Shown here one piece after another: positions 1-64,000 of a DNA stretch of 64,000 nucleotides. The notes below the pieces were generated by a model. The model saw only the letters and a program-made list of their open reading frames with translations. It was not told the origin of the DNA and ran no database searches. Source of the DNA: a virus; IMG/VR virus record IMGVR_UViG_3300017971_000023, positions 23,218 to 87,217 of that record; one strand, 5' to 3'. The stretch's first letter is position 1; each line of letters begins with the position of its first letter. The position numbers and the translations under genes are program-made.

Positions 1-1
1 T

Positions 2-37
2 AAAAAAGCCCCACCGACGTATAATCGATGGGGCTTT
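2..37 (-). terminator. Rho-independent terminator of the left leftward operon
   Basis: Positions 5-17 pair with 25-37 as a 13-bp stem with a 7-nt loop. On the minus strand the hairpin is followed by a U-run (the A-run at 2-7). The single imperfect pair (14/28) is a G-U wobble on the minus-strand RNA but an A-C mismatch on the plus strand, which supports leftward use. It lies just beyond the stop codon of the gene at 68-313. Confidence 0.85.
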
Positions 38-67
38 CAAATATGGCTTTTAAGCGAGGCGAATAAA

Positions 68-313
68 TTAATTAGGTATTGTATCCGGAAGCCCTTGGGC
101 ATTTTCAAGTAGTGCTTCCATGGCTTCTATAAATTTTTCACCAGAAATGTAGTAAAAGGAATTGCAGTTAAAATCATAAATAAACTTTTTAAGATCATTG
201 ATGTAGTTATCTTCATCGACTGCTTCTATAAGTTTTTCAATCCTTTTGTCGAAATTCATAAAATAGGAACGTATTTCTTCAAGTTGTTCTATCTTTTTTC
301 TTTTAGAAATCAT
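68..313 (-). CDS. Hypothetical small protein, 81 aa
   Basis: I do not recognise a family. The protein is charged and probably helical (N-terminus rich in Lys and Glu) with no membrane segment or metal motif. An AGGAG-type ribosome binding site lies 6-8 nt before the ATG. It is the last gene of a three-gene leftward operon and is followed directly by a terminator. Small genes at the edge of a phage non-coding control region are often early host-takeover genes, but nothing in this sequence proves that. Confidence 0.65.
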   Translation of the reverse strand: MISKRKKIEQLEEIRSYFMNFDKRIEKLIEAVDEDNYINDLKKFIYDFNCNSFYYISGEKFIEAMEALLENAQGLPDTIPN

Positions 314-382
314 TATAATTCTCCTTTAAATCAGCCTCGCTTTTTGACTGCCTCATCAGTACCCAGTTGTCAGGCTGGATAG

Positions 383-401
383 ATCCCCTCATAGAGGGGA
401 T
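383..401 (-). other. Intergenic hairpin between two leftward genes
   Basis: A perfect 8-bp stem (ATCCCCTC/GAGGGGAT) with a 3-nt loop sits in the gap between the genes at 409-669 and 68-313. On the minus strand it is not followed by a U-run, so it is more likely a processing, stability or attenuation element than a full terminator. Confidence 0.45.
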
Positions 402-408
402 TTCGGCT

Positions 409-669
409 TTACAATCCTTCTTCATCTGGATCGTAGTAATCTTTTGGATTGTGTGTTGGATCATCGAAGAAGCAATCTTCTATAACCTTTTTGGTTGTTT
501 CTTCTTCCAACATTGAAATTTCAAGCTTTTCAACTGCTGCCTGAAGATGGAAGATAACTTTTTTTGCTTCTTTCAGGGATAGCCTAAGATACTGATCACC
601 AAGATAAAGTTTTATGGGTCTTGCTTTCCTTACTTCCTTGATAATCGCGTGGATAATAGTGTTTTTCAT
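409..669 (-). CDS. Hypothetical protein, 86 aa
   Basis: Unrecognised. The N-terminal two thirds is basic and helical, and the C-terminus is acidic with an Asp/Pro/Tyr-rich end. An AAGGAG ribosome binding site precedes the ATG. It is the middle gene of the leftward operon with the genes at 68 and 697. Confidence 0.65.
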   Translation of the reverse strand: MKNTIIHAIIKEVRKARPIKLYLGDQYLRLSLKEAKKVIFHLQAAVEKLEISMLEEETTKKVIEDCFFDDPTHNPKDYYDPDEEGL

Positions 670-696
670 TTTTGGTGCTCCTTAGTTATTTAAAGG

Positions 697-975
697 TTAA
701 CAGTCATCTTCCCAAGAACACTTTTCCCAGTCAATGTTTTTCCAAGGTTTAACGAAAGTCATTACTGTCTGACCATTTAGAAAAAGCATTGTGGAATTAA
801 CAGAACCACATTTACAGATGAACAAAGTAACTTCTGGCAAGTCATCTTCGTTATCGTTGTTATGGCAATGTTCGCCTGAATCAACAAACTTCCCGCTATC
901 GGCGTAGCGGTAGTGATCTTGGCACCAATCCCAGACCCACGGTTCCATGCAGTTAGGACATTTAGCTGAATCCAT
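697..975 (-). CDS. Small zinc-ribbon-like protein, 92 aa
   Basis: The protein has CPNC near the N-terminus and CKC plus further Cys and His residues later, consistent with a structural metal site. It is rich in Trp and acidic residues. A strong AGGAGG ribosome binding site lies before the ATG. It is the first gene of the leftward operon and directly borders the large non-coding region. Function unknown. Confidence 0.65.
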   Translation of the reverse strand: MDSAKCPNCMEPWVWDWCQDHYRYADSGKFVDSGEHCHNNDNEDDLPEVTLFICKCGSVNSTMLFLNGQTVMTFVKPWKNIDWEKCSWEDDC

Positions 976-1012
976 TTTACTACCTCCTATGTATTTAAAG
1001 TTAAAAGTTTTA

Positions 1013-1068
1013 CTACCCTTTAAAGATTCACATTTTGTTAATACACAATGTAAACCCTTAAAGGGTAG
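1013..1068. repeat. 56-nt imperfect inverted repeat near the leftward operon start
   Basis: The outer arms at 1013-1025 and 1057-1068 pair except for one bulged base. Inner arms at 1030-1038 and 1043-1051 pair 8 of 9 around a TAAT centre. It lies 38 bp upstream of the gene starting at 975, so it could be an operator for a dimeric regulator or a 5' leader hairpin for the leftward transcript. Confidence 0.6.
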
Positions 1069-1120
1069 CCGGAACGCTTTTCGCCCACTGTATCTCGAGA
1101 GACTACTATCGGTTCCGGCT
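1067..1120. repeat. Hairpin with 9-bp perfect stem
   Basis: AGCCGGAAC at 1067-1075 pairs with GTTCCGGCT at 1112-1120 around a 36-nt loop that contains the palindrome TCTCGAGA. It abuts the preceding inverted repeat, so the two may be alternative folds of one element. There is no U-run on either side. Confidence 0.5.
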
Positions 1121-1343
1121 CCTTATAGGCTTTTTAACCAATTTAAAGGAGGAGGATTATTTTTTTTGCAATATCATTTTCAGAATTACTTGAATCTTCA
1201 TTCCGATCTTCCAATGTTCCATCGCGGACTACTTAAAGCAATAACTCTCGCGATTAGCAGCCTGTTACCTGCTCCCCAGCTTGATGTTTCCGCCAGAAAG
1301 AAAATGATCTCCATCCGCTGTTTATATAGACCAACATTGAACA

Positions 1344-2255
1344 GAGGGACACCGAGGCACGGAGCTGCGATTATTTATTCGTCCGGTTAACTTGATGGGA
1401 AATTTACAAAGGTTCGATATTGACTTTACTTCACATATTCGGGCGGTCTGAACGACCGGGATCCCTGACGGACTGAAAAACTTTAAACGACCAAAAATGC
1501 GAGCCGTTTTAAATTTAACTTGTCATGTTATTTTGTGTTCGCAAGCTGTTGACTTAGGAGCTCTCCCCATGGCGCCCGACCCCGAATATTCGATTTAACT
1601 TTGCCACCATCACCGCGAACTGAACACGAGCCGTTTTATGTTGGAGGGAATGACAGGTTTTTTTGTTTCCGAGGCACCGACCGTCGTGGGAGGCGACCCG
1701 AGGGGGACGCTGTCACTCGTCCCCCTATGTTCATATTATCATATCTGTTGATAAACACAAGAAAAAAATCGGTTTTAATATAAAAATCCATGTCCATCCT
1801 TCCCATTTTAACGTTCACCCCTCTAATCCCCCGCAGTCCGAGGGATAGCGGTCGGAAAAATCGGGAATTTTGGACGTAAAAAAAATCGGAAAAATTCTGT
1901 TTTTTTGACCCTGCGACATGAAAAAAGCATAGATCCTTATATTCGTAGGAACTGCACGTGGTAAAATCAGACGCTATTCTGGACTATTTGCGGAATTACA
2001 AAATCGGCTTTCAGCAAAAAAATTTTTGGAGGTTTTTTGGTTTTTACGAAAACGCTTAAAAACCACCGCTGGGGTCCTTATCAATAGAGGGATTCAAATA
2101 GAAAGTGTCCACTATTTACGAGGGATACAAGAACGGTTTTTTACCAAATTCACCGCTGCAATCGTATGGTGGTAGAGGGATAACAGAGTCGGGAACAATC
2201 GTTAATTATTTTAATCAGTTATACGTGAAAAACAGTCCACGGATACCGAGGGATA
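1344..2255 (+). repeat. Six same-strand copies of a GAGGGAYA motif
   Basis: Copies lie at 1344-1351 (GAGGGACA), 1840-1847, 2087-2094 (GAGGGATT), 2120-2127, 2175-2182 and 2248-2255. Two are embedded in the longer shared word GGAYACCGAGG. All are in the same orientation with irregular spacing and lie directly upstream of the small terminase gene. They could be terminase-recognition or initiator-binding sites. Isolated copies occur elsewhere (for example near 17848), so enrichment needs a statistical test. Confidence 0.45.
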
Positions 2256-2444
2256 CAGGGCGATATATAACCATCTGGAATGACATACAATAATAAAGCC
2301 TTAATGGCTAAATAAGGTATTTAAACGGCTTTTAACATAGATCACATGTGGTGGACGGTTATAGGTTAAAAAGGCTATATAAAAAAAGCTTTGTGTCAGG
2401 TCATTTCCTTTTTGTGGATAAAACGACGGGAATAGGTTTTTTAC

Positions 2445-2474
2445 TTGTCATTCCATTGTTTTATAAATTATAAT
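2445..2474 (+). promoter_or_regulatory. Sigma70-type promoter for the rightward packaging/head operon
   Basis: TTGTCA at 2445-2450 and TATAAT at 2469-2474 are separated by 18 bp and lie 42 bp before the ATG of the small terminase gene. The -10 matches consensus 6 of 6 and the -35 matches 5 of 6. The same two hexamers recur before the glycosylation cassette at 31485. Confidence 0.75.
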
Positions 2475-2516
2475 ATTTCATTATTTAAAATATACTTATT
2501 CTTGGAATGTTGATAT

Positions 2517-3143
2517 ATGAGGAAAAGATCAAAGCGAAGAAAAATACAGAGGAGACATCCTGACAAAGTACCACCTCAATTACCGAAAGCAAAAGGTAGA
2601 ATAATTCGTCGACGTCCGGATACGTTAACTAACAGAAGAAAGTTTACCCGTAGTCGTCGTCGTGTTCTAATTGAAGCTTTGTCGGCTGGAATAAGTATTA
2701 CTCGTGCATGTGGATTAGCTGGTATTTCCCCGGATACTTATCGCAAGTGGTTAGAATTAGGAAAAGATAAGTCTCGCCCCACCTACAATTACTTCCGTAG
2801 AAAAGTCAAACAAATTGAACATAAAAAAGAACTGGAAGCCTTGGAAACTATTCGTAAAGCTTATCAGGGTGGAAAGCGCATTACCGAACGAAAGATTACT
2901 ATCGGCCCGAAAGGAATAGAAACTACTGTTACGACAAAAGAGTTAATGCCTCAGTGGACGGCTGCGGCTTGGCGCTTGGAAAGGCTTTATCCGGAGGAGT
3001 ATGGTCGAAATAAACAAGGAACAGACAATGAGAAAACAGTGGAAGAGACAGCCCGAGATATCAAGGCTGCCGCTGATATACTGTTTAACACAGTTCCAAA
3101 CGTTCACAATGGCATGAAGCCACCCGAAGATATGCCGGATTAG
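2517..3143 (+). CDS. Terminase small subunit
   Basis: This is the DNA-recognition subunit of the packaging motor. After a very basic N-terminus (about residues 1-50), residues 50-80 form a helix-turn-helix region that includes GLAGISPDTYRKWL. Near residue 160 comes the motif AAWRLERLYPEEYGR, typical of one family of phage small terminases. The gene is the first of the rightward arm, behind a clear promoter and next to a repeat-rich non-coding region, as expected where packaging starts. The large subunit is about 3.7 kb downstream, separated by small accessory genes. The family call rests on motifs and context. Confidence 0.85.
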   Translation: MRKRSKRRKIQRRHPDKVPPQLPKAKGRIIRRRPDTLTNRRKFTRSRRRVLIEALSAGISITRACGLAGISPDTYRKWLELGKDKSRPTYNYFRRKVKQIEHKKELEALETIRKAYQGGKRITERKITIGPKGIETTVTTKELMPQWTAAAWRLERLYPEEYGRNKQGTDNEKTVEETARDIKAAADILFNTVPNVHNGMKPPEDMPD

Positions 3144-3147
3144 AAAA

Positions 3148-3303
3148 ATGAAGAAAACTTTTTTAACAGAATATGAAAAAGACGGGAAGAAGTTCTGTGG
3201 AGATAATGTTGAAGCGGAATCATGGGCCGAAGCTGAATTCTTAGCTTATCCTAATAAAGTGGTTGGAATACTTCAAATGGAAATTACTGTCCACGATAAC
3301 TAA
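3148..3303 (+). CDS. Hypothetical 51-aa protein
   Basis: A short acidic protein starting MKKTFLTEYEKDGKKFCGDN. It begins 5 nt after the small terminase stop and fills the gap before the peptidase gene, which has its own ribosome binding site. Residues such as AESWAEAEFLAY suggest a small alpha/beta fold. Function unknown. Confidence 0.55.
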   Translation: MKKTFLTEYEKDGKKFCGDNVEAESWAEAEFLAYPNKVVGILQMEITVHDN

Positions 3304-3326
3304 ATGAAAGGAGGAGAAAAAAGTAA

Positions 3327-3905
3327 ATGAAGTACGACATAAGGCTCTATAGAGCGTTCTCGGAGTGGATGAAAACTTGTGACCTTATCGAGTGGAGGAG
3401 TTATACTTCACCTATTTCTTTTATGATAAGAATGTTCACAGGAGCAAATGTTAACCACAGTTCAATTCTTATCCGTCCGATAATGTATGCTGGTTTAAAG
3501 GATAGAAGGTTTCTTTTGGAAGCTTTGGCAAAGGGAGTAGTTCCGCGTCTGTTAAGTCTTCGGTTGGAGGAGTATAATGGCCAAGTGTTCTGGTCCCCGT
3601 TGAAAGAGAGTATTACTGACCCACAGCGCAACAAAATGATTGAGCAAGTTTTTTTGGAAGTATCAAAAGGACGCCCATACGATTATGGTAATCTCTTTAG
3701 AAATATTGCTGGGCGCGTCAGTGTAGATGCCGATGCTTGGTTCTGTAGTGAGATATATACTTGGATGCTAATGAAGGGAGGGCTTATCTCTGCGGATACC
3801 AAGGCATTGCGACCGGGAGAGTTCCAGGAGCTCGGACTTCATGAGAAGCCTGTTCTTATCCATGATTCTAAATTGGATTGGGGGGCAAATGATGAAAATA
3901 ATTAA
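3327..3905 (+). CDS. YiiX/NlpC-P60-like permuted cysteine hydrolase
   Basis: Predicted papain-like cysteine hydrolase of the circularly permuted NlpC/P60 type. The catalytic His comes first (NHSSIL, His44) and the nucleophile later (WFCSEIY, Cys140), with the conserved KGRPYDYG segment between (about residues 114-121). Members of this superfamily cleave amide bonds in peptidoglycan peptides or lipids. The target here is unknown, and it lies among packaging genes rather than lysis genes. AAAGGAGG precedes the ATG. It could contribute to cell-wall degradation because no other lysin is recognisable in the window. Confidence 0.7.
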   Translation: MKYDIRLYRAFSEWMKTCDLIEWRSYTSPISFMIRMFTGANVNHSSILIRPIMYAGLKDRRFLLEALAKGVVPRLLSLRLEEYNGQVFWSPLKESITDPQRNKMIEQVFLEVSKGRPYDYGNLFRNIAGRVSVDADAWFCSEIYTWMLMKGGLISADTKALRPGEFQELGLHEKPVLIHDSKLDWGANDENN

Positions 3906-4296
3906 TCTTAACGACATGAAGTCAAAGCCGAAATTTGAACTACTTTCTTATCTTCGTTACCTTCGAAGTAATAAGTGGACAGTTCTTTCAAAAGATATAA
4001 AGTCAATGGAAAGGGCTCTTTCAAAGTTGGAAGATGAGATTGCTTCCCTATTGGAATTTAAGGATGAGCATGTTGTAACTGGTTATCGTGACTACAATAA
4101 AGTTATCTATCATTGTGCGGTATGTAGCATGAAGCTTGTGTTGGAGACAAAAACTTGTCGCTTTTACTATGAGCGACAAGGTGAATTTTATGCTCGTCAT
4201 ATTCTAATTCCTTGCAAGGTTGAAAAGGAAGAGATTGAAGAATCATTAAAGGAGCAAGGTTTAATTCCTAAAACTGAAGATGGCTCGTTTAACTAA
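3889..4296 (+). CDS. Hypothetical protein with CxxC motif, 135 aa
   Basis: I chose the ATG at 3889, which follows a GGGGG-type ribosome binding site and overlaps the preceding gene by 17 nt. An in-frame start at 3841 would overlap far more. The C-terminal half has HCAVC plus two further Cys residues, suggesting one metal site. The N-terminal half is helical and charged. Function unknown. Confidence 0.6.
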   Translation: MMKIINLNDMKSKPKFELLSYLRYLRSNKWTVLSKDIKSMERALSKLEDEIASLLEFKDEHVVTGYRDYNKVIYHCAVCSMKLVLETKTCRFYYERQGEFYARHILIPCKVEKEEIEESLKEQGLIPKTEDGSFN

Positions 4297-4555
4297 ATAT
4301 TGTTCCGCTTGTCATGCTGAATGCCCATATGTTTATGTCGAAACGAATATAGGAGTTTTATGCATAGACTGTTATTCGCCCAAGGAGGAGGAGATTCAAG
4401 CCCCATTGGAAAGTGAGTTTACTGCCGAAGAAATAATTGAAATTGCTGAATCAGCTATGTGTTCGTGTAACGATCTTGAGTTAAGGGATTACTTCACATT
4501 AAACTTTAAGAAGGGAGTTTCAAAATGGGAGTTAACAAATTATCAGACGAGATGA
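4280..4555 (+). CDS. Zinc-ribbon protein, 91 aa
   Basis: The N-terminus has CSACHAEC and then CIDC, two Cys knuckles typical of a zinc ribbon, followed by an acidic helical region. It overlaps both neighbours by short out-of-frame stretches, as is usual in this compact operon. Function unknown. It is one of several small Cys-knuckle proteins in the head region. Confidence 0.6.
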   Translation: MARLTKYCSACHAECPYVYVETNIGVLCIDCYSPKEEEIQAPLESEFTAEEIIEIAESAMCSCNDLELRDYFTLNFKKGVSKWELTNYQTR

Positions 4556-5304
4556 TTATTTCAGGTGCCCGGAACGCCCAGTTTTTCGATGGTGACAGCG
4601 TTCCTAAAGTTAACCTTTTACTCATTGGTAGGCAGCTGATGCGAAAGAAAGTTAGAAAAGACTTTCGTCTTGCACAGCGGCACTACGCTTCAATGACAAT
4701 GTTGTTCAAGAGTGTTTTCTGCATTGATTTAATTAACGGAAAGCCAACTGATGGCGAGTACTTCCTCCGATTAGATCTTGGTGAAGAACAAAAGAATCTA
4801 TGGAGGCAGTATGAGTTGATCTTTAACGGTGGAACCGCTGAGTATGTAGAAAACCAGCGTGAGTTCTGGCGAAATGCTCATTACTTCCTTGCAACAGGTG
4901 GAATAGCAATTCATGTCTGTCCAATCGGAAAAGAATGGAAAAATCATTCTCCTTATCTTTACTCTCCGGAGTTCTTCGATCTTCTAATTTCCAAAAACAA
5001 GTACGACCTTATGAAGCAAAAAATTGTGGAACATAAAAAAAGCTCTGCGATCTATGTTATGTTCCGCAAGCTTAATGACAACCCATTTCAATGGAAAGGG
5101 CTTGATGAATATATTATTGGATATGAAGATGAACCTGAGAAGATGACGGTAGATGAGGAGGAGCCACAAGATGAACGGGGAGAAGATGACGAAGTGCAAA
5201 TGCCCGAAGTGCCGGAGGTTGCACAAGACGATGATATACTGGACGGGGACGGGGACTCCGTGGAAGATGTGCATGAAATGCAAAATAAATCAGAACCTGT
5301 CTGA
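4525..5304 (+). CDS. Methyltransferase-like protein with acidic tail
   Basis: Residues about 60-165 resemble a class I SAM-dependent methyltransferase of the type found in surface-sugar clusters. There is a FCIDLING strand followed by the segment YELIFNGGTAEYVENQ and then GGIAIHVCPIG. The glycine-rich SAM motif I expected upstream is not clear, so activity is uncertain. The last 50 residues are very acidic, and their DNA overlaps a zinc-ribbon gene (5171-5362) in another frame. With the sulfotransferase-like gene directly downstream, a role in glycan tailoring is possible but inferred. Confidence 0.55.
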   Translation: MGVNKLSDEMIISGARNAQFFDGDSVPKVNLLLIGRQLMRKKVRKDFRLAQRHYASMTMLFKSVFCIDLINGKPTDGEYFLRLDLGEEQKNLWRQYELIFNGGTAEYVENQREFWRNAHYFLATGGIAIHVCPIGKEWKNHSPYLYSPEFFDLLISKNKYDLMKQKIVEHKKSSAIYVMFRKLNDNPFQWKGLDEYIIGYEDEPEKMTVDEEEPQDERGEDDEVQMPEVPEVAQDDDILDGDGDSVEDVHEMQNKSEPV

Positions 5305-5362
5305 TGAAGCTATATGGGAGATTCCTAAGGTTAAAGGAGATATTCGGTTATGCTTGAGTTAG
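5171..5362 (+). CDS. Zinc-ribbon protein overlapping the methyltransferase-like gene
   Basis: This 63-aa protein has CKCPKC and later CMKC, a four-Cys ribbon unlikely to arise by chance. A GAGGAGG sequence lies about 9 nt before the ATG at 5171. The first 134 nt also encode the acidic tail of the preceding gene in another frame, and the end overlaps the start of the sulfotransferase-like gene. If both readings are real this is a dual-coding segment. Confidence 0.55.
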   Translation: MNGEKMTKCKCPKCRRLHKTMIYWTGTGTPWKMCMKCKINQNLSDEAIWEIPKVKGDIRLCLS

Positions 5363-5973
5363 GAAATGGAAACTTTTTCTTCCACATCCCCCGGACAGGC
5401 GGAAACTATACTATTCGAACCTGCCGTGGGCTTAGACGTAATGGAGTAAAACCATCGATGAGACATTTCGGTCATAAACATGGTGGACCTCTAAATGCAT
5501 GTCTGCGTGGGGATGTGGAACGTTCCTTTACTATACTTCGGCCTCCCATTGACTGGTATCGTTCCTTTTATCGTTTTAGAATTTATAAACATTACGGAAA
5601 AGGGGGAATGAAGCCCGGACATCCGTTAGACTTCTTTATCTGGAAAGAAGCTGGCGGAAAAGTATTTTCTTTTAATCATTTTTTGACTCGGGTGGTAAAG
5701 TGGTATCCATTTGGATACGTTACTTCTTTGTACTGTAGGTTCTTTCCTTTCGTAACCGATTTACTTTGGTTACCTAATTTAACACAGCAACTCCCGGAAC
5801 TGCTTGGTTCATGGGGATATGATGGACCAATTACTTTACCACCAAAGCCAAAGAATGAAAGCCCAAAGGATATACCTGCGGAATGTAGTAAATCTGTGGA
5901 AGAGAAAGTAAATAACGCCGAAATGCAAATAATAAATTACTTAATTAAAAATCACTTCATGGAGTATAGATAA
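5350..5973 (+). CDS. Sulfotransferase-like protein
   Basis: Residues about 10-20 (FFFHIPRTGGNY) match the 5'-phosphosulfate-binding loop of PAPS-dependent sulfotransferases (HIPKTGG type). RPPIDWYRSFYRFR near residue 65 matches their 3'-phosphate motif. Such enzymes move sulfate from PAPS to sugar or other hydroxyls. At 207 aa it is compact but within the range of small bacterial members. It sits between Cys-rich accessory genes upstream of the large terminase, 25 kb from the main glycan cassette. The substrate is unknown. Confidence 0.65.
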   Translation: MLELGNGNFFFHIPRTGGNYTIRTCRGLRRNGVKPSMRHFGHKHGGPLNACLRGDVERSFTILRPPIDWYRSFYRFRIYKHYGKGGMKPGHPLDFFIWKEAGGKVFSFNHFLTRVVKWYPFGYVTSLYCRFFPFVTDLLWLPNLTQQLPELLGSWGYDGPITLPPKPKNESPKDIPAECSKSVEEKVNNAEMQIINYLIKNHFMEYR

Positions 5974-6278
5974 TGAAAAATACAAAAGAACAACAGGAGA
6001 TATGCGTCAAATGTCAAGAATGTTGTAAATGGGTTACTTTTACTTTAAGTCCATCTGATGGTTATAGAAATAAGATGAGAGATTATTACTCACATCGTGG
6101 ATTTGATGTTGTTAGTTCTGTGGATAGGTTTATGCCTGTCATGATTCCGAGCCCTTGTCCGCATCTGACAAAGGATGGATGTAATGTGTATGAAAATCGC
6201 CCGGATTACTGCAAGGAATACGATGGGCGAGAAGATCCTTTTCTTCGAGACAAATGTAAATTGCCAAGTTGGATTTGA
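5973..6278 (+). CDS. YkgJ-family cysteine-cluster protein
   Basis: The arrangement CVKCQECCKW near the N-terminus, CPHLTKDGCNVYENRP in the middle and a further Cys near the end matches the YkgJ-type cysteine cluster family, which binds zinc or an iron-sulfur centre. The molecular role of the family is poorly known. The start overlaps the stop of the preceding gene (TAATG). It is one of several metal-binding small proteins in this operon. Confidence 0.7.
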   Translation: MKNTKEQQEICVKCQECCKWVTFTLSPSDGYRNKMRDYYSHRGFDVVSSVDRFMPVMIPSPCPHLTKDGCNVYENRPDYCKEYDGREDPFLRDKCKLPSWI

Positions 6279-6281
6279 AAA

Positions 6282-6524
6282 ATGAAAGATGATGAAAAGT
6301 TTTATCGTGTACATAAAGTACTTGAATTTGAAGGCGAAACTGTTTTAGATCTTTCCGCTGACAAAGTCCTAAAGAATAATGTTGGTCATTTTAGTAAAGT
6401 CATTCTTATAGGAATTGATGCGAACGGGGAGTTCTGTTGTGCGTCCAGTATGGGTTCCGTGGCTGAACAGAACCTATTAGTGGATCGATGGAAACGTTAT
6501 ATGATAAATAGTTTGGAGGATTGA
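6282..6524 (+). CDS. Hypothetical phage protein, 80 aa
   Basis: Probable small alpha/beta protein. It contains the stretch LSADKVLKNN followed by a hydrophobic strand (KVILIGIDANGEF) and CCASS. I recall similar short proteins in other phages, but no function is established. It lies 3 nt downstream of the YkgJ-like gene in the packaging operon. Confidence 0.6.
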   Translation: MKDDEKFYRVHKVLEFEGETVLDLSADKVLKNNVGHFSKVILIGIDANGEFCCASSMGSVAEQNLLVDRWKRYMINSLED

Positions 6525-6527
6525 ACC

Positions 6528-6833
6528 ATGGCAAGAAAAAGTATTATTAAAAAGAAAATTACTTCAAAACAGAAGTCCGCTCGTCGTAAGAATATAGCGG
6601 TAGCAAGGGCAGCAAAGAAGAAGGGTGGAAAGTCAAAGGCTGAACGCAAAGCTGCTTATATAGCAAAATTAGAGAAAAAAGCAGCGAAAATGAAGTCTGC
6701 CCATAAAGAAAAAATGGCATCGAGAAAGAAAGCTGTTCGTTCTTCTATAAATAAACAACAGAAGGAGATGTGGGGCGGATTTAAAAAGAAGCGGTCCCCT
6801 ACGCTGAGAAATACTTTTGGAAATATTGGATAA
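6528..6833 (+). CDS. Highly basic Lys/Arg-rich protein, 101 aa
   Basis: Over one third of residues are Lys or Arg and much of the rest is Ala or Ser, which suggests a disordered or helical nucleic-acid-binding protein. It ends one base before the large terminase gene, so the two are translationally linked. Possible roles are a packaging cofactor, internal head protein or DNA-condensing factor. None can be proven from sequence. Confidence 0.6.
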   Translation: MARKSIIKKKITSKQKSARRKNIAVARAAKKKGGKSKAERKAAYIAKLEKKAAKMKSAHKEKMASRKKAVRSSINKQQKEMWGGFKKKRSPTLRNTFGNIG

Positions 6834-8225
6834 ATGCTACAACCCATAGAAATATCCAACGATCTTAAAGAAGCTATTCGTAAGGCCAATTGGTATCCCC
6901 TGAGGCCTCACAATGAACAGGCACGCCTATGGCTTGCCCAGAGCCGATTTAACGTCGTCCCCGCAGGGCGAAGAAGTGGGAAAACTGAGTTATGCGGAAA
7001 GCGCAGACTTATACTTCGCGCCCTCCGGGGAACTTCTTTTCCAGATCCTAAGTTCTTTGCTGCCGCACCAACAAGGGATCAAGCGAAGCGGATTTACTGG
7101 AAAGATTTAAAGCGTATGATTCCTAAGACTTTTGTTAAACCAAATGGAATCAGCGAAAGTCATTTAACTATATCTCTAATCAATAATGCTGAGATACATG
7201 TTCTCGGGATGGATAAACCGGAGCGTGTTGAGGGAACACCGTGGGATGGAGGAGTACTTGACGAATATGCCAATATGAAAAAGGACACATGGTATGAGCA
7301 TGTTCGCGCTGCCCTGAGTGATAGAAAAGGATGGTGTGATTTTATAGGTGTTCCTGAGGGAAGAAATCATTACTACGATATATATAAGGACGCACAAGCT
7401 CAACTGATGTGGGCGATTAAAAATGGTACTGTGCCTGAGTGGAACGCCTTCTGGTGGAAAAGCGCTGATATACTACCTCCCGAAGAAATTGAAAGTGCGA
7501 AGCGGGATTTAGATGAGTTAACTTATCAGCAGGAGTATGAAGCGTCTTTTGTTAACTTCAGTGGCCGAGCATATTATAACTTTTTAGATAGAACTCATTG
7601 TGGAAAACTTGAATATAATCCTAAAGGCCATCTTGACTTCTGTTTTGACTTTAATGTTAATCCAGGCGTGGCGGTGGTTGTGCAAGAGCAGTGGTTGCCG
7701 ACAAGTCAAGAAGAAGAGACATATGGTGACGGGATCATTGGTGAAGTATATATAAAACAGAATTCAAACACGATTCGTGTCTGTGATAAACTTATTCAGG
7801 ATTGGGGAAAACACAAAGGAAAGATTTTCTGTTATGGAGATTTTACTGGTGGTTCACGCGGTAGTGCTGCGGTACAGGGGTCAGATTGGCAATTGGTAAA
7901 GCAAAAGTTATGGAGTCATTTTGGTTCTGATCGAGTTTTCTTTCGTGTGAAAGTAAATCCAAGGGAGCGAGACCGAATAAATAGTGTTAATAGTAGATTG
8001 CTAACATTAACTGGTTACATTAATTGCATGGTCGATCCCAGTAAAGCACCATACACAGTAAAGGACTTCGAAGGTGTAACGCTTATAGAAGGGGGAGCAG
8101 GAGAAATTGATAAAAACACCAATCCGGAATTGACCCATCTTACAGATGCATATGGATACCGGACTTGGGTGAAGTATCCTGTAAAAAAGCGTTACGTTTC
8201 ATCTGGACAGAAATACTGGAAATAG
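6834..8225 (+). CDS. Terminase large subunit
   Basis: ATPase-nuclease motor that fills the prohead with DNA. Walker A is GRRSGKT (residues 45-51), preceded by the typical aromatic/Gln region. Walker B is GGVLDE (about 139-144). The C-terminal RNase-H-like nuclease shows acidic strands at LDFCFDFNVNPG, FCYGDFTGG and the final HLTDAYGYR. At 463 aa it is full length for the family. It starts immediately after the basic-protein gene and is followed by the portal gene. Confidence 0.95.
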   Translation: MLQPIEISNDLKEAIRKANWYPLRPHNEQARLWLAQSRFNVVPAGRRSGKTELCGKRRLILRALRGTSFPDPKFFAAAPTRDQAKRIYWKDLKRMIPKTFVKPNGISESHLTISLINNAEIHVLGMDKPERVEGTPWDGGVLDEYANMKKDTWYEHVRAALSDRKGWCDFIGVPEGRNHYYDIYKDAQAQLMWAIKNGTVPEWNAFWWKSADILPPEEIESAKRDLDELTYQQEYEASFVNFSGRAYYNFLDRTHCGKLEYNPKGHLDFCFDFNVNPGVAVVVQEQWLPTSQEEETYGDGIIGEVYIKQNSNTIRVCDKLIQDWGKHKGKIFCYGDFTGGSRGSAAVQGSDWQLVKQKLWSHFGSDRVFFRVKVNPRERDRINSVNSRLLTLTGYINCMVDPSKAPYTVKDFEGVTLIEGGAGEIDKNTNPELTHLTDAYGYRTWVKYPVKKRYVSSGQKYWK

Positions 8226-8235
8226 GAGATAACTC

Positions 8236-9822
8236 ATGGCAAAGTATCCCATTGAAAACATGGATGACGAACTTCTAAAGTCAACGCACGAGCTGTATGA
8301 CAAGTACTATGACGAATGGAAGTTCTTAAATGCGGCGTATGAAGGAGTTCGTGCACTCATAGCGTGGGGTGCTTTTGAACAGCATGAACGCGAGAGTTAT
8401 GCTAACTTCCAACGCCGACAGGCCGAGGCATACGGCTTTACTTATAGCCGTTCTATCGTTGATCTATTAAATAGCTACCTTTTTAAGAAGGACTATCCTC
8501 GAACAATCCCTGACAAATTAGGGGATGACCCGGAATGGCAAATGTTTCAAGAAGATTGTAATCATGAAGGGGACGAGTTTGACGAATTCTTCATTGAGCA
8601 ATCGCGTCAGGCTTCTATACAAGGGCTCGTTGGAATCCTTATAGATAAACCACGTGTAAGTACTGAAAATAGAGCTGATAGAGTGGGAAGAAAACTTTAT
8701 CCGTATCTTGCCGCATATAAACCAACCAATATATTGGATTGGGAATATGAAGTAGATGTGGAAGGCAAAAAGCATTTGGTTTATCTAAAATTATTGGATG
8801 ATGACGAGTACTACCGTATTTGGACTCCGGACAAATGGGAGATATGGGAAATCATTGAAGAAGAGTCAGCTGATCTAAAAAGGATAGCAAAAGAACGCGG
8901 TAGTAAAATGGAAAAGGTTGGTCAAACTGCAGTAAGAGTAGCGGAAGGTGAACACAATTTGGGCGAGATACCCTTCGTTTGGCTCTATAACCAGCGAAGT
9001 ACAATTGACAGAGATGTTGGTCTTAGTGATATAGCGGATGTCAGCCGTATTGACGTTTCCATTATGCGCAATTTAAGTCAAATTGAAGAAATTGTTAATT
9101 ACAGCGCATTTCCGATGATGAGAAAGCCTAAAAGGGAAGCTGGTTCACCGGAAGCCAGCGCGGATCAGAAGGATGAAGTTGGAATCACTGCTATACTTGA
9201 GTTCGATCCTGAAAATCCCGAAGGAACGAAGGCTGACTGGTTAAGTGCCGAATGTCAGGGTCCGGTCACGGCTATACTGGAAGTCATTGGAAAGAAAGTT
9301 AGTGAGATATATCGGGCCAGTAATGTTGGGGGTATGGCTGCAACCGAGATACAAACAGAAGCAAGAAGTGGAGTTGCTTTAAAAGCCGAATTTCAATTAC
9401 TCAATTCCAAGTTAGTAAAGAAAGGAAAGAATGTAGTAAAAGCGAAGAGGAATGTTGTTCGTTATTGGCTGATGTGGCAACAGGAACTTGAGAAGTATGA
9501 GGGGGAACTTCGATTTGACTACGTTAAAACCTTTGAGGTGGAAGATTTAATGACAGACCTTGAAAACTTATTAACATCCAAAGTTATTATAACAGACAGC
9601 CCAACATATAATCAGGAAGTACAAAAGATGGCTGTCCGTATGATGATTCCGTCGGCTGAAGATGAATTACTTGCCGACATTGATTCTGAAATAGAGGAAG
9701 GTCCTGTCTTTACTTTACTGCCGCCTGATGAAGCATTTGAAAACGAAGGAGGTGAAGTAAATGCCGAAGGGAACGAGGGTTCACAGGTGAGTAGAAGACA
9801 AAGTGCGCAAGGGAATGCGTAA
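8236..9822 (+). CDS. Portal protein
   Basis: Forms the dodecameric DNA-entry channel at the capsid vertex. Its length (528 aa), position after the large terminase and overall features match phage portals: an N-terminal mixed domain with YGFTYSRSIVDLLNSYLF, the Y-N-Q segment FVWLYNQ, a long central helix rich in RNLSQIEEI, and an acidic C-terminus. GGAGATAACTC precedes the ATG. The last 62 nt overlap the small interrupted gene at 9761. Confidence 0.9.
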   Translation: MAKYPIENMDDELLKSTHELYDKYYDEWKFLNAAYEGVRALIAWGAFEQHERESYANFQRRQAEAYGFTYSRSIVDLLNSYLFKKDYPRTIPDKLGDDPEWQMFQEDCNHEGDEFDEFFIEQSRQASIQGLVGILIDKPRVSTENRADRVGRKLYPYLAAYKPTNILDWEYEVDVEGKKHLVYLKLLDDDEYYRIWTPDKWEIWEIIEEESADLKRIAKERGSKMEKVGQTAVRVAEGEHNLGEIPFVWLYNQRSTIDRDVGLSDIADVSRIDVSIMRNLSQIEEIVNYSAFPMMRKPKREAGSPEASADQKDEVGITAILEFDPENPEGTKADWLSAECQGPVTAILEVIGKKVSEIYRASNVGGMAATEIQTEARSGVALKAEFQLLNSKLVKKGKNVVKAKRNVVRYWLMWQQELEKYEGELRFDYVKTFEVEDLMTDLENLLTSKVIITDSPTYNQEVQKMAVRMMIPSAEDELLADIDSEIEEGPVFTLLPPDEAFENEGGEVNAEGNEGSQVSRRQSAQGNA

Positions 9823-9907
9823 AAAGAATGCGATTAAACTTTGTCAATGGTCAACCAAGCAATCTTACATGACTGGAAGGAAACCAAAGAAAAAGAGTAG
9901 GAGGTGA
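9761..9907 (+). pseudogene. Small basic phage protein interrupted by in-frame TGA (possible recoding)
   Basis: A perfect AAGGAGGTGA ribosome binding site precedes ATG 9761. The frame encodes MPKGTRVHR, then TGA at 9788-9790, then 38 further codons with NAIKLCQWSTKQSYMTGRKP. The two parts together resemble small phage proteins in which a Cys follows the VHR segment, and TGA is one base from both Cys codons. TGA is a normal stop elsewhere in this genome. Options are a nonsense mutation or sequence error, readthrough, or selenocysteine. A 6-bp stem with AGGGAA loop lies at 9804-9821. Reinitiation at GTG 9803 or ATG 9815 is also possible. Confidence 0.5.
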
Positions 9908-9912
9908 TATCA

Positions 9913-9963
9913 GTGGCATGTAAGAAGAAAAAGAAAAAGAAGAAGAAGAAAAGGAGAAAGTAA
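9913..9963 (+). CDS. 16-residue polylysine micropeptide
   Basis: A perfect AGGAGGTGAT ribosome binding site lies 7 nt before GTG 9913. The frame encodes VACKKKKKKKKKKRRK (initiator read as Met) and stops at TAA 9961-9963, two nt before the next ATG. It lies between portal-linked genes. A 13-residue run of basic side chains could bind nucleic acid, RNA polymerase or a negatively charged virion part, or could simply tune translation of the next gene. Confidence 0.5.
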   Translation: MACKKKKKKKKKKRRK

Positions 9964-9964
9964 A

Positions 9965-10177
9965 ATGGCAAAGCAAGTTTTAAAAAAACGTTTGTTAAAG
10001 GATATTGTTATTCCAGCCGGAACAGTGTTTGATGAAGCACCTATGAGAATTGAGCATTTTGAAAGTGGGCACTACCACTGTACTGTTGGATTGACGAATG
10101 ATACTTCGGGTGATTTTACTTATCATATTGATCCATTGGATAGTGATATAGATGAGTGGTTCGAAGATATCAAATAA
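9965..10177 (+). CDS. Hypothetical protein, 70 aa
   Basis: Small protein starting with a basic segment, then IVIPAGTVFDEAP, which resembles short beta-rich phage proteins, and an acidic end. An AAGGAG ribosome binding site is provided by the Lys/Arg codons at the end of the micropeptide gene. Its place between portal and head genes suggests a minor head accessory, but the function is unknown. Confidence 0.65.
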   Translation: MAKQVLKKRLLKDIVIPAGTVFDEAPMRIEHFESGHYHCTVGLTNDTSGDFTYHIDPLDSDIDEWFEDIK

Positions 10178-10349
10178 AAATCTCATCTGTCCATTCTGTG
10201 GAAAACTTGGACAAAGAATGCGGGGAAGGGTAGCTTATACTTTCTTCTCGTGTGAGCATTGCAAAGTTATATTTGGAGGTGAAGCAAATGGAAGAGAAAA
10301 AACAAATAAATCAACCAGCAACAAAGGAAAGCGAAAAAAGAAAAATTAA
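10152..10349 (+). CDS. Zinc-ribbon protein, 65 aa
   Basis: CPFCGKLGQR followed by FSCEHCKVIFGG gives a classic two-knuckle zinc ribbon, with a very basic C-terminal tail ending KGKRKKKN. It overlaps the preceding gene by 26 nt and the following gene by 62 nt in different frames. Likely nucleic-acid or protein binding. Function unknown. Confidence 0.6.
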   Translation: MSGSKISNKNLICPFCGKLGQRMRGRVAYTFFSCEHCKVIFGGEANGREKTNKSTSNKGKRKKKN

Positions 10350-10494
10350 CCAACCACCGGTAGTAATACCGACAGTCGGTTCGGGCGATCTTAAAATTCC
10401 ACATATCGGAAAGAAACCTTTTAAAGAGCATAATTTGTTTAAAGATGGACCAAGCCGAGGTGGCTCTTTAGGCAACTTTCCAAAAAAGAAATGA
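10288..10494 (+). CDS. Hypothetical Pro/Lys-rich protein, 68 aa
   Basis: The ATG at 10288 is chosen because TTGGAGGTGA lies just upstream. A longer in-frame reading from 10252 lacks this. The protein is rich in Lys, Pro and Gly and probably disordered (KIPHIGKKPFKEHNLF). It ends with TGA overlapping the next ATG. Function unknown. Confidence 0.6.
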   Translation: MEEKKQINQPATKESEKRKINQPPVVIPTVGSGDLKIPHIGKKPFKEHNLFKDGPSRGGSLGNFPKKK

Positions 10495-10730
10495 ATTGTG
10501 ATTACTACCGCTTTTCAATATCTTTTGAAGATTATGAAGTAATTAAGGGAATACTCTATCAATGTGCTTTGGCTGGAATTACTTTGACTCGTATTCCATA
10601 TGTTTCGGAGGATATTGAAAATGTTGGTAAAGTAATAAGCGAAACGTGCCTTGATGGTTTATTACGGCTTGAAAACGGAAGGCATATAAAGCGACCTGGA
10701 AGGAAGGTTAAAGATGGCAAAGAAACCTGA
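10491..10730 (+). CDS. Hypothetical protein, 79 aa
   Basis: Starts at ATGA, overlapping the preceding stop. Small mixed alpha/beta composition with two Cys and a basic C-terminus (GRHIKRPGRKVKDGK). It overlaps the next gene by 17 nt. No family recognised. Confidence 0.55.
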   Translation: MNCDYYRFSISFEDYEVIKGILYQCALAGITLTRIPYVSEDIENVGKVISETCLDGLLRLENGRHIKRPGRKVKDGKET

Positions 10731-11316
10731 AATAAGATATCCAAAAAGACCTGCGCATGGGCAGAAGCAAAGACTTCTCGGTAATAGGGAAGGTTCCTGG
10801 AGATATGCTTGGCAGGTAGTAGTAGATCCTGGAACTGATAATAACTCGTCCGAACGTGAAGGGGAAAAGTATACTTGGTTTACAGACAAGTGGAGTCTTC
10901 ACGTTAATGAAGTCACTGATGTTGGTGCAGCAGTTATTACTTTTGATTTCAAGCCCGTTCCTAAGGGCAATCGTCTTCGGGCACGATTTGTTGGTTATTA
11001 TACTGGAAACCATGGGACTCCTAATGCCCCAAGGATAGAGGCATACGATTATAACTTAACTGATTGGGTTGCCGTATCGGGTGGCGCTTTATCACAGCAG
11101 CAAAGTGCTGATGAAATAATAGACGTGGAATTGGCTGGCGACGGTGATTGGTGGGCAAGTGGAACGGATAATGTTCGCCTTCGTGTAGCCCATCCAGATA
11201 TAGGTGGAAACGAGAACCACGAGTTCTTTATCAATGAGCTATCTTTAATGCAACTTCCTGTTTCTACCACAACGACAACTACCACAACGACAACCAGTAC
11301 TACAACGACAACATAA
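10714..11316 (+). CDS. Virion-associated beta protein with poly-Thr C-terminus
   Basis: The first 180 residues look like a beta-sandwich (alternating hydrophobics, many Trp/Tyr/Asp, DVELAGDGDWW). The protein then ends in a tract of 10 Thr, one Ser and 5 Thr (11266-11313) written with all four Thr codons. Its position between portal and head-morphogenesis genes suggests a head or neck surface protein. The tail shape is shared by nine other proteins here and may be an O-glycosylation target. Fold assignment is inference. Confidence 0.65.
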   Translation: MAKKPEIRYPKRPAHGQKQRLLGNREGSWRYAWQVVVDPGTDNNSSEREGEKYTWFTDKWSLHVNEVTDVGAAVITFDFKPVPKGNRLRARFVGYYTGNHGTPNAPRIEAYDYNLTDWVAVSGGALSQQQSADEIIDVELAGDGDWWASGTDNVRLRVAHPDIGGNENHEFFINELSLMQLPVSTTTTTTTTTTSTTTTT

Positions 11317-11534
11317 TGGGCGAAGTAATAAACATAAGTAATTCGTTGCAAGTAGTTGCGGCTTGCCCTGAATGTGGGTGTCAAGTTTGGTATATCCATG
11401 TTGACAGGATTGGTTCTTGGAATAACATACTTGAATTTGAGTGTGGAAATGCGAATTGCGCGTTTATTATTCGTATGGGAAAAGTAAAAGTAATTGACGT
11501 TGGAGAGATAGATGAATCGAAGGAAAGTTCTTAA
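11316..11534 (+). CDS. Zinc-ribbon protein, 72 aa
   Basis: CPECGCQVW and CGNANCAF supply four Cys ligands of a probable zinc ribbon. The ATG overlaps the last base of the poly-Thr gene stop. The acidic end overlaps the following methyltransferase start by 23 nt. Function unknown. Confidence 0.6.
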   Translation: MGEVINISNSLQVVAACPECGCQVWYIHVDRIGSWNNILEFECGNANCAFIIRMGKVKVIDVGEIDESKESS

Positions 11535-12135
11535 ACTGAGTGGCTTTAAGATAGATTATTCTAAAAATACTGGTCTTAATGAATTTATTAATAATCCAAA
11601 TTGCACTTTCCTTGGAACGCAATGCGATCAGTCTTTTACTGCTTTTTTTATATGGGAGAAGTTTTTCCAGTCGAATGGTGATATAAAACGGTTCTTGGAA
11701 TTAGGCTGTGACTTTGGTGGAACCAGTGTTTTCTTTGCTCTTTGGTGTTATAATATTGAAGCCGATTATCATGGGTTTGATTTTAGGCCGAAGAGGAGAT
11801 ATCGGTCTAAGCCAGTAATGCGATTGATTCAATTAGCAAAGAAAATGAATACTGGAAATCTATACAATGAGAAAATGACAAATAAAGTTATTGAACTCAT
11901 TAAACAGCCTGGAAGATCAGTTCTATTTTGTGATTGTATAGACAAGCCATGGGAGTTTAAAACTTTCGGCCCTTATTTAAAGAAGAATGACGTAGTGGCT
12001 GTCCACGACTGGGACAGGGCAATTAAAGATAAATGGGTTCAAAAAACGATTCTTCAAATTTCTCCTGTGAAGTTATTGTATGAAGATGAACGTTTAAAAT
12101 TAAATACTCTTACTCGCTTTTTTCTTAAGGAATAA
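11512..12135 (+). CDS. Class I SAM-dependent methyltransferase
   Basis: RFLELGCDFGGTSVFFA (about residues 61-77) is a clear SAM-binding motif I. YHGFDFRP follows as the acidic ribose-binding strand, and later VLFCDCID and VVAVHDWD. The pattern resembles the CmcI/Methyltransf_24-type enzymes common in glycan and secondary-metabolite clusters. It lies in the head gene region, away from the cassette at 31585-36684. A role in methylating a virion glycan is possible, but the substrate is unknown. Confidence 0.75.
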   Translation: MNRRKVLKLSGFKIDYSKNTGLNEFINNPNCTFLGTQCDQSFTAFFIWEKFFQSNGDIKRFLELGCDFGGTSVFFALWCYNIEADYHGFDFRPKRRYRSKPVMRLIQLAKKMNTGNLYNEKMTNKVIELIKQPGRSVLFCDCIDKPWEFKTFGPYLKKNDVVAVHDWDRAIKDKWVQKTILQISPVKLLYEDERLKLNTLTRFFLKE

Positions 12136-12137
12136 TT

Positions 12138-14522
12138 ATGGCTAAAGACTATGTTAAATTAGTCTTAGAACAGGCTCAGGAGACTAATGAGGCGCTTGAA
12201 AATAAAATAGGTATGGATCAACGGAGGCTAAGAAAATCAATAACAAATTTAGAGAAAAAAATTGTTTCAGAATTTTCTCAACTTAGCACAAGCGACCTTG
12301 GAAATCTACTCGGCCCGAAAGTAAATCTAAAAAAGGCTCAACATCTTCAAAAAAGATTAGTTAAACTTTTTGAAGAAGAGTATGGAAAGACTGTCCGTTC
12401 CAGTGTTGAAGGCTACAGTGAAATATCTGGATGGATAGATGATAACTTTAAAGAGCTGGACGTTATAGCAAAATTTACTGATGTTGATAAAACAATGATG
12501 AATCAACTCGCGAAGCAAAATTTGCTTGAATTTACTAATATCGGGGTTCAGGCGCAGACAAGGATCTCTCAAGCAATGTATAATCTTGTTTCTTCAGGCG
12601 CGATGTTTGATGATCTTGTTAAAGAAATCCGTGGAGCATTGACTGGGCATAAAGATGCGCGTGGACAGCCACTTTCTAAATACGCTGAGCTATATGCGAA
12701 TGATGGAATAATGAATTATTATAATTCTGTTCATGTGGAAAAAGGAAGAGAAGCTGGTCTTCGACATATGCTATACGTTGGAGATATTATAGCTACAACT
12801 CGTGATTTCTGCACGAAGAGAGCCATGAAAGTTTATACTGTAACGCAAATCAATTCGTGGACACATAACTGGCAAGGAAAGCGTGGACCTGCTCTGACTT
12901 ATCGTGGAGGTTGGAATTGTAGACATCATTGGAAAGCAGTAAAGAAAGAATGGATAGATGATCTTCGCCAGAGATATGGGGAGCCAGTTGCCTATGTTGA
13001 AGCTATTGAAGCACCGAAAGGATTTGTCAAACCGGAAGGTGGCAGGGGATGGAATGAGTTCTCTAAGTCAGATAGAAGTAAATTATCCAGAATGAGAACA
13101 AAAATGATGGGCGGATATACTTTTGAAGCAAACTCAGCCCGAGTTAAGTTTTGGTGGGGAGAGTTAAATGACGCTGAAAGAAATGCATTTGTGCAAGCTT
13201 GGCAATCGGAGGGGATAGATGTATCACCTGCATTTCTTAAAAAGGGTGAAAAAGTAATAAAACCAGTAGTAAAACCAAAACCCGAACCCAAACCAGTAGT
13301 AAAACCAAAACCTGAACCTGACTTAGAAGGTGGTTCGGTTGTTGAACCAGTAAAACCAAAGGAGGTAGTAAAACCGACACCATCAAAGGGTTCACCGGAG
13401 GAGTTGAAAGAAAAGTACTTGGCTCTTGAGGCTAAATATAAGGAAACATCAAGCTTGTGGTGGAAGAAGGGGATAAGCTTTGATGAAATTGAAAAACTCG
13501 GCGACGAAGTATTTGATGCTAAAGTTGATTGGGTCAATACGCTATCTGGTAAGGAATTGCAGAAAGAAAGAAAAAAAATTGTCGAAAGTTTGCTTAGAAT
13601 GGATAGCAGTTATCCAAGCAGTGTTCGTAGACAAGCAATAAAATATATTGAACTTGGAACGGAACATATTCCATATCGTCTTCTTGCTGATATGGAACGA
13701 AGAGGATTGTATATTAATTATACTAATAGCACAGGAAGGGCACACTTTATAAGTCGAGCTGAAGGAGAAATAAATATTTTTGGAAAGGCACCAGATATAC
13801 CTGCAACAGTTGCACACGAGATGGGGCATGCAATTGACTGGTTCTTGTCTTCGAATGCAAGAGGGTTTGGTGGATTTGCAGGTCGTTGGTCTAACACGAT
13901 TTACGCGACAGCGAAAGAAGCTGATCAGTATAATGGATGGTTCCAAAAACAATTACTTCCAAGTAAAGTGACAAAAGATTATGGAAATGGGGATGGAAAA
14001 TATTGGGTTGGAAAGTTTATTAATAACTATGAAGCCCGGATATATAAAGGACAAGGCAAACATCCGCAGTTCTTTTCTATGGCTTGTGAAAGATATCACA
14101 ACGCATTTAGAAATTATATGAGTAATAGATTTGACAATCAAATTGAAAACATTAAAAAAGGTTTAAAGCTTAGTACAGATGCATTGAAAGAATTTAAACC
14201 CAGCGATTCACAGTATAGGCATACTCTTTCGCTTATTAAAATAAGAAGAGAAGAGCTTAGAGGCTTGTTTCCAGCAGGTAAAAGTTATGAGCAAGCAAAA
14301 TGGGATTGGGCTTTTAATTATGGCAAGTGGAAGAAGCAAAAGAAATTTTATCCAGAGTATGCTGGGTGGATGGAAGGCTTCTTCGAAAGAATTAATAAAA
14401 TGTCCGGTCGTTCAAAGTATAATTATGGATTTGTTCATAAACAAAAGGAATATACTCTTTCGAATATTAAAGAGATAAATAAAATGGAATCGCAAATTCA
14501 ATCATTCGTGGAGAAGATTTAA
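12138..14522 (+). CDS. MuF-type head morphogenesis protein fused to zinc metallopeptidase domain
   Basis: The N-terminal third is a SPP1 gp7/Mu gpF-type minor head protein. Its signature is TTRDFCTKRAMKVY followed by GGWNCRHHWKAV (about residues 225-275). A Pro/Lys-rich linker follows (about 370-415). The C-terminal domain carries ATVAHEMGHAIDW with HExxH at residues 560-564, a gluzincin-like zinc site, followed by a helical end. MuF proteins are often fused to toxin or enzyme domains that may be ejected with DNA. At 794 aa this is far longer than plain MuF proteins. The peptidase may act on host targets or in virion maturation. Confidence 0.85.
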   Translation: MAKDYVKLVLEQAQETNEALENKIGMDQRRLRKSITNLEKKIVSEFSQLSTSDLGNLLGPKVNLKKAQHLQKRLVKLFEEEYGKTVRSSVEGYSEISGWIDDNFKELDVIAKFTDVDKTMMNQLAKQNLLEFTNIGVQAQTRISQAMYNLVSSGAMFDDLVKEIRGALTGHKDARGQPLSKYAELYANDGIMNYYNSVHVEKGREAGLRHMLYVGDIIATTRDFCTKRAMKVYTVTQINSWTHNWQGKRGPALTYRGGWNCRHHWKAVKKEWIDDLRQRYGEPVAYVEAIEAPKGFVKPEGGRGWNEFSKSDRSKLSRMRTKMMGGYTFEANSARVKFWWGELNDAERNAFVQAWQSEGIDVSPAFLKKGEKVIKPVVKPKPEPKPVVKPKPEPDLEGGSVVEPVKPKEVVKPTPSKGSPEELKEKYLALEAKYKETSSLWWKKGISFDEIEKLGDEVFDAKVDWVNTLSGKELQKERKKIVESLLRMDSSYPSSVRRQAIKYIELGTEHIPYRLLADMERRGLYINYTNSTGRAHFISRAEGEINIFGKAPDIPATVAHEMGHAIDWFLSSNARGFGGFAGRWSNTIYATAKEADQYNGWFQKQLLPSKVTKDYGNGDGKYWVGKFINNYEARIYKGQGKHPQFFSMACERYHNAFRNYMSNRFDNQIENIKKGLKLSTDALKEFKPSDSQYRHTLSLIKIRREELRGLFPAGKSYEQAKWDWAFNYGKWKKQKKFYPEYAGWMEGFFERINKMSGRSKYNYGFVHKQKEYTLSNIKEINKMESQIQSFVEKI

Positions 14523-14523
14523 A

Positions 14524-14814
14524 ATGACAATTGAATATAAATTAGAAGATGAAGAGACTGGAGCAAAAGGAAGTCTTATTTATGATGATAATCCTGATGC
14601 GAAACCTGTCAGCTTTGCTGTATTATCTGATGATATGAAGTTGGTTAATAAGCTTGAGAAGTATTTCAACAGGAAGCGAGAGTTTTATATTCCGGAATCA
14701 CAACTTATCGATGATTATAGAAAAGATTATGCTCGGCCTGTTGATGAGTTAACTTATTTTGAAATATCCATAACTGAATTGTCAAGCAGAATAGGGGTTG
14801 ATTTTAACGAGTGA
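14524..14814 (+). CDS. Hypothetical acidic protein, 96 aa
   Basis: Begins one base after the MuF gene. The start MTIEYKLEDEETGAKGSLIYDD and a later LSDDMKLVNKLEKYF suggest a small beta-beta-alpha fold. It could be a companion or immunity-like partner of the metallopeptidase domain because of adjacency, but nothing in the sequence demonstrates this. Confidence 0.6.
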   Translation: MTIEYKLEDEETGAKGSLIYDDNPDAKPVSFAVLSDDMKLVNKLEKYFNRKREFYIPESQLIDDYRKDYARPVDELTYFEISITELSSRIGVDFNE

Positions 14815-14954
14815 TATTCATTATTAACTATACGGATTACTTTCAATATACTATACTTCATTTAGCTCATGAAGTATTTCCATTAACGAGCAAGATGTGG
14901 ATTGTTACCTTCGATTCAGGTCCACAAATTACTTTTAATGATGTATTAAATTAA
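14811..14954 (+). CDS. Hypothetical 47-aa protein, GTG start
   Basis: The GTG overlaps the preceding TGA (GTGA), a typical translational coupling. The protein is hydrophobic and aromatic in its first half (IFIINYTDYFQYTILHLA) without a clear membrane helix. It fills an otherwise empty gap before the next ribosome binding site. Moderate confidence only. Confidence 0.4.
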   Translation: MIFIINYTDYFQYTILHLAHEVFPLTSKMWIVTFDSGPQITFNDVLN

Positions 14955-14968
14955 AAAGGAGGTGATTT

Positions 14969-15055
14969 TTGGAGAAAAAGGAAAGCAAAGAATTTATTTC
15001 TTGTGGAAAGTTGTTTGTGAAGTTAAAATTAATTGTAATTTATTATTATTATTAA
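14969..15055 (+). CDS. Possible 28-aa peptide, TTG start
   Basis: A perfect AAGGAGGTGA site precedes TTG 14969, which opens a 28-codon frame (MEKKESKEFISCGKLF...) ending in four Tyr codons. The strong ribosome binding site has no other candidate start. It could instead be a remnant or leader peptide for the scaffold gene 40 nt downstream. Confidence 0.35.
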   Translation: MEKKESKEFISCGKLFVKLKLIVIYYYY

Positions 15056-15094
15056 TGTTTAATATGTCCCGGACGGGACAGAAAGGTGGAAACC

Positions 15095-15976
15095 ATGTTT
15101 GTGAAACTTGCTTTGGAAGAGGATGGTAAGACCCCAAAGGTGTCGGAAGACGGAAAGCCTATTTTCATCGATGACAAAAACAGTGAAGTTCCTGTCGACG
15201 TTCCATCAATGTACCAGAAAATAATTGATCTCGGCAAAGAGAACAAAGGTCATCGTGAGTCAAACGAAAAGTTGAAGACGAAGTTCTCCATCTTCGATGA
15301 TATTGAAGATATTGAAGCCTGGAAAGCGGAAGCTGTTAAGGCTTTGGAGACTGTGTCAAACTTTAACGAAAAGGATTGGCTCAAAGCTGAAAAGGTGGAG
15401 TCAATGAAACGTCAGATGAACGAAGCGCATAAAACCGAGATTGATGAAGTAAAAGCTTCTGTTCAAAAAACAATTGAGGATTACAAGTCAACAGTGGCAA
15501 GAAAAGATTCTCAAATTTTCAAGCTGACGATTCTGTCTGAATTTTCAAAATCACCGCTCTTTACTGGAGAAAATCGAAAAACAACTATGACACCCGACGC
15601 AGCGGAAGCCATCTTCGGGAAGAATTTTAAAGTTGAAGAAAGCCCAACCGATCCCGACAAACTTTTAACCAGAGTCTACTATGACAATGGTGAGTTAATA
15701 TATAGTGCTGCACGTCCGGGGGAGCCTGCCGATTTCCATGAAGGTATGGCTTCACTGTGGGAACAGTATCCACAAAAGGATAACTACATTCGTGGCGACA
15801 GAGGCGGTTCGGGAGCACAAGGTGGGCAAGGCGGTGGTCGTGAGAAAGAAGATACGTCCGATATTGCAACTCTCCAGAAGCAGTACCAGGAAGCTGTGGC
15901 TGCCAAGAAGACAACACTTGCAATCTCTCTAAAGAACAAAATTTGGGATTTGAAGAGAAAGCAACAGGCAGCCTGA
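15095..15976 (+). CDS. Capsid scaffolding protein
   Basis: I chose the ATG at 15095, which has an AGGTGG site 5 nt upstream, over the in-frame GTG at 15086. The sequence has an N-terminal region mentioning DVPSMYQKIIDLGKENK, long charged helices (about 55-150), a segment with TMTPDAAEAIFGKNFKVEE, and a Gly-rich linker before a basic helical C-terminus. This matches scaffolds that precede major capsid genes. It would shape the prohead and leave before DNA packaging. It is directly followed by the capsid gene. Confidence 0.85.
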   Translation: MFVKLALEEDGKTPKVSEDGKPIFIDDKNSEVPVDVPSMYQKIIDLGKENKGHRESNEKLKTKFSIFDDIEDIEAWKAEAVKALETVSNFNEKDWLKAEKVESMKRQMNEAHKTEIDEVKASVQKTIEDYKSTVARKDSQIFKLTILSEFSKSPLFTGENRKTTMTPDAAEAIFGKNFKVEESPTDPDKLLTRVYYDNGELIYSAARPGEPADFHEGMASLWEQYPQKDNYIRGDRGGSGAQGGQGGGREKEDTSDIATLQKQYQEAVAAKKTTLAISLKNKIWDLKRKQQAA

Positions 15977-16012
15977 TTACTCAATTAAAAAACTTTTCAA
16001 GGAGAGTTTAAA

Positions 16013-16975
16013 ATGGCGAATGTAAACGCTGCTGCAACTGTTTGGAACTGCCCGAACTATACGGGTGAACTTTACTTGATCGGTGCAAACAGAACACCGT
16101 TCCTTAACATGATTGGTGGGCTCCAAGGTACCGGAGTCCGGACAGTCGCCGACTTTCAGTTTCCCTTGGCCCAGCCTTGGGCGCTTGAAAGTGCTTCCCA
16201 ACCGGCAATCACAGAGACTGCTTCTTTGACTGCCCCCACACCTTGGACTTATGTCCGTGGGCAGGATGTTAATACTTGTCAAATCTGGCAGCGACAAGTA
16301 TCCGTGAGTTATGCAAAGCAGTCCGTTATTGGTCAGGTCGTGGCCGACGCGACAACTGGTTTGATTGATGTTACAGATGGTCAGCCCGTTACCAATGAGC
16401 GTGATTTTCAGATTAATGCCCATATGCGTCAGTTGGCTGTTGACATTGACTACACCTTCCTTAATGGCGCCTATCAACAGGCAACTTCAGCTGCCGTTGC
16501 AGCGAAGACAAGAGGCGTTATTACTGGTTGCTCCACAAATGCCGTGGATGCTTCAAGTGCAGCTTTGAGTAAAGCTTTGATTGATCAATTGCTGAGAACC
16601 ATGGCGGATGCAGGAGCAGAGTTCTTGCAGCCTGTAGTATTTTGCGGTGCCTTCCAGAAACAACAGTTTTCAAATGTCTATGGATATGCCCCCGAGGATA
16701 GAAACATCGGTGGAACAAATATCAAGATGATTGAGACTGACTTCGCCGAACTCGGCATTGTTTGGGCACCCAATGTTCCGGCGGCAACGCTATTGGTTGC
16801 CGACCTTGCATTCTGTTCACCAGTATTCCTTCCCGTTCCTGAGAAAGGAGTTCTTTTTTACGAAGAACTGAGTAAGACTGGTGCAAGTGAAAAGGGTCAA
16901 ATCTATGGTCATATAGGCATTGACTATGGTCCGGAAGAAATGCACGGAAAGATTACGAACCTCGCTACTTCCTAA
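16013..16975 (+). CDS. Major capsid protein (HK97 fold, SU10/DUF5309-like)
   Basis: Main shell protein. The sequence (320 aa) has the N-terminal NRTPFLNMIGGLQGTG, the central VSYAKQSVIGQVVADA and RQLAVDIDYTFLNG, and a C-terminal DYGPEEMHGKI. These resemble SU10-type major capsid proteins of the HK97 fold. An AAGGAGAG site precedes the ATG. Codon usage is richer in C and G than its neighbours, as expected of a highly expressed gene. It has no poly-Thr tail of its own, but the next gene does. Confidence 0.9.
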   Translation: MANVNAAATVWNCPNYTGELYLIGANRTPFLNMIGGLQGTGVRTVADFQFPLAQPWALESASQPAITETASLTAPTPWTYVRGQDVNTCQIWQRQVSVSYAKQSVIGQVVADATTGLIDVTDGQPVTNERDFQINAHMRQLAVDIDYTFLNGAYQQATSAAVAAKTRGVITGCSTNAVDASSAALSKALIDQLLRTMADAGAEFLQPVVFCGAFQKQQFSNVYGYAPEDRNIGGTNIKMIETDFAELGIVWAPNVPAATLLVADLAFCSPVFLPVPEKGVLFYEELSKTGASEKGQIYGHIGIDYGPEEMHGKITNLATS

Positions 16976-17029
16976 TCGGTCGGACGGCTTTTAAGTAGTA
17001 ATTTCGATTGGGAGATAAGGAGATAACTC

Positions 17030-17209
17030 ATGGCGAAAAAATCAACCGCAATTAGACGACGTCGTCTTGCTAACAATCCGGGCGTCCATCCGGAGATGCG
17101 GTGGTTCATTGGTTTACTTAACTCGAAGGGTGCTGGAAATGTTCTTTGGGGAACAACCAGCACCACTACAACCACAACCACTACAACGACGACAACAACC
17201 ACTTCTTAA
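17030..17209 (+). CDS. 59-aa poly-Thr-tailed protein behind the capsid gene
   Basis: ATG 17030 follows AAGGAGATAACTC, the same leader style as the portal gene. The first 40 residues are basic (TAIRRRRLANNP) with a short hydrophobic patch (RWFIGLLNS). The rest is TTS followed by 14 Thr and a Ser (17153-17206). Its position between capsid and connector genes suggests a capsid decoration or cement peptide anchored by the basic half and exposing the Thr tail. This is inference. Confidence 0.65.
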   Translation: MAKKSTAIRRRRLANNPGVHPEMRWFIGLLNSKGAGNVLWGTTSTTTTTTTTTTTTTTS

Positions 17210-17235
17210 TTGAAGTAAAGTAAAAGGAGGCTTTT

Positions 17236-17664
17236 ATGAAATTCTATCAAGGTCTGCTACCCAGAATCATATGGGATCCGTCGAAAAACACTTCTCTTGT
17301 TGAGTTTGACAGGAACGGTGAATTCGAGACTGATGATGAGGATTTGATCAAATTACTTGCTGGGAAGGGCTATCCAACATATTCAGAAATGATGACACTT
17401 GAAATGACTGGACGGCTTCCCCATGGTGGATTTGAAAAAGTCGATGATGACACTTTGCCCTCCGGGCGTCCATCAGTCGAAGAAGAAGGCGATCTTCATA
17501 CACCAAAGGTGAAAACACGCAAGAGAATTGACCTGCCTGCAACGGAGGCACAAGAGCTTGCGAGAAAAAAGGAAGAGCTAAAAAGTAATATCGATGATTT
17601 GGAACCTCCCGGAAAAACTAAAGACAAAAAGCCCAAACGCAAAATTACGCGTCGTAAGAAGTAA
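17236..17664 (+). CDS. Hypothetical head protein, 142 aa
   Basis: AAAAGGAGG precedes the ATG. The N-terminal 60 residues form a small domain with EFETDDEDLIKLLAGKGYPTY, a helix-extension-helix-like motif seen in small phage head proteins. The C-terminal half is disordered and ends in a very basic tail (KPKRKITRRKK). Likely a minor head or head-tail joining component. Confidence 0.6.
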   Translation: MKFYQGLLPRIIWDPSKNTSLVEFDRNGEFETDDEDLIKLLAGKGYPTYSEMMTLEMTGRLPHGGFEKVDDDTLPSGRPSVEEEGDLHTPKVKTRKRIDLPATEAQELARKKEELKSNIDDLEPPGKTKDKKPKRKITRRKK

Positions 17665-17678
17665 TCTTGGAGGTAGTT

Positions 17679-18125
17679 ATGGCGTTAGTATTTCACGACG
17701 ATGATGATCTTATAGCTATCAGGTCAGATATTTTTAATTATGGCGAGACTGATTTTGAAGATCAGATGACAGAAGCGGAAAGGGTAGTAATCCGTTCTCT
17801 TGACTCACGGTGGTATAGGGCAAATGCGGAAAACTTTGGAATTGATTGGAGGGATACCCCTTTTGATTCTTCGAAAGTTCTCAATGTGGATCAAGTAAAA
17901 AAGGCATGTTCGTATAAGTCTTTGCAATTTATTTATCTGTTTCTTGCCAAGGAATCCCCTGAGCCTGATGGTTTTGAAAGGAATAGTAAAAACTTTCAAA
18001 AACTGTACGCCGAAGAAATGAATGAACTCCTGACTGCCGGGATTGACTACGATTGGGACGATAGTGGTGATTTATCTGCGGATGAAATAAAAATACCGCA
18101 GGTGCGGCGATTATATAGGGTGTAG
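17679..18125 (+). CDS. Head-tail connector (adaptor) protein
   Basis: The start at 17679 follows CTTGGAGG and is preferred over an in-frame start 12 nt upstream. The 148-aa helical protein with VLNVDQVKKACSYKSLQFIYLFLAKE is like gp6/gp15-type adaptors that bind below the portal. The order connector, tail completion, tail terminator, tail tube fits siphovirus synteny. Confidence 0.7.
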   Translation: MALVFHDDDDLIAIRSDIFNYGETDFEDQMTEAERVVIRSLDSRWYRANAENFGIDWRDTPFDSSKVLNVDQVKKACSYKSLQFIYLFLAKESPEPDGFERNSKNFQKLYAEEMNELLTAGIDYDWDDSGDLSADEIKIPQVRRLYRV

Positions 18126-18128
18126 TAA

Positions 18129-18596
18129 ATGGCTGATGATTCTGTTCAAATAGTAGGGATAGATCGACTTATAAGAAGGTTCGGCCGAGCCGGAAGACTT
18201 CTCATTTCATATGAAGTACTTAATGAAATGGGAGAATACTTGACAACTGCGATTCGTTATAGAACGTTGGCAGGTAAGGAAATTGGAGGTCAACCTTTTG
18301 CTCCCTACACCGAGCGATATAGAAAGTTTCGCTTGGCATCGGGTCGTTCTGGAACCCCGAATCTTTTCTTTACAGGTTCCATGCTTAACTCTATGACTTA
18401 TGTATCATCGCTTGCTCGTGATGAAGTAAAAGTGTTTTTTATGGAAGGCACTGATCGTAGTGGTATGAGTAATCCAGCGAAGGCTTTTTATTTACAGAAC
18501 AAAAGACCGTTCTTTGGGGCAAGTGCCGAAGATATTTCTAAGATCAATGAAATTTATCGTGAACACGTAAGGGAATTGATCGGTGGCCGAAAATAG
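18129..18596 (+). CDS. Tail completion / virion morphogenesis protein
   Basis: 155 aa. The pattern of FTGSMLNSMTYVSS followed by VKVFFMEGTD and RPFFGASAEDISKINEIY matches HK97 gp10 / phage tail S-type neck proteins, which join the finished tail to the head. The end overlaps the next gene's GTG start by 14 nt. Confidence 0.75.
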   Translation: MADDSVQIVGIDRLIRRFGRAGRLLISYEVLNEMGEYLTTAIRYRTLAGKEIGGQPFAPYTERYRKFRLASGRSGTPNLFFTGSMLNSMTYVSSLARDEVKVFFMEGTDRSGMSNPAKAFYLQNKRPFFGASAEDISKINEIYREHVRELIGGRK

Positions 18597-19041
18597 TATT
18601 AGAGAACGATTACTTTCAGCGTTGGAAATAAGTGTTGGTAATCTTAGCTCCGTCAAAACTGTCATAAGGCGCCAGCCGTCTGACATTGAGGAGTTGAAGA
18701 CTTACGCCGCAACGCAATTGCCGCTTGTTTCGATTGTCGGAAGTCTTCCAGTTCCATTGGAGAAAAGAACTACGAGATTGAAAGGAAACATTGTAGATAA
18801 ATTTGTTTCTGAACTCCGAGTGGAAAATTATTTTTACTTTATGAATCGTGTTAATCCTGACACGCAGATTTCTAATATATTGGACGACTTCTGGGTATTG
18901 ATGTATGGAGATCAAACAAGAAGCGGACTTGCTATATCCACCGATCTCGAGCCGAAAGTTGAAGTAGTAGTATGGGACCCTTATGTTGCTTTTTCTGTTA
19001 TAGCAAAAATTATTTACATTCACGGCACGGGAGGAATTTAA
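18583..19041 (+). CDS. Tail terminator-like protein
   Basis: Starts at GTG 18583 inside the end of the preceding gene. The 152-aa size, the pattern of helix plus beta strands (TQLPLVSIVG, ELRVENYFYFM, TDLEPKVEVVVWDPY) and location just before the tail tube gene suggest the ring protein that stops tail-tube polymerisation. Sequence identity is too diverged for a family name. Confidence 0.65.
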   Translation: MAENSIRERLLSALEISVGNLSSVKTVIRRQPSDIEELKTYAATQLPLVSIVGSLPVPLEKRTTRLKGNIVDKFVSELRVENYFYFMNRVNPDTQISNILDDFWVLMYGDQTRSGLAISTDLEPKVEVVVWDPYVAFSVIAKIIYIHGTGGI

Positions 19042-19042
19042 T

Positions 19043-19615
19043 ATGCAACCGCATTCAACTAAAAATTACACAATCCTGAAAGGGATTTTCTACATCGCTG
19101 AATTTTCGGGCGGAGCTCCTGGGGCCTATTTTGATATGGGTAATGCAGTAAGGGCGGAATATGAGCCACAGATTGAAAGGCTTCCGCATTATTCCAATCG
19201 AAGTGGTTTCAGGGTAAAGGATGCAAATCCGGTTATCAGTGCGGAATATATGTTGAGAATAACTTTGGACGAGCATGCCGCAATCAACCTGAAAAAGTTT
19301 TTGATGGCCGAGCAAGCCGGATTGAATCTTTATATGATGGACACGGAAGAGATGGAAAAGGAGTATGCCGTCCGCTTCATTGAAGACAATCCACATGGCC
19401 CAAATAAAACTTGGAACTTTTGGAAAGGCACAATTGGCCCGAATGGCCCAATCCAGTTAGTTGGTGATGGAACGGCTTGGGCGGAAATGGAATATCTCTT
19501 TACTGGGTTATCCGATACGGCCAACCATCCTGAATCGCCATACGGCACTGTACTATATAGTTCAAGCGAAACTTCAACCACTACTACTACCACATCCACA
19601 ACGACTACTTCTTAA
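19043..19615 (+). CDS. Major tail tube protein with Thr/Ser-rich C-terminus
   Basis: GGAGGAATTTAAT precedes the ATG. The body (about 170 aa) has the beta-rich pattern of tail-tube proteins, with RAEYEPQIERLPHYSNRSGFR and a strand region ending AEMEYLFTGLSD. The C-terminus is a Thr/Ser tract (19571-19612; T-S-six T-S-four T-S). If this is the tube, hundreds of copies would line the outer tail wall with Thr tails. Followed by the frameshifted chaperone pair and the tape measure, as expected. Confidence 0.8.
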   Translation: MQPHSTKNYTILKGIFYIAEFSGGAPGAYFDMGNAVRAEYEPQIERLPHYSNRSGFRVKDANPVISAEYMLRITLDEHAAINLKKFLMAEQAGLNLYMMDTEEMEKEYAVRFIEDNPHGPNKTWNFWKGTIGPNGPIQLVGDGTAWAEMEYLFTGLSDTANHPESPYGTVLYSSSETSTTTTTTSTTTTS

Positions 19616-19650
19616 TCGTTTGGCTTGGTAGGTAATCTGCGGAGGTAGTT

Positions 19651-20016
19651 ATGCCAAGGCTACATAAGTCGAGTGAAATCGACGGTAAGAAAATCACTGT
19701 GTATGAGCTGACTGTAGAAGAGATAATTAATATAGGAGAAGAACAAAAAAGATTAAACGATCCTTCGCTGGATCAATTTAAAGTTCTTCTTGAAGAATAT
19801 CTTGGAAAGGCAGTAACAGGAATAACTTTGGATGATCTTATTAAAATGGCTCCTTCCGATATCAAAGTTATCTATGATGACTTCCTTGAGGTGAACAAAA
19901 CTTTTTTCGGGGTGGCTCGGTCCTTGGGGCTGGCCGAGCTACTGGAGACATTGAAACAGGCAGTACAGAAGGACTTTTTGAAACTGCTTGTCGCCTCATT
20001 ACCTTCGGGTTCGTAG
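19651..20016 (+). CDS. Tail assembly chaperone, short form (gpG-like)
   Basis: A 121-aa acidic helical protein in the standard position between tail tube and tape measure. GGAGGTAGTT precedes the ATG. Synteny identifies it as the lambda gpG equivalent, which coats the tape measure during tail assembly. Its stop at 20014-20016 lies inside a second open frame that continues in -1 phase. Confidence 0.8.
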   Translation: MPRLHKSSEIDGKKITVYELTVEEIINIGEEQKRLNDPSLDQFKVLLEEYLGKAVTGITLDDLIKMAPSDIKVIYDDFLEVNKTFFGVARSLGLAELLETLKQAVQKDFLKLLVASLPSGS

Positions 20017-20147
20017 ATATTTTGAACTGGGGATATAGCTACTTTATTACCGCATTGAATGTTCATCTAAAAGTAAAGTATGAAGAAGAACGTTCTCGTG
20101 CTTTATCTTTTAGATTAGCTCGCTTTTTACCTGACAAAGAGTTTTAG
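19651..20147 (+). CDS. Tail assembly chaperone, -1 frameshifted long form (gpGT-like)
   Basis: A second frame, -1 relative to the first, runs without a start codon to TAG 20145-20147. It encodes a conserved-looking T region (FGFVDILNWGYSYFITALN, then KVKYEEERSRALSFRLARF). A -1 shift near CTTTTTG (19974-19980) would join it to the G part to give about 165 aa. This is the common lambda-type G/GT arrangement. The exact slip codon is my inference. Confidence 0.7.
19974..19980 (+). promoter_or_regulatory. Probable -1 ribosomal frameshift site
   Basis: CTTTTTG is the only run-type sequence in the overlap of the two frames (zero-frame codons GAC TTT TTG AAA). It is not a perfect X-XXY-YYZ heptamer because the first base is C, not T. 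Slippage of the two tRNAs from TTT TTG to CTT TTT would give the -1 frame. Confidence 0.5.
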
Positions 20148-20173
20148 TTATATGTTAGAGGCGGGAGGTAGTT

Positions 20174-22711
20174 ATGGCGACTCAGTCCGAAACACTTCAA
20201 ATCATTATAAGACTCCGGGATCAAGCAACTCGTGGACTAAGACAGCTTACTCGTGTCACCGACTATGTTAAAAGAGGCATGGCAGGATTGACAGGTGCTG
20301 TCTTTAGTTTACAGGGAGCAATTGCAGGTCTTGGAATCGGCCTTCTTAGTAGACAATTCATAAATACAGCAGCCAGTTTTGAAGCTATGGAAACAAAGCT
20401 GGATGCTCTCACCAAAGGCAAAGGAACGCAGACGCTTGAAGCATTGAATGAATGGGCTCTGCGAATGCCTGTCAATACCCAGAAAACAGTTCAAGCTTTT
20501 ACTATGATGCAAGCAATGGGTCTGGACCCGACACTTAAGAAGATGGAGACCCTTGTGGATGTTGCTGTGTTGTTTGGGGAAGATGCTATGCCTCGTGTTG
20601 CAAGAGCATTAGGACAGATGCAAACACTTGGAAAGCTTGCCGGAGAAGAGTTAAACCAGTTATCCGAAATTGGTATTAATGCCAGGAAATACTTGACTCA
20701 AGAACTTGGAATGACTGTTGAACAGTTACAAAGAACCAAAACGGATGTTAACAAAATTGTCAAAGCTATATTAACTGGTATGGAAAAAGAGTTCGGCGGT
20801 TCAGCAAGAAAAATGATGAACTCTTGGTCTGGTTTGACTTCCACTCTTGCTTCATACTGGACAGAATTCCAGCGACGAGTAATGAAGACTGGGGTTTTTG
20901 AACATATTAAATTTCAGCTTGCTGAATTGAATAAATATATTGATAAGATGATTGCCAGTGGAGAGTTCGATCTATGGGCAGCCCGAGTTGCAGTCACTGT
21001 TATTACTTCGTTTCAATTAATGACACGTGCAGTAAAGTTTTTTCTTGATGCAGCAATGGGAGCTGAATGGTCTCTTAATAGAATTGCTGTTGAAGCAAAG
21101 AAATTTCGATTGACTGCAATGAGAATGGAATTTAATCGTTTATTTAAAGCTTTAGATGAAGGTGGAAAGGAAGCTGAGTACTATCAAAGGATATGGGGTG
21201 AGGATTGGCAAACTCGTGCAGCTGAGAGAGTTCGAATGTTGCAAAAAGAAATTGATGAGTTAACAAATTCTGCTACATATTCTGCTGAGGAGTTATACCA
21301 AACAGAAGAAGCACTGGAAGGCTTTTCAAAGTTGATTGAGAAAGCACTTGAGACTTTAGCTGAAGCAAGAAGGAAAGCTTTTGAACCACGAAAAAAACCT
21401 GAAGACTTTGAAATAACTCCACCACCAAGACCGAAACCACCACCGAAGCCAATAGAACCTGGATTACTCGCTGCACGAGCAAGCGCCGAAGCTAAAAAAG
21501 CAATGGAAATAAATAAGACGCTTGTTTCGGCTTTGGAACAGCAATGGGAACAGCATAATGTTAGTCTTGACGAGTACTTTAGAAGAAGGGAGCAATTGCT
21601 TAATGAGCAATTTGAAATTCAGCAGAAATCCCTTCAGAAAAGACTTGGGCTTGCCGCAAAGGAAGGGCAAAGGGAACAAATAAGGGCGGAGATGTTTTCG
21701 CTTCGCCAGGAGCAAATAAGACAGTCTATAAGTCTTGAGCAAGAGTACAGAAAAGCAATTGAAGAAAGAAACCAAGTTGAAAAAGAATCTCAAGAAATTA
21801 TAACTGAGATTAAAGAACGGATTCTTAGTCTTCAAGTTCAGCAAGGGCCGAACCTTTCTAAGCGATTTGAATTAGAAAATAAGCAAATGATGAGAAGGCA
21901 ACAGCAAGAAATTGATGCTCTTCTTGAAATGCAAAAGAAAGGATATGAAGTTGAAGAACAACTAAACGAAGCAAAGAATCAACATATTCTTGAGCAAGAA
22001 CAGGTTGCGGCTAATCAGAGAAAAGTAATATGGGAAACATATATTAGCAGTATTCAAAGTACTTTGACGGATATGACTGATATGTTTCTTGATTGGTATA
22101 AAGCTTCTGGTGAAAAGAGTAAAGAATTATTTACTCTTTTTAAAGCTGCATCAATTGCTCGTGCCCTAATTGCTACATATGAATCAGCTACAAAGGCTTA
22201 CAATGCTATGGTTGGAATTCCAATTGTTGGTCCATCATTGGCAACTACTGCTGCTGCAGTTGCTATTGCTGCCGGATTGGCGAAAGTTCAGTTAATACGT
22301 CAACAACAGATGGCAGGTGGAGGATTGGTTGAAGGTAAAAGCCCACATCCAAAGGCTGATAATATTAATATAAAAGCAACAGCTGGGGAGTTCATGCAAC
22401 CAGTTGATGTTGTGAGACATTATACAGAGCGAGGTATGGAAGTAATTAGGCAGAAGAAAATCCCACGTGAAGTATTACTACAATTTGCAAGTTCTTCTTT
22501 CAGCATTCCCAGGAGTACTTACCTTGCTGGTGGTGGAAGTGTTTCAAATGTAATTAATAGATCAGGTGATATTAGGAATGTTGAAGGAAATCAAATTAGC
22601 ATTAGACCAAAAATTGTACTTCCAGAGAATTTATCTTTTATTGGAAGACGACTCGAAGCTGAAATAGAACCAGTGGTTCTTCGAGTTATTGAAGAGGAGT
22701 TAAACTACTAA
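20174..22711 (+). CDS. Tail tape measure protein
   Basis: 845 aa. The N-terminal tape-measure domain includes FEAMETKLDALTKG, MPRVARALGQMQTLGKLAGEELNQLSEIG and MMNSWSGLTSTL. A hydrophobic helix lies near residue 280, then a Pro-rich linker (about 416-430), long Gln/Glu-rich coiled coil (about 440-620), and a hydrophobic stretch near 670-710 (ATTAAAVAIAAGLAKVQ). It sets tail length and helps channel DNA. By the usual 0.15 nm per residue rule the tail would be roughly 120 nm, an estimate. The stop overlaps the next ATG. Confidence 0.92.
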   Translation: MATQSETLQIIIRLRDQATRGLRQLTRVTDYVKRGMAGLTGAVFSLQGAIAGLGIGLLSRQFINTAASFEAMETKLDALTKGKGTQTLEALNEWALRMPVNTQKTVQAFTMMQAMGLDPTLKKMETLVDVAVLFGEDAMPRVARALGQMQTLGKLAGEELNQLSEIGINARKYLTQELGMTVEQLQRTKTDVNKIVKAILTGMEKEFGGSARKMMNSWSGLTSTLASYWTEFQRRVMKTGVFEHIKFQLAELNKYIDKMIASGEFDLWAARVAVTVITSFQLMTRAVKFFLDAAMGAEWSLNRIAVEAKKFRLTAMRMEFNRLFKALDEGGKEAEYYQRIWGEDWQTRAAERVRMLQKEIDELTNSATYSAEELYQTEEALEGFSKLIEKALETLAEARRKAFEPRKKPEDFEITPPPRPKPPPKPIEPGLLAARASAEAKKAMEINKTLVSALEQQWEQHNVSLDEYFRRREQLLNEQFEIQQKSLQKRLGLAAKEGQREQIRAEMFSLRQEQIRQSISLEQEYRKAIEERNQVEKESQEIITEIKERILSLQVQQGPNLSKRFELENKQMMRRQQQEIDALLEMQKKGYEVEEQLNEAKNQHILEQEQVAANQRKVIWETYISSIQSTLTDMTDMFLDWYKASGEKSKELFTLFKAASIARALIATYESATKAYNAMVGIPIVGPSLATTAAAVAIAAGLAKVQLIRQQQMAGGGLVEGKSPHPKADNINIKATAGEFMQPVDVVRHYTERGMEVIRQKKIPREVLLQFASSSFSIPRSTYLAGGGSVSNVINRSGDIRNVEGNQISIRPKIVLPENLSFIGRRLEAEIEPVVLRVIEEELNY

Positions 22712-23124
22712 TGCAAACTTTAGGCGGATATACATTCTACTGGAATCCAGATGTAATGAGCATTCCAGAAAAGCAAAAGACCGTAGCAATTACTGCAACC
22801 TATGGAGGTTCGGCGATCTTTGAATGGAGTGCAATACTTCAAGGAACGAAAGTTGTTCTTGAATGGGAGTTTATGCCAAGAGGGATGTATAAGCAGTTGA
22901 GAATAATGTATCTTCAAGTTGGAACAACATTTATTTGGAATCCCGAAGTTGGGGGGAATACATATAATGTTAAAATTGCAAACCTTGAAGGAGAATATTT
23001 TCAAAATACTTTCTACGATAGTAAGTGGAGAAGAAATGTAAAGATGACTTTTGATGTCAGAAGTCTATCTGCAGTACTTCAATCAACGTCAACAACTACA
23101 ACCAGTACTACCACGACGGTTTGA
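22711..23124 (+). CDS. Distal/minor tail protein with Thr-rich C-terminus
   Basis: Located directly after the tape measure and before the hub, as lambda gpM-type or distal tail proteins are. The beta-rich body contains YTFYWNPDVMSIPEKQ and, later, FIWNPEVGG, an internal similarity. It ends in a Thr/Ser tract (23083-23118) followed by Val. Probably part of the ring that closes the tail tube tip. Confidence 0.7.
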   Translation: MQTLGGYTFYWNPDVMSIPEKQKTVAITATYGGSAIFEWSAILQGTKVVLEWEFMPRGMYKQLRIMYLQVGTTFIWNPEVGGNTYNVKIANLEGEYFQNTFYDSKWRRNVKMTFDVRSLSAVLQSTSTTTTSTTTTV

Positions 23125-23127
23125 TCT

Positions 23128-26100
23128 ATGGCTTTAACTTTAGACAGCACACTTCAGACCCGTTTAGACGGAATAGAACGGCAACCTGAAATTGAAATAT
23201 TAAGTAGCGAGTTTGCCGAAAGTATTCCATTTCAGGGAAATAGTTTTGGAATAGCTGGAAGCGATGTATTTAATCCACAAATAATAAATCATAGTAGCGG
23301 TCGTCTTGGACAATTATATATAGAAAGTGACGGAAGTTTCATTTGGATGTACACAGATGAGACAAGAAGTCAATGGACGACTGTTGATTTGTCGGCAATA
23401 ATAAATGAACACGTCGAGTACGCTTCAGCCGTTGAATTAGCGAATGGAAATATTGGAGTAATTGCAATTACTGGACAAACTGATAGAAGGCTGAAGCAAT
23501 TTACAATATCAATTATTGGTTCTGTTATAAGTGGCTTGAGTCAAATAGAAGACTTAAGTGATACATATGATTGGAGTTCTCCATATGTAGTTCTTTTATC
23601 TTCGGGTGATTATTATATGGTTTATGTTCGTAAGGATGAAACCACACCAGCATATACTATATATTCGCGTACAGCCAGTACTTGGGGAAGTTGGGGTTCG
23701 GCCTCTGACATAACTCCAAGTGGTGTTAATACTTCTCGTGAAATTGATAATCCAAGTTTATTTGAAACCGATGATGGAGATTTATTTCTTCTATTTGATC
23801 ACGTAACTGCTATTCAAGATGCAGTTACAATTAAAAATATTTTTAGTTCTATAAGCACAGATGATGGTTCATCTTTTGGGACGGCTTCGGCACGAACGAG
23901 TTATACTTCCTACGGTTCAAATGGACTTGATCCAATAATGGTTCAAAGATCAAATGGAACAATTTGGCTCATTTTCTATGAGAATCGTAGAGTACTTCAT
24001 ATGGATGAAACAGCAACGGGATTTCTCAGTAGTTGTTCTTCGGGGCTTGGGTATGGAATGGGAAATAAAGAGCTTGGATATGACTATGCTACTGGGAAGA
24101 TAATTGTTGCATTTGGAAATACTTCATTTGGGGTGAAGAGCTTATGTGGAATTGCAATAGTTGATAAAGATACATGGAGTATTGATAAGGTTTATTATAG
24201 TGGTTCTTCGCCACAGATTAATAATATTTTTAGAGATAATCAAATATTTCAATTGCATTCTGATGGAAAGTATATGGCTGCAAATGTTGGCAATGGTTAT
24301 GGGGAACATAGTGTTGTAATGGTTCTCAATCATTCATCAGATACAATAGTCAATTATGTAATTGATGATATTAGTATTAGTGGAATATCTGATGGAATTC
24401 CTTCATATAATCTTCCGAGAAATATAGAATTTGAAAGTGGTGATGCAACTGGCTTAACTACTCCAAAGGTTCATCGTGTTTTAATAGATGCTTCGCAAGA
24501 TAGATTATATTTAGCTTTTAGAAGTGGATTTGTTGGAGGGTTTAAAGTTAGCTTTGCATATATTGATTTAACCGAATCCCCCGATGGCGAGGGAATGTAT
24601 ACTTTAAATTGGTTAACTCCTATAAGTGGTGTTTCTTGGACAAGTCTTACCCGATGGCAAACTGAATTAGATGCATGGAATTTTGTTCGTGACCCAGATC
24701 GTGGATATATTATCTTTCATAGTGGAAATGAATACTCTACGATAAGGCAAGCTGTAGTAATCATGGATGAAGATAATAACTGTGCGGTAGTTAAGGAAAC
24801 AACTTATGACACAAATAATTCATTTCCAATTAATGGAATCGAAAGATGCATCCAGTATAACGGTGTGCTGTACGGACATTTTAATTATAGAGCAGATTAT
24901 CCAGATACGGATAAGCGTGGGCTCATAGAGTATAATTATGTAACAGAAACAATTTCATATCATAGGCCACCGTTTTGGACAAAGGATCAATATTACTTCA
25001 ATGACTTCACAGTTGATGAAGATACTGGTATAATTTATATTGCTTCAGGTGAAGGTGTTCTTGCGTTTGACACAAATACAAAGCTGTTTACTCGTTATGA
25101 TAGCGAGACATTGCCAGGATTTGTTAGGAGTGGTGAGCAAGATGCTATGACTCAGATTGCATTCGATCCAGTGAGTGAAGACATTATTGCTGGAAGCGTT
25201 AATGGAGGGAATTATCTTGAAGGGATTTTAATGTTCAATGCGAGTGGATATTACAATCAACTTCAATATATAACTGCCGATAAGCAAGTTACTTGGCAAT
25301 GGGATAGTCAATTTGATTTAAGTTATTATAATTCAGAAATTGGGCCTTCTGCAGCTATAGATGAAGACAATGTTTTGTGGGTTACATGGAGTCATGATGA
25401 TTGGCAGAATAATCAAAAGGTTTTATATTGGGATAATGACTTAGGCGATATAGATGTAACAAATGATATAACTGGTTCGGTTTCTTTAAGTTGGGAACTT
25501 AAAAGAATTAATCAATTATCATTTAGTCTTGGAAATGCCCATCTCTACGACCCTCAAAATTTATTAAGTACAAAAAATGTTGTCGGGCAAAAGGGTAGAA
25601 AAGTTCAAGTTAGAATAGGGGAAAAAATTGGAGAATATACATATTGGGTTAATCAAGGAATTTTTCTTGTTGATTCTTCTAAAATAAATTATTCTCGCGG
25701 AAAAGAAATGGTCTTAAACCTTGACTGCAAGGGGAAGACTTCTTTGTGGAAACAGAAGCAAATAAGTGTAACTGCATTATATAGTGGAAGTATGCCAGAT
25801 ACAGTCATTACTGATTTAATAGATGACTTCACTCAATTTCTTTCTACTGAATATAACTTACCTACTTTTGACGATGAGCATGGAATTTACTATCAATGGC
25901 TTGATAAAACACTTTATGAAATTATTGAAGAGTTAGTTGATCACTTTTTTTATGCAATGTTCGAAGATGCTGATGGAATTTTTACTTGTCGTCGTGTTGA
26001 TCTTGAGCAAGATGTTGATCACGAATATTCAGATCAAATGCAAGTAATTGATTTTACTCCTGACGATAGTTATAGTGATTATACAAATCGCGTTCGAGTG

Positions 26101-26904
26101 ATTGGTGAAACAAATGATTATACTGAAGTTGTTCATGATGAAGAAATGATTACTTCCCGTGCTGGAACTGTTGGTTGGTGGGTAAAGGAAAAAGAAGAGA
26201 CCATATATTTTAGTGAAGATCAGGAAAGGCATTGTAGAAATCCAAGGCTCGAAGTAAAGCATTCACCGAAAGAATACGGATTACTTTTAGACCAGCTATC
26301 AACAGGTGAAGGCGGAATTAGAATTAGCTATATTGACCCTTATGAATCATATATCGAAGTGGAAATAAGAGTTGCCGATTTAACTGCCGCATTAATTGGG
26401 GCAATAGTTGCAATGATTGCCTTGGGTGCTGCCGCAATTACTTGTGATTATGGAAAGGTATGTGGAGCTTATATGTGGGGCTTGGCGATAGCTATAAGTC
26501 TCATCTTGTATATCCTTGCCGCTGTTGCACAATATCAATACGAGGTTTGGGCAAGACCTCTTGGGCGAGTTAAAACAACTATCCAGTATGAAGCAAATGA
26601 TGAAGAACTTCAAAGAAAGTTAAATGGTGAAATTGTAACAAGAGAGTTCACCGATCCGCTTTGTAACAGTGTTACGGAGTGTAGACGTGTTGCAGAGGGA
26701 AATTTGGAAATGTTAAAGGCGCAACGTCGCAGAGTTTCATTCCAGAAGATAACCCATCTTCAAGATGAGTTATTAGATAAAATAAAAGTATACCATCCAT
26801 ACAGTGGGGAAGGTATGGAAATATTAATTGTCAATTTGAAAAGAACTTATGAAAAAGGAAAAGGTGTCTTTGATAAAATAGAAGGCTGGAGATATATTCC
26901 TTGA
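23128..26904 (+). CDS. Tail hub/baseplate protein with inserted beta-propeller and two membrane helices
   Basis: 1258 aa. A short N-terminus (RLDGIERQPEIEILS) and the region from about residue 775 (YDPQNLLSTKNVVGQKGRKVQVRIG...) look like a tail hub of the gp27 type. Between them about 700 residues form sialidase/BNR-like repeats (for example DYYMVYVRKDE, MVQRSNGTIWLIFYENRR), probably a beta-propeller. Near residues 1086-1138 are two hydrophobic helices separated by a short Cys-containing loop. These could enter the host membrane during DNA delivery. Function in receptor or glycan binding is inferred. Confidence 0.7.
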   Translation: MALTLDSTLQTRLDGIERQPEIEILSSEFAESIPFQGNSFGIAGSDVFNPQIINHSSGRLGQLYIESDGSFIWMYTDETRSQWTTVDLSAIINEHVEYASAVELANGNIGVIAITGQTDRRLKQFTISIIGSVISGLSQIEDLSDTYDWSSPYVVLLSSGDYYMVYVRKDETTPAYTIYSRTASTWGSWGSASDITPSGVNTSREIDNPSLFETDDGDLFLLFDHVTAIQDAVTIKNIFSSISTDDGSSFGTASARTSYTSYGSNGLDPIMVQRSNGTIWLIFYENRRVLHMDETATGFLSSCSSGLGYGMGNKELGYDYATGKIIVAFGNTSFGVKSLCGIAIVDKDTWSIDKVYYSGSSPQINNIFRDNQIFQLHSDGKYMAANVGNGYGEHSVVMVLNHSSDTIVNYVIDDISISGISDGIPSYNLPRNIEFESGDATGLTTPKVHRVLIDASQDRLYLAFRSGFVGGFKVSFAYIDLTESPDGEGMYTLNWLTPISGVSWTSLTRWQTELDAWNFVRDPDRGYIIFHSGNEYSTIRQAVVIMDEDNNCAVVKETTYDTNNSFPINGIERCIQYNGVLYGHFNYRADYPDTDKRGLIEYNYVTETISYHRPPFWTKDQYYFNDFTVDEDTGIIYIASGEGVLAFDTNTKLFTRYDSETLPGFVRSGEQDAMTQIAFDPVSEDIIAGSVNGGNYLEGILMFNASGYYNQLQYITADKQVTWQWDSQFDLSYYNSEIGPSAAIDEDNVLWVTWSHDDWQNNQKVLYWDNDLGDIDVTNDITGSVSLSWELKRINQLSFSLGNAHLYDPQNLLSTKNVVGQKGRKVQVRIGEKIGEYTYWVNQGIFLVDSSKINYSRGKEMVLNLDCKGKTSLWKQKQISVTALYSGSMPDTVITDLIDDFTQFLSTEYNLPTFDDEHGIYYQWLDKTLYEIIEELVDHFFYAMFEDADGIFTCRRVDLEQDVDHEYSDQMQVIDFTPDDSYSDYTNRVRVIGETNDYTEVVHDEEMITSRAGTVGWWVKEKEETIYFSEDQERHCRNPRLEVKHSPKEYGLLLDQLSTGEGGIRISYIDPYESYIEVEIRVADLTAALIGAIVAMIALGAAAITCDYGKVCGAYMWGLAIAISLILYILAAVAQYQYEVWARPLGRVKTTIQYEANDEELQRKLNGEIVTREFTDPLCNSVTECRRVAEGNLEMLKAQRRRVSFQKITHLQDELLDKIKVYHPYSGEGMEILIVNLKRTYEKGKGVFDKIEGWRYIP

Positions 26905-28031
26905 GACTATATAATAAAAATATCGTTACCAAGCGTCTTAGAGAGGCTCAAAGATATTCGGTTGTTGATCGTGACGCAATTATATGGAATGTTGATACTG
27001 GGAATTACTACGCCTTAGTTAAAATTCAAGGTAGTAATACACAGATAAAAGCCCATTATCCTCGTAATTGGAAAAAGATACCGACTTGGTTAAAAAAAGG
27101 GAATGCTGTCAGAATAAGACATCGTTCAGGTGTTCCGGGGTTTATTGAAGTAGTTGGTCATGGAAGAGCAATACCTTCACCAGTTGAAGGAGATTTACTT
27201 CCAACAGCATCGGAGCTTGAAAATGGAATAGTTAGTGGAATGGAGATATTGGAATATTCCGGCGGTGGAATGAACGTCATAGTAAATGATGGAACATATA
27301 GAATTGATGGCACTCTTTATACATATAGTATAGCGGCAACTGGTTATATAGTGATGGATGATCCAGCCCCAATGACTATGGGTTCAGGTTTTACTATGGG
27401 GTTTTATGATACGGCAACTTCGATATCTATATCTGCTGCCCCAGCTGGAACATCTGCTCGGTATGATGCTCTTGTTATAGGAATAAATGGTGTTGTTGAT
27501 GTTGTTGAAGGTACTTCAAGAAGTATTACTGCAGGTGCACCAACGAAGCCATCTATACCTGCTGATCATATTTTAATTGGTTATCTTTTTATTTATTCTG
27601 GAATGACTTCTATATCTTCAGCTGATATAGGGGTTGAATGGACTGAACCAAAGGCAAATACGGTTTCCATTACGAGTGCTATTAAGCAAGGTGATGGAAG
27701 TTTTGAGATGGAATGGGATGGAGGTACAAATTATCCAACAGCTTCTTTTACATTTAGTATAAAGGATCAATATGATTTTTCTCGTCCGATAAGTGTAACT
27801 GCAACATTCAGTGTTATTAATGGAACTGGGTTGGTGAGTAATACTGATTCTGGTGGTTGGGCTTCAAGTGCAACAAAAGTATGTGGAAGTAGTGTTACTT
27901 TTTACTACCAGCGTGATCAAACAGAAACCCCGGAGATACCCCCATTTCTAAAGATAGAGTTTGAAGATTATACTCCTTTGACAACATTAATTGTAATTCG
28001 TTTACTTGATTCAGGTGGAGACCCGATATGA
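26901..28031 (+). CDS. Baseplate / tail-tip protein with OB-like N-terminus
   Basis: Starts at TTG overlapping the hub stop (TTGA). Residues about 25-80 (YYALVKIQGSNTQIKAHYP, then GNAVRIRHRSG) suggest an OB-fold like those in baseplate hub accessories. The middle has IPADHILIGYLFI, a segment common in phage upper-baseplate and fibre-anchor proteins. The C-terminus is beta-rich. It lacks a poly-Thr tail. Likely anchors fibres to the tail tip. Confidence 0.6.
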   Translation: MRLYNKNIVTKRLREAQRYSVVDRDAIIWNVDTGNYYALVKIQGSNTQIKAHYPRNWKKIPTWLKKGNAVRIRHRSGVPGFIEVVGHGRAIPSPVEGDLLPTASELENGIVSGMEILEYSGGGMNVIVNDGTYRIDGTLYTYSIAATGYIVMDDPAPMTMGSGFTMGFYDTATSISISAAPAGTSARYDALVIGINGVVDVVEGTSRSITAGAPTKPSIPADHILIGYLFIYSGMTSISSADIGVEWTEPKANTVSITSAIKQGDGSFEMEWDGGTNYPTASFTFSIKDQYDFSRPISVTATFSVINGTGLVSNTDSGGWASSATKVCGSSVTFYYQRDQTETPEIPPFLKIEFEDYTPLTTLIVIRLLDSGGDPI

Positions 28032-28240
28032 GTAATTTTGAAGAAAAGTTTTTGGAAATTGACAAGAAGCTTGATTACATTACTTCACTTTTGGAATTGA
28101 TAATTGATAATTTTCCTTCTTCGAAAAGAATCAATTTCTCAGAAGCAGTAAATCCAATCCTCGAAAGCCCAGTGATAAAACAAAATCCGATGGTTAAGGA
28201 TATGCTGGAGACTTTTGTAGAAAAACTTGGAGGTTCGTGA
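28028..28240 (+). CDS. Small helical protein, 70 aa
   Basis: ATGA overlaps the preceding stop. Amphipathic helices (FLEIDKKLDYITSLLELIIDNF) suggest a small oligomerising protein or chaperone for the neighbouring fibres. No family recognised. Confidence 0.6.
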   Translation: MSNFEEKFLEIDKKLDYITSLLELIIDNFPSSKRINFSEAVNPILESPVIKQNPMVKDMLETFVEKLGGS

Positions 28241-28773
28241 TGAGTGAATTCTATCATACAGCATATGTTGATGGAACAACAGAATTTAAGGAAGCTGATA
28301 TGGGTGCACCACTTGGTGAGCTTGATGCTGCAATTAAAGCACTTCATCTTCCAAAGTACTATGATTATTCCGGTCAATATCTTGGAGATACGCCGAATAG
28401 TAATGGCCTTATAATGAGGGCAGTTATTGGTCGTTATATGGTTTTAAAAGCTAATGCGCCGGGAAGTAAATTGTATATTGGAACGCCTCCAGGTGATGGG
28501 CCGAAGACTTTTACCCTAAAGAGAAATGGGTCATCGATAGGTACAATATTAACAAATCCTGGGCACAACTTTGGTGCATTTACTGTATCGTCAGATGTGA
28601 CATTTTATAATGGCGATTTACTTGAATTGTATGCACCAAATCCGGCTGATTCTGTTTTACAGGATATAAGTTGGAATATTATTATGTATCGTCCAGATGC
28701 TGAAGGTATGAGTACTTCGACAACTACAACCACCACAACCACTACAACCACTACCACTACAACGACGGTGTAA
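28240..28773 (+). CDS. Fibre/receptor-binding-like protein with 16-Thr tail
   Basis: ATG 28240 is preferred over the GTG at 28237 because GGAGG lies 6 nt upstream. The C-terminal half before the tail (SKLYIGTPPGDGPKTFTLKR, then FTVSSDVTFYNGDLLELYAP) reads as a beta-sandwich of the fibre-tip type. The last residues are STS, 16 Thr and Val (28711-28770). Probable surface-exposed tail appendage. Confidence 0.65.
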   Translation: MSEFYHTAYVDGTTEFKEADMGAPLGELDAAIKALHLPKYYDYSGQYLGDTPNSNGLIMRAVIGRYMVLKANAPGSKLYIGTPPGDGPKTFTLKRNGSSIGTILTNPGHNFGAFTVSSDVTFYNGDLLELYAPNPADSVLQDISWNIIMYRPDAEGMSTSTTTTTTTTTTTTTTTTV

Positions 28774-28784
28774 GGAGTTTAAAG

Positions 28785-29843
28785 ATGGCAAGAATATTTA
28801 TAGAAGGCGGTGAACATGGGAATGTAAATACTCTATTATTTACTTCCCAGAGTGGCCTTCAAGTAAATGCCGGTGCTATGGCTGGATTCAGTGGAGCCTA
28901 TGATATGAAATTTAATTCTGGATATGCTTATGGCGATATAACACTGGATCAAACATATAGCGAATTATATGTTGCATTAAAAATTTATCCGGTAGTTCGA
29001 AGTGGAAATGGACCCGGAACCATATGTTTTTATGATTCAGCACTTACTGCAATAGGTTCTTTGTTTTTTTACTATGATGGCTCAACATATTTTTATGTTC
29101 GGCTTATGCTTGGGGCGCAAAATTCAGGAACCATTCTTGAAACTGGGGCAACTGAAATTACACCTGGAACTGTTCATTTACTTCAAGTACGTTATAAACC
29201 ATTAAATACTGGTGGAATATTTCAAGTAAAGCTGGATAATCAGACACCACTGGAATGTGATTATAGTGGGGATACTACGGCGGGACTTGAGAATATTAAA
29301 AAGGTAAGAATTGGCGCCAATGGTGTTGATAACTATCAAAGTGAGTTTGATGATGTAGTCATTGATGATAGCGAATGGCCGGGAAATACTCGTATACAAA
29401 AACTTCAAATAAGTGGGGCTGGAACTACTGGTGAATGGGATGCAAGTGCTGGAGACCCATATGCGTGTGTTGATGAAATACCATATAGTGATTCTGATTA
29501 TATATCAACAAATGTTCCGGGGGAATTAGCTACATTCGCTTGTGCTGATATGACTGGAAATGTTGGAAAAGTAAAAGCGTTACAGCTTCAAGGAAGATTA
29601 CTATACGAAGGTGACCCAGCCCCAAATAAACAAAAGTTGGCGATTAGAGTAAATGGATCTAATTATTATAGTGGGCGATTTACTCCAGGAATTGCGGTTG
29701 CAAATTTTAGAAAGATATGGGCTGTAAACCCCGATGATTCCGAGGCTTGGCAAGAGGCAGATATAAATGCGATTGAAATTGGAACCCGTGCAATTCAAAT
29801 GACAAGTACTTCGTCAACCACAACAACTACAACGACTACTTAA
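28785..29843 (+). CDS. LamG/concanavalin-like virion protein with Thr tail
   Basis: Residues about 25-200 have the pattern of a concanavalin/LamG-type jelly roll (LYVALKIYP, LFFYYDGSTYFYVRL, VHLLQVRYKP, FDDVVIDDSEWPG), a fold often used to bind carbohydrate. A second beta-rich domain follows (about 205-335). The C-terminus is a Ser-containing tract ending in 8 Thr (29802-29840). Likely a decorative or receptor-binding fibre protein. Confidence 0.65.
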   Translation: MARIFIEGGEHGNVNTLLFTSQSGLQVNAGAMAGFSGAYDMKFNSGYAYGDITLDQTYSELYVALKIYPVVRSGNGPGTICFYDSALTAIGSLFFYYDGSTYFYVRLMLGAQNSGTILETGATEITPGTVHLLQVRYKPLNTGGIFQVKLDNQTPLECDYSGDTTAGLENIKKVRIGANGVDNYQSEFDDVVIDDSEWPGNTRIQKLQISGAGTTGEWDASAGDPYACVDEIPYSDSDYISTNVPGELATFACADMTGNVGKVKALQLQGRLLYEGDPAPNKQKLAIRVNGSNYYSGRFTPGIAVANFRKIWAVNPDDSEAWQEADINAIEIGTRAIQMTSTSSTTTTTTTT

Positions 29844-29860
29844 AATAAAAAGATTGATTA

Positions 29861-31477
29861 ATGGCTGATATCCAAAAAGCTACACAAATTCTTGGTCAGG
29901 TTGAGTATGAGGAAGGTCCTTTTCAGGAAGCTACACAAATTCTTGGTCAGGTTGAGTTCCAGACTTCTTCTACGACCACCACTACGACCACCACTACGAC
30001 CACCACTACTACACATGAATGGGAAGAAGATTTTAGTGGGATGGGAACTGGTAGTCCTCCATCTGGCTGGACTGAAAGCTGGGATACAGTAAATGTTGAT
30101 ACTACTGTTGAAGCTGTCGGTAAGGATAAAAGTCTCAGTCTTGATATATCCAGTAATGCAAAAGTGGCTGTCATCAATGATGTGATAAGTAAGAAAGATA
30201 TTGAAGTACTTGCCCTCGTCCAGGCAAAGAATTCTTTTGCTACACTGGCTGGTGGTGTTGGGTGCAGAATAAGCGGTGCTGGAGGTAGTGAAACCGGATA
30301 TGTTGCACATCTTGATGTTGCCAATGATGATATTATTTTGCGAAGATATAATAATGGAGTAAATACTGGACTGACAAGTGCTTCAAAAACAATAACAGCG
30401 GATCGTTGGTATTGGGTGAGGCTTCGTGCACAAGGGTCCGTTATAAAAATTCGTGTTTGGGGAAAACAAGATTCCGAACCTGGAACATGGGATATTGATT
30501 ATACTGATGGCTCCCCAATTACTTCTTCTGGTGAAGTTGGGGTTATTACTTTTAATGCGGATACTTTCTGTGATCATTTTCTTGCTGAAAGCAATTCAGA
30601 TGATTGGCCTATACTTGTTCCATCTGGTTATATAACAACCACTACAACAACCAGTACAACCACTACAACTACATTTACCACAACAACTATTACTGGAACA
30701 ACTACATCTACGACAACCGAAGAAGATTACTGGACTAACTTTAATGAATATACTGCTGATCAGTCGCCCTCTGATTGGACAGAATTATGGGAGTCACCTG
30801 TTTCAAGTATAACAGTTAAAGATGATGGAGGCCAGTATGGTGGAAAATATCTTCTTATTGATCATAGTACTTATGGACACTATTATGCAAGATGGAATGA
30901 TATAGGTGTTGCAGAAAATGTAGATATACTTGCTAAAGTTCAATTTGGTGATCTTTATCCAATTGCTGGGCAGGATTATTTTAAAATAGTTGTTCGTGAA
31001 GTAGGTGGTAATAGTAACAAAAATGCATATGAGTTAAGATTATATCCAAGTAATGATAATTTCAAAATTTATAAATGGGTAAGTAATTCAGCAAGTCAAA
31101 TAGGTGCGACTGGTAGTAAAACTTTTGAAAACTATTGGTATTGGGTTCGGTTTCAAGTACGTGGAAATAATTTAAAAGCAAAAGTTTGGCAAGGGCAACC
31201 AAGTGATGAACCTGGAACATGGGGGATTCAAGTAACAGATTCTGCTCATTCCGGTGTCAGCGGTAATGTTGGATTAGGTAGTTATAATGGTGATGCGACA
31301 AGTGTTGATTACTTTTCTATTGGTGTTGGTTTAACTAATGATGCCCCAGCGCCAGCTGATTACCAAACAACCACTACAACCACTACCACTACGACTGCAA
31401 CCACTACAACTGGAACGACTGAAACACCAATGGAACCTCCTTGGTATATTGCAAGTGGTTCGTTAAACACAAGTTAA
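29861..31477 (+). CDS. Mucin-like modular protein: two LamG-like modules joined by Thr-rich linkers
   Basis: The N-terminus carries a duplicated ATQILGQVE segment. Then come a 14-Thr linker (29963-30012), a beta-sandwich module (ending DHFLAESNSDDWP), a long Thr/Ser linker (30635-30718), a second related module (YYARWNDIGVAENVDILAKV; WYWVRFQVRGN), and a third Thr-rich linker (31367-31424) before a short tail. The two modules share DW/W-T-E-W starts and a RWYWVR/YWYWVR core, so they arose by duplication. Alternation of globular and Thr-rich parts resembles mucin-type surface proteins. Confidence 0.65.
   Translation: MADIQKATQILGQVEYEEGPFQEATQILGQVEFQTSSTTTTTTTTTTTTTTHEWEEDFSGMGTGSPPSGWTESWDTVNVDTTVEAVGKDKSLSLDISSNAKVAVINDVISKKDIEVLALVQAKNSFATLAGGVGCRISGAGGSETGYVAHLDVANDDIILRRYNNGVNTGLTSASKTITADRWYWVRLRAQGSVIKIRVWGKQDSEPGTWDIDYTDGSPITSSGEVGVITFNADTFCDHFLAESNSDDWPILVPSGYITTTTTTSTTTTTTFTTTTITGTTTSTTTEEDYWTNFNEYTADQSPSDWTELWESPVSSITVKDDGGQYGGKYLLIDHSTYGHYYARWNDIGVAENVDILAKVQFGDLYPIAGQDYFKIVVREVGGNSNKNAYELRLYPSNDNFKIYKWVSNSASQIGATGSKTFENYWYWVRFQVRGNNLKAKVWQGQPSDEPGTWGIQVTDSAHSGVSGNVGLGSYNGDATSVDYFSIGVGLTNDAPAPADYQTTTTTTTTTTATTTTGTTETPMEPPWYIASGSLNTS
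29878..29957 (+). repeat. Direct repeat, 29 nt x 2
   Basis: A 29-nt perfect repeat at 29878-29906 and 29929-29957 (period 51 nt) duplicates the ATQILGQVE segment at the start of the modular protein. It points to recent tandem duplication. Confidence 0.85.
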
Positions 31478-31484
31478 AGATGTA

Positions 31485-31513
31485 TTGTCATTACTTATTT
31501 AAAGTGTTATAAT
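31485..31513 (+). promoter_or_regulatory. Sigma70-type promoter for the glycan cassette
   Basis: TTGTCA at 31485-31490 and TATAAT at 31508-31513 with an ideal 17-bp spacer lie in the 107-bp gap before the first glycosyltransferase. It uses the same hexamers as the promoter at 2445. It implies that the cassette has its own transcript in addition to late read-through. Confidence 0.8.
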
Positions 31514-31584
31514 AACTCAACATTTGTTTTTATTTTGTACGGTTCATTAAGTTCCGTAACTATAAAAGATGAAAGGAGAAAAAA

Positions 31585-32868
31585 ATGAAGGTAGCAATCT
31601 TATCACATTTTCAAAGTTTCGCCCCGAGCTATGCACTTGCAGTTGGATGGCACGAACGTGCAGTCATGATGAAGTACTTCGGAATTGACTTCACTTTTTT
31701 TACTGCCAAAAATTGTCCGGACGGGTTGTATCCAAACCAATATTCAATACTGAAGACAATCCCCGGAAGCCGTCCGTTTGAATTTAAGGTTGAGCAATTT
31801 ACAGAACAGTATATTGAATTACTTCATGACTTTGATGTTGTGTTGACTGCCGATCTTATCTATCAACGGAAAGGGAACTTTCTTGCTTATAACCAAGCAA
31901 TGAGAAATGCCGCAAAGGAGATCAAAGCATGGTGGTGTCATTGGATTCATTCATCGTGGACACAAAGACCTGGAACACTTCGTCATCCAGAATCACTTCG
32001 TTATACTATGATGGATAGAAGTTTTCTTGTCTATCTTAATGAGGCCGAGGCACCGAACCTTCAGCAAATGTACGAGACAACGATGGATAATATAAGGGTC
32101 GTTCATAATCCAAAGGATCCACGTGTCTTTTTTGATATGCATCCATTTAGTGTGAAGATTATTCACAACCTTCAATTATGGAATAAGGAAGCCGTTTGTA
32201 TCTTCCCCCATTGTAGTACTCGCATGGACGCGAAGGGAATAGACGGTGTAATCAATGTAATGTCGGCACTTAAAAGAATTGGAATTTCTGTCGGAATTGT
32301 TTTCGCGAATGCGAATGCAAGAAAAGTTCAGATGGAGATCAAAGAAAAAAAGGCTTTCATGGAAAGTAAAGGCTTAATTGAAAACGAAGACTATATGTTC
32401 ACGCACGATATTGATACTTATAAACCGATGCCGAGAAAAGTTATTCGTGATCTTTTAAAGATATCAAATATCTTCGTTTTCTCCAGCTGGCGTGAGACAA
32501 CTGGCAATGCTTTTCAGGAGGCTCAAATAACGGATAATCTCCTTATCCTTAATAAGAACTTGCCTTGTTTACAGGAATTAGCACGTAAAGATTACAGGGC
32601 TATCTATGTTGATTTTAGCTTCAAGACTCCTGGAAGAGAAGACGGAAAAACTGGTGACTTTCAAATGGTTAACTATCATCCGGATGAAAATATCTATTTT
32701 GATTTACTTGCATCGCGGGAAATAGTTCCGCGACTTCCTGATGTTAGACATCGTTGGGCATTTAGCTTTGAAAGGATATGGTTTACTCAATTTAAACCAC
32801 TTCTTGAAGAAGCATCAAGGCTTGCTAACACAGTTCCACTTCAGCCTGTGGAAAAGGAGGTGGAATAG
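31585..32868 (+). CDS. GT-B fold glycosyltransferase (family-4 like)
   Basis: 427 aa, the usual length for a GT-B enzyme. The N-terminal half starts with MKVAILSHFQSFAPSYALAVGWHERA, a family-4-type N-terminal strand and acceptor region. The C-terminal half has the nucleotide-sugar site IFVFSSWRETTGNAFQEAQ (the usual E-x7-E region). AAAGGAG precedes the ATG. It would transfer a sugar from a nucleotide sugar to a glycan or protein. The first gene of a six-gene cassette behind a strong promoter. The acceptor may be the Thr-rich virion tails (inference). Confidence 0.8.
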   Translation: MKVAILSHFQSFAPSYALAVGWHERAVMMKYFGIDFTFFTAKNCPDGLYPNQYSILKTIPGSRPFEFKVEQFTEQYIELLHDFDVVLTADLIYQRKGNFLAYNQAMRNAAKEIKAWWCHWIHSSWTQRPGTLRHPESLRYTMMDRSFLVYLNEAEAPNLQQMYETTMDNIRVVHNPKDPRVFFDMHPFSVKIIHNLQLWNKEAVCIFPHCSTRMDAKGIDGVINVMSALKRIGISVGIVFANANARKVQMEIKEKKAFMESKGLIENEDYMFTHDIDTYKPMPRKVIRDLLKISNIFVFSSWRETTGNAFQEAQITDNLLILNKNLPCLQELARKDYRAIYVDFSFKTPGREDGKTGDFQMVNYHPDENIYFDLLASREIVPRLPDVRHRWAFSFERIWFTQFKPLLEEASRLANTVPLQPVEKEVE

Positions 32869-33689
32869 TGTTAGTACATTCTTATTTAACAAACGGATTT
32901 GTTAAGATGGGTGAAGTATTTCTCAAAAGTCTTCGCATGGTATCAGCCCCTTACTATTTACCTGTCTGGCTGGAGGGTAGGAGTTTATCTTTTGAAGATA
33001 TGGAATTATTGTATTCCAGTTATCCGCGAGAATTACTTCACATCAATAACCAGCCTTTAAATATGAAACGATTAGCTTTAAAGGCTGGGGTAACATTAAA
33101 ACAGCTTCAAACGTTTAAAAAACAATGCGAGGGGAGGTATGTGAGTAATAAAAATAAGGTATGGAAGCTAATGATAGCTGGTGATGATAGAGTAAAATCG
33201 TTAAATAAGTTATTGTACTCTTGGAAAATACCGGAGAATGAGTCACCGAAGTGGGCGGGATTTAATTTGGAATATATTGCCCATTTTGATATAGATACCT
33301 TATTTAGGAAACCACTCGACATGGTTCCAAAAATGTTGGAAGATGTTAATATTTATTTGAAACTTCGTCCGGGACATAATATAGTAAAAGCCCGAATAAC
33401 AATTGACTGTATTTTGATTAAACCAGCAAATGATGTTCGACTTTTCTTTGATCGATGGATTCACTACATTGATAAAGTTCCGCCATTAGAAAGACCTATT
33501 GGTTATGGCCAAGCAAGCTGTTGGCTTGCTTTTAAGGAGGTTGAGCGAAAGCTAAATTATGGAACATTACCCTTGTCTTTTGGATTGCCTGGAAGAAATA
33601 AGAAGGGTGATATTATTTGGACTGGAAACGTTCATAAACTTGCAAAAGATGATTGTGTCGAAAAGTTTAAAAAGGAGGCAGGATTATGA
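32868..33689 (+). CDS. GT-A-like glycosyltransferase with DxD motif
   Basis: Starts at GTG 32868 on the last base of the previous stop codon. The segment IAHFDIDTLFRKPLDMV holds a DxD motif (Asp141, Asp143), the metal/nucleotide-sugar site of GT-A enzymes. GYGQASCWLAF and a late GNVHKLAKDD fit the C-terminal part. The donor and acceptor are unknown. Overlapping genes on both sides support a cassette read as one unit. Confidence 0.65.
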   Translation: MLVHSYLTNGFVKMGEVFLKSLRMVSAPYYLPVWLEGRSLSFEDMELLYSSYPRELLHINNQPLNMKRLALKAGVTLKQLQTFKKQCEGRYVSNKNKVWKLMIAGDDRVKSLNKLLYSWKIPENESPKWAGFNLEYIAHFDIDTLFRKPLDMVPKMLEDVNIYLKLRPGHNIVKARITIDCILIKPANDVRLFFDRWIHYIDKVPPLERPIGYGQASCWLAFKEVERKLNYGTLPLSFGLPGRNKKGDIIWTGNVHKLAKDDCVEKFKKEAGL

Positions 33690-34924
33690 AGATAATGGTT
33701 CTTGGCGGTGACGGATATTGTGGATGGCCTACAAGCCTGTATTTCAGCGCTCGTGACTACACTGTCGTCATCGTGGATAATTTTAGTCGAAGAACGATTG
33801 AGGCCGAACTTGAATGCCCGAGTTTAACACCAATACAGACGATGGAAAAAAGGGTTAAAAGGTGGCGTCGCTTGACTCATAGTAATTTCACCTTCAAACG
33901 TGTAGATATCGCTTCAAATTATAATGGATTGAAGGATGTTCTTAGAAAAGAAAAACCCGAAATAATTATTCACTTCGCAAAGCAAAGAGCTGCGCCTTAT
34001 AGTATGAAAGATGCGGCTCACAAGCTGTATACTGTGCGCAATAATATTCTTTCAACGCACAATGTTTTATGTGCTCTTGTTTCACTTGGACTTGATTCAC
34101 ATCTTATTCACCTCGGTTCTACTGGAGTTTATGGATATGGTGGGAATGAAGACTTTCTTATTCCAGAAGGTTACATTGATGCTGTAATGGCGGATAGAAA
34201 TAAAAATGAGATAACAAGGAAGATAATGTTTCCGCCCCAGCCTGGAAGTATTTATCATATGACAAAAGTAATTGATGGAATAATGTTTCAATATTACAGT
34301 AAAAATGATTTACTTCGTATAACCGATTTGCATCAGGGGATTGTTTGGGGTCTTGAAACTGAAGAAACGAGTATGCATAATGATCTTATAAATCGATTTG
34401 ACTATGATGGTGATTTTGGAACGGTGTTGAATCGGTTTATGGTTCAATCTATTGCAGGTCATCCGCTTACAGTATATGGGACTGGTGGACAGACTCGTGC
34501 TTTTATACATATCCGTGACACCTTAAGATGCATAGATAAAGCAGTTAATAACCCACCTGAAAAGGGTGAAGGAGTAAAGATATTTAATCAAACAACAGAG
34601 CAATTGAACTTGAAACAACTTGCCGAAAGAGTATCTTCTATAAACGGAACGGAGATAAGATATTATAAGAATCCAAGATTAGAAATGGCAGAAAATATTC
34701 TTTCGCTGGATAATAAAAAATTTTTGGAATTAGGGCTTAATCCAATTCTTGTAGATGAAAAGGAACTTTCTTCAATTATGGAATCAATTATTCCATATAA
34801 AGATTCAATCATTATGGATAAAATATTGACTACGAGTACTTGGAGAAAAGATATTAAGCCTGATTTTGAAGGGAGGCAAGATGTCGAGGAACGGCAAGAT
34901 ATTAAAAAGGCTGTTGGAGAATAG
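33686..34924 (+). CDS. sqdB: UDP-sulfoquinovose synthase-like NAD-dependent epimerase (SqdB/SQD1 family)
   Basis: The NAD-binding start GGDGYCGW (7-14) is diagnostic of SQD1/SqdB. Other family marks are SLTPI, FAKQRAAPYSM (about 97-107), HQGIVWGLETEETSMH, FDYDGDFGTVLNRF and GTGGQTRAFIHIRDT. The SDR triad reads Ser145, Tyr190 and Lys194; plant SQD1 has Thr at the first position. The family makes UDP-sulfoquinovose from UDP-glucose and sulfite. The last about 25 residues are an extra charged tail. Flanking glycosyltransferases and a sulfotransferase suggest it supplies an acidic sugar for a phage glycan rather than for sulfolipid. Confidence 0.88.
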   Translation: MKIMVLGGDGYCGWPTSLYFSARDYTVVIVDNFSRRTIEAELECPSLTPIQTMEKRVKRWRRLTHSNFTFKRVDIASNYNGLKDVLRKEKPEIIIHFAKQRAAPYSMKDAAHKLYTVRNNILSTHNVLCALVSLGLDSHLIHLGSTGVYGYGGNEDFLIPEGYIDAVMADRNKNEITRKIMFPPQPGSIYHMTKVIDGIMFQYYSKNDLLRITDLHQGIVWGLETEETSMHNDLINRFDYDGDFGTVLNRFMVQSIAGHPLTVYGTGGQTRAFIHIRDTLRCIDKAVNNPPEKGEGVKIFNQTTEQLNLKQLAERVSSINGTEIRYYKNPRLEMAENILSLDNKKFLELGLNPILVDEKELSSIMESIIPYKDSIIMDKILTTSTWRKDIKPDFEGRQDVEERQDIKKAVGE

Positions 34925-35429
34925 ATCGCACCATAATGGGGCTGAGATTGGTGTATTTGAAGGTGATACCTCCAAAGTTTTATTAGAATCATTTCCACTT
35001 CTTAAGGGTTTGGTTTGCGTGGATATTTGGGAAGATAATGAAGAATTTAAATCGCATTCACCAAATAAGAAAGGAAAGATATATAACGCTGATTGGAATA
35101 AAGTAAGAAGAAGATTTGATGAAAATATAAAATCTTTTGGTGAACGAGTAATAACTTTACAAATGAAAAGTGAGGATGCGGCTGAGTTATTTTCTGATTA
35201 TGAATTTGACTTTATATTTATTGACGCTAATCATGGTTATGAATTCGTTAAACGAGATATTGAAGTTTGGTGGCCGAAACTAAAAGTGAATGGCCTTTTT
35301 TGTGGTGATGATTATACTAATAAACCAAGTTATGGTGTCATTGAAGCAGTAGATGAGAAGTTTGGTGATCGGGTTAAAATTACTGGCCCGATATGGCATA
35401 TAACTAAAATTACGCGGGAGTTATTATGA
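34881..35429 (+). CDS. Class I SAM-dependent methyltransferase (Methyltransf_24-like)
   Basis: ATG 34881 follows GGGAGG; an in-frame TTG 15 nt upstream is less likely. GAEIGVFEGDTSKVLLE is motif I, VCVDIW the acidic strand, and DFIFIDANHGYEFVKRDIEVW with LFCGDDY the typical later motifs of sugar or small-molecule O-methyltransferases. It overlaps the sulfoquinovose synthase-like gene by 44 nt and the sulfotransferase by 4 nt. Probably methylates the glycan built by the cassette. Confidence 0.8.
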   Translation: MSRNGKILKRLLENRSHHNGAEIGVFEGDTSKVLLESFPLLKGLVCVDIWEDNEEFKSHSPNKKGKIYNADWNKVRRRFDENIKSFGERVITLQMKSEDAAELFSDYEFDFIFIDANHGYEFVKRDIEVWWPKLKVNGLFCGDDYTNKPSYGVIEAVDEKFGDRVKITGPIWHITKITRELL

Positions 35430-36109
35430 TAGTCGTAGTTCTTGGGATGCACAGAAGCGGGACATCGGCGATGTCTGGGCTTTTACATAAAAATGGTATT
35501 GTTATGGGTCGAGAAGAGAAAAAGGAATTCTATCCCCCACCGATAAAAGAAAATCCAAAAGGATTTTGGGAGAATGTCCGTTTCAGAAGAATAAATGATA
35601 GGATTCTTAAAATGCACGGTTATAGAGTTAAATCATTTTCTCCAGCAATACCAATGATATACCCATTGAACGGAAGTGAAGCAGATAATAAAGTTCTCGA
35701 AATTATGCGTGGACTTATTATTGAATATAACTCGGAATTTAAAAATTGGGGCTGGAAAGACCCAAGAACTTCTTTGACTCTTTATCCTTGGATGGAAGTT
35801 ATCAAAGAGCTTAATTTATTAAATGATTTGAGAATCATTTGGATGAGAAGAAATGCGGATGATATTGCGCATTCAATGAGAAAGAGGGGTAATCAAGAAA
35901 AGTACAAAGACCACTTTGTTGAATTGTCTATGAAGTATTATGGAAAGAGTCATTACTACCTTTATTATGTTGGTTATTATAATAGACTAAAAATTCTTCA
36001 GGTTGATTTCAGGGATGATCTTCTCGGCAGAACTGGAAGAACTTGCAAACGCCTGTCGGAATTTTTAAACTATCCAATTAAGGATAGTTCACATATTGAA
36101 AGGAGATAA
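35426..36109 (+). CDS. Sulfotransferase family protein
   Basis: VVVLGMHRSGTSAMSGLL with the GMHRSGTS loop (7-14) is a clear PAPS 5'-phosphosulfate-binding site. WGWKDPRTSLTLYPW and the following LRIIWMRRNADDIAHSM contain the matching DPR and R-N-x-x-D segments of carbohydrate sulfotransferase-like proteins. It would add sulfate to a sugar hydroxyl. ATGA-type overlap with the methyltransferase. Second sulfotransferase-like gene in the genome (other at 5350). Confidence 0.82.
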   Translation: MIVVVLGMHRSGTSAMSGLLHKNGIVMGREEKKEFYPPPIKENPKGFWENVRFRRINDRILKMHGYRVKSFSPAIPMIYPLNGSEADNKVLEIMRGLIIEYNSEFKNWGWKDPRTSLTLYPWMEVIKELNLLNDLRIIWMRRNADDIAHSMRKRGNQEKYKDHFVELSMKYYGKSHYYLYYVGYYNRLKILQVDFRDDLLGRTGRTCKRLSEFLNYPIKDSSHIERR

Positions 36110-36111
36110 GG

Positions 36112-36684
36112 ATGGAAAATTACAACAAATTTTATTCTGTTTCTTCAATTCGTGAACCAATTCAAGTACAGATACCATATGACTTGAATGGTCAGCTTGC
36201 ATGCGCTTATAATAGAGCAATGGAAAGAGCGACAACGGAATGGGTTCTGTTTATTGATCATGACTTGTTTCTTGTTAATAAGCATTGGTATACAATGTGC
36301 TGTTCGGCTGTTCAACAACTCAAGGGTGAACCTGTCGGCTGGATATCGGCTGTTACAAACAGAATAGGGAACCCAGCACAAAAAGCAAAAGATGCACCAA
36401 AGTCAAATAATCTTGAAGACCATTTCTCTTTTGCAAGAAAACTTTACGAAGAGTACGGCAGTAAAGTTGAAAGATGTAAAGGAGCAATGTCGGGTTTCTG
36501 GATTTTAACTAACAAAACTGCATGGAGAAAAAGCGGTGGGTTTGATGAAAATAGGAAAAGACTTCTCGGTGTAGATAATAAATATAGCCAAGCTCTTAAT
36601 CGGGCTGGTTATAGGCATTACAGGATGCCCGGACTTTATGTTTATCATATTTGGAGACAGAAAAAACTTTTTATGAGGTGGTGA
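36112..36684 (+). CDS. GT-A family-2-like glycosyltransferase
   Basis: LACAYNRAMERATTEWVLFIDHDLFLV holds the Asp-His-Asp motif (49-51) of GT-A glycosyltransferases. MSGFWILTNKTAWRKSGGFDE and DNKYSQALNRAGYRHYRMP match the acceptor and late segments of family 2. At 190 aa it lacks the extreme N-terminal nucleotide strand, so it is short or uses the first residues differently. It ends the main cassette. Confidence 0.75.
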   Translation: MENYNKFYSVSSIREPIQVQIPYDLNGQLACAYNRAMERATTEWVLFIDHDLFLVNKHWYTMCCSAVQQLKGEPVGWISAVTNRIGNPAQKAKDAPKSNNLEDHFSFARKLYEEYGSKVERCKGAMSGFWILTNKTAWRKSGGFDENRKRLLGVDNKYSQALNRAGYRHYRMPGLYVYHIWRQKKLFMRW

Positions 36685-36685
36685 G

Positions 36686-36904
36686 ATGCCTGTCAGTAAC
36701 CAATTGGATCAGATGCTGAATAAAATGTACGAAGTTCTAAGGGAGCATAAAAAAGGACTTATAATGGTTAACTTGCTCATTTATACGGAAGGTTCTGATG
36801 AGCATTCAGGTTTTTGGGCAACAAAGAAATTTGACTTCGGAAAACATAGGCTTACAGTTGGAACAATTAGCAAGAGTAAAATGACTACTGGAGAAAAAGA
36901 ATGA
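36686..36904 (+). CDS. Hypothetical protein, 72 aa
   Basis: Small protein starting one base after the glycosyltransferase stop. A helical N-terminus (LDQMLNKMYEVLREHKKG) is followed by strands. Function unknown. Confidence 0.55.
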   Translation: MPVSNQLDQMLNKMYEVLREHKKGLIMVNLLIYTEGSDEHSGFWATKKFDFGKHRLTVGTISKSKMTTGEKE

Positions 36905-37092
36905 AAGTTAAAATAACTGAACAGGTAATGAAAAAATTAAAAGCCGAACGGATTCCATTTAATGCTCTTGCTGAAGCACTTGATATGTCTTCTATAAATG
37001 TGAGTAAATGTATGCGTGGAGAAAAAGAATTTGCTCCTGAAAAACTTGAAATTCTTAAAAAAGAATTTAAAATCAAGATAAAGGATAAGTAA
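36901..37092 (+). CDS. Small helix-turn-helix protein, 63 aa
   Basis: ATGA overlap with the preceding gene. FNALAEALDMSSINVSKCMRGEKEF resembles the Cro/XRE-type helix-turn-helix, and the protein is basic. It may regulate late or cassette transcription. It ends with TAATG overlap into the next structural gene. Confidence 0.55.
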   Translation: MKVKITEQVMKKLKAERIPFNALAEALDMSSINVSKCMRGEKEFAPEKLEILKKEFKIKIKDK

Positions 37093-39395
37093 TGGCTATA
37101 GCCAATCCATTAGATTGTACTACATATGCTAAAGACAGTACTGGTGAAGCATTACCAAGTCAAGCTTCTGCCGCAGCGGATGAAATAATTTTTTCAAATC
37201 CGATGGGCACTAATAATAATGGGAATGTTGTTGGGCCTCCGACAGATGGAACTGCAAGTTATGTCGGGAGGCTTGTCCATGTTCGCAAGGGTGATGCAGA
37301 TGAAGAAGTTCGTTACATTATTGCTGAAAGTGGAAGTGGGCCTGTTACATGTACTGTTCATGAAGATTGGGATGTTCAACCATCTTCAACTGATACTTAT
37401 CATATTCCATATGGAACAACGGACTTGGATAGTAAAGGAAATGCCTTCAAGGAACTTTTGAAAAGAGTTACTGATTGGGCTGCCTCTGATATTATTGAAG
37501 TTAGTAGTGGTGGTGGATTAGCTTTACTTGACGGCCATAGTATTGAGACTGCAGATAATAGTAGTACTACCGTAGCTGATATTATTGTTTACAGCGGTGG
37601 AACACTGTATGTTGGATTTCTATCGGGTGGAAAACCTGTTTCTGGTGGTTATATAGTCCCGACACCAGCAGTTGATGGAGAGTTCGCTTTTGATATTCAA
37701 AGTGGTGGATTGGCTTATTTGTATGACTTCTTTATGTCGTGCGTAAAAAATAATAAAACGGAATTTAATGGGACTGTAGTATTTCGTAGAGCGAAGATAT
37801 TTAAAGGGCTCTATACTTGTGATATGACTGGAGTTATTGAAATATATGATAGTCTATTACAAGGAATAGGAACTTCGAATGATTATTTATTGGTTGATGG
37901 AAGTACTGATATTCAGGAATTAAATATTGTTGATTGTTATGGTTTTACTACTTCTGATGACGATGTGGATGACACTATAACTATCAAGAATGTTTCGTTT
38001 ATTAATTTGCAAAGATATATTCAGGTTTATAATAATAAGAAATGGAAAGTAGTAAATCCAACTTGGAATCCTGATATTTCTTCACAAAATGATATACTTT
38101 TTTCTGCATCTCTTGCAAGTACGACAACTACAACGACTTCTGGCGGTGTTGATGCTAAAAAGGAATATGTTCATGAGTTATTTTCATTTGACACAATAGT
38201 GACAACCCCAGCTGGTGCAGCAATACAAACAGCAAGAATCCATATATACGAGGGAACGAGAAATAAAAATGTTCCGCATTATGGAGCCACTGATTCAAAT
38301 GGAGAATGGAGTGTAGATATTCTAAAGAGAATATTTAATGACGGTGGTGTTGGTCTTGATGTCAAGACAAGTGGTGACTTTGCTCTTCATATTTATAAAC
38401 ACGCTTATTCCCCATTCCTTGGCGCCTTAACTGTAACCGAAGCTATAGATCAGCCGATAGGGCTTACAACAGATACTGGGGTTTCTGAAACAACTCAAGC
38501 AACTGCTTTGAGCAATGGAAGTGGAATAACTATGACTCGCCATGCGACAGGTGAAACCGATCCACGTCCATTAAAAGTTCTTAAGTACGATCAAGGAACG
38601 GGTAGTGTTCCAAGTGCTGGCGAGACTATAACTCAAAGTACAACTGGTGCGAATGGTGTTGTAGTAGAATATCTTGGTGATGCTACTTCTGGAACTCTTG
38701 TTTTAAAGGCCTGGAATGGAACTGAATTTGTTGATAATGATAGTTATACTTTGACTGGAAGTGTATCTTCATTTTCAGCGAAGGCTGATGTAACAGGCTT
38801 TTACGAAGAATATACTTGGCTTGTTGACTGTGATAATAAATCGTTACAAACTGTTTATGATTATTTAGCTGCTTTTATGGCGAGTGATCCAGATACCTAT
38901 AGTCAAATATTTGATATAGTCATTTGGGGTGAGGATGAGCAATCACAATTACTATATTCTGGTGCGGCTGGATATTATACGGAAAGAAATGTCAACTTGA
39001 CGGAAGGTGTTTGGTTGGCAAAAAGAGGTTCTGGTACTGTTGAATACTTTACTGCGGATGATGGTACACAATATATTCCGGCAGTACAGAGAACTCATAC
39101 TTTAACAGGCTTGAAACCCGGAACTGAAGTAACTTATATGGAAGGAAGCGTTGAGATATTTCATGTTGAGGATGTAGGTTCCAATGGCGAAACTAACTAT
39201 TCATATATTTACGGTGGTCCAGTAACAGTTGATATCCATATTCATCATGTGTGTTATGAGTTCATAGCATACGAAGATGAAATACTCGGGAATCAAGATG
39301 CTTCAATTCCTGTACAACAAAGAAAGGATGCCAATGTTACTTATGCTTGTACAACGACGTCGACTACAACGACTACTACAACCACTACCACGTAA
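37092..39395 (+). CDS. Large tail-fibre/appendage protein with internal and terminal Thr tracts
   Basis: 767 aa. The N-terminal region (about 1-340) reads as a beta-helix-like fold (FKGLYTCDMTGVIEIYDS and similar strands). A short Thr tract (38118-38141) links to a beta-sandwich region with LFSFDTIVTTPAGAAIQTARIH and NGEWSVDI. The C-terminus is TTTS and ten Thr (39351-39392). Probably an exposed fibre. No catalytic motif recognised. Confidence 0.65.
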   Translation: MAIANPLDCTTYAKDSTGEALPSQASAAADEIIFSNPMGTNNNGNVVGPPTDGTASYVGRLVHVRKGDADEEVRYIIAESGSGPVTCTVHEDWDVQPSSTDTYHIPYGTTDLDSKGNAFKELLKRVTDWAASDIIEVSSGGGLALLDGHSIETADNSSTTVADIIVYSGGTLYVGFLSGGKPVSGGYIVPTPAVDGEFAFDIQSGGLAYLYDFFMSCVKNNKTEFNGTVVFRRAKIFKGLYTCDMTGVIEIYDSLLQGIGTSNDYLLVDGSTDIQELNIVDCYGFTTSDDDVDDTITIKNVSFINLQRYIQVYNNKKWKVVNPTWNPDISSQNDILFSASLASTTTTTTSGGVDAKKEYVHELFSFDTIVTTPAGAAIQTARIHIYEGTRNKNVPHYGATDSNGEWSVDILKRIFNDGGVGLDVKTSGDFALHIYKHAYSPFLGALTVTEAIDQPIGLTTDTGVSETTQATALSNGSGITMTRHATGETDPRPLKVLKYDQGTGSVPSAGETITQSTTGANGVVVEYLGDATSGTLVLKAWNGTEFVDNDSYTLTGSVSSFSAKADVTGFYEEYTWLVDCDNKSLQTVYDYLAAFMASDPDTYSQIFDIVIWGEDEQSQLLYSGAAGYYTERNVNLTEGVWLAKRGSGTVEYFTADDGTQYIPAVQRTHTLTGLKPGTEVTYMEGSVEIFHVEDVGSNGETNYSYIYGGPVTVDIHIHHVCYEFIAYEDEILGNQDASIPVQQRKDANVTYACTTTSTTTTTTTTTT

Positions 39396-39441
39396 TATTG
39401 AATTACAACTTTTATTATTATTATTTTTTGGAGGTAGTTAA

Positions 39442-41343
39442 ATGGCTAAAATAGTCGATCCTGATCAATTGACATTGGATGTGGATGGTACACCAACAAC
39501 CGAAGAAGTCGCGATTGTTACAGCAGCGAAAACTGTAGAACTACGTGTTGCTGGAAACTTGAACGATAACAATCCGGGTTCTGAAAGTGGTGTTACTATG
39601 CAGTGCCTCTATTCTTTTCTCAAAGAAGAATGGAAGTCGAATTCAACTCTTAATAAGTTCAAGTTTCCAATAAAGGCAATTTATGAGGCAAAGTTTATTT
39701 GGCAATATGGTTGGGGTCCGGCGAATTCTCAAACTCGTGATCTTGTGCGTGATGCAGGCTGGCAGGAAACAGATGGTGCCGAGCATGCTTGTATTATTTC
39801 GCTTGGTGGTCAATACGATGATAATCAACAGGCGAATTATCAACAGACACAAGGCTTTGATCAAAACACAACAGATTTTGATAAAACTGGGCCTCTGGAT
39901 GAAGCAATTCAAATCTTTGATGGCGGAAGCAATGACTTCCGCGATTTCTTGAAATGTTATCTCCGGATGTGGCAACGCACTTACGATGACTATAACTTGT
40001 TGACAGAGCAAGGTTATTCGGCATTGACTTATATTGCCTATAGGCTTCCACTTTCAAATGAAGATGATATTAAAAATACTGGAACAACGGAAGCTTACAT
40101 CGACGGTGCAAATGATCCTTATCAAGATATGGAGCTCCAGTACTACAAGGGTCAATTGTTTGCTCCTGCTGCAGTTCAAAGTTATGTTACTAATGATGTT
40201 GTCCAGGACGGTGATGGTCGTTGGGCTCGTTGTACTGGAGACGGAACGATTACTGGTGGAGAAAGTGGTCCATGGGCTTCGTTTAGTGGAACAGCAACGT
40301 GGGAAGCCTATCCTGGTGAACGGCAGATAGGTAGTAATTACTACGCGTTTAACCGTGCAGTGCAGTACAATGGCGTGGCTACTGGGCCCGACAGAGATGA
40401 GATATATAAGTTCTGTCAACAGCGACTTCGTAAATCCACTAATATTAACGACGATCCAGAAACCGATGGTTACGGGACAGTATACGGTGAGGTTGCAGTT
40501 CGGCTTTGTTACTATGTTGGTGATACGCTTCATAGCTGGCCTGGAGTTTGCTTTGATGACTTTGATACAAACATTACAAACGACATTGCTCTTCATGATA
40601 TTACAGTTGGTGTTGGGGCATCTTATGGTTTGGATAGTGAAGACGTTCCAAATACTTCGACTGAAAGAACATATCCGTTTGTTGCAGCTGGATCCATGAT
40701 TTTCAGTGATAATCTTGTTGACGAGAAAAATGCAAACACTCTTTATCGAATGTATTTTAGGAATGTTCGAGCTTATTCGTCTGATGATTATTCAATTACT
40801 GGTGCCTCCGGCTCGAGTGCAACATTATCGTCGGCATCAAATGGTGACTTTAGTAACTTGACTGCTAATGATTACTTCACCATTGCTGGATTTAGTACGA
40901 ATGAGGCAAACAATGGTTTGAAACAGGCGACTGGAACACCTGCAACATTGGCAGTTGACTATGATGACGTTCTTGGTCGTACGCAGGTTAATGAAACAGC
41001 AGGTGACACAGTTACGGTTGAAGAAAAACCATTTGATTCGTTGGATGCGATTGTTGTAAATGATAATGCTGGGCCAAGCCCAATTCAAGGTGTCGTTAAT
41101 CAGTCAAGTATATCGTTTGACTTTGACTATGACAATAATGTTCAAGGTGGAAGAGATTCTGGTGAAGATGCACCTGTAGTAATTGTTGCCCAAGGGTTAA
41201 GAGCAAGTGAATGGACATTTGCTGAATTTACAATAACTGCAACCACTGGGCTTTCATTTCCAGTTAATGCACCGGATGAGCGTGTCTATCTTAATCCTGG
41301 AACCACTACAACCACAACTACTACAACGACGACAACCACGTAA
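39442..41343 (+). CDS. Large virion structural protein with 13-Thr tail
   Basis: 633 aa behind a GGAGG site. The N-terminal module contains LYSFLKEEWKSNSTLNKFKF and IWQYGW, shared with the protein at 41773 (WKVNSTLNKFKFP). The rest is Asp/Gly/Thr-rich and beta in character. It ends in 13 Thr with no other residue (41302-41340). Codon use is somewhat richer in C than neighbours, suggesting high expression. Likely a major appendage or head-fibre protein. Confidence 0.65.
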   Translation: MAKIVDPDQLTLDVDGTPTTEEVAIVTAAKTVELRVAGNLNDNNPGSESGVTMQCLYSFLKEEWKSNSTLNKFKFPIKAIYEAKFIWQYGWGPANSQTRDLVRDAGWQETDGAEHACIISLGGQYDDNQQANYQQTQGFDQNTTDFDKTGPLDEAIQIFDGGSNDFRDFLKCYLRMWQRTYDDYNLLTEQGYSALTYIAYRLPLSNEDDIKNTGTTEAYIDGANDPYQDMELQYYKGQLFAPAAVQSYVTNDVVQDGDGRWARCTGDGTITGGESGPWASFSGTATWEAYPGERQIGSNYYAFNRAVQYNGVATGPDRDEIYKFCQQRLRKSTNINDDPETDGYGTVYGEVAVRLCYYVGDTLHSWPGVCFDDFDTNITNDIALHDITVGVGASYGLDSEDVPNTSTERTYPFVAAGSMIFSDNLVDEKNANTLYRMYFRNVRAYSSDDYSITGASGSSATLSSASNGDFSNLTANDYFTIAGFSTNEANNGLKQATGTPATLAVDYDDVLGRTQVNETAGDTVTVEEKPFDSLDAIVVNDNAGPSPIQGVVNQSSISFDFDYDNNVQGGRDSGEDAPVVIVAQGLRASEWTFAEFTITATTGLSFPVNAPDERVYLNPGTTTTTTTTTTTTT

Positions 41344-41355
41344 TATGGAGGAGTC

Positions 41356-41760
41356 ATGGAAAGAAGTAAAAAGAAGAAATCTGCGTTTTTTAAAGGTCAG
41401 ATATTAGTTGGTTCTGATCTTAAGTCAGAGACTCCTGGAAGGACAACCCATCGGCGAGCGAGATATTGGTGTTTTCGTTTTCGAACTGAAGCACTTGAAG
41501 GTGTCTCTGCAACCGGAGCCCCAAAAGGATTCAAGAAATTTATTGAAGGGCTTCCAGGATTCGAGGGATGGGGTCATTTTGCTGACACATGGGATATAAG
41601 AGGTAAAAATCCTTTTTGGATTGTTATTAGGATTGAAAGTGTTTGGGCAAAATGGGATCAAGTAATTAGGCGAGTTTCAGTTCCTCTTGATCTAAGTCCT
41701 AAGCAGCGTCATGATAGAATGAAGGCGCTTGAGTTGGATTACGCAAAGCGAAATAAATAA
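41356..41760 (+). CDS. Hypothetical basic protein, 134 aa
   Basis: Starts MERSKKKKSAFFKGQ after GGAGG. It has aromatic-rich segments (YWCFRFRTEALEG, GFEGWGHFADTWD). It lacks a Thr tail although both neighbours have one, so it may act in their assembly. No family recognised. Confidence 0.55.
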   Translation: MERSKKKKSAFFKGQILVGSDLKSETPGRTTHRRARYWCFRFRTEALEGVSATGAPKGFKKFIEGLPGFEGWGHFADTWDIRGKNPFWIVIRIESVWAKWDQVIRRVSVPLDLSPKQRHDRMKALELDYAKRNK

Positions 41761-41772
41761 GAGAGCGGTGAC

Positions 41773-42600
41773 ATGGCAACTCATATTGACTATGATACCA
41801 TCAACAGGATAATGTATGTCACAACGGCTCCAGTGGGCGGAACCTTAACACTTGACGTTGCTAAGGATATTTACAGCGCAGCAAAGTACGACTGGAAAGT
41901 AAATAGTACTTTGAATAAGTTTAAGTTCCCGTTCTATCAGCCAGTTGGTGGAAACACAATTATTCCAAATGTTAGATACCTTGGAAAATATGTTTTTTTA
42001 AAATTCGGTTGGCTTATGAGGCCATACGAAGCAGATCATACATTATATCTTATCAATGCTTATCTTCTCGTTGATGGTGGCGGTGATCCATGGTTAAAAA
42101 CACAAGGTGGTTATACTGTTAACGTTCGTGATACCGTACCAGCCGATGCTTTTGCACTTGAGACTGGAACGAGCGGTTTGACTCAACAAGAAAGTGATGC
42201 ATTATTAAATATAAAAAATGATCAATCGACTATAAATACTAATATTTCAACAATTAATACTAATATCTCCTCTATTAATGTTTCTATATCTTCAATAGAT
42301 GCTTCTATTGTTGATATGGAAACAGAGTTAAAAAGGGCACTTGGATTGATGCAGGAGAATATTAAAATTGATCAACAGCAATATACTGTTTATCAAGGTC
42401 AATCATTGTTAACTTCGGCAAGGTTGAGGCTTTATAATAAACCAGTTTCGCAAGCAACAGGGGCTGATCTTGTTGCAACTTATCAGGCTACGGCTCAGTG
42501 GTCGGGACAGCAGCAAGTTGAATATATTTGTGAAAGAGTTTATGCTTCCACAACCACTACAACGAGTACAACTACAACGAGTACAACTACAACGATATGA
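41773..42600 (+). CDS. Fibre-like protein with coiled coil and Thr/Ser tail
   Basis: 275 aa. The N-terminal 120 residues share the WKVNSTLNKFKFP module with the protein at 39442. Residues about 135-195 form a trimer-type coiled coil (repeats of ININTNIS and SINVSISSIDASI). The C-terminus has S, 5 Thr, S, 4 Thr, S, 4 Thr, Ile (42547-42597). Probably a trimeric fibre. Confidence 0.65.
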   Translation: MATHIDYDTINRIMYVTTAPVGGTLTLDVAKDIYSAAKYDWKVNSTLNKFKFPFYQPVGGNTIIPNVRYLGKYVFLKFGWLMRPYEADHTLYLINAYLLVDGGGDPWLKTQGGYTVNVRDTVPADAFALETGTSGLTQQESDALLNIKNDQSTINTNISTINTNISSINVSISSIDASIVDMETELKRALGLMQENIKIDQQQYTVYQGQSLLTSARLRLYNKPVSQATGADLVATYQATAQWSGQQQVEYICERVYASTTTTTSTTTTSTTTTI

Positions 42601-42791
42601 GTTTATGCTTAATAACAAAGGGAAGAATTTCAAATCCAGAGAGTATGATGACTCAAGGGATTATTTGTAAGCGTGGATTGTTTCAGGTCTTTCTTTTTGT
42701 TAAAGCAAAATGGGTTTTTACGAAAGAAAAAATAACTCGTGTTTTTAATGTTGATAAAATCGAACGTTCTTATGATAGGAGTAAAGTATAA
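42597..42791 (+). CDS. Hypothetical basic protein, 64 aa
   Basis: ATGA overlaps the preceding stop. Basic with a hydrophobic middle (GLFQVFLFVKAKWVF). The end overlaps the next ATG by one base. Function unknown. Confidence 0.5.
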   Translation: MSLCLITKGRISNPESMMTQGIICKRGLFQVFLFVKAKWVFTKEKITRVFNVDKIERSYDRSKV

Positions 42792-42940
42792 TGGCAACGG
42801 ATGTGGAAGTTGTCTTTGATCGAGAGGAAGCAACACGTGTCTTTGACCGCGAAGAAATAGAGTCATTTGACCGCGAAGAAATAGAGTCATTTGACCGCGA
42901 AGAAGTAATTCGTTCCTATACGAGGGAGGATCAAAAATGA
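42791..42940 (+). CDS. 49-aa protein made of FDREEIES-type repeats
   Basis: The stop of the preceding gene overlaps this ATG (TAATG). After MATDVEV, about 40 residues consist of five variants of an 8-residue repeat (VFDREEAT, RVFDREEI, SFDREEI, SFDREEV, SYTREDQ). The regular charged pattern suggests a single helix or coiled coil. The overlap with the following gene (ATGA) supports translation. Confidence 0.55.
   Translation: MATDVEVVFDREEATRVFDREEIESFDREEIESFDREEVIRSYTREDQK
42842..42904 (+). repeat. 24-bp tandem repeat, 2.6 copies
   Basis: A 24-nt unit starting TTTGACCGCGAAGAA is repeated exactly at 42842-42865 and 42866-42889, with a third partial copy to 42904. It encodes the FDREEIES repeats. 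Confidence 0.85.
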
Positions 42941-43284
42941 GTACAGTTAATAAAGTTAGACCTGGAAAATTGGAGAAGCAATCATACGAGGAGTTTGTAA
43001 TTGCCGCAAATTTCTCAAAAAATATGGATATAGTTGGTGGTGAAGACCTCGTTCTTGGCAGTTGTGCCGTCTCAGCGGAAGATAAGGATGGAGAGGATGC
43101 TACGAGTGTAGTAACAGATCAGGGTTCAATAGCAATAGGAATCGGAACTGAGCAAGGATATCTTAAATGCCTTATAAAAGGCGGAACCGTAGATGATACC
43201 CCTTATAAAATAACTTTTAGATGTGTAACAACATCATCTGAGAAATGGGAAAAGGATGTCATCCTTAAAATAAAGGAAACATAA
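42937..43284 (+). CDS. Phage Ig-like/beta virion protein, 115 aa
   Basis: VRPGKLEKQSYEEFVIAANFSKNM and IAIGIGTEQGYLKCLIKGGTVDDTPYKI (split here by loops) give the beta-sandwich pattern of small phage proteins that accompany fibres. TPYKITFRCVTTSSEKWE is typical of this group. GGGAGG site upstream. Probable decoration or fibre-linked protein. Confidence 0.6.
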   Translation: MSTVNKVRPGKLEKQSYEEFVIAANFSKNMDIVGGEDLVLGSCAVSAEDKDGEDATSVVTDQGSIAIGIGTEQGYLKCLIKGGTVDDTPYKITFRCVTTSSEKWEKDVILKIKET

Positions 43285-43286
43285 TC

Positions 43287-43712
43287 ATGGATGAAAACAT
43301 AATTAGAACAGAAACATATTCTGGTCCAGAGAGGAGGCAACAACTTGAGGTCGTAGTAAAAAAATGTTTATGCCATGTTGCGCATTCAAAAACGCTCGAG
43401 AGTCATGAGGAGTCATTAAAGAATAATAAAAGTGATCATAAAGTAATTTGGGATGATGTGAAACAAAAGGTTCCAAATAAACTTTTTTATTTATTTGTTG
43501 GGATTGTCGTAGGTGGTCTTGCATTTGTCTATCATGGAATATATGGTGTAGATAAAAATATTGCAATAGTGGAAACAAAGATGGAGGCAAAGTTTCAAAG
43601 CGTAGAGAGCGAGATAACGAGTTTGAGAAAAGAAATTGATAGGCATGATTCATATCAATATCGTTTTAATTGGAAGACTCCAAAATGGGATTATAAAAAA
43701 GAAGAAGAATAG
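43287..43712 (+). CDS. Membrane protein with coiled coil, 141 aa
   Basis: One membrane helix (LFYLFVGIVVGGLAFVYHGI, about 71-90) follows a charged N-terminal domain. After it comes a coiled coil (VETKMEAKFQSVESEITSLR). This layout is seen in phage membrane proteins placed before the holin, including some spanin-like or holin-partner proteins. Lysis role is inferred from location. Confidence 0.55.
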   Translation: MDENIIRTETYSGPERRQQLEVVVKKCLCHVAHSKTLESHEESLKNNKSDHKVIWDDVKQKVPNKLFYLFVGIVVGGLAFVYHGIYGVDKNIAIVETKMEAKFQSVESEITSLRKEIDRHDSYQYRFNWKTPKWDYKKEEE

Positions 43713-43725
43713 GGGGAATGTAAAA

Positions 43726-44469
43726 ATGAGAATAAAATTTTCGCATCTAATAATGGATATTTGTCTCGTCATTTTCTGGTCACTTATGTTCGGGCTTGCG
43801 CTGTGTGATGCTGGAACAAAAACAATGACTTTTCAATGGGAGCAAGGTGAAACTGATCTCGAAACACTTAAAGAATGGAAACTATGGAGTACACAAAAGG
43901 AGTATGCAGTAAATGCGGTTTTTCCAAATGACTATACAGAAGTTTTAACAATTCCATATGATCCTGCAGCTACCCAGCCATATCAATCCCCTGTTGATAT
44001 TATTGTTCCAGATGGAGAAGAAGTCAATCTTTGGTTCGTTATGCAAGCAATTGACAATGACGGTATTGGAAGTATTCCATCAATTGCTGCAATACCATTA
44101 AATGAAACGGAACCTGGACCTGTAAGAATAGATTTTAAACCGCCCGGAATTCCGACTGCACTTGATGGGAATTATAATAATCAAAGTAAAATGATCAACT
44201 TGACATGGACAGCGCCATCGGATGAAGATGTTTCCCAATATAGAGTACTCAAGAGTTCTGTAAGTGGTGGCCCATATGTCGAAATTGGAATTGCTTCAAC
44301 TGATACTTATTCTTATTCTGTTCCTTCTGAAGATAGAGGGAAGTGGATTTATTTTGTAGTAAAGGCTGAGGATATTGAAGCAAATGTATCTGCACAGAGT
44401 GCAGAAAAAGGAGTGCGCGCTTCAATGGGAGCCCCATTTAGTTTGAGGGTTACAGTAACAACTAATTAA
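43726..44469 (+). CDS. Secreted fibronectin type III domain protein
   Basis: The ATG at 43726 follows AGGGGGAATG and gives an N-terminal signal peptide (hydrophobic core LIMDICLVIFWSLMFGLALC). An upstream in-frame start would hide this. Residues about 140-235 form a fibronectin type III domain (GIPTALDGNY; INLTWTAPSDEDVSQYRVLK; SYSVPSEDRGKWIYFVVKAED). Phage-coded exported proteins of this kind may act at the cell surface, for example in exclusion or envelope remodelling. 247 aa. Confidence 0.7.
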   Translation: MRIKFSHLIMDICLVIFWSLMFGLALCDAGTKTMTFQWEQGETDLETLKEWKLWSTQKEYAVNAVFPNDYTEVLTIPYDPAATQPYQSPVDIIVPDGEEVNLWFVMQAIDNDGIGSIPSIAAIPLNETEPGPVRIDFKPPGIPTALDGNYNNQSKMINLTWTAPSDEDVSQYRVLKSSVSGGPYVEIGIASTDTYSYSVPSEDRGKWIYFVVKAEDIEANVSAQSAEKGVRASMGAPFSLRVTVTTN

Positions 44470-44493
44470 TCTTTTCAATTGAGAGGAGGAGTT

Positions 44494-44982
44494 ATGAAAA
44501 AACTAATCATTATTCTTTTGTTTGCTTTTGTTTTTGGATGTTCTGGATTGCCGATCAACATTGGTCAACAGTCTGAAAGTAAAGTGTGTCCACCACCTGA
44601 AGGTGTTGAAAGTTATATTTGCGACCGATCGGCTGAGCTTAAGATTACTCCAGAAACGGCTTATGGGTGGATATTTACTGGTGTTGCTGGAAGTATTGTG
44701 TTTGCGGATGTCGATAGATTATGGATATGCAAGTTTGATAAAGAGGTTGCAGATTGGTATGTTGAAAATTATCCAATTTCTTATGATACCGTCGTATCTG
44801 AAATGATAAAGCGAACAAATCTTGTTGATGACCCGGAGAAAGTACTTCTATTAAAAAGAATCGTTAATAAGAATTTGAATTTATATGCTTCACCATCTTT
44901 GATTGGCGAATATGATGATAAGTATATTATCCGGGCTGGAAACAACCTATTTAGAAAGGATTTATTTTGCCCTAAAGAGTAG
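44494..44982 (+). CDS. Lipoprotein, 162 aa
   Basis: GAGAGGAGGAG precedes ATG 44494. MKKLIIILLFAFVFGCSG is a lipoprotein signal peptide with the modified Cys at residue 16. The mature part has four further Cys and no repeat. Its location between an exported FN3 protein and the holin-like gene suggests lysis or superinfection exclusion. Confidence 0.7.
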   Translation: MKKLIIILLFAFVFGCSGLPINIGQQSESKVCPPPEGVESYICDRSAELKITPETAYGWIFTGVAGSIVFADVDRLWICKFDKEVADWYVENYPISYDTVVSEMIKRTNLVDDPEKVLLLKRIVNKNLNLYASPSLIGEYDDKYIIRAGNNLFRKDLFCPKE

Positions 44983-45009
44983 TAAAAAATCTTCGTAAGG
45001 AGGCCGCAA

Positions 45010-45378
45010 ATGTTATTTAAAGCTGTTAAAATTTTGTTAGTCCCCATTTGCCTATGTATTATAGCTACATTCGCTTGGGCGGAAGCAAATGGAACAGAAG
45101 TGGAAGAGTTAACACTCGCAGGTTATAGCGTTCCAATTCTCGTATCTATAATACTTGGACTATTCTATAAGTTTGTTCCATCAATTCCAGATCGACTTAA
45201 AACGCCTTTATCTGTTCTGTTTGGAATACTTCTTGGAATTGTAGCAATGTATTATAATAAGGAAGGTCCTTTAGATTTCAGGATATGGATAGATCATATA
45301 TTATACGGAATGATGGTTGGCACATCGGCGACTGGCCTTTATGAATTACAAAGATCGGCTTTAAAACCAAGATCATAA
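45010..45378 (+). CDS. Holin-like membrane protein
   Basis: 122 aa with three hydrophobic segments: an N-terminal signal-like helix (ILLVPICLCIIATFAWA), GYSVPILVSIILGLFYKF, and LSVLFGILLGIVAMYYN, plus a short C-terminal amphipathic part (ILYGMMVGTSATGLYE). Size, topology and position as the last late gene before a terminator match phage holins, which time lysis by permeabilising the inner membrane. No endolysin is recognised nearby. Confidence 0.65.
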   Translation: MLFKAVKILLVPICLCIIATFAWAEANGTEVEELTLAGYSVPILVSIILGLFYKFVPSIPDRLKTPLSVLFGILLGIVAMYYNKEGPLDFRIWIDHILYGMMVGTSATGLYELQRSALKPRS

Positions 45379-45401
45379 AAGACCCAGCCACCGATTGCCT
45401 T

Positions 45402-45440
45402 ATCCCCGGAGGTTTCCTCCTTTCCCTCCGGGGATTTTTT
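45402..45440 (+). terminator. Strong rho-independent terminator of the late (rightward) arm
   Basis: An 11-bp GC-rich stem (ATCCCCGGAGG 45402-45412 with 45425-45435) closes a 12-nt loop and is followed by TTTTTT (45435-45440). It lies between the convergent arms and ends rightward transcription. The minus strand has no U-run after the stem. Confidence 0.92.
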
Positions 45441-45723
45441 ATGCATTCGCTGGGGTAATAATTCTTTTTTTCTCTTCACGAAACAATTTTGCTATCTCTT
45501 GTGCAGCACCGACTACTCCTCTCATCGTTACATCTGTAACGATTAACAGACAGGCATATATTTCCCCACCGCAATTTGTACAATTTGATTTTACAATCTG
45601 TGTAATATCGGGTTTAAAGCCATCGATACGAAGATGAAGTAAACCACCGCAATGCGGACATAATATCTCGGGTGTTTTTTCGTAATTCTTTCCAACCTCT
45701 ATACCACTTGATTTTTCTTCCAT
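45439..45723 (-). CDS. Zinc-ribbon protein, 94 aa
   Basis: The start at 45723 follows AAAAGGAGATGATATT; an in-frame start 36 nt upstream lacks a site. CPHCGGLLHLR and CTNCGGEI give a typical zinc ribbon. The C-terminal half is helical and basic. Last gene of the leftward arm. Function unknown. Confidence 0.65.
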   Translation of the reverse strand: MEEKSSGIEVGKNYEKTPEILCPHCGGLLHLRIDGFKPDITQIVKSNCTNCGGEIYACLLIVTDVTMRGVVGAAQEIAKLFREEKKRIITPANA

Positions 45724-45737
45724 AATATCATCTCCTT

Positions 45738-45917
45738 TTAAAAAATTTTTTTGAAACAAATATAATTTGAATCATTTATCCCTTCGTATGTACTTCTTTC
45801 GCCCCAATGCTTTACTTCATATTCGGAATCTTTGAGAAAGTTGATAAAAGAAATTATCTCGTCTTCTGTAATTGGAGGTTTAAATTCCATTATGTGTTCT
45901 TTGTTTTCTTCTGGCAT
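45738..45917 (-). CDS. Hypothetical protein, 59 aa
   Basis: AAGGAG lies 6 nt before ATG 45917. Acidic and aromatic protein with PPITEDEIISFINFLKD. No family recognised. Confidence 0.6.
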   Translation of the reverse strand: MPEENKEHIMEFKPPITEDEIISFINFLKDSEYEVKHWGERSTYEGINDSNYICFKKIF

Positions 45918-45927
45918 TAGCATCTCC

Positions 45928-46533
45928 TTAATACTTTATGTCATCGTAGATGATTGGAATTACTCCTTTGATGTCCCTATGAAGTGGGCGCATAAGAGCC
46001 CTCATTTGTGGATGGGCTTTACTGGAGCATCTTAGTTGGAAGATATGTCTCCATTCTCGCGTGTTTGCCTTTACTACAATTTCAGTTTTAAGGCTGTTTG
46101 GAAGTACTTCCCGAGCCTGTTCCGGACGCCAGCCTTTACGACGAAGAATACGATAATTTTGTTCGGATTCTTTCATTGCTTCCATCCAGATTGCTTGCGA
46201 CTCTTCATCGACTTCGTTCCACCATACTGGAAGAATAAATTCCATTTGGCCGTCATACTTTACGTATCGGGTTGATTCCTGAGCAAAGCTACACAAGCGA
46301 TGGCGGACGAGCTCATGTGTGACTCCACGATTAGTAATGAATCTAACGGCGATGTCTCCAAATTCCAGCATTGCGTGATGGCCGGAATCTCTTAACATCT
46401 TGGCGAAATGGATTTCCGAACCTTCTGATATTTTTTCTTCGGACTTGTAACAAGTTCTTCCAGCTCTTTCGATTTGGTATAAAGTATTGTACGCAATACT
46501 CAGAATTTGATAACTTTGTTCAATAACTTTCAT
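45928..46533 (-). CDS. thyX: FAD-dependent thymidylate synthase ThyX
   Basis: Converts dUMP to dTMP with methylene-tetrahydrofolate, FAD and NADPH. The ThyX signature RHRLCSFAQESTR (RHRxxSxxxxSxR; residues 77-89) is intact, with HAMLEFGDIAVRF before it and WRHIFQLRCSSKAHPQ later. The start at 46533 follows AAGGAGGAAAACAAA and gives 201 aa. It supplies thymidine for phage DNA and pairs with the downstream P-loop kinase as nucleotide-supply genes. Uracil avoidance is also a theme of the DnaE-UDG fusion. Confidence 0.95.
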   Translation of the reverse strand: MKVIEQSYQILSIAYNTLYQIERAGRTCYKSEEKISEGSEIHFAKMLRDSGHHAMLEFGDIAVRFITNRGVTHELVRHRLCSFAQESTRYVKYDGQMEFILPVWWNEVDEESQAIWMEAMKESEQNYRILRRKGWRPEQAREVLPNSLKTEIVVKANTREWRHIFQLRCSSKAHPQMRALMRPLHRDIKGVIPIIYDDIKY

Positions 46534-47144
46534 TTTGTTTTCCTCCTTCTTTTTATTTTTCTTGATTGTTTTTGTTTTCCAAGTGTTTCTGGTTTGGCCC
46601 AAGAAAAGAAACCACTTGTCGTTATAAGTACTATACTTGTCATTTTATCTCTTAACAGGATGAAAGTTCCTTGATATTGCCCATTTTTGTTTTCAAGCTC
46701 TTGGAAAGTAGATTGTTGCATTCCAATTACTTCTTCTTTACGGTCCCTTTTGAATACAAGGAATATATTTTTCTTTCCAGTGAAATGTTGTATTTCAAGT
46801 AATTCTCGCCACCATGAAACAATAGCTGGGCTTGCTTTTGTCTTTGGTGGATGATCAAGTATGTCCAGTATTGATGCCCATCGTAGACTTTTCTTTCCTT
46901 TCTTTCCACTGTAACCCTTTTTAAGAGACCAGATAGACTGTGAAGTCAAAGGCTTCCCGGAAATATGTTCGGCTTTTATATCTCCGTACGAGTCGGCAGT
47001 TTTAAGTCCTTGTTTAGCACGGACTGTAGCTCTCGCACCTGAACTTGATGTACGCCAGAAAATATCATTTCTCTTTCCGTTTGTCCACCAAAGACTTAGA
47101 CGCTTTGCAAAATTTCTCTCGTGTCTCGGCCCTTTTTTGCTCAT
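46530..47144 (-). CDS. Putative PD-(D/E)xK-type nuclease
   Basis: RHERNFAKRLSLWWTNG followed by ADSYGDIKAEHISGKPL resembles the restriction-endonuclease-like core (a first-helix Glu, then D-x-K/E on the active strand). The C-terminus is very basic. 204 aa from the ATG at 47144, after a GGGGGG-rich site. A role in resolving DNA junctions or degrading host DNA is plausible. Diverged, so moderate confidence. Confidence 0.5.
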   Translation of the reverse strand: MSKKGPRHERNFAKRLSLWWTNGKRNDIFWRTSSSGARATVRAKQGLKTADSYGDIKAEHISGKPLTSQSIWSLKKGYSGKKGKKSLRWASILDILDHPPKTKASPAIVSWWRELLEIQHFTGKKNIFLVFKRDRKEEVIGMQQSTFQELENKNGQYQGTFILLRDKMTSIVLITTSGFFSWAKPETLGKQKQSRKIKRRRKTK

Positions 47145-47195
47145 CTTCTTCCCCCCATTCGACAAGTTTATTAAGTGCTTCTGATCCATTCTTTA

Positions 47196-47435
47196 CTATT
47201 TTGTGTCTGTCGCTTGCGCGACATATATAGCTCCTTTTTTGACTACTGGAAATATTTGCTCGATAAATTCTTTTTGCAATTCTCCTGGAACATAAATCAT
47301 TGTCGCTGCACCAGAAGCAATGGCCATCATATTTTTATCTCCAATATGTTCCGCAACCTCAATAATCTTAAGAAATAAAGAATTTATAATTTTTATGTAC
47401 TGCTGAACGTCTTCTAATTCTAATTGGGATGGCAT
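47196..47435 (-). CDS. Hypothetical protein, 79 aa
   Basis: AAAGGAGG precedes the ATG. Helical protein with LELEDVQQYIKIINSLFLK and a later hydrophobic MMAIASGAATMIYVP. No family recognised. Lies between the nuclease and the Rad50 C-terminal half. Confidence 0.55.
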   Translation of the reverse strand: MPSQLELEDVQQYIKIINSLFLKIIEVAEHIGDKNMMAIASGAATMIYVPGELQKEFIEQIFPVVKKGAIYVAQATDTK

Positions 47436-47437
47436 TT

Positions 47438-48055
47438 TTACCTCCTTTTCAATCCTTTAATAAGTCTTGCTTTAGATTGCTCACCATCATTAGATATACG
47501 ATATATTCTCCCGCAAATAGCTGCAAGATCATCTTCGTGAGTAAAAATAATAAATTGGATTTTTAATTTCTTCGATAAATATTTTATCAGTCGACCGATC
47601 ATGAGACAAAAGGCGCCAGCTCTTTTAAAAGGTTCATCAAGTATAAATAATCTTCTTGACTCGGGCTTCTTTGGATTCCATAATATAATACGAAGAGCAA
47701 TGGAAATGAGGTCTGACATTCCTCCACCTTTATCTTCCTTTGGGTCAAATTCATGTCCGTCTTGAATAATAACTGGACGGGCTTCAATGGAGTTTCTCTT
47801 TTCTTCGAAGATAAGTTTAAACTGTAAGTTCTTTTCATATACGGACTGGAGACAAAGTGTAACAAGATTTTCGATTTTTTCCACAACCTTTTCGTGTGCT
47901 GTCTTTTCGAGATGAGATAAAAAGAGTTGTGCTTCGTCATGGTGTTCTATTTCTCGCTTTAGCTTAAGGAAAAGTATTTTCTTTTTTGTCAATTTCTTTT
48001 TTAACATCTTTCGTTCAGAAAGAAGTTCTCTATATACTTCCAAGATGTGTGGCAT
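47438..48055 (-). CDS. Rad50/SbcC C-terminal ATPase half
   Basis: Contains a short coiled coil (about 1-60), then the signature segment KGGGMSDLISIALRIIL, Walker B LFILDEPFK and the H-loop FTHEDDL. It lacks Walker A, which is instead in the separate gene at 49363-50322. With that gene and the Mre11-like nuclease it would form a DNA-end processing complex. The start at 48055 follows GAGGAAATC. The split of an ATPase normally encoded as one chain is unusual. Confidence 0.8.
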   Translation of the reverse strand: MPHILEVYRELLSERKMLKKKLTKKKILFLKLKREIEHHDEAQLFLSHLEKTAHEKVVEKIENLVTLCLQSVYEKNLQFKLIFEEKRNSIEARPVIIQDGHEFDPKEDKGGGMSDLISIALRIILWNPKKPESRRLFILDEPFKRAGAFCLMIGRLIKYLSKKLKIQFIIFTHEDDLAAICGRIYRISNDGEQSKARLIKGLKRR

Positions 48056-48281
48056 TTTTGATTTCCTCAAGTCTTTTTTCGATTTTACTTTTTAATTTTT
48101 TCTTCTTTCCAATGAGTTTTTTAAACTCACCATCAATTTTTTCAAGGCTTTCTTCTATTTTATCAGGTTCTATCTTATATTCTTTCTTGAGCTTCTTGTA
48201 GAACCTCTCCAAATCCCGTTTATGATAATCAAGATTTGACTCTAATTCTTTTATCTCTTTTAAAAGTGTTTCATGATCCAT
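48030..48281 (-). CDS. Small coiled-coil protein between the Rad50 halves
   Basis: 83 aa, almost entirely heptad-like (LLKEIKELESNLDYHKRDLE; KKKLKSKIEKRLEEIK). It overlaps both neighbours. By location and form it may be the missing descending part of the Rad50 coil, or a linker protein of the complex. Confidence 0.6.
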   Translation of the reverse strand: MDHETLLKEIKELESNLDYHKRDLERFYKKLKKEYKIEPDKIEESLEKIDGEFKKLIGKKKKLKSKIEKRLEEIKNATHLGSI

Positions 48282-49236
48282 TGTCAACCTCTGTTAGTGC
48301 ATTTGAAATTATTGCTTCAGTTCTTTTACTAAATTTATTTCCAAATGCTTTATATATTTTTATCTCCTTTAAAATTTGATCCCTTATTTCGTAGTCATCT
48401 TCTTCTTGTGGAATGACGAATTCATTTGCAATACTTTCAAATTTTTTAACGAGTTCTTCCCTTGTTTTGTCTTTGATATGAATTTTTGATAATACTTCTT
48501 TTGAACTTTTATGTGGAATTTGAATCTTTTCAAGAGAAAAGTTTTTTGAATCCCAAATAAAGAAGCAAGGTTTATGAGTCATGTTATAGTCAGTACTTTC
48601 ACGCCTCATCATCGGTCCAGTATTTACAATTTGAGTTCTGCCATTTTTGTGTAGATAGACAAATAATCTATGTATATCTCCTGCTAATATTAGATCATAA
48701 CCTTTATTTTCTTTAGCAAAATCAAATGTATCTATGTAATCGTGACCTGGAAATAAAGATGATTCTGAAATTGGAGCATGGATAACAAGAATATTTATAT
48801 CCCCCTTTGGCTTTGGAACCTTTTGCTTCCAGCCACAACCATAAACATATATTTGTTGCCTTTTATAGTAAGTCTCCGTGAAGATAACAGGTTTTGGGCC
48901 AAGTATTGATAGTAAACGGGCTCGTTGTAATATCCCGAGTGTTGTAGGTGTTTCATAAATATCTGAGCGCATGTAAGAGTCATGTTGACCAATAATAGTA
49001 TAAATTGAGATATCGTGTGATTGTAGTAATTCAAACATAGCTAATAGAACTTTCCAATCACGCGGTCTATCAAAAAAGTCGCCGGATTGAAGGATTACGC
49101 AGTGGCCTTTTACTTTTTCTGATATATGTTCAAACACAAAATCAATCTTGTTTAGGAAAGCCTTAAAGATATTATCTTTCCTTCCAACTGGATTCTTGCT
49201 TGATGCGTGTATGTCGCTGAGTAGTATAAACTTCAT
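48271..49236 (-). CDS. Mre11/SbcD-like DNA nuclease
   Basis: Calcineurin-type metallophosphoesterase. Metal motifs in order: LSDIHAS (Asp8, His10), QSGDFFDRP, IIGQHDSY (GQHD where GNHD is usual), ILVIHAP, and ILAGDIHRL. The C-terminal 90 residues resemble the capping/Rad50-binding region. The start at 49236 gives 321 aa. Reading can extend 30 residues further upstream with a hydrophobic segment (see findings). Acts with the split Rad50 in end processing and recombination. Confidence 0.9.
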   Translation of the reverse strand: MKFILLSDIHASSKNPVGRKDNIFKAFLNKIDFVFEHISEKVKGHCVILQSGDFFDRPRDWKVLLAMFELLQSHDISIYTIIGQHDSYMRSDIYETPTTLGILQRARLLSILGPKPVIFTETYYKRQQIYVYGCGWKQKVPKPKGDINILVIHAPISESSLFPGHDYIDTFDFAKENKGYDLILAGDIHRLFVYLHKNGRTQIVNTGPMMRRESTDYNMTHKPCFFIWDSKNFSLEKIQIPHKSSKEVLSKIHIKDKTREELVKKFESIANEFVIPQEEDDYEIRDQILKEIKIYKAFGNKFSKRTEAIISNALTEVDNGS

Positions 49237-49362
49237 TTTCCACCATGCATCATAGCTAAAAAAATAAACCCCAATACTATAAACCCCAATACTACTAACC
49301 AATAAATGACTCCAAGTAAAAAACATAGAATCCCCTTGGTATTTAATTTTTTAAAGGGGTAG

Positions 49363-50322
49363 TTAAACTCTTGCTTTGAGTTCATCCTTAATTCTCCTTA
49401 CAGTTTTTTTGTCAAGATCGCCAAAACAGGTTGGACATTCTCCAAATTCTATAAGTGCCTTGATATAACTGGATATTTTTAGATTATGAAGTACTTTCGT
49501 TTTCTTAATCCATGATTCTTCCAATTTGATTTGAGAAAGTAATTCTTTTTTGCTCCTAAGACGCTTTGCCTTGTCATTTATTTTGGAAAGTTCTTCCAGT
49601 AATGGCTTTATATTTGAGATAAGTTTTTTCGTTCTTTTTATCTTTTTCTTCTTCTTTTTGATTTTTGAAAACAGGGTTTGAATATCTTCGTATCGTTCTT
49701 CTTTTTCTTCAAGCAATTCCTTTAACTGCATGTATTCTTCAATAATAGATTTGACCTTATCGAGTTTCTTTAATGATTCCAAACGAGCTTCAATATCTTC
49801 AATATCTTCATTAATATATTTTAGCTTTCCTTTTAAGTCATTTCCATCTTTGCGAATTTTTGTTCTTGCTTTTTCAATGATATCTGTTTTTACTGCACGG
49901 CTAATTGCTCGTGCGATTTCAGGCTTTGAACCGCGAACGAGAAAAGGATCATCGAACTCATATTGGATATTGATATCTTTTATGTTTAATAAAGCCGAGA
50001 CTTCTTCCGGAACATTACTATGCTTCATTTTACGGAAGGGTTTTCCATTGTTTATTTTGTAATGTTTATCTTTAGATGACTTCATAAATTCTATAGTTGA
50101 GTCATCTACATCTATAATTACTTTTGTTTTATCTTCGGGCTTTGCAAAGTGGCTCTTGTAACTGAATCCAGCTGGCTTATTATCTTTCACAAGTCTTATA
50201 GCACGAAGCAAAGCTGTCTTCCCGGAATCAGATATACCAACAATACCTGTTAGTGTCGGGGAGAAAGATATAGTGGTGTCTTTGTAACCCTTATAGTTAA
50301 TTAGTCTCAGCTTTTTTAACAT
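49363..50322 (-). CDS. Rad50/SbcC N-terminal ATPase half ending at a zinc hook
   Basis: MLKKLRLINYKGYKDTTISF then GIVGISDSGKTALLRAI (Walker A) is the SMC/Rad50 start. A coiled coil runs from about 165 to 290. ECPTC near residue 297 is the CxxC zinc hook, after which only about 22 residues follow. The chain thus stops just after the hook, and the matching C-terminal half is encoded at 47438-48055. The start at 50322 is preferred over longer in-frame reading. Confidence 0.85.
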   Translation of the reverse strand: MLKKLRLINYKGYKDTTISFSPTLTGIVGISDSGKTALLRAIRLVKDNKPAGFSYKSHFAKPEDKTKVIIDVDDSTIEFMKSSKDKHYKINNGKPFRKMKHSNVPEEVSALLNIKDINIQYEFDDPFLVRGSKPEIARAISRAVKTDIIEKARTKIRKDGNDLKGKLKYINEDIEDIEARLESLKKLDKVKSIIEEYMQLKELLEEKEERYEDIQTLFSKIKKKKKKIKRTKKLISNIKPLLEELSKINDKAKRLRSKKELLSQIKLEESWIKKTKVLHNLKISSYIKALIEFGECPTCFGDLDKKTVRRIKDELKARV

Positions 50323-50509
50323 TTCTTCTTTTCTTTTTTGTTGACTGTATTTGTTTCCGTATTGACTTGCAATATTTTTTGATTTCTTGCATGTTCTTTC
50401 TAACACGAACACCAGCAGTCGCATTTCCGCCGTCAAACTTTAATGCATCTTTTTCGGTGTTCTTAACCTTTGAAGAAAGTATGTTGATCATTTCAAAAAT
50501 GTTTGGCAT
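50297..50509 (-). CDS. Histone H1-like (Hc1-type) DNA-binding protein, 70 aa
   Basis: The body (MPNIFEMINILSSKV; NATAGVRVRKNMQEIKKYCK) matches the small Hc1-type fold with the G-x-R-x-R-K core, and a very basic tail follows. GGAGG lies 6 nt before ATG 50509. Such proteins bind and compact DNA. It sits in the recombination operon between the exonuclease and Rad50 genes. Confidence 0.7.
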   Translation of the reverse strand: MPNIFEMINILSSKVKNTEKDALKFDGGNATAGVRVRKNMQEIKKYCKSIRKQIQSTKKKRRNVKKAETN

Positions 50510-51429
50510 CATTTTCCTCCATTAATAAAGTTATCTGTCCATCTGTTTAATTTTTTCTTTTCTAAAAAAGAAAAGAAACGAAGACGGCTGAATTCTCTTA
50601 TAAATCTTTTTTTGGAGAAAGTATTTCTCCTTAATATAAATCGTTTCATAAGTTCTTCTCTATACGGGAGAGTTACAATTGGAAGGTTTCTTTTAATAGT
50701 GGCTTGCCCTTGCTGACTTTCTATTCTATTAAAAATAATTCCCTTATTTAGTTCTCCTTTGAGATATTTATGAACTTTTGATTTCGGATTCTTTGGATCA
50801 CTTGCCCCAGTTATACCGATGACTCCATCGGTATTGCAACCACCGATTGCTTTGGCGAGTGCCCATTTTTCTGGAGGCGTTCCATATTTTTTTATCATTA
50901 ACTTTTTTGTAAATATGGTCTTTTTTGTTGGAAAGAAGATATCACATTTATCCAAACATTGGAACATATCAGCGTCTGTTGTAACAATTACGAGGCGTCG
51001 TTTTTTATGCAACTTATTTACAAGATAAGCAAGTAGATCATCGGCCTCATAATTAATTTGAATGAAGTTATTTTTAAAACCAAGTTTTGGCAATATCTCG
51101 TGGTTGAGCTGTAACATTTGAACCAATAAAGATTCACGTTCCCTTTTATCTTTATCTGACATTTCTTCTTTTCTTTTCCATCGTTTTAGCTTATATTCTG
51201 GGTAGTCAGTGTTCCTATGAGATATTCCTGCATCCCAACAGAAGATGAAGTCATTTGTTTTAAACTTTTCTGCAATAAGAAGAATTTTGTTCAAGAATCC
51301 AAATATGACTCCAACTTTTCTTCCATCCAAAGATAAGTGTCCGACAGAATGAAATGCAGCGTAGGCCACGGAACTGCCATCGACGAGTATAGTTGTTTTA
51401 ATGTCTTGGTTTCCTTCTTTTGACTTCAT
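50509..51429 (-). CDS. FEN-type 5'-3' exonuclease (T5 D15/Pol I N-terminal family)
   Basis: The acidic cluster motifs are present: TTILVDGSSVAYAA, DFIFCWDAG, YEADDLLAYLV and VTTDADMFQCL. GGCNTDGVIGITG is the H3TH region. The family removes flaps and RNA primers. The ATG at 51429 gives 306 aa. An in-frame start 57 nt upstream would overlap the recombinase gene more. A 31-nt overlap remains. Confidence 0.85.
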   Translation of the reverse strand: MKSKEGNQDIKTTILVDGSSVAYAAFHSVGHLSLDGRKVGVIFGFLNKILLIAEKFKTNDFIFCWDAGISHRNTDYPEYKLKRWKRKEEMSDKDKRERESLLVQMLQLNHEILPKLGFKNNFIQINYEADDLLAYLVNKLHKKRRLVIVTTDADMFQCLDKCDIFFPTKKTIFTKKLMIKKYGTPPEKWALAKAIGGCNTDGVIGITGASDPKNPKSKVHKYLKGELNKGIIFNRIESQQGQATIKRNLPIVTLPYREELMKRFILRRNTFSKKRFIREFSRLRFFSFLEKKKLNRWTDNFINGGK

Positions 51430-52528
51430 CTTCGAACGACGCTTCAATTTCGTACCACTTTTCTTCCGTCTTTTTAATGAGCTCATCTTCTAAGTTTTCC
51501 TTTTCTACATATTTAATGAAGGAATTTTTTGTTTTGAATTTCTTTCCATTAAATTTGATTGTCCCTTTGGGCCAGAGAAAATCCATCATTGAAGAAATGT
51601 CATCAATACCATAGTCATAAAGGATAGTAAACTCGGCACTTCTAAAAGGCTTTGCAACCTTTGATCTTTCGACCATAGCTTCACTTCTGATTCCATAAAT
51701 TCTTTTGTGACCTTTTTTTGTTTTATCAAGTTTTTTGATTTCTTTAACCCATGCGACCATATGTGTATAGAAGTCAAGTGCTTTTCCGCCCGTTCTTGTT
51801 TGCTTTTTACCAAACGTAACGCCGATTTTACTCCTGACTTGACTTATGATAATAAGGGTTGCGTCTATTTTATTTTCTTCTAAGATATCACAGAAGGTTG
51901 GAAAGAATTTACGGCTGGCATATTTTTGAAGTGCGAGATCATAGTCACCTTTTAACTCAGTGTCATCTTTAATACTTTCCATGAAAGCCTTTTTACTTTT
52001 GGCTGATTGGAATGAATCCCAACTATCAATTACATATAGTAATGCTTCGCCCTTCTTTAAGGAAAAAGCTTTCCTTAGAAAACGACGGCAAAATTGCTCA
52101 AAATTTTTACTTCTTTCCCAGTTAACAGCATCATAAAATTCTTGACCGTACATTTTCTCAACAGGGAAGTCCATTACGCCTTCGCCGTTATCGTAACAGA
52201 TAATAACTTTTTTTACTTTTGGAAATATTTTTGATTTAACGAATCTAATAAACTTCCAGAACCAGAAGCATAATTCAAGTGCCAGTAAAGTTTTTCCACT
52301 ACTTCCATCACCTACAATATTGTTTACTCTTGCCCTTGCCCATCCTCCGGCTTTTCCAAGCCCACTAAGAGCAAGGTTCAATGTAATACAACCCGAGCTA
52401 ATAAATTCCACTCGTTTATTTATTCTCTTTTTTCTACGAGTTACTTGTCTTACATTATCTTTGGTTGTAGGCTTTCGGCGCTTGATTGTACGCTTTTTAT
52501 CCCGTCGTTTGATTTTCCGTTTACTCAT
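51398..52528 (-). CDS. RecA/UvsX-like recombinase
   Basis: Walker A GDGSSGKT (73-80), Walker B-type LYVIDSWDS and the DNA-loop region IISQVRSKIGVTFG followed by TGGKALDFY are the RecA core, in the standard order. A 40-residue very basic N-terminal extension precedes it. It would form filaments on ssDNA for repair, recombination and recombination-dependent replication together with the Mre11-Rad50 and SSB-like genes nearby. Confidence 0.9.
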   Translation of the reverse strand: MSKRKIKRRDKKRTIKRRKPTTKDNVRQVTRRKKRINKRVEFISSGCITLNLALSGLGKAGGWARARVNNIVGDGSSGKTLLALELCFWFWKFIRFVKSKIFPKVKKVIICYDNGEGVMDFPVEKMYGQEFYDAVNWERSKNFEQFCRRFLRKAFSLKKGEALLYVIDSWDSFQSAKSKKAFMESIKDDTELKGDYDLALQKYASRKFFPTFCDILEENKIDATLIIISQVRSKIGVTFGKKQTRTGGKALDFYTHMVAWVKEIKKLDKTKKGHKRIYGIRSEAMVERSKVAKPFRSAEFTILYDYGIDDISSMMDFLWPKGTIKFNGKKFKTKNSFIKYVEKENLEDELIKKTEEKWYEIEASFEDEVKRRKPRH

Positions 52529-52740
52529 TTTGCCAATCTCCTAAAAATTTTTTGGAGAAGTGTTGGTCTTGGTGGAAATATATATTCTCCATCATTTGTG
52601 AAGTTAAACTTTGTTCCACCAATCTTGATTAATAGTGGTCCTTCTTCTTGAACTTTTAATTGTTCAATTGGAATTCCACAATCTTGTATTGAGGTAAGTA
52701 ATCTTGAAAACTTTGTTCTATCATTCATTCCTATTATCAT
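52525..52740 (-). CDS. Hypothetical protein, 71 aa
   Basis: Small alpha/beta protein (FSRLLTSIQDCGIPIEQLKV; LLIKIGGTKFNF). A GGAGAGAAG site precedes the ATG. Its stop overlaps the recombinase start. Function unknown; possibly a recombination accessory. Confidence 0.6.
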   Translation of the reverse strand: MIIGMNDRTKFSRLLTSIQDCGIPIEQLKVQEEGPLLIKIGGTKFNFTNDGEYIFPPRPTLLQKIFRRLAK

Positions 52741-52927
52741 TCTTCTCTCCTTTTTTCTTCTTTTCTTGGTTAATCCTGTAATTTTTTATCATTGTAACCA
52801 AGAGCTCTTTTGTTGCCGATGCAGTATCGGCAACCAAGCTTTTTTTGATTCTAATAATTTTTGAATCAATGGCAAGAGTATTCCATTTGCTATCAAAGAC
52901 ACGAAGTTTGATTTTAAGATATCCCAT
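52721..52927 (-). CDS. Hypothetical protein, 68 aa
   Basis: ATG 52927 follows AAGAGGAAT; a longer in-frame reading lacks a site. Strand-rich beginning (MGYLKIKLRVFDSKW) and a basic charged tail. Function unknown. Confidence 0.55.
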   Translation of the reverse strand: MGYLKIKLRVFDSKWNTLAIDSKIIRIKKSLVADTASATKELLVTMIKNYRINQEKKKKGEKNDNRNE

Positions 52928-52928
52928 T

Positions 52929-53165
52929 TTATTCCTCTTCGCTAACACATGATTCTGACAATGTTTTAAACATTTCTTCAAGATGATTTTTTACTTCATG
53001 TTCAACATCGGCTTGTAAAGAAGAGAATGCAATAATGAAGTCTTCGTTTCTATAAGTTTCCGCCTCTGGATGGCGGACATGGAAGGTTGCTTGTATTGCT
53101 ATCAGGTGATCTTCGTTTGCGCTCTCTGCCCTTTTGCCGAGATAAATATTACCCCATATATCCAT
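52929..53165 (-). CDS. Hypothetical acidic protein, 78 aa
   Basis: GGAGAG lies before the ATG. Contains DLIAIQ-like strand (HLIAIQATFHVRHPE) and an acidic helix. No family recognised. Located between the ssDNA-binding protein and recombinase genes. Confidence 0.55.
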   Translation of the reverse strand: MDIWGNIYLGKRAESANEDHLIAIQATFHVRHPEAETYRNEDFIIAFSSLQADVEHEVKNHLEEMFKTLSESCVSEEE

Positions 53166-53205
53166 TTTTCTCTCCTAACGCAAGGGGGGATAGTTAAGTT
53201 ATAAG

Positions 53206-54462
53206 TTATATGCCAAGACTGTCTAATACCATTTCTCTTAAGTCTTCCAAATCATCAGCGTCATCTGTGTCTACATCAATATCTTCTTTTTTGATGTAGC
53301 GCTGGATTTGTTTTTCGTTCATTTTACCGATTTTTTTCTTGAGCGCTTTTATATCCTTTTTGCTCATTTTGGGTTCATCATCATCATCATCATCATCGTC
53401 ATCATCGAAATCATCATCATCGTCATCATCGAAATCATCATCATCATCGTCGTCATCGAAATCATCATCATCATCGTCGTCAATATCTTCATAGCTATAC
53501 TGCTCTTCCAGTGCTTCTTTGATTTTTTCTTTGACGTCGTCTTCATCATCGGATTTTTTGACTTTGATTTGCAATTCGTTTTCTTCAATAAACTCCTCAA
53601 GGTCTTCCATCTCTTCAAGGTCTTCAACTTCATCCATCAGCTCCTGGAATTTTTCATCCATATCTGAGTCATCGTCATCTTTTGTATGACTTTTGCCTTT
53701 CCAATAGGCTTCTTTTAATTCCTTATACGAAGGGACATAGACAATTTGATCAATGACATGGGCACCATCAAGTGTAGAATTTTTAATTACGTAATCGCGA
53801 TCTTCAAATGACCAGCCTTCGTAGGAAGCATAATCTTCCTTACCTTTGGGCGGTTCAATAGTAAACTGAATTGACTTTCCTTTCTCAGAGTGAGCAAAGT
53901 TTGTCTCCTTTTCACGACCGCGTCTATCAGTTTTGATGGCGATGGCTTGGATGTGTTTTTCTGAATAGAACCAAGGAACGTCCCAGAGTTGGACGCCTTT
54001 TCTTTCTTCACCACGATCGTAACTAACAACATTATACATGTTGCGACGCTGTGGAAAGAGTGGTTTGAAGGTTTTTTTGGAAGCACCTTTTTCTCGAAGT
54101 TTGTCTCTGTGTTCGCATATAGGGCAAGGCTTTCCATACGTTTGGGCGAGACAAATAAACCAGAGATCACCGATACCAACATTTCTGTGGCAGTAATACT
54201 CGTATGTGTAGTTATCTTTTCCTTTACTTAAGACAGGATCATTTTTACCAGTAATATAAGGAATGATATCTATTATGTGTCCACCATCCCCAGGCCTGTA
54301 CATCGGAATATCAAGTCCGGGTTTTAAAACATTTTTTCCAAGTCCTTTTGCTCGCTTCTTACTTATGCGAACCCTCTTCATTAGGCCATCACCCGTTGCT
54401 CTTCTCTTCGAACGACCTTTTTCCAATGAACTTTTTCTCTTTGTTCTTTTTGACTTTTTCAT
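53206..54462 (-). CDS. ssDNA-binding protein (T4 gp32-like) with Asp-repeat tail
   Basis: After a basic N-terminus, the core has MYRPGDGGHIIDIIPY, CHRNVGIGD, CPICEH (Cys ligands of a zinc site) and RGEERKGVQLWDVPW, the pattern of gp32-like phage ssDNA-binding proteins. The C-terminal third is acidic with runs of 7-10 Asp interrupted by single Phe (53375-53482), then a small helical domain (MSKKDIKALKKKIGKMNEKQ). Acidic tails in this family recruit replication and recombination proteins. AGGAGG precedes the ATG. Confidence 0.8.
   Translation of the reverse strand: MKKSKRTKRKSSLEKGRSKRRATGDGLMKRVRISKKRAKGLGKNVLKPGLDIPMYRPGDGGHIIDIIPYITGKNDPVLSKGKDNYTYEYYCHRNVGIGDLWFICLAQTYGKPCPICEHRDKLREKGASKKTFKPLFPQRRNMYNVVSYDRGEERKGVQLWDVPWFYSEKHIQAIAIKTDRRGREKETNFAHSEKGKSIQFTIEPPKGKEDYASYEGWSFEDRDYVIKNSTLDGAHVIDQIVYVPSYKELKEAYWKGKSHTKDDDDSDMDEKFQELMDEVEDLEEMEDLEEFIEENELQIKVKKSDDEDDVKEKIKEALEEQYSYEDIDDDDDDDFDDDDDDDDFDDDDDDDFDDDDDDDDDDEPKMSKKDIKALKKKIGKMNEKQIQRYIKKEDIDVDTDDADDLEDLREMVLDSLGI
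53375..53482 (-). repeat. GAT/GAC microsatellite encoding Asp runs
   Basis: More than 100 nt of mostly ATC/GTC triplets (plus-strand view) encode clusters of Asp separated by Phe in the ssDNA-binding protein. Such a tract can change length by slippage. Confidence 0.8.
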
Positions 54463-54616
54463 GATAAGCCTCCTTTATTAATTTGATTTTTACTTCATAC
54501 CAACTTCTCGCAATCGCTGTTGTAACTATTCTCGCGAGAGTGTAAATTGCTACAAGGAGAGTAAAATATGCTCCAATAGCGACAAACATATAGATCACAA
54601 TCTGTGGAATATTCAT
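54389..54616 (-). CDS. Small membrane protein, 75 aa
   Basis: ATG 54616 overlaps the upstream TGA. One long hydrophobic segment (IVIYMFVAIGAYFTLLVAIY) is followed by a basic tail. The last 74 nt overlap the start of the ssDNA-binding protein gene in another frame. Function unknown. Confidence 0.55.
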   Translation of the reverse strand: MNIPQIVIYMFVAIGAYFTLLVAIYTLARIVTTAIARSWYEVKIKLIKEAYHEKVKKNKEKKFIGKRSFEEKSNG

Positions 54617-54891
54617 CAATCCCCCTTGTAAGTTTCTATTTGTGATTTGAAATATATCTCAATCTCTTGATATATATCTTCAAGTACTTTTGCGTTTGAT
54701 GGTTTCTTCTGCATTGCAAGCCTGTGAGTTATATAAGCCATATCTCCGGCCCCAGCAAAGTAAGCGTTCTTTACAGATTCGAAAATAACAAATGCGGCAG
54801 TTTCGTCTTTTGGTTTTACTTTATTCCAATAATCTAAAAAATTCAAACCCAATGTTGTTACTGGATCATTTTTTCCTTTTGATTTTTTCAT
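54616..54891 (-). CDS. Hypothetical helical protein, 91 aa
   Basis: Starts MKKSKGKNDPVTTLGLNFLD. Helical, with ESVKNAYFAGAGDMAYITHR. Coupled by overlap to both neighbours. Function unknown. Confidence 0.6.
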   Translation of the reverse strand: MKKSKGKNDPVTTLGLNFLDYWNKVKPKDETAAFVIFESVKNAYFAGAGDMAYITHRLAMQKKPSNAKVLEDIYQEIEIYFKSQIETYKGD

Positions 54892-55358
54892 TTGCTCAAT
54901 CTCCTCTGGATTCTTCTTTTTGCTACCCTTGCTGATTCATCAATAGCTGCTTTTGGAATAGTAACATCAGCAAAATGAAGTTGTATATTGAGTTGAGTTA
55001 AATTTTCGAGCATCTTACGACGTTGAACGAAAGCTGTTTTTGCATCGTTTAATATTCGTTCATTATATTGGGCCTCAACATATTTAGCGTATGAATCTTT
55101 GACTTTACTACTTGTCACGAGTGCAGCTTTTATTGCACCTTCAGTTGGCTTATCATCCAGCTTATACTTATGTGGGCGAAGGCGAATTTTCTTTTCAATT
55201 TCAGCTTTTATTACTTCATATTCATGCTTTGCTTCGGCTGTCTCCTTTGCAGCATCGGCAGCCTTAAGAGCCCATTCCATATATAGTTGCGGTTGACGGA
55301 CAAGTTCTCTGTCCAACTTATAGCGATTTATTTTTAGTTGCTTCAAATATTGACTCAT
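54888..55358 (-). CDS. Coiled-coil phage protein of recombination/replication operons
   Basis: 156 aa with NRYKLDRELVRQPQLYMEWA at the start, a central KTIEAK-like helical region and LENLTQLNIQLHFADV near the end. I recall similar helical proteins next to recA-like genes in many phages. A recombination-mediator role is a guess. Overlaps the next gene by 4 nt. Confidence 0.65.
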   Translation of the reverse strand: MSQYLKQLKINRYKLDRELVRQPQLYMEWALKAADAAKETAEAKHEYEVIKAEIEKKIRLRPHKYKLDDKPTEGAIKAALVTSSKVKDSYAKYVEAQYNERILNDAKTAFVQRRKMLENLTQLNIQLHFADVTIPKAAIDESARVAKRRIQRRLSK

Positions 55359-55363
55359 AGTAA

Positions 55364-55750
55364 TTATCCTTCAGGCTGTGGTTCTGGTGGCAATATCTTG
55401 CCACACTTTTCACACCACGAGTAAGGCTTCGTTTCATTCCCGCAGTGCGGGCATTCAATAGTTTCATTTATGGGATGGGCTCTTTTGGATAATTCGTTTA
55501 AAACGATTGACTTTGCTTTATCAAAAATTTGTGTGATAAGAGGATTATCCGGGCAGAAATTTGGATGATCTGCGTCTACTTGAAATGGAACCGAAGAAGT
55601 TGCCCCACACCATTCGCATAGTAAAGGTTGATTTGCCTCTTCTGCTGGGGTCCAACAATGAGAATTATAAATCCATCTTATTAATTGGATATTAATATCA
55701 GTCTTTTTTGCTTTTTCACCCATTGAAGTTTTTGCTTTTAATATGTACAT
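55364..55750 (-). CDS. Zinc-binding protein, 128 aa
   Basis: Two Cys clusters: CEWCGATSS and, near the C-terminus, CPHCGNETKPYSWCEKCG, a typical double-knuckle zinc ribbon. Charged helical middle. AAGGAG precedes the ATG, and a promoter-like pair lies just upstream (55775-55804). Function unknown. Confidence 0.65.
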   Translation of the reverse strand: MYILKAKTSMGEKAKKTDINIQLIRWIYNSHCWTPAEEANQPLLCEWCGATSSVPFQVDADHPNFCPDNPLITQIFDKAKSIVLNELSKRAHPINETIECPHCGNETKPYSWCEKCGKILPPEPQPEG

Positions 55751-55774
55751 TAATTTACTCCTTTCTGTTATATT

Positions 55775-55804
55775 ATTATAACATCTTTTAACTCTTATTT
55801 TGAA
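55775..55804 (-). promoter_or_regulatory. Probable leftward promoter downstream of the polymerase gene
   Basis: Read on the minus strand: TTCAAA (55804-55799), 18-bp spacer, TATAAT (55780-55775). It would start a transcript about 20 nt before the zinc-binding protein gene at 55750. The -10 is perfect; the -35 matches 4 of 6. Confidence 0.5.
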
Positions 55805-58800
55805 GGCCGAGTGCTTTGATTATTTGAAAGAAGCGTTTCATTCCAATATTGAATAGGTGTTTGCTATCCGGATTGTGTAGGGTAGCTGCGGGGTGAAGAC
55901 ACCATACTATCCATGCGCCAATTCTTTCGTCCCAAGTGACTTTTCCACTCATATCTGTTATGCCACCTTTTTTTCCAGTGAAGAAGTAAAGAGCCGACGC
56001 GCCGAATGCGAGAATTACTATAGGTTTGACTTCTTTAATTTCTTCTTTCAGCCACTTTTTGCCGCACACCTTGATCTGTTTTTCACTTGATTTTTTTGAA
56101 TGTTTTGGATAACATTTATTAACATTGGTTACATGGAAGTTATCTCGTTCGTAACCACGGGCTTTTACTTTCTTCCATATTAGTTCTCCACTTCTTCCAC
56201 AGAATGGAATTCCTTCTTTGTCTTCTTCAAATCCAGGGTCTTGTCCAACCATCATTATGTTATATCTCCCCGAAGAAGGAGGTACGGGTTGATTACATTC
56301 TTCGATAAGACTACAAGTTGTGCATCGTAAAAGATTGTCAAAGCCTTTGAATCTTCTTTTTCGAATAATGGTTTTTCTCTTAGATAAGGAATACAAATAC
56401 TTCCTTTCACCTTCGAGGATTTGATCCAATCTATCAAGTCTGATTTTGTTATCGTAGAGTTCATATAGCCTCCTGTAGTAATCTTTTGGATTGGTAACAA
56501 CACGGAAATCAAATTTTGACTTTACTTCTTTAGAAATTTGAGTTTTCTCATTTATGTCATATGCACCTATCTTTTCTAATAGCTCACCAAGGGAGCCCTT
56601 ATGTCGCGGGATTTGTTTTGATCTTTTACCAAACCATTTACCAGTACTTTTATTATTTTCTGAAACAGATGCTTGCTTTGCTTTGACTACTCCAAGACCT
56701 TTTACTTCGATGAATGGAATGTGAAGCTTTTTTTCTTTTGATGTCCATCGCATTGGGTCGCTGATATTGACTTTCGGCAGTACAAGAGTTAGGCCCAAAC
56801 GATAAGCTTCTTCGACAAGTTCGGGCTTCTTTTCTTTTGCACTGTATGTAAGCGAAGCGCATAGAAATTCTGTTGGAAAGTTATTCTTTAACCAAGAACA
56901 CCAATATGCCAGCATAGCATATTCAACAGCGTGAGCCCTGTTGAATCCGTATTTGGCCCATCTTTGAAGTCCTCTCCAAAATTCTTTTGCTTCTTCTACC
57001 GAGAAGATTCTTTCTTTTTTGCATCCCTTAATAAACTGCTTCTTATACTTTGCAAATTCCTTAGGATCTCTCTTCTTGCCAATAATTTTGCGTATCTTGT
57101 CGGTTGTATTATACGGAAGTCCTGCCACTTCGTTGATGACTGCCATAACCTGTTCCTGATATACCAGGAGCCCATAGGTGTCTTCAGTAATTCTCTCATA
57201 GACCTTGTGTTTTCTTTCCCATTTTTTACCATGTTTTCTCCTTATATATTCTTCGGTCATTCCACTTCCAGCAGGTCCGGGTCTGGAGAGCGATACAACA
57301 GCACTAATATCCATAAACTTTTCGACACCCATTTCTTTTACTACTGAAGTGGTTGCGTAACCTGTTAGTTGAAATATACCAGTGGTGTTTCCATTGCTTA
57401 AATCTTTGTAGACTTTACTATCATCGAGGTTCAAGTTTTCAAAATCAATATTGTAGTCATGATTTTTTTTGACGAGCTTTTTTGTTTCAGAAAGTATGGA
57501 TAATAATTTTAATCCAAGAGCATCTAATTTCATGAGGCCAGCATATTCAGTGTCGTCCTTTTCCCAATTTACTAATATCGTATCTTTTCTGCTTATTAGA
57601 TTGCATCTACCGCTATCACCTATAGGTGTTTGAGATAACACAATGGCGGCAGCGTGTTGACTATAACCACGAACTTGACCTTCAAGGTGTTTAGCATACT
57701 TTACTACAACTGGATATTTTTCTTGGAATTCTCGCCCTTCTTCGTAAGTTTCTATAGCTTCTTGGATTCCGGTATGGTCATCATTGTCTTCAATTAGTTT
57801 CGTAAATCTATTTACTTCTCCATCTGGAACTTCAAAGACGCGACTTACATCCTTTATAACTGCTCTTGCTTTCATTCTGTTAAAACTGCTGACATTTGCA
57901 ACTCTTTCTTTTCCATAGACTGTTTCCAGATGCTGTTGTGCAAGATGTCTTTTGGAATGTTCAAAGTCAATGTCGATGTCCGGAAAGTCAATGCGGTCTT
58001 CGTTAATAAATCTATCAAATATAAGATTATATTTTATTGGATCAACTGAAGTAATACCAATGAGATAAGCTATTAAAGACGCGCCGACTGAACCTCTTCC
58101 AGGACCGAGAAGAATGTTGTTTTCACGGCACCAGTCAACGAATTCCCAAACTATGAGAAAATATCTAATAAATTTCTTCCTTTTTATAAGTTTAAACTCT
58201 TTTAAAAAACGTCTGTTGTACGTCCTGTTCGCCTTAATACTTTGTCCAAATTTATTTTTAAACCCTTCATAGCATATTTTTTTTAGGAAGTCAGCTTCCT
58301 TAAGACCTATACCTTTTCCTTTTACTCGTGGCAATTTGACTTGTCTCCTTGGAATCTCGTATTCACCACACTTCTCGGCAATCTCCAAGGTGTTATGTAG
58401 ATAAGAACGTTTATACATTCCTATCTTTCTCAATTTTGATTCCATTTCTTTCCAAGTTCTCAAATGTAAGCCTCTAATATTAAACTTCCAACGATTTTTA
58501 TCTGTCCATTTAGCTTTACGTTGGATTGCAAGAAGTATTTCCTGAGCCTTCCAATCACTACGGTCTATGTAATGGCAGTCATTTGTTACGATTATTTTGT
58601 TTCCAGTATGCTTGGAAAGTTTTAACATCTTCTTGTTAAAATTGATTTGTGGAGTTGTAGCATGTGGCATGATTTCGCAATATAAATCATCCCCAATTGA
58701 GTCTTTCAATTCATAAAAAAAATCAATTCCATTAATGAAAACATTTGTCCAGGAAATCATACAGGCAGTTGATATGACAAGACCTTCGCAACATTCTAAT

Positions 58801-59171
58801 AATTTGCTATAAGTAAATCTTGGACGGTAGTAAAATCCGTCAATATTTGCAAAGGTAAGTAGTTTGCATAGATTTTCAAATCCGGTTTGGTTTTTAACCC
58901 ATAAGCAGATGTGACCTCTTTTATTACTTTTCTTCGTTAAGTTGTTATCGGGAATTATATAACCTTCACATCCAAGTATTGGAATTATACCGTATTCCCT
59001 GCAGTCTTTTTGGAATTTAATAAGACCGTCTATATTCCCGTGATTAGTTAACCCGAGATATTTGAAACCCAGCCCTGATGCCCTTTGAGCGTAAGCCTTA
59101 GAAGTTCCAAATCCATCAAGTTGGGAATACTCATTGTGTATGTGAAGGTGACAGAAATCTTTGTTTTTCAT
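55788..59171 (-). CDS. DNA polymerase III alpha subunit (DnaE) fused to uracil-DNA-glycosylase domain
   Basis: 1127 aa. PHP domain (about 5-210; HLHIHNEYSQLDG, GCEGYI, TNDCHY); palm with catalytic acids in FPDIDIDF; GRGSVGASLIAYL; YSQHAAAIVLS; KLDALGLK; YGLLVYQEQVM; fingers GFNRAHAVEYAML. Instead of the usual OB/tau-binding C-terminus, residues about 944-1127 form a family-4-like UDG. It has four Cys (950, 953, 1020, 1036; CxxC...C-x15-C) for a 4Fe-4S cluster, GQDPGFEEDKEGIPFCG, and HPAAT. Likely the replicative polymerase with built-in uracil surveillance. Confidence 0.92.
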   Translation of the reverse strand: MKNKDFCHLHIHNEYSQLDGFGTSKAYAQRASGLGFKYLGLTNHGNIDGLIKFQKDCREYGIIPILGCEGYIIPDNNLTKKSNKRGHICLWVKNQTGFENLCKLLTFANIDGFYYRPRFTYSKLLECCEGLVISTACMISWTNVFINGIDFFYELKDSIGDDLYCEIMPHATTPQINFNKKMLKLSKHTGNKIIVTNDCHYIDRSDWKAQEILLAIQRKAKWTDKNRWKFNIRGLHLRTWKEMESKLRKIGMYKRSYLHNTLEIAEKCGEYEIPRRQVKLPRVKGKGIGLKEADFLKKICYEGFKNKFGQSIKANRTYNRRFLKEFKLIKRKKFIRYFLIVWEFVDWCRENNILLGPGRGSVGASLIAYLIGITSVDPIKYNLIFDRFINEDRIDFPDIDIDFEHSKRHLAQQHLETVYGKERVANVSSFNRMKARAVIKDVSRVFEVPDGEVNRFTKLIEDNDDHTGIQEAIETYEEGREFQEKYPVVVKYAKHLEGQVRGYSQHAAAIVLSQTPIGDSGRCNLISRKDTILVNWEKDDTEYAGLMKLDALGLKLLSILSETKKLVKKNHDYNIDFENLNLDDSKVYKDLSNGNTTGIFQLTGYATTSVVKEMGVEKFMDISAVVSLSRPGPAGSGMTEEYIRRKHGKKWERKHKVYERITEDTYGLLVYQEQVMAVINEVAGLPYNTTDKIRKIIGKKRDPKEFAKYKKQFIKGCKKERIFSVEEAKEFWRGLQRWAKYGFNRAHAVEYAMLAYWCSWLKNNFPTEFLCASLTYSAKEKKPELVEEAYRLGLTLVLPKVNISDPMRWTSKEKKLHIPFIEVKGLGVVKAKQASVSENNKSTGKWFGKRSKQIPRHKGSLGELLEKIGAYDINEKTQISKEVKSKFDFRVVTNPKDYYRRLYELYDNKIRLDRLDQILEGERKYLYSLSKRKTIIRKRRFKGFDNLLRCTTCSLIEECNQPVPPSSGRYNIMMVGQDPGFEEDKEGIPFCGRSGELIWKKVKARGYERDNFHVTNVNKCYPKHSKKSSEKQIKVCGKKWLKEEIKEVKPIVILAFGASALYFFTGKKGGITDMSGKVTWDERIGAWIVWCLHPAATLHNPDSKHLFNIGMKRFFQIIKALGLQNKS

Positions 59172-59338
59172 TTTTTAATTCCTGTTACTAAGAATGTAGT
59201 ATTAAGTTTTTTTAGTTTTATATATTTCATTTCCCGACTTTCATGTTTAGGAAACTTTTTCTTTGAAAGGTAGTCAAACCTTTTTTGAGCATGTTCGACT
59301 GTCCAGTTTCGAATTTTGCATTTTGTGTTCTTTTTCAT
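59168..59338 (-). CDS. Hypothetical basic protein, 56 aa
   Basis: GAGGAGATGAGAAA precedes the ATG at 59338. The TGA overlaps the polymerase ATG (ATGA), so it is coupled to it. Very basic with KKNTKCKIRNWTVEHAQKRF. Possibly nucleic-acid binding or a polymerase cofactor by location. Confidence 0.6.
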   Translation of the reverse strand: MKKNTKCKIRNWTVEHAQKRFDYLSKKKFPKHESREMKYIKLKKLNTTFLVTGIKK

Positions 59339-59342
59339 TTTC

Positions 59343-59831
59343 TCATCTCCTCATCTCCAAGTATATTTGATGTGATCCCTTTGGGCAACCCAATAAAAAG
59401 TTTTCTTCTATTTTCTTTAACCAATCTTCAATTGGTCGATGTTTATCAAAGCCTTCAATTCTATCATTCAGGCGTAACCAACATTTAGGTGCAATAATCC
59501 ATGAGTACTTATCCGCGAAGAAAAGTTTGTTTTTATTTTTTTCATCGAAATTTCTTCCTGATTGTCTCGTATGCCCTGCAATAAACCACCAACCGTCAAG
59601 ACCGAATAATCTTAGAGCAATTTCCGCACCAAGTTTCCAATGTTGCTCCTTTTGTTTATAGTCAGACAAGTAATCTTTTTGCCAGTGACCAATATCGTGT
59701 AGAAAAATACAAACGAGCTCCCAGAATTTAGGATTCCCGTAACCAAGCTTATACCAAGCTATTATAACAAATATTGGATGCAAAATGAACTGGTGACAAC
59801 CGAACAGTAATGACTTAGTTCCTTCTTTCAT
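59343..59831 (-). CDS. HD-domain hydrolase-like protein
   Basis: CIFLHDIGHWQKDY carries the HD metal motif, preceded by HQFILHP and followed by EQHWKLGAEIAL and IAGHTRQSG, giving His/Asp ligands in HD-superfamily order. The family includes nucleotidases and phosphodiesterases. In phage replication arms they often process nucleotides. 162 aa. Confidence 0.65.
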   Translation of the reverse strand: MKEGTKSLLFGCHQFILHPIFVIIAWYKLGYGNPKFWELVCIFLHDIGHWQKDYLSDYKQKEQHWKLGAEIALRLFGLDGWWFIAGHTRQSGRNFDEKNKNKLFFADKYSWIIAPKCWLRLNDRIEGFDKHRPIEDWLKKIEENFLLGCPKGSHQIYLEMRR

Positions 59832-60001
59832 TATTGTCTCCTATTCCAGAATATAATTATAGTAAAAATTATTGGTGAAGAAATTAAAGAGTAGATAAAT
59901 GAGAATGACTTCCAGAATTGATCTTCAATTGTATAAACACAAATAATGCCGATTGAGAGTATTATCAATCCAACAGAAGCTGCTATGATTGTTTGCTTCA
60001 T
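59831..60001 (-). CDS. Two-helix membrane protein, 56 aa
   Basis: ATG 60001 follows AAAGGATTTATAA. Two hydrophobic segments (IIAASVGLIILSIGIICVYT and LISSPIIFTIIIFW) separated by a short charged loop. Start and stop overlap both neighbours. Function unknown. Confidence 0.6.
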   Translation of the reverse strand: MKQTIIAASVGLIILSIGIICVYTIEDQFWKSFSFIYSLISSPIIFTIIIFWNRRQ

Positions 60002-60675
60002 TTTATAAATCCTTTTAATTTATTTGTTTCTCTTTTCATTTTACTGCCGGAATGTAATTTTAAAATTTTTTCGAATTTTTTCATGAAGTGTTTAAAGTCA
60101 TTCACGCGATAAAGCGATTGGTTTGACTCAAATGATTTTTTATAAATTCTTATAATTGACTTATATCTGCTTATAAAGTTAAGGATGTAGTCATCGCCTT
60201 TTACTTCACGAAGAGTTTTTGTTAGAACTATATTATTTCTTTTATGAAGTCTTTTAATGTTTTCTCTAAATGATGGAATAGTAAATACCCATATCATTCC
60301 AAACGGAACATCAACTCCTGAAGCTTTTTGTTTTTCTTTTAATTCATTACTGAAGTTAATCCAACGTTCAAAACTATGAGATATGAGTAATCCTTCAAAT
60401 ACAACAACAGGAGCGATTTGCAATGCTTTCCATATAGCTGGTTCAACATAAGATATTTTAGATATGGCATCAACACCGCCAAAATTACTATTCTTTTCGT
60501 ATCGACCTATGACAATACAAGTGCAGTATTTATCCGGCCAAGAAAATCTAAGTAAATGGCCTTTGACACCTTGACTGATAGAGATGACTTGACTTGTGTC
60601 CGCAATATGAATTAGATTACGAACAATAGTTGACTTTCCACTTCCTGTTGTTCCACGGATATTAACGACTTGCAT
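59998..60675 (-). CDS. P-loop nucleotide kinase-like protein
   Basis: GTTGSGKST (8-16) near the N-terminus, VVVFEGLLISHSF in the middle (Walker B-like) and an Arg-rich lid region (FRENIKRLHKRNN) suggest a deoxynucleotide or similar small-molecule kinase. Substrate not known. Fits the nucleotide-supply theme with ThyX. 225 aa. Confidence 0.65.
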   Translation of the reverse strand: MQVVNIRGTTGSGKSTIVRNLIHIADTSQVISISQGVKGHLLRFSWPDKYCTCIVIGRYEKNSNFGGVDAISKISYVEPAIWKALQIAPVVVFEGLLISHSFERWINFSNELKEKQKASGVDVPFGMIWVFTIPSFRENIKRLHKRNNIVLTKTLREVKGDDYILNFISRYKSIIRIYKKSFESNQSLYRVNDFKHFMKKFEKILKLHSGSKMKRETNKLKGFIK

Positions 60676-60679
60676 TATA

Positions 60680-60874
60680 CTATTCCTCTATAAAATTTTT
60701 ATAAATAAAAATTGCTTTTTCAAATCCGTTTTCTGCAAGTGCTTCAACCATTAAAGAAAGTGCTTCTATTGTAGCAAACGATACTTCTACTTTTTCATGA
60801 AGGCTTTTGTCTTCTTTATAAAAGTATTTATACGCGAGTTTTTGAATTTTCTGTTCAAATTCTTCTGGTGACAT
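60680..60874 (-). CDS. Hypothetical helical protein, 64 aa
   Basis: Helical acidic protein (SPEEFEQKIQKLAYKYFYKE). Overlaps the next gene by one base. No family recognised. Confidence 0.55.
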   Translation of the reverse strand: MSPEEFEQKIQKLAYKYFYKEDKSLHEKVEVSFATIEALSLMVEALAENGFEKAIFIYKNFIEE

Positions 60875-61071
60875 TACGGAGCCTCCCTTGTTACACCTAT
60901 ACGAAGTCTGTTTTCTCCGAACTCTTCATCTACTTCCATATCCCAATGTTCTGTCGTAGGAGTTGTTTTTCCATAGAAAACACGGACATCTATAAGTATA
61001 AGCGCATTCGGGTAGTATTTTAAAACGTCTCGAATGCGCTTTATCATTTGGTTTATTTCTTGCCAACTCAA
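60874..61071 (-). CDS. Hypothetical protein, 65 aa
   Basis: Small alpha/beta protein with ALILIDVRVFYG. It follows the lipoprotein gene by 68 nt. Function unknown. Confidence 0.5.
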   Translation of the reverse strand: MSWQEINQMIKRIRDVLKYYPNALILIDVRVFYGKTTPTTEHWDMEVDEEFGENRLRIGVTREAP

Positions 61072-61139
61072 AGTAGTTACCTCTTACTTTCCCCTCCAGA
61101 AAGTGTTGAAGTACTTCTTCCAATAGCAAGTAAATTGAT

Positions 61140-61811
61140 TTAATCGCCCCCAGCACCAACCCCACAACCACCTGGACCGTTTGCCCCACCGCCTTGCCCT
61201 CCTGGGCCTCCTGCACCACCACCAACACCATGACCACGCCCTCCATGCCCAATACCATGACCATGACCTTGACTACCAGAAGAATTGCCTGGATTATCTC
61301 CATCGACTCCCCCAGCGTCATTACCATGACCGTGATCTGCATCACCGCTACTGCCCGAACCACCGCTACCGCTACTGCCCGATCCACCGCTACCGCTACT
61401 GCCCGAACCACCGCTACCGCTACTGCCAGAACCTCCAGAACCTCCAGAACCTCCAGAACCTCCAGAACCTCCAGAACCTCCGCTACCTCCAGGTCCACCA
61501 CCAACACCACCAGAACCCTCTGGACCGCTTACACCGCCAATGGGTGAATTTGAAGCAGTACCGTCAATTCCGTTCATTTCACCTGAATTAGAAGTTGAAT
61601 CTTGTTGACCAACAGATGCTGAAAACCGTCTAATTTTTTGTTGGCATAAGGATGGATACTTTTTGCAGATTTCTTCCTGAGTCATTCGCCTGTAGACGAT
61701 TCCAGTTTGGGTGTCAACCCAATGACTTACACCATCACGCTTGTATCTTGTTTCTTGTGAACACGAAAAAAGAAGTAGTAGAACGAAAATCAATAAAAGT
61801 AGTTTTTTCAT
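61140..61811 (-). CDS. Gly/Ser-rich, His-rich lipoprotein
   Basis: MKKLLLLIFVLLLLFSCSQ is a lipoprotein signal (Cys17). About 60 residues of mixed sequence follow, then a long Gly/Ser region (about 95-155) of GGS and GSGGSGSS repeats, and a Gly/His-rich end (HGHGIGHGGRGHG) that could bind metal. The C-terminus is again Gly-rich. It lies in the early/replication arm. It could coat the infected cell, sequester metal or block superinfection; all are inference. A tatagGAGG site precedes the ATG. Confidence 0.65.
   Translation of the reverse strand: MKKLLLLIFVLLLLFSCSQETRYKRDGVSHWVDTQTGIVYRRMTQEEICKKYPSLCQQKIRRFSASVGQQDSTSNSGEMNGIDGTASNSPIGGVSGPEGSGGVGGGPGGSGGSGGSGGSGGSGGSGGSGSSGSGGSGSSGSGGSGSSGSGGSGSSGDADHGHGNDAGGVDGDNPGNSSGSQGHGHGIGHGGRGHGVGGGAGGPGGQGGGANGPGGCGVGAGGD
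61351..61479 (-). repeat. Tandem repeats in lipoprotein gene (24 nt x3, 9 nt x6)
   Basis: Three 24-nt units at 61351-61422 (one base differs between copies) encode GSGGSGSS-type repeats. Six 9-nt units at 61426-61479 encode GGS repeats. Likely to vary in copy number. Confidence 0.85.
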
Positions 61812-61857
61812 AGTAGCCTCCTATAAGTAAAAATTAATTGTTTTCCCCTCCATATAT

Positions 61858-61863
61858 ATTATA
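61858..61863 (-). promoter_or_regulatory. Possible -10 element before the lipoprotein gene
   Basis: TATAAT on the minus strand within the AT-rich 73-bp gap before the lipoprotein gene, in the context ATGTTATAATATATAT, similar to the promoter at 55775. No good -35 hexamer is seen at 16-18 bp. Confidence 0.3.
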
Positions 61864-61884
61864 ACATATTTTAAAAGTAAAAGG

Positions 61885-62382
61885 CTATCGGCGTGTTATC
61901 CGGCGCTTCTTAGGCTTGTACTCCTTGATTTTTCTAATAACTATAGCTTCACTTTTTGTTGGGCCGTATTTCTCAATTTCTTCCATAAAAGTTTTAATAA
62001 CAAGATCATGTCTTTTTAAACGAATGACCATTCTGTCGGCCTTATCTCGTTTGGGTTCACCATCTTCATTTAACTTTACTATACAGTGATTTAACTCATG
62101 CCAAGCGAGACGTTCCTTATCATAGCTATTGAGGCCTTTCCAACTTGCTTTGTGGACACATATCTCAAAGTCAAAGCCGTATAAGTCTCGTTCACGATTT
62201 GAAAGTTTTCGAGCTTGGCCCAGTACGAGCATTCCTTCATCATCTTTTTTTGGGACGGTTCTAAAGATGTAGTTAATTTTGCAATAGGATAAATTTGGAA
62301 AGTACTCGTTTCTAACAGTTTCAAAGAATTGCTTCAAGTTACCAGTTTGATCCTTCTGAAATTTTAGAACCTCCTTTTCCAT
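61885..62382 (-). CDS. Putative phage metallopeptidase
   Basis: AAAGGAGATTGAAA precedes ATG 62382. The segment KERLAWHELNHCIVKLN has an HExxH motif, and the preceding GQARKLSNRERDLYGFDFEICVHK (broken here for reading) matches the layout of putative phage metallopeptidases in which a YGFDF strand precedes the HELxHC site. The role of this family is not established. 165 aa. Confidence 0.65.
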   Translation of the reverse strand: MEKEVLKFQKDQTGNLKQFFETVRNEYFPNLSYCKINYIFRTVPKKDDEGMLVLGQARKLSNRERDLYGFDFEICVHKASWKGLNSYDKERLAWHELNHCIVKLNEDGEPKRDKADRMVIRLKRHDLVIKTFMEEIEKYGPTKSEAIVIRKIKEYKPKKRRITRR

Positions 62383-62575
62383 TTTCAATCTCCTTTGAAT
62401 TATATGTTTGTATATAACCTTCGCATGCATTAAATGAAACTTTTATCCATGATCCGTCTTCTGTTGTTATCTTAATTCCTTCATCAATATCTTCTGGTGC
62501 AAGATCAACAGAAGTAATTCTTTTGTTCAGCAAAGTTTTTCTGTATTCTTTTATGTTGTTGTATTCCCAAGGCAT
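62339..62575 (-). CDS. Hypothetical protein, 78 aa
   Basis: Small beta-rich protein (KRITSVDLAPEDIDEGIKI; DGSWIKVSFNACEGYI). Overlaps the metallopeptidase start by 44 nt in another frame. Function unknown. Confidence 0.55.
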   Translation of the reverse strand: MPWEYNNIKEYRKTLLNKRITSVDLAPEDIDEGIKITTEDGSWIKVSFNACEGYIQTYNSKEIENGKGGSKISEGSNW

Positions 62576-62580
62576 TTTGT

Positions 62581-62715
62581 TTATTTTCTCCTATCTTCAA
62601 GTTTTGTAATTTCAATCTTTGCTAAGAATTGTCTTAATCTTTTACCTGCCTTTTCTCCAATTCTTATCATTTTAGCAATTTTTCTGTATTCTTCTTTCGT
62701 TAATTTAACTTTCAA
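62581..62715 (-). CDS. Hypothetical basic 44-aa protein, TTG start
   Basis: AGGAG lies 7 nt before TTG 62715. The helical basic peptide has KVKLTKEEYRKIAKMIRIGE and stops just upstream of the next gene. It is the first gene after the structured RNA, so that RNA could control it. Confidence 0.5.
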   Translation of the reverse strand: MKVKLTKEEYRKIAKMIRIGEKAGKRLRQFLAKIEITKLEDRRK

Positions 62716-62731
62716 GTTGATTCTCCTAAGT

Positions 62732-62841
62732 TTGGCACGAGGCACAAGCCCTTATTGCATTTAAGCTTTACACTTGCAATCCGGTTCACCGCTTCTCGCA
62801 GTGCCGAGTGTAATTGATTATATCAACGTGCCTCGCGCCAA
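62732..62841 (-). ncRNA. Candidate multi-branched structured RNA of unknown class
   Basis: Read leftward, a 14-bp closing stem (62841-62828 with 62745-62732) encloses several helices. There is TTGAT/ATCAA; a TTACACT/AGTGTAA stem that holds CGG/CCG and CACTGC-GAGAA-GCGGTG; and AAGC/GCTT. An extra ATTGCA/TGCAAT pairing could form a pseudoknot. Two imperfect pairs are G-U wobbles on the minus strand but A-C mismatches on the plus strand, which supports a leftward transcript. It fills the space between two leftward genes and could be a cis-regulatory element or a free RNA. No known class recognised. Confidence 0.6.
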
Positions 62842-62843
62842 GA

Positions 62844-63980
62844 TTAAAAGTCAATTGACCTAATTTTTACTTCGGCGTCAATACCGTATTCTGAAAGGAG
62901 TTCTTCGATGTTTTCTCTTATTTCCTTTTTTGCTCTTTTTATGCCACTTTCAAATTCAGGCATAAAACCTAAGTCACGAGCCATTTCCACTGGGTAGTGA
63001 TCTTTGCATGGAATCTCGGGTGGTTCAATAGGTTTTCTACGTTCGTTTCTTGCTTCTATATAATCCATTGCGAAGCCTGTTTTTTGATATGAAATTCTTT
63101 TCTTAACTCGCATATGTTCTAAATATTTTTCATGGGCCTCTTCAACAGTAATGTTGTCTCTAATCATGTAGTGATAACAGCGGTACGCTCTTAGTTTTCT
63201 TGATGATCTATGAGTCATTTTTTCTCTCATTATATAATTTTCCCCAAGGGCAGCAAATAGTTCAGTTGAAATTCTTCCAACTTTTTTAATTTTTTTCTTC
63301 AATGACTCTGCCATCATTTCATTACTTATTGGCCCATGTTTTTTCATCAACCAAATAACTTTTCTCGCTATGGTTGTACATTCTTCTGGAAATGCTGTAA
63401 TTTTGACTTCACGAACTTTCGTCACCGTACTAATTTCTGCGACAAAGTCTTTGTACATTCTCCATACTGTTGAAACTGATATACGGTTATGAATTTGGTA
63501 CTCGTATGGATTTCCTCTTGTTTGTCTGGTTCTGCGGATTATTGCCATTGTAGTAGATCCATCAGGCATGCTTTTATCTTCGTGTTTTAGATTATGATTT
63601 TCGAGTACTTTATACACATAACTAATATACGGCGAAACTGATCCATGGCTTAAAATAGATTTTATTTCATTTGCTGTGATTGGGCCATGGTGCTTCATTA
63701 GCCAAATTATCTTTTCAGCCTTTGTTTTATATTGTGATGGAATTTTCATATTACCGTATTCCTTTCTTATTTGATCTTTTGTAAAATGAAGAACTTGTCC
63801 GGGTTTGGTGTTATGCTTTGACTTCATTTTTACTGAAGGCTTTCTCCCTTTACAAAGTGAATGACTTGTTTCCATTTTTACGTGTTCAAAAACGCCTTCA
63901 TCAAAGTCTGTATTGTAGTACTTTGACTTTTCCACTGCATCACCCTCAAATGTAATACCATTTAAATTATTTTCTTTCAT
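62844..63980 (-). CDS. Duplicated winged-helix-like DNA-binding protein
   Basis: 378 aa. Two related segments, AEKIIWLMKHHGPITANEI (about 88-106) and ARKVIWLMKKHGPISNEMM (about 204-222), resemble the first helices of winged-helix domains, so the protein has two. Basic overall. Candidate replication initiator or transcription regulator of the leftward arm. ATAGGAGG precedes the ATG. The gene is complete at the right edge, and transcription probably enters from beyond the window. Confidence 0.6.
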   Translation of the reverse strand: MKENNLNGITFEGDAVEKSKYYNTDFDEGVFEHVKMETSHSLCKGRKPSVKMKSKHNTKPGQVLHFTKDQIRKEYGNMKIPSQYKTKAEKIIWLMKHHGPITANEIKSILSHGSVSPYISYVYKVLENHNLKHEDKSMPDGSTTMAIIRRTRQTRGNPYEYQIHNRISVSTVWRMYKDFVAEISTVTKVREVKITAFPEECTTIARKVIWLMKKHGPISNEMMAESLKKKIKKVGRISTELFAALGENYIMREKMTHRSSRKLRAYRCYHYMIRDNITVEEAHEKYLEHMRVKKRISYQKTGFAMDYIEARNERRKPIEPPEIPCKDHYPVEMARDLGFMPEFESGIKRAKKEIRENIEELLSEYGIDAEVKIRSIDF

Positions 63981-64000
63981 GACTACCTCCTATCGTTTTA

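Follow-up and report, generated by a model that had tools for sequence, protein, structure and literature searches.

A highly structured intercistronic RNA with a predicted pseudoknot in a phage replication operon

Genomic setting of the element

The window analysed here is a 64,000-nt stretch corresponding to positions 23218-87217 of the 87-kb IMG/VR phage record IMGVR_UViG_3300017971_000023. An intergenic gap of 128 nt (62716-62843) is flanked by two minus-strand genes and contains a structured RNA element, which occupies the gap from 2 nt past the stop codon of a 378-aa gene to 4 nt before the AGGAG of a 44-aa gene. The original prediction had the element filling the gap between two leftward genes, as it does, but placed it about 5 nt from the ribosome binding site (RBS) instead of 4 nt. 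RNA position k corresponds to window position 62842-k. The features of the locus are as follows.

62844-63980, minus strand: upstream 378-aa gene; family search gives weak helix-turn-helix-like matches, none confident
62732-62841, minus strand: whole structured RNA element; minimum free energy (MFE) -48.5, z -5.8, 0/200 and 0/1500 shuffles
62828-62841, minus strand: 5' arm of P1, 14 nt (fold; inverted repeat I1)
62813-62827, minus strand: P2 hairpin, 6 bp with a 3-nt loop (fold)
62769-62812, minus strand: P3 arm, consisting of P3 (6 bp), a 7-nt 3' bulge, P3a (3 bp), an AA bulge and P3b (6 bp) with a GAGAA loop (fold)
62775-62780, minus strand: predicted pseudoknot arm 1, AUUGCA, RNA 62-67, in the P3 bulge (complementarity, shuffle test)
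62746-62768, minus strand: P4 hairpin, 6 bp with an 11-nt loop (fold)
62754-62759, minus strand: predicted pseudoknot arm 2, UGCAAU, RNA 83-88, in the P4 loop (complementarity, shuffle test)
62732-62745, minus strand: 3' arm of P1, with a single G-U pair between G6 (62836) and U105 (62737) (fold; inverted repeat)
62723-62727, minus strand: Shine-Dalgarno (SD) sequence AGGAG of the 44-aa gene, predicted to pair with the upstream gene's end (0.95)
62581-62715, minus strand: gene of a 44-aa basic protein, TTG start at 62715 (family search)

The sequence 3' of P1 is ACUUAGG. The family search with the 44-aa protein gave no match below E = 0.06, and a search for relatives of the 378-aa gene found none. 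The minus strand also carries the genes that follow, through DNA polymerase, and the operon containing the element is a replication operon without hammerheads. A DNA polymerase III alpha-type polymerase (55788-59171, minus strand) is fused at the C-terminus to a uracil-DNA glycosylase-family domain, and the same strand encodes, at 61140-61811, a putative lipoprotein of 223 aa in which Gly/Ser-rich repeats form a long tract.

A search of the minus strand from the element to the contig end gave no sigma70-like promoter, and downstream of the element there is no terminator. The element itself does not have the G+C stem and following U-run of an intrinsic terminator. Because co-directed genes flank the gap, and neither a sigma70-like promoter before it nor a terminator behind it was found, the simplest view is that the element is co-transcribed with them. 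Given its place in the operon, the element is very likely a real RNA transcribed within it.

Fold, pseudoknot and alternative pairing

The minus strand of 62732-62841 folds with an MFE of -48.5 kcal/mol, while dinucleotide shuffles reach -29.2 ± 3.4 kcal/mol (z = -5.8). None of 200 shuffles in a first run and none of 1500 in a second, independent run is as stable. A fold no better than that of shuffled sequence had been named as one outcome that would speak against the original prediction; the element's fold is clearly better, and by this generic measure it is a structured RNA. Its MFE is the lowest in a scan of the whole window, both strands, with 110-nt stretches taken at 20-nt steps. Its plus strand folds less stably, at -36.6 kcal/mol (z = -4.7).

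In the MFE fold, P1 closes a four-way junction with no unpaired junction bases and with P2, P3 and P4 as its arms. The closing stem, predicted at 14 bp, is 13-14 bp long with a marginal U1-A110 pair, and the expected three or more internal helices within 110 nt are present as P2, P3/P3a/P3b and P4. One detail of the original prediction does not hold: it counted two wobbles, both G-U on the minus strand, but the MFE fold has five G-U pairs out of 40. The strand argument built on wobbles is weak, since just one of these five lies within P1.

The MFE fold leaves two hexamers, AUUGCA in the P3 bulge and UGCAAU in the P4 loop, free of pairing, and they are perfect 6-bp complements. Only one of 1500 shuffles contains a loop-loop complement of six or more, so the suspicion of a pseudoknot was well founded. 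This complementarity supports a predicted bulge-loop pseudoknot between P3 and P4. The phage's own sequence together with related sequence, 1.9 Mb in all, yielded 888 four-way-junction candidates, of which the element is by far the most stable with a loop-loop complement of six. A chance fold in a spacer is a consideration for any single sequence chosen post hoc by a reader. It is nevertheless extremely improbable here, as no shuffle in 1500 matches the energy, one in 1500 matches the loop-loop complement, and the combination of stability and pseudoknot stands alone among the 888 candidates.

A nested rival fold pairs the same two hexamers and lies 0.8 kcal/mol above the MFE. It has P1 and P2 in common with the MFE fold, and the P3 and P4 pairings are swapped. 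Because the nested alternative is only slightly higher in energy, the two pairings may exchange. A ligand-sensing leader (riboswitch) could toggle between two such folds, and the SD of the downstream gene is predicted to be occluded. However, so small an energy gap is within model error, the SD pairing would be the sole expression platform, no known riboswitch is matched and the downstream 44-aa gene is an orphan. Nothing in the analysis specifically supports a ligand-binding riboswitch, and we consider it quite unlikely.

Homologue searches and comparison with known RNAs

Rfam 15 gives no family at the element at the gathering threshold; at E ≤ 10 there are three matches, none overlapping it. 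This Rfam search had been proposed together with the original prediction, and at either threshold the element itself is left without a match. Type II hammerhead RF02276 is absent at the element though present elsewhere in the window, no CRISPR-repeat family is found there by Rfam, and ARAGORN gives no tRNA or tmRNA in the window. Blastn against phages and plasmids returned nothing useful. Loop-pattern scans of IMG/VR gave no matches and then 24, and a scan of GTDB genomes gave 47; none of these was real after filtering with a covariance model (R1) built from the single sequence of the element. R1 also found no homologue in the records of 53 DNA-polymerase relatives, scanned in full. For a 165-aa gene, one relative was found, and the element is absent there. 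The absence of homologues is weak evidence, because such a single-sequence model does not reach beyond close relatives. The original description, a highly structured RNA of unknown class between genes, agrees with the fold and pseudoknot statistics, the intergenic place and the lack of an Rfam match, and the element looks real and new.

No second copy of the element occurs in the contig, nor in the collections searched by pattern or by blastn. A mobile inverted-repeat element (MITE) was therefore dropped, as such elements are multiple-copy. More broadly, the locus could function at the DNA level, as an inverted-repeat mobile element, a protein-binding site or an origin, with the RNA fold as a by-product; the inverted repeat of 14-19 nt with an 82-nt spacer would suit it. 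The internal helices and the pseudoknot complement would then be unexpected, the wobbles agree with the transcribed strand, no target-site duplication is seen by eye and the sequence is single-copy in the contig and the collections, so that we regard a DNA-level function as very unlikely. Retron, DGR or group II intron RNA was also dropped, with no PF00078 reverse transcriptase in the 87-kb record, which is possibly incomplete.

The four-way form of twister-sister (RF02681) contains a four-way junction and a contact between a loop and an internal loop. The element is similar in its junction and in its predicted loop contact. However, its docking arms are adjacent, whereas those of the published twister-sister structure are reportedly opposite, and it gives no Rfam match at E = 10 and no recognised consensus match. 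A permuted twister-sister was dropped as well, the docking arms being in the wrong order.

Long-stem elements found in relatives look real, but they were rejected as homologues because their branching and sequence differ. In relative G010, a 164-nt RNA with a 30-bp closing stem (L095:10810-10973, minus strand) resembles a stand-alone non-coding RNA: a TGCTATAAT-like box precedes it and a terminator-like hairpin follows. In relative G001, a 168-nt multi-arm RNA with a 20-bp closing stem (L002:646-813, plus strand) ends a few nucleotides before the GGAG of a 71-aa gene and has a promoter-like box about 100 nt upstream. A 144-nt element with a 21-bp closing stem (L023:7651-7794, plus strand) lies directly 3' of a tRNA gene cluster. 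In the window itself, about 1.5 kb at 979-2517 has no convincing gene and is a candidate large non-coding RNA or control region. It includes a strong multi-hairpin fold at 1011-1120 on the minus strand (-46.6 kcal/mol) and an imperfect inverted repeat of about 56 nt at 1013-1068.

A trans-acting small non-coding RNA (a decoy, anti-defence RNA or sponge) could be freed from the operon or transcribed apart from it. The paired ends and compact fold of the element are like those of stand-alone non-coding RNAs, and the G010 RNA, with its 30-bp stem, TATAAT-like box and terminator-like hairpin, resembles a unit of its own. Against this, the element has no promoter-like site upstream on the minus strand within the contig, no terminator and no CRISPR-repeat family match, and it ends right at an RBS. 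We consider a trans-acting role rather unlikely.

Structured RNAs in operon gaps and the proposed role

Type II hammerheads detected by Rfam lie in another leftward operon of this phage, at contig 14-24 kb, in intergenic gaps just before RBSs. In contig 14.3-23.6 kb of this genome (G000; L090, L091 and window 342-408, minus strand) a listing of the gaps shows about 13 sites resembling type II hammerheads, one in nearly every gap and each ending before an RBS; some of them fall below the gathering score, and a strict core scan gives nine. The arrangement is the same in relatives G003, G012 and G037. Type II hammerheads and their pseudoknots, hammerhead clusters and phage intergenic hammerheads (PaP3, Bcep176) are known (PMC3088659). 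Like the hammerheads of the same genome, the element is a predicted pseudoknotted RNA between same-strand genes and ends at an RBS. Unlike them, it is single-copy, has no Rfam match and lacks the CUGANGA/GAAA core, with a four-way junction in place of three helices around that core.

In relative G006, 17 aligned copies of a different structured element are found on the minus strand (L106:11911-19980 and L107:342-1539). It is about 75 nt long with the consensus AATTGAAACCGGGCAGG-hairpin-GCAGGTATCTCAATT, and the copies lie in gaps of leftward genes, each just before an RBS. No Rfam match is found in the 8.2-kb stretch tested, and in an IMG/VR search the element is confined to the G006 genome. 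Five pairs change on both sides, a number reached by none of 500 shuffles, although the copies come from one genome and the shuffles ignore kinship. Its 3' part has a further possible partner in a strand downstream (AGGTA.CTCA AUUA TGAG.TACCT), and in one copy all three strands differ together. The G006 element, placed where hammerheads lie in its relatives, may be a new class of ribozyme. That this close relative has swapped hammerheads for a covarying non-Rfam RNA suggests that different RNAs can fill the hammerhead role. The element studied here is likewise a non-Rfam structured RNA in an intercistronic gap before the RBS of a leftward gene; unlike it, the G006 RNA is repeated and covarying, lies in another operon and is unrelated in sequence and fold. 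With hammerheads in such slots here and another covarying RNA in G006, these phages seem to punctuate their messages and operons with structured RNAs. The slot of the element in the replication operon appears similar to the hammerhead slots, an analogy that is indirect because the replication operon has no hammerheads.

A serious rival, though an unlikely one, is a self-cleaving ribozyme of undescribed class that would cut the polycistronic message just before the 44-aa gene. The element has a compact multi-helix fold with a predicted pseudoknot and ends at an RBS; hammerheads occupy such gaps in the same genome and are expected to cut messages of the other operon; and G006 has replaced hammerheads by another covarying RNA outside Rfam. 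On the other hand, no ribozyme family is matched even at E = 10, the element is single-copy and in a different operon, unlike the hammerheads, and no conserved core is recognisable without homologues. It is somewhat less probable still that a new self-cleaving class, defined by a four-way junction and a bulge-loop pseudoknot, stands beside the hammerheads in a lineage that cuts its early messages by RNA catalysts.

The reading we favour, tentatively and short of even odds, is a cis-acting intercistronic RNA for the leftward phage operon, serving start-site control, coupling, stability or processing. From the computed fold and position, and from the computed lack of a sigma70-like promoter nearby and of a terminator, we infer a mechanism that comprises co-transcription of the operon, SD occlusion, and coupling, stability or processing roles. 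In the polycistronic message, P1 would close the gap into a four-way junction, held fast by the pseudoknot between the P3 bulge and the P4 loop. The likely role of this fold would be to punctuate the message where the 378-aa gene has its stop codon and the RBS of the 44-aa gene follows. P1 would bring the ends of both genes together, and its base would be prolonged into a predicted helix that pairs the upstream gene's end with the 44-aa gene's SD and start. Ribosomes completing the upstream gene, or refolding, would free the 44-aa start. The compact fold may also stop exonucleases or serve as a processing site.

The AGGAG of the 44-aa gene has a predicted pairing probability of 0.95, seventh of the 104 genes in the genome, and its predicted partner is mainly the end of the 378-aa gene. 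The TTG start is rare in the genome (4 of 104 genes). The flank extension that would occlude the SD is not significant alone, being equalled by 8-31% of shuffled flanks, and SD occlusion through it is kept as a suggestion. The predicted pairing with the upstream gene's end resembles SD-sequestering structures of translational coupling, but here it is a mere extension of a far larger fold. Processing sites of RNase III and intercistronic stabilising stems in T7-type phages also place a long stem in an operon gap. The element shares this feature with them; theirs is an irregular hairpin, whereas the element is a four-way junction with a predicted pseudoknot. The intercistronic reading also agrees with the location of the other structured RNAs of this phage and its relatives, just before the RBSs of leftward genes.

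The statistical case for a structured RNA is strong here; the element occurs once, carries a predicted pseudoknot and has no family assignment. In the phage lineage to which it belongs, operons are loaded with hammerheads; one relative has another unclassified repeated RNA in their place. If such RNAs are catalytic or regulatory, this lineage would be a place to seek new ribozyme or leader-RNA classes.
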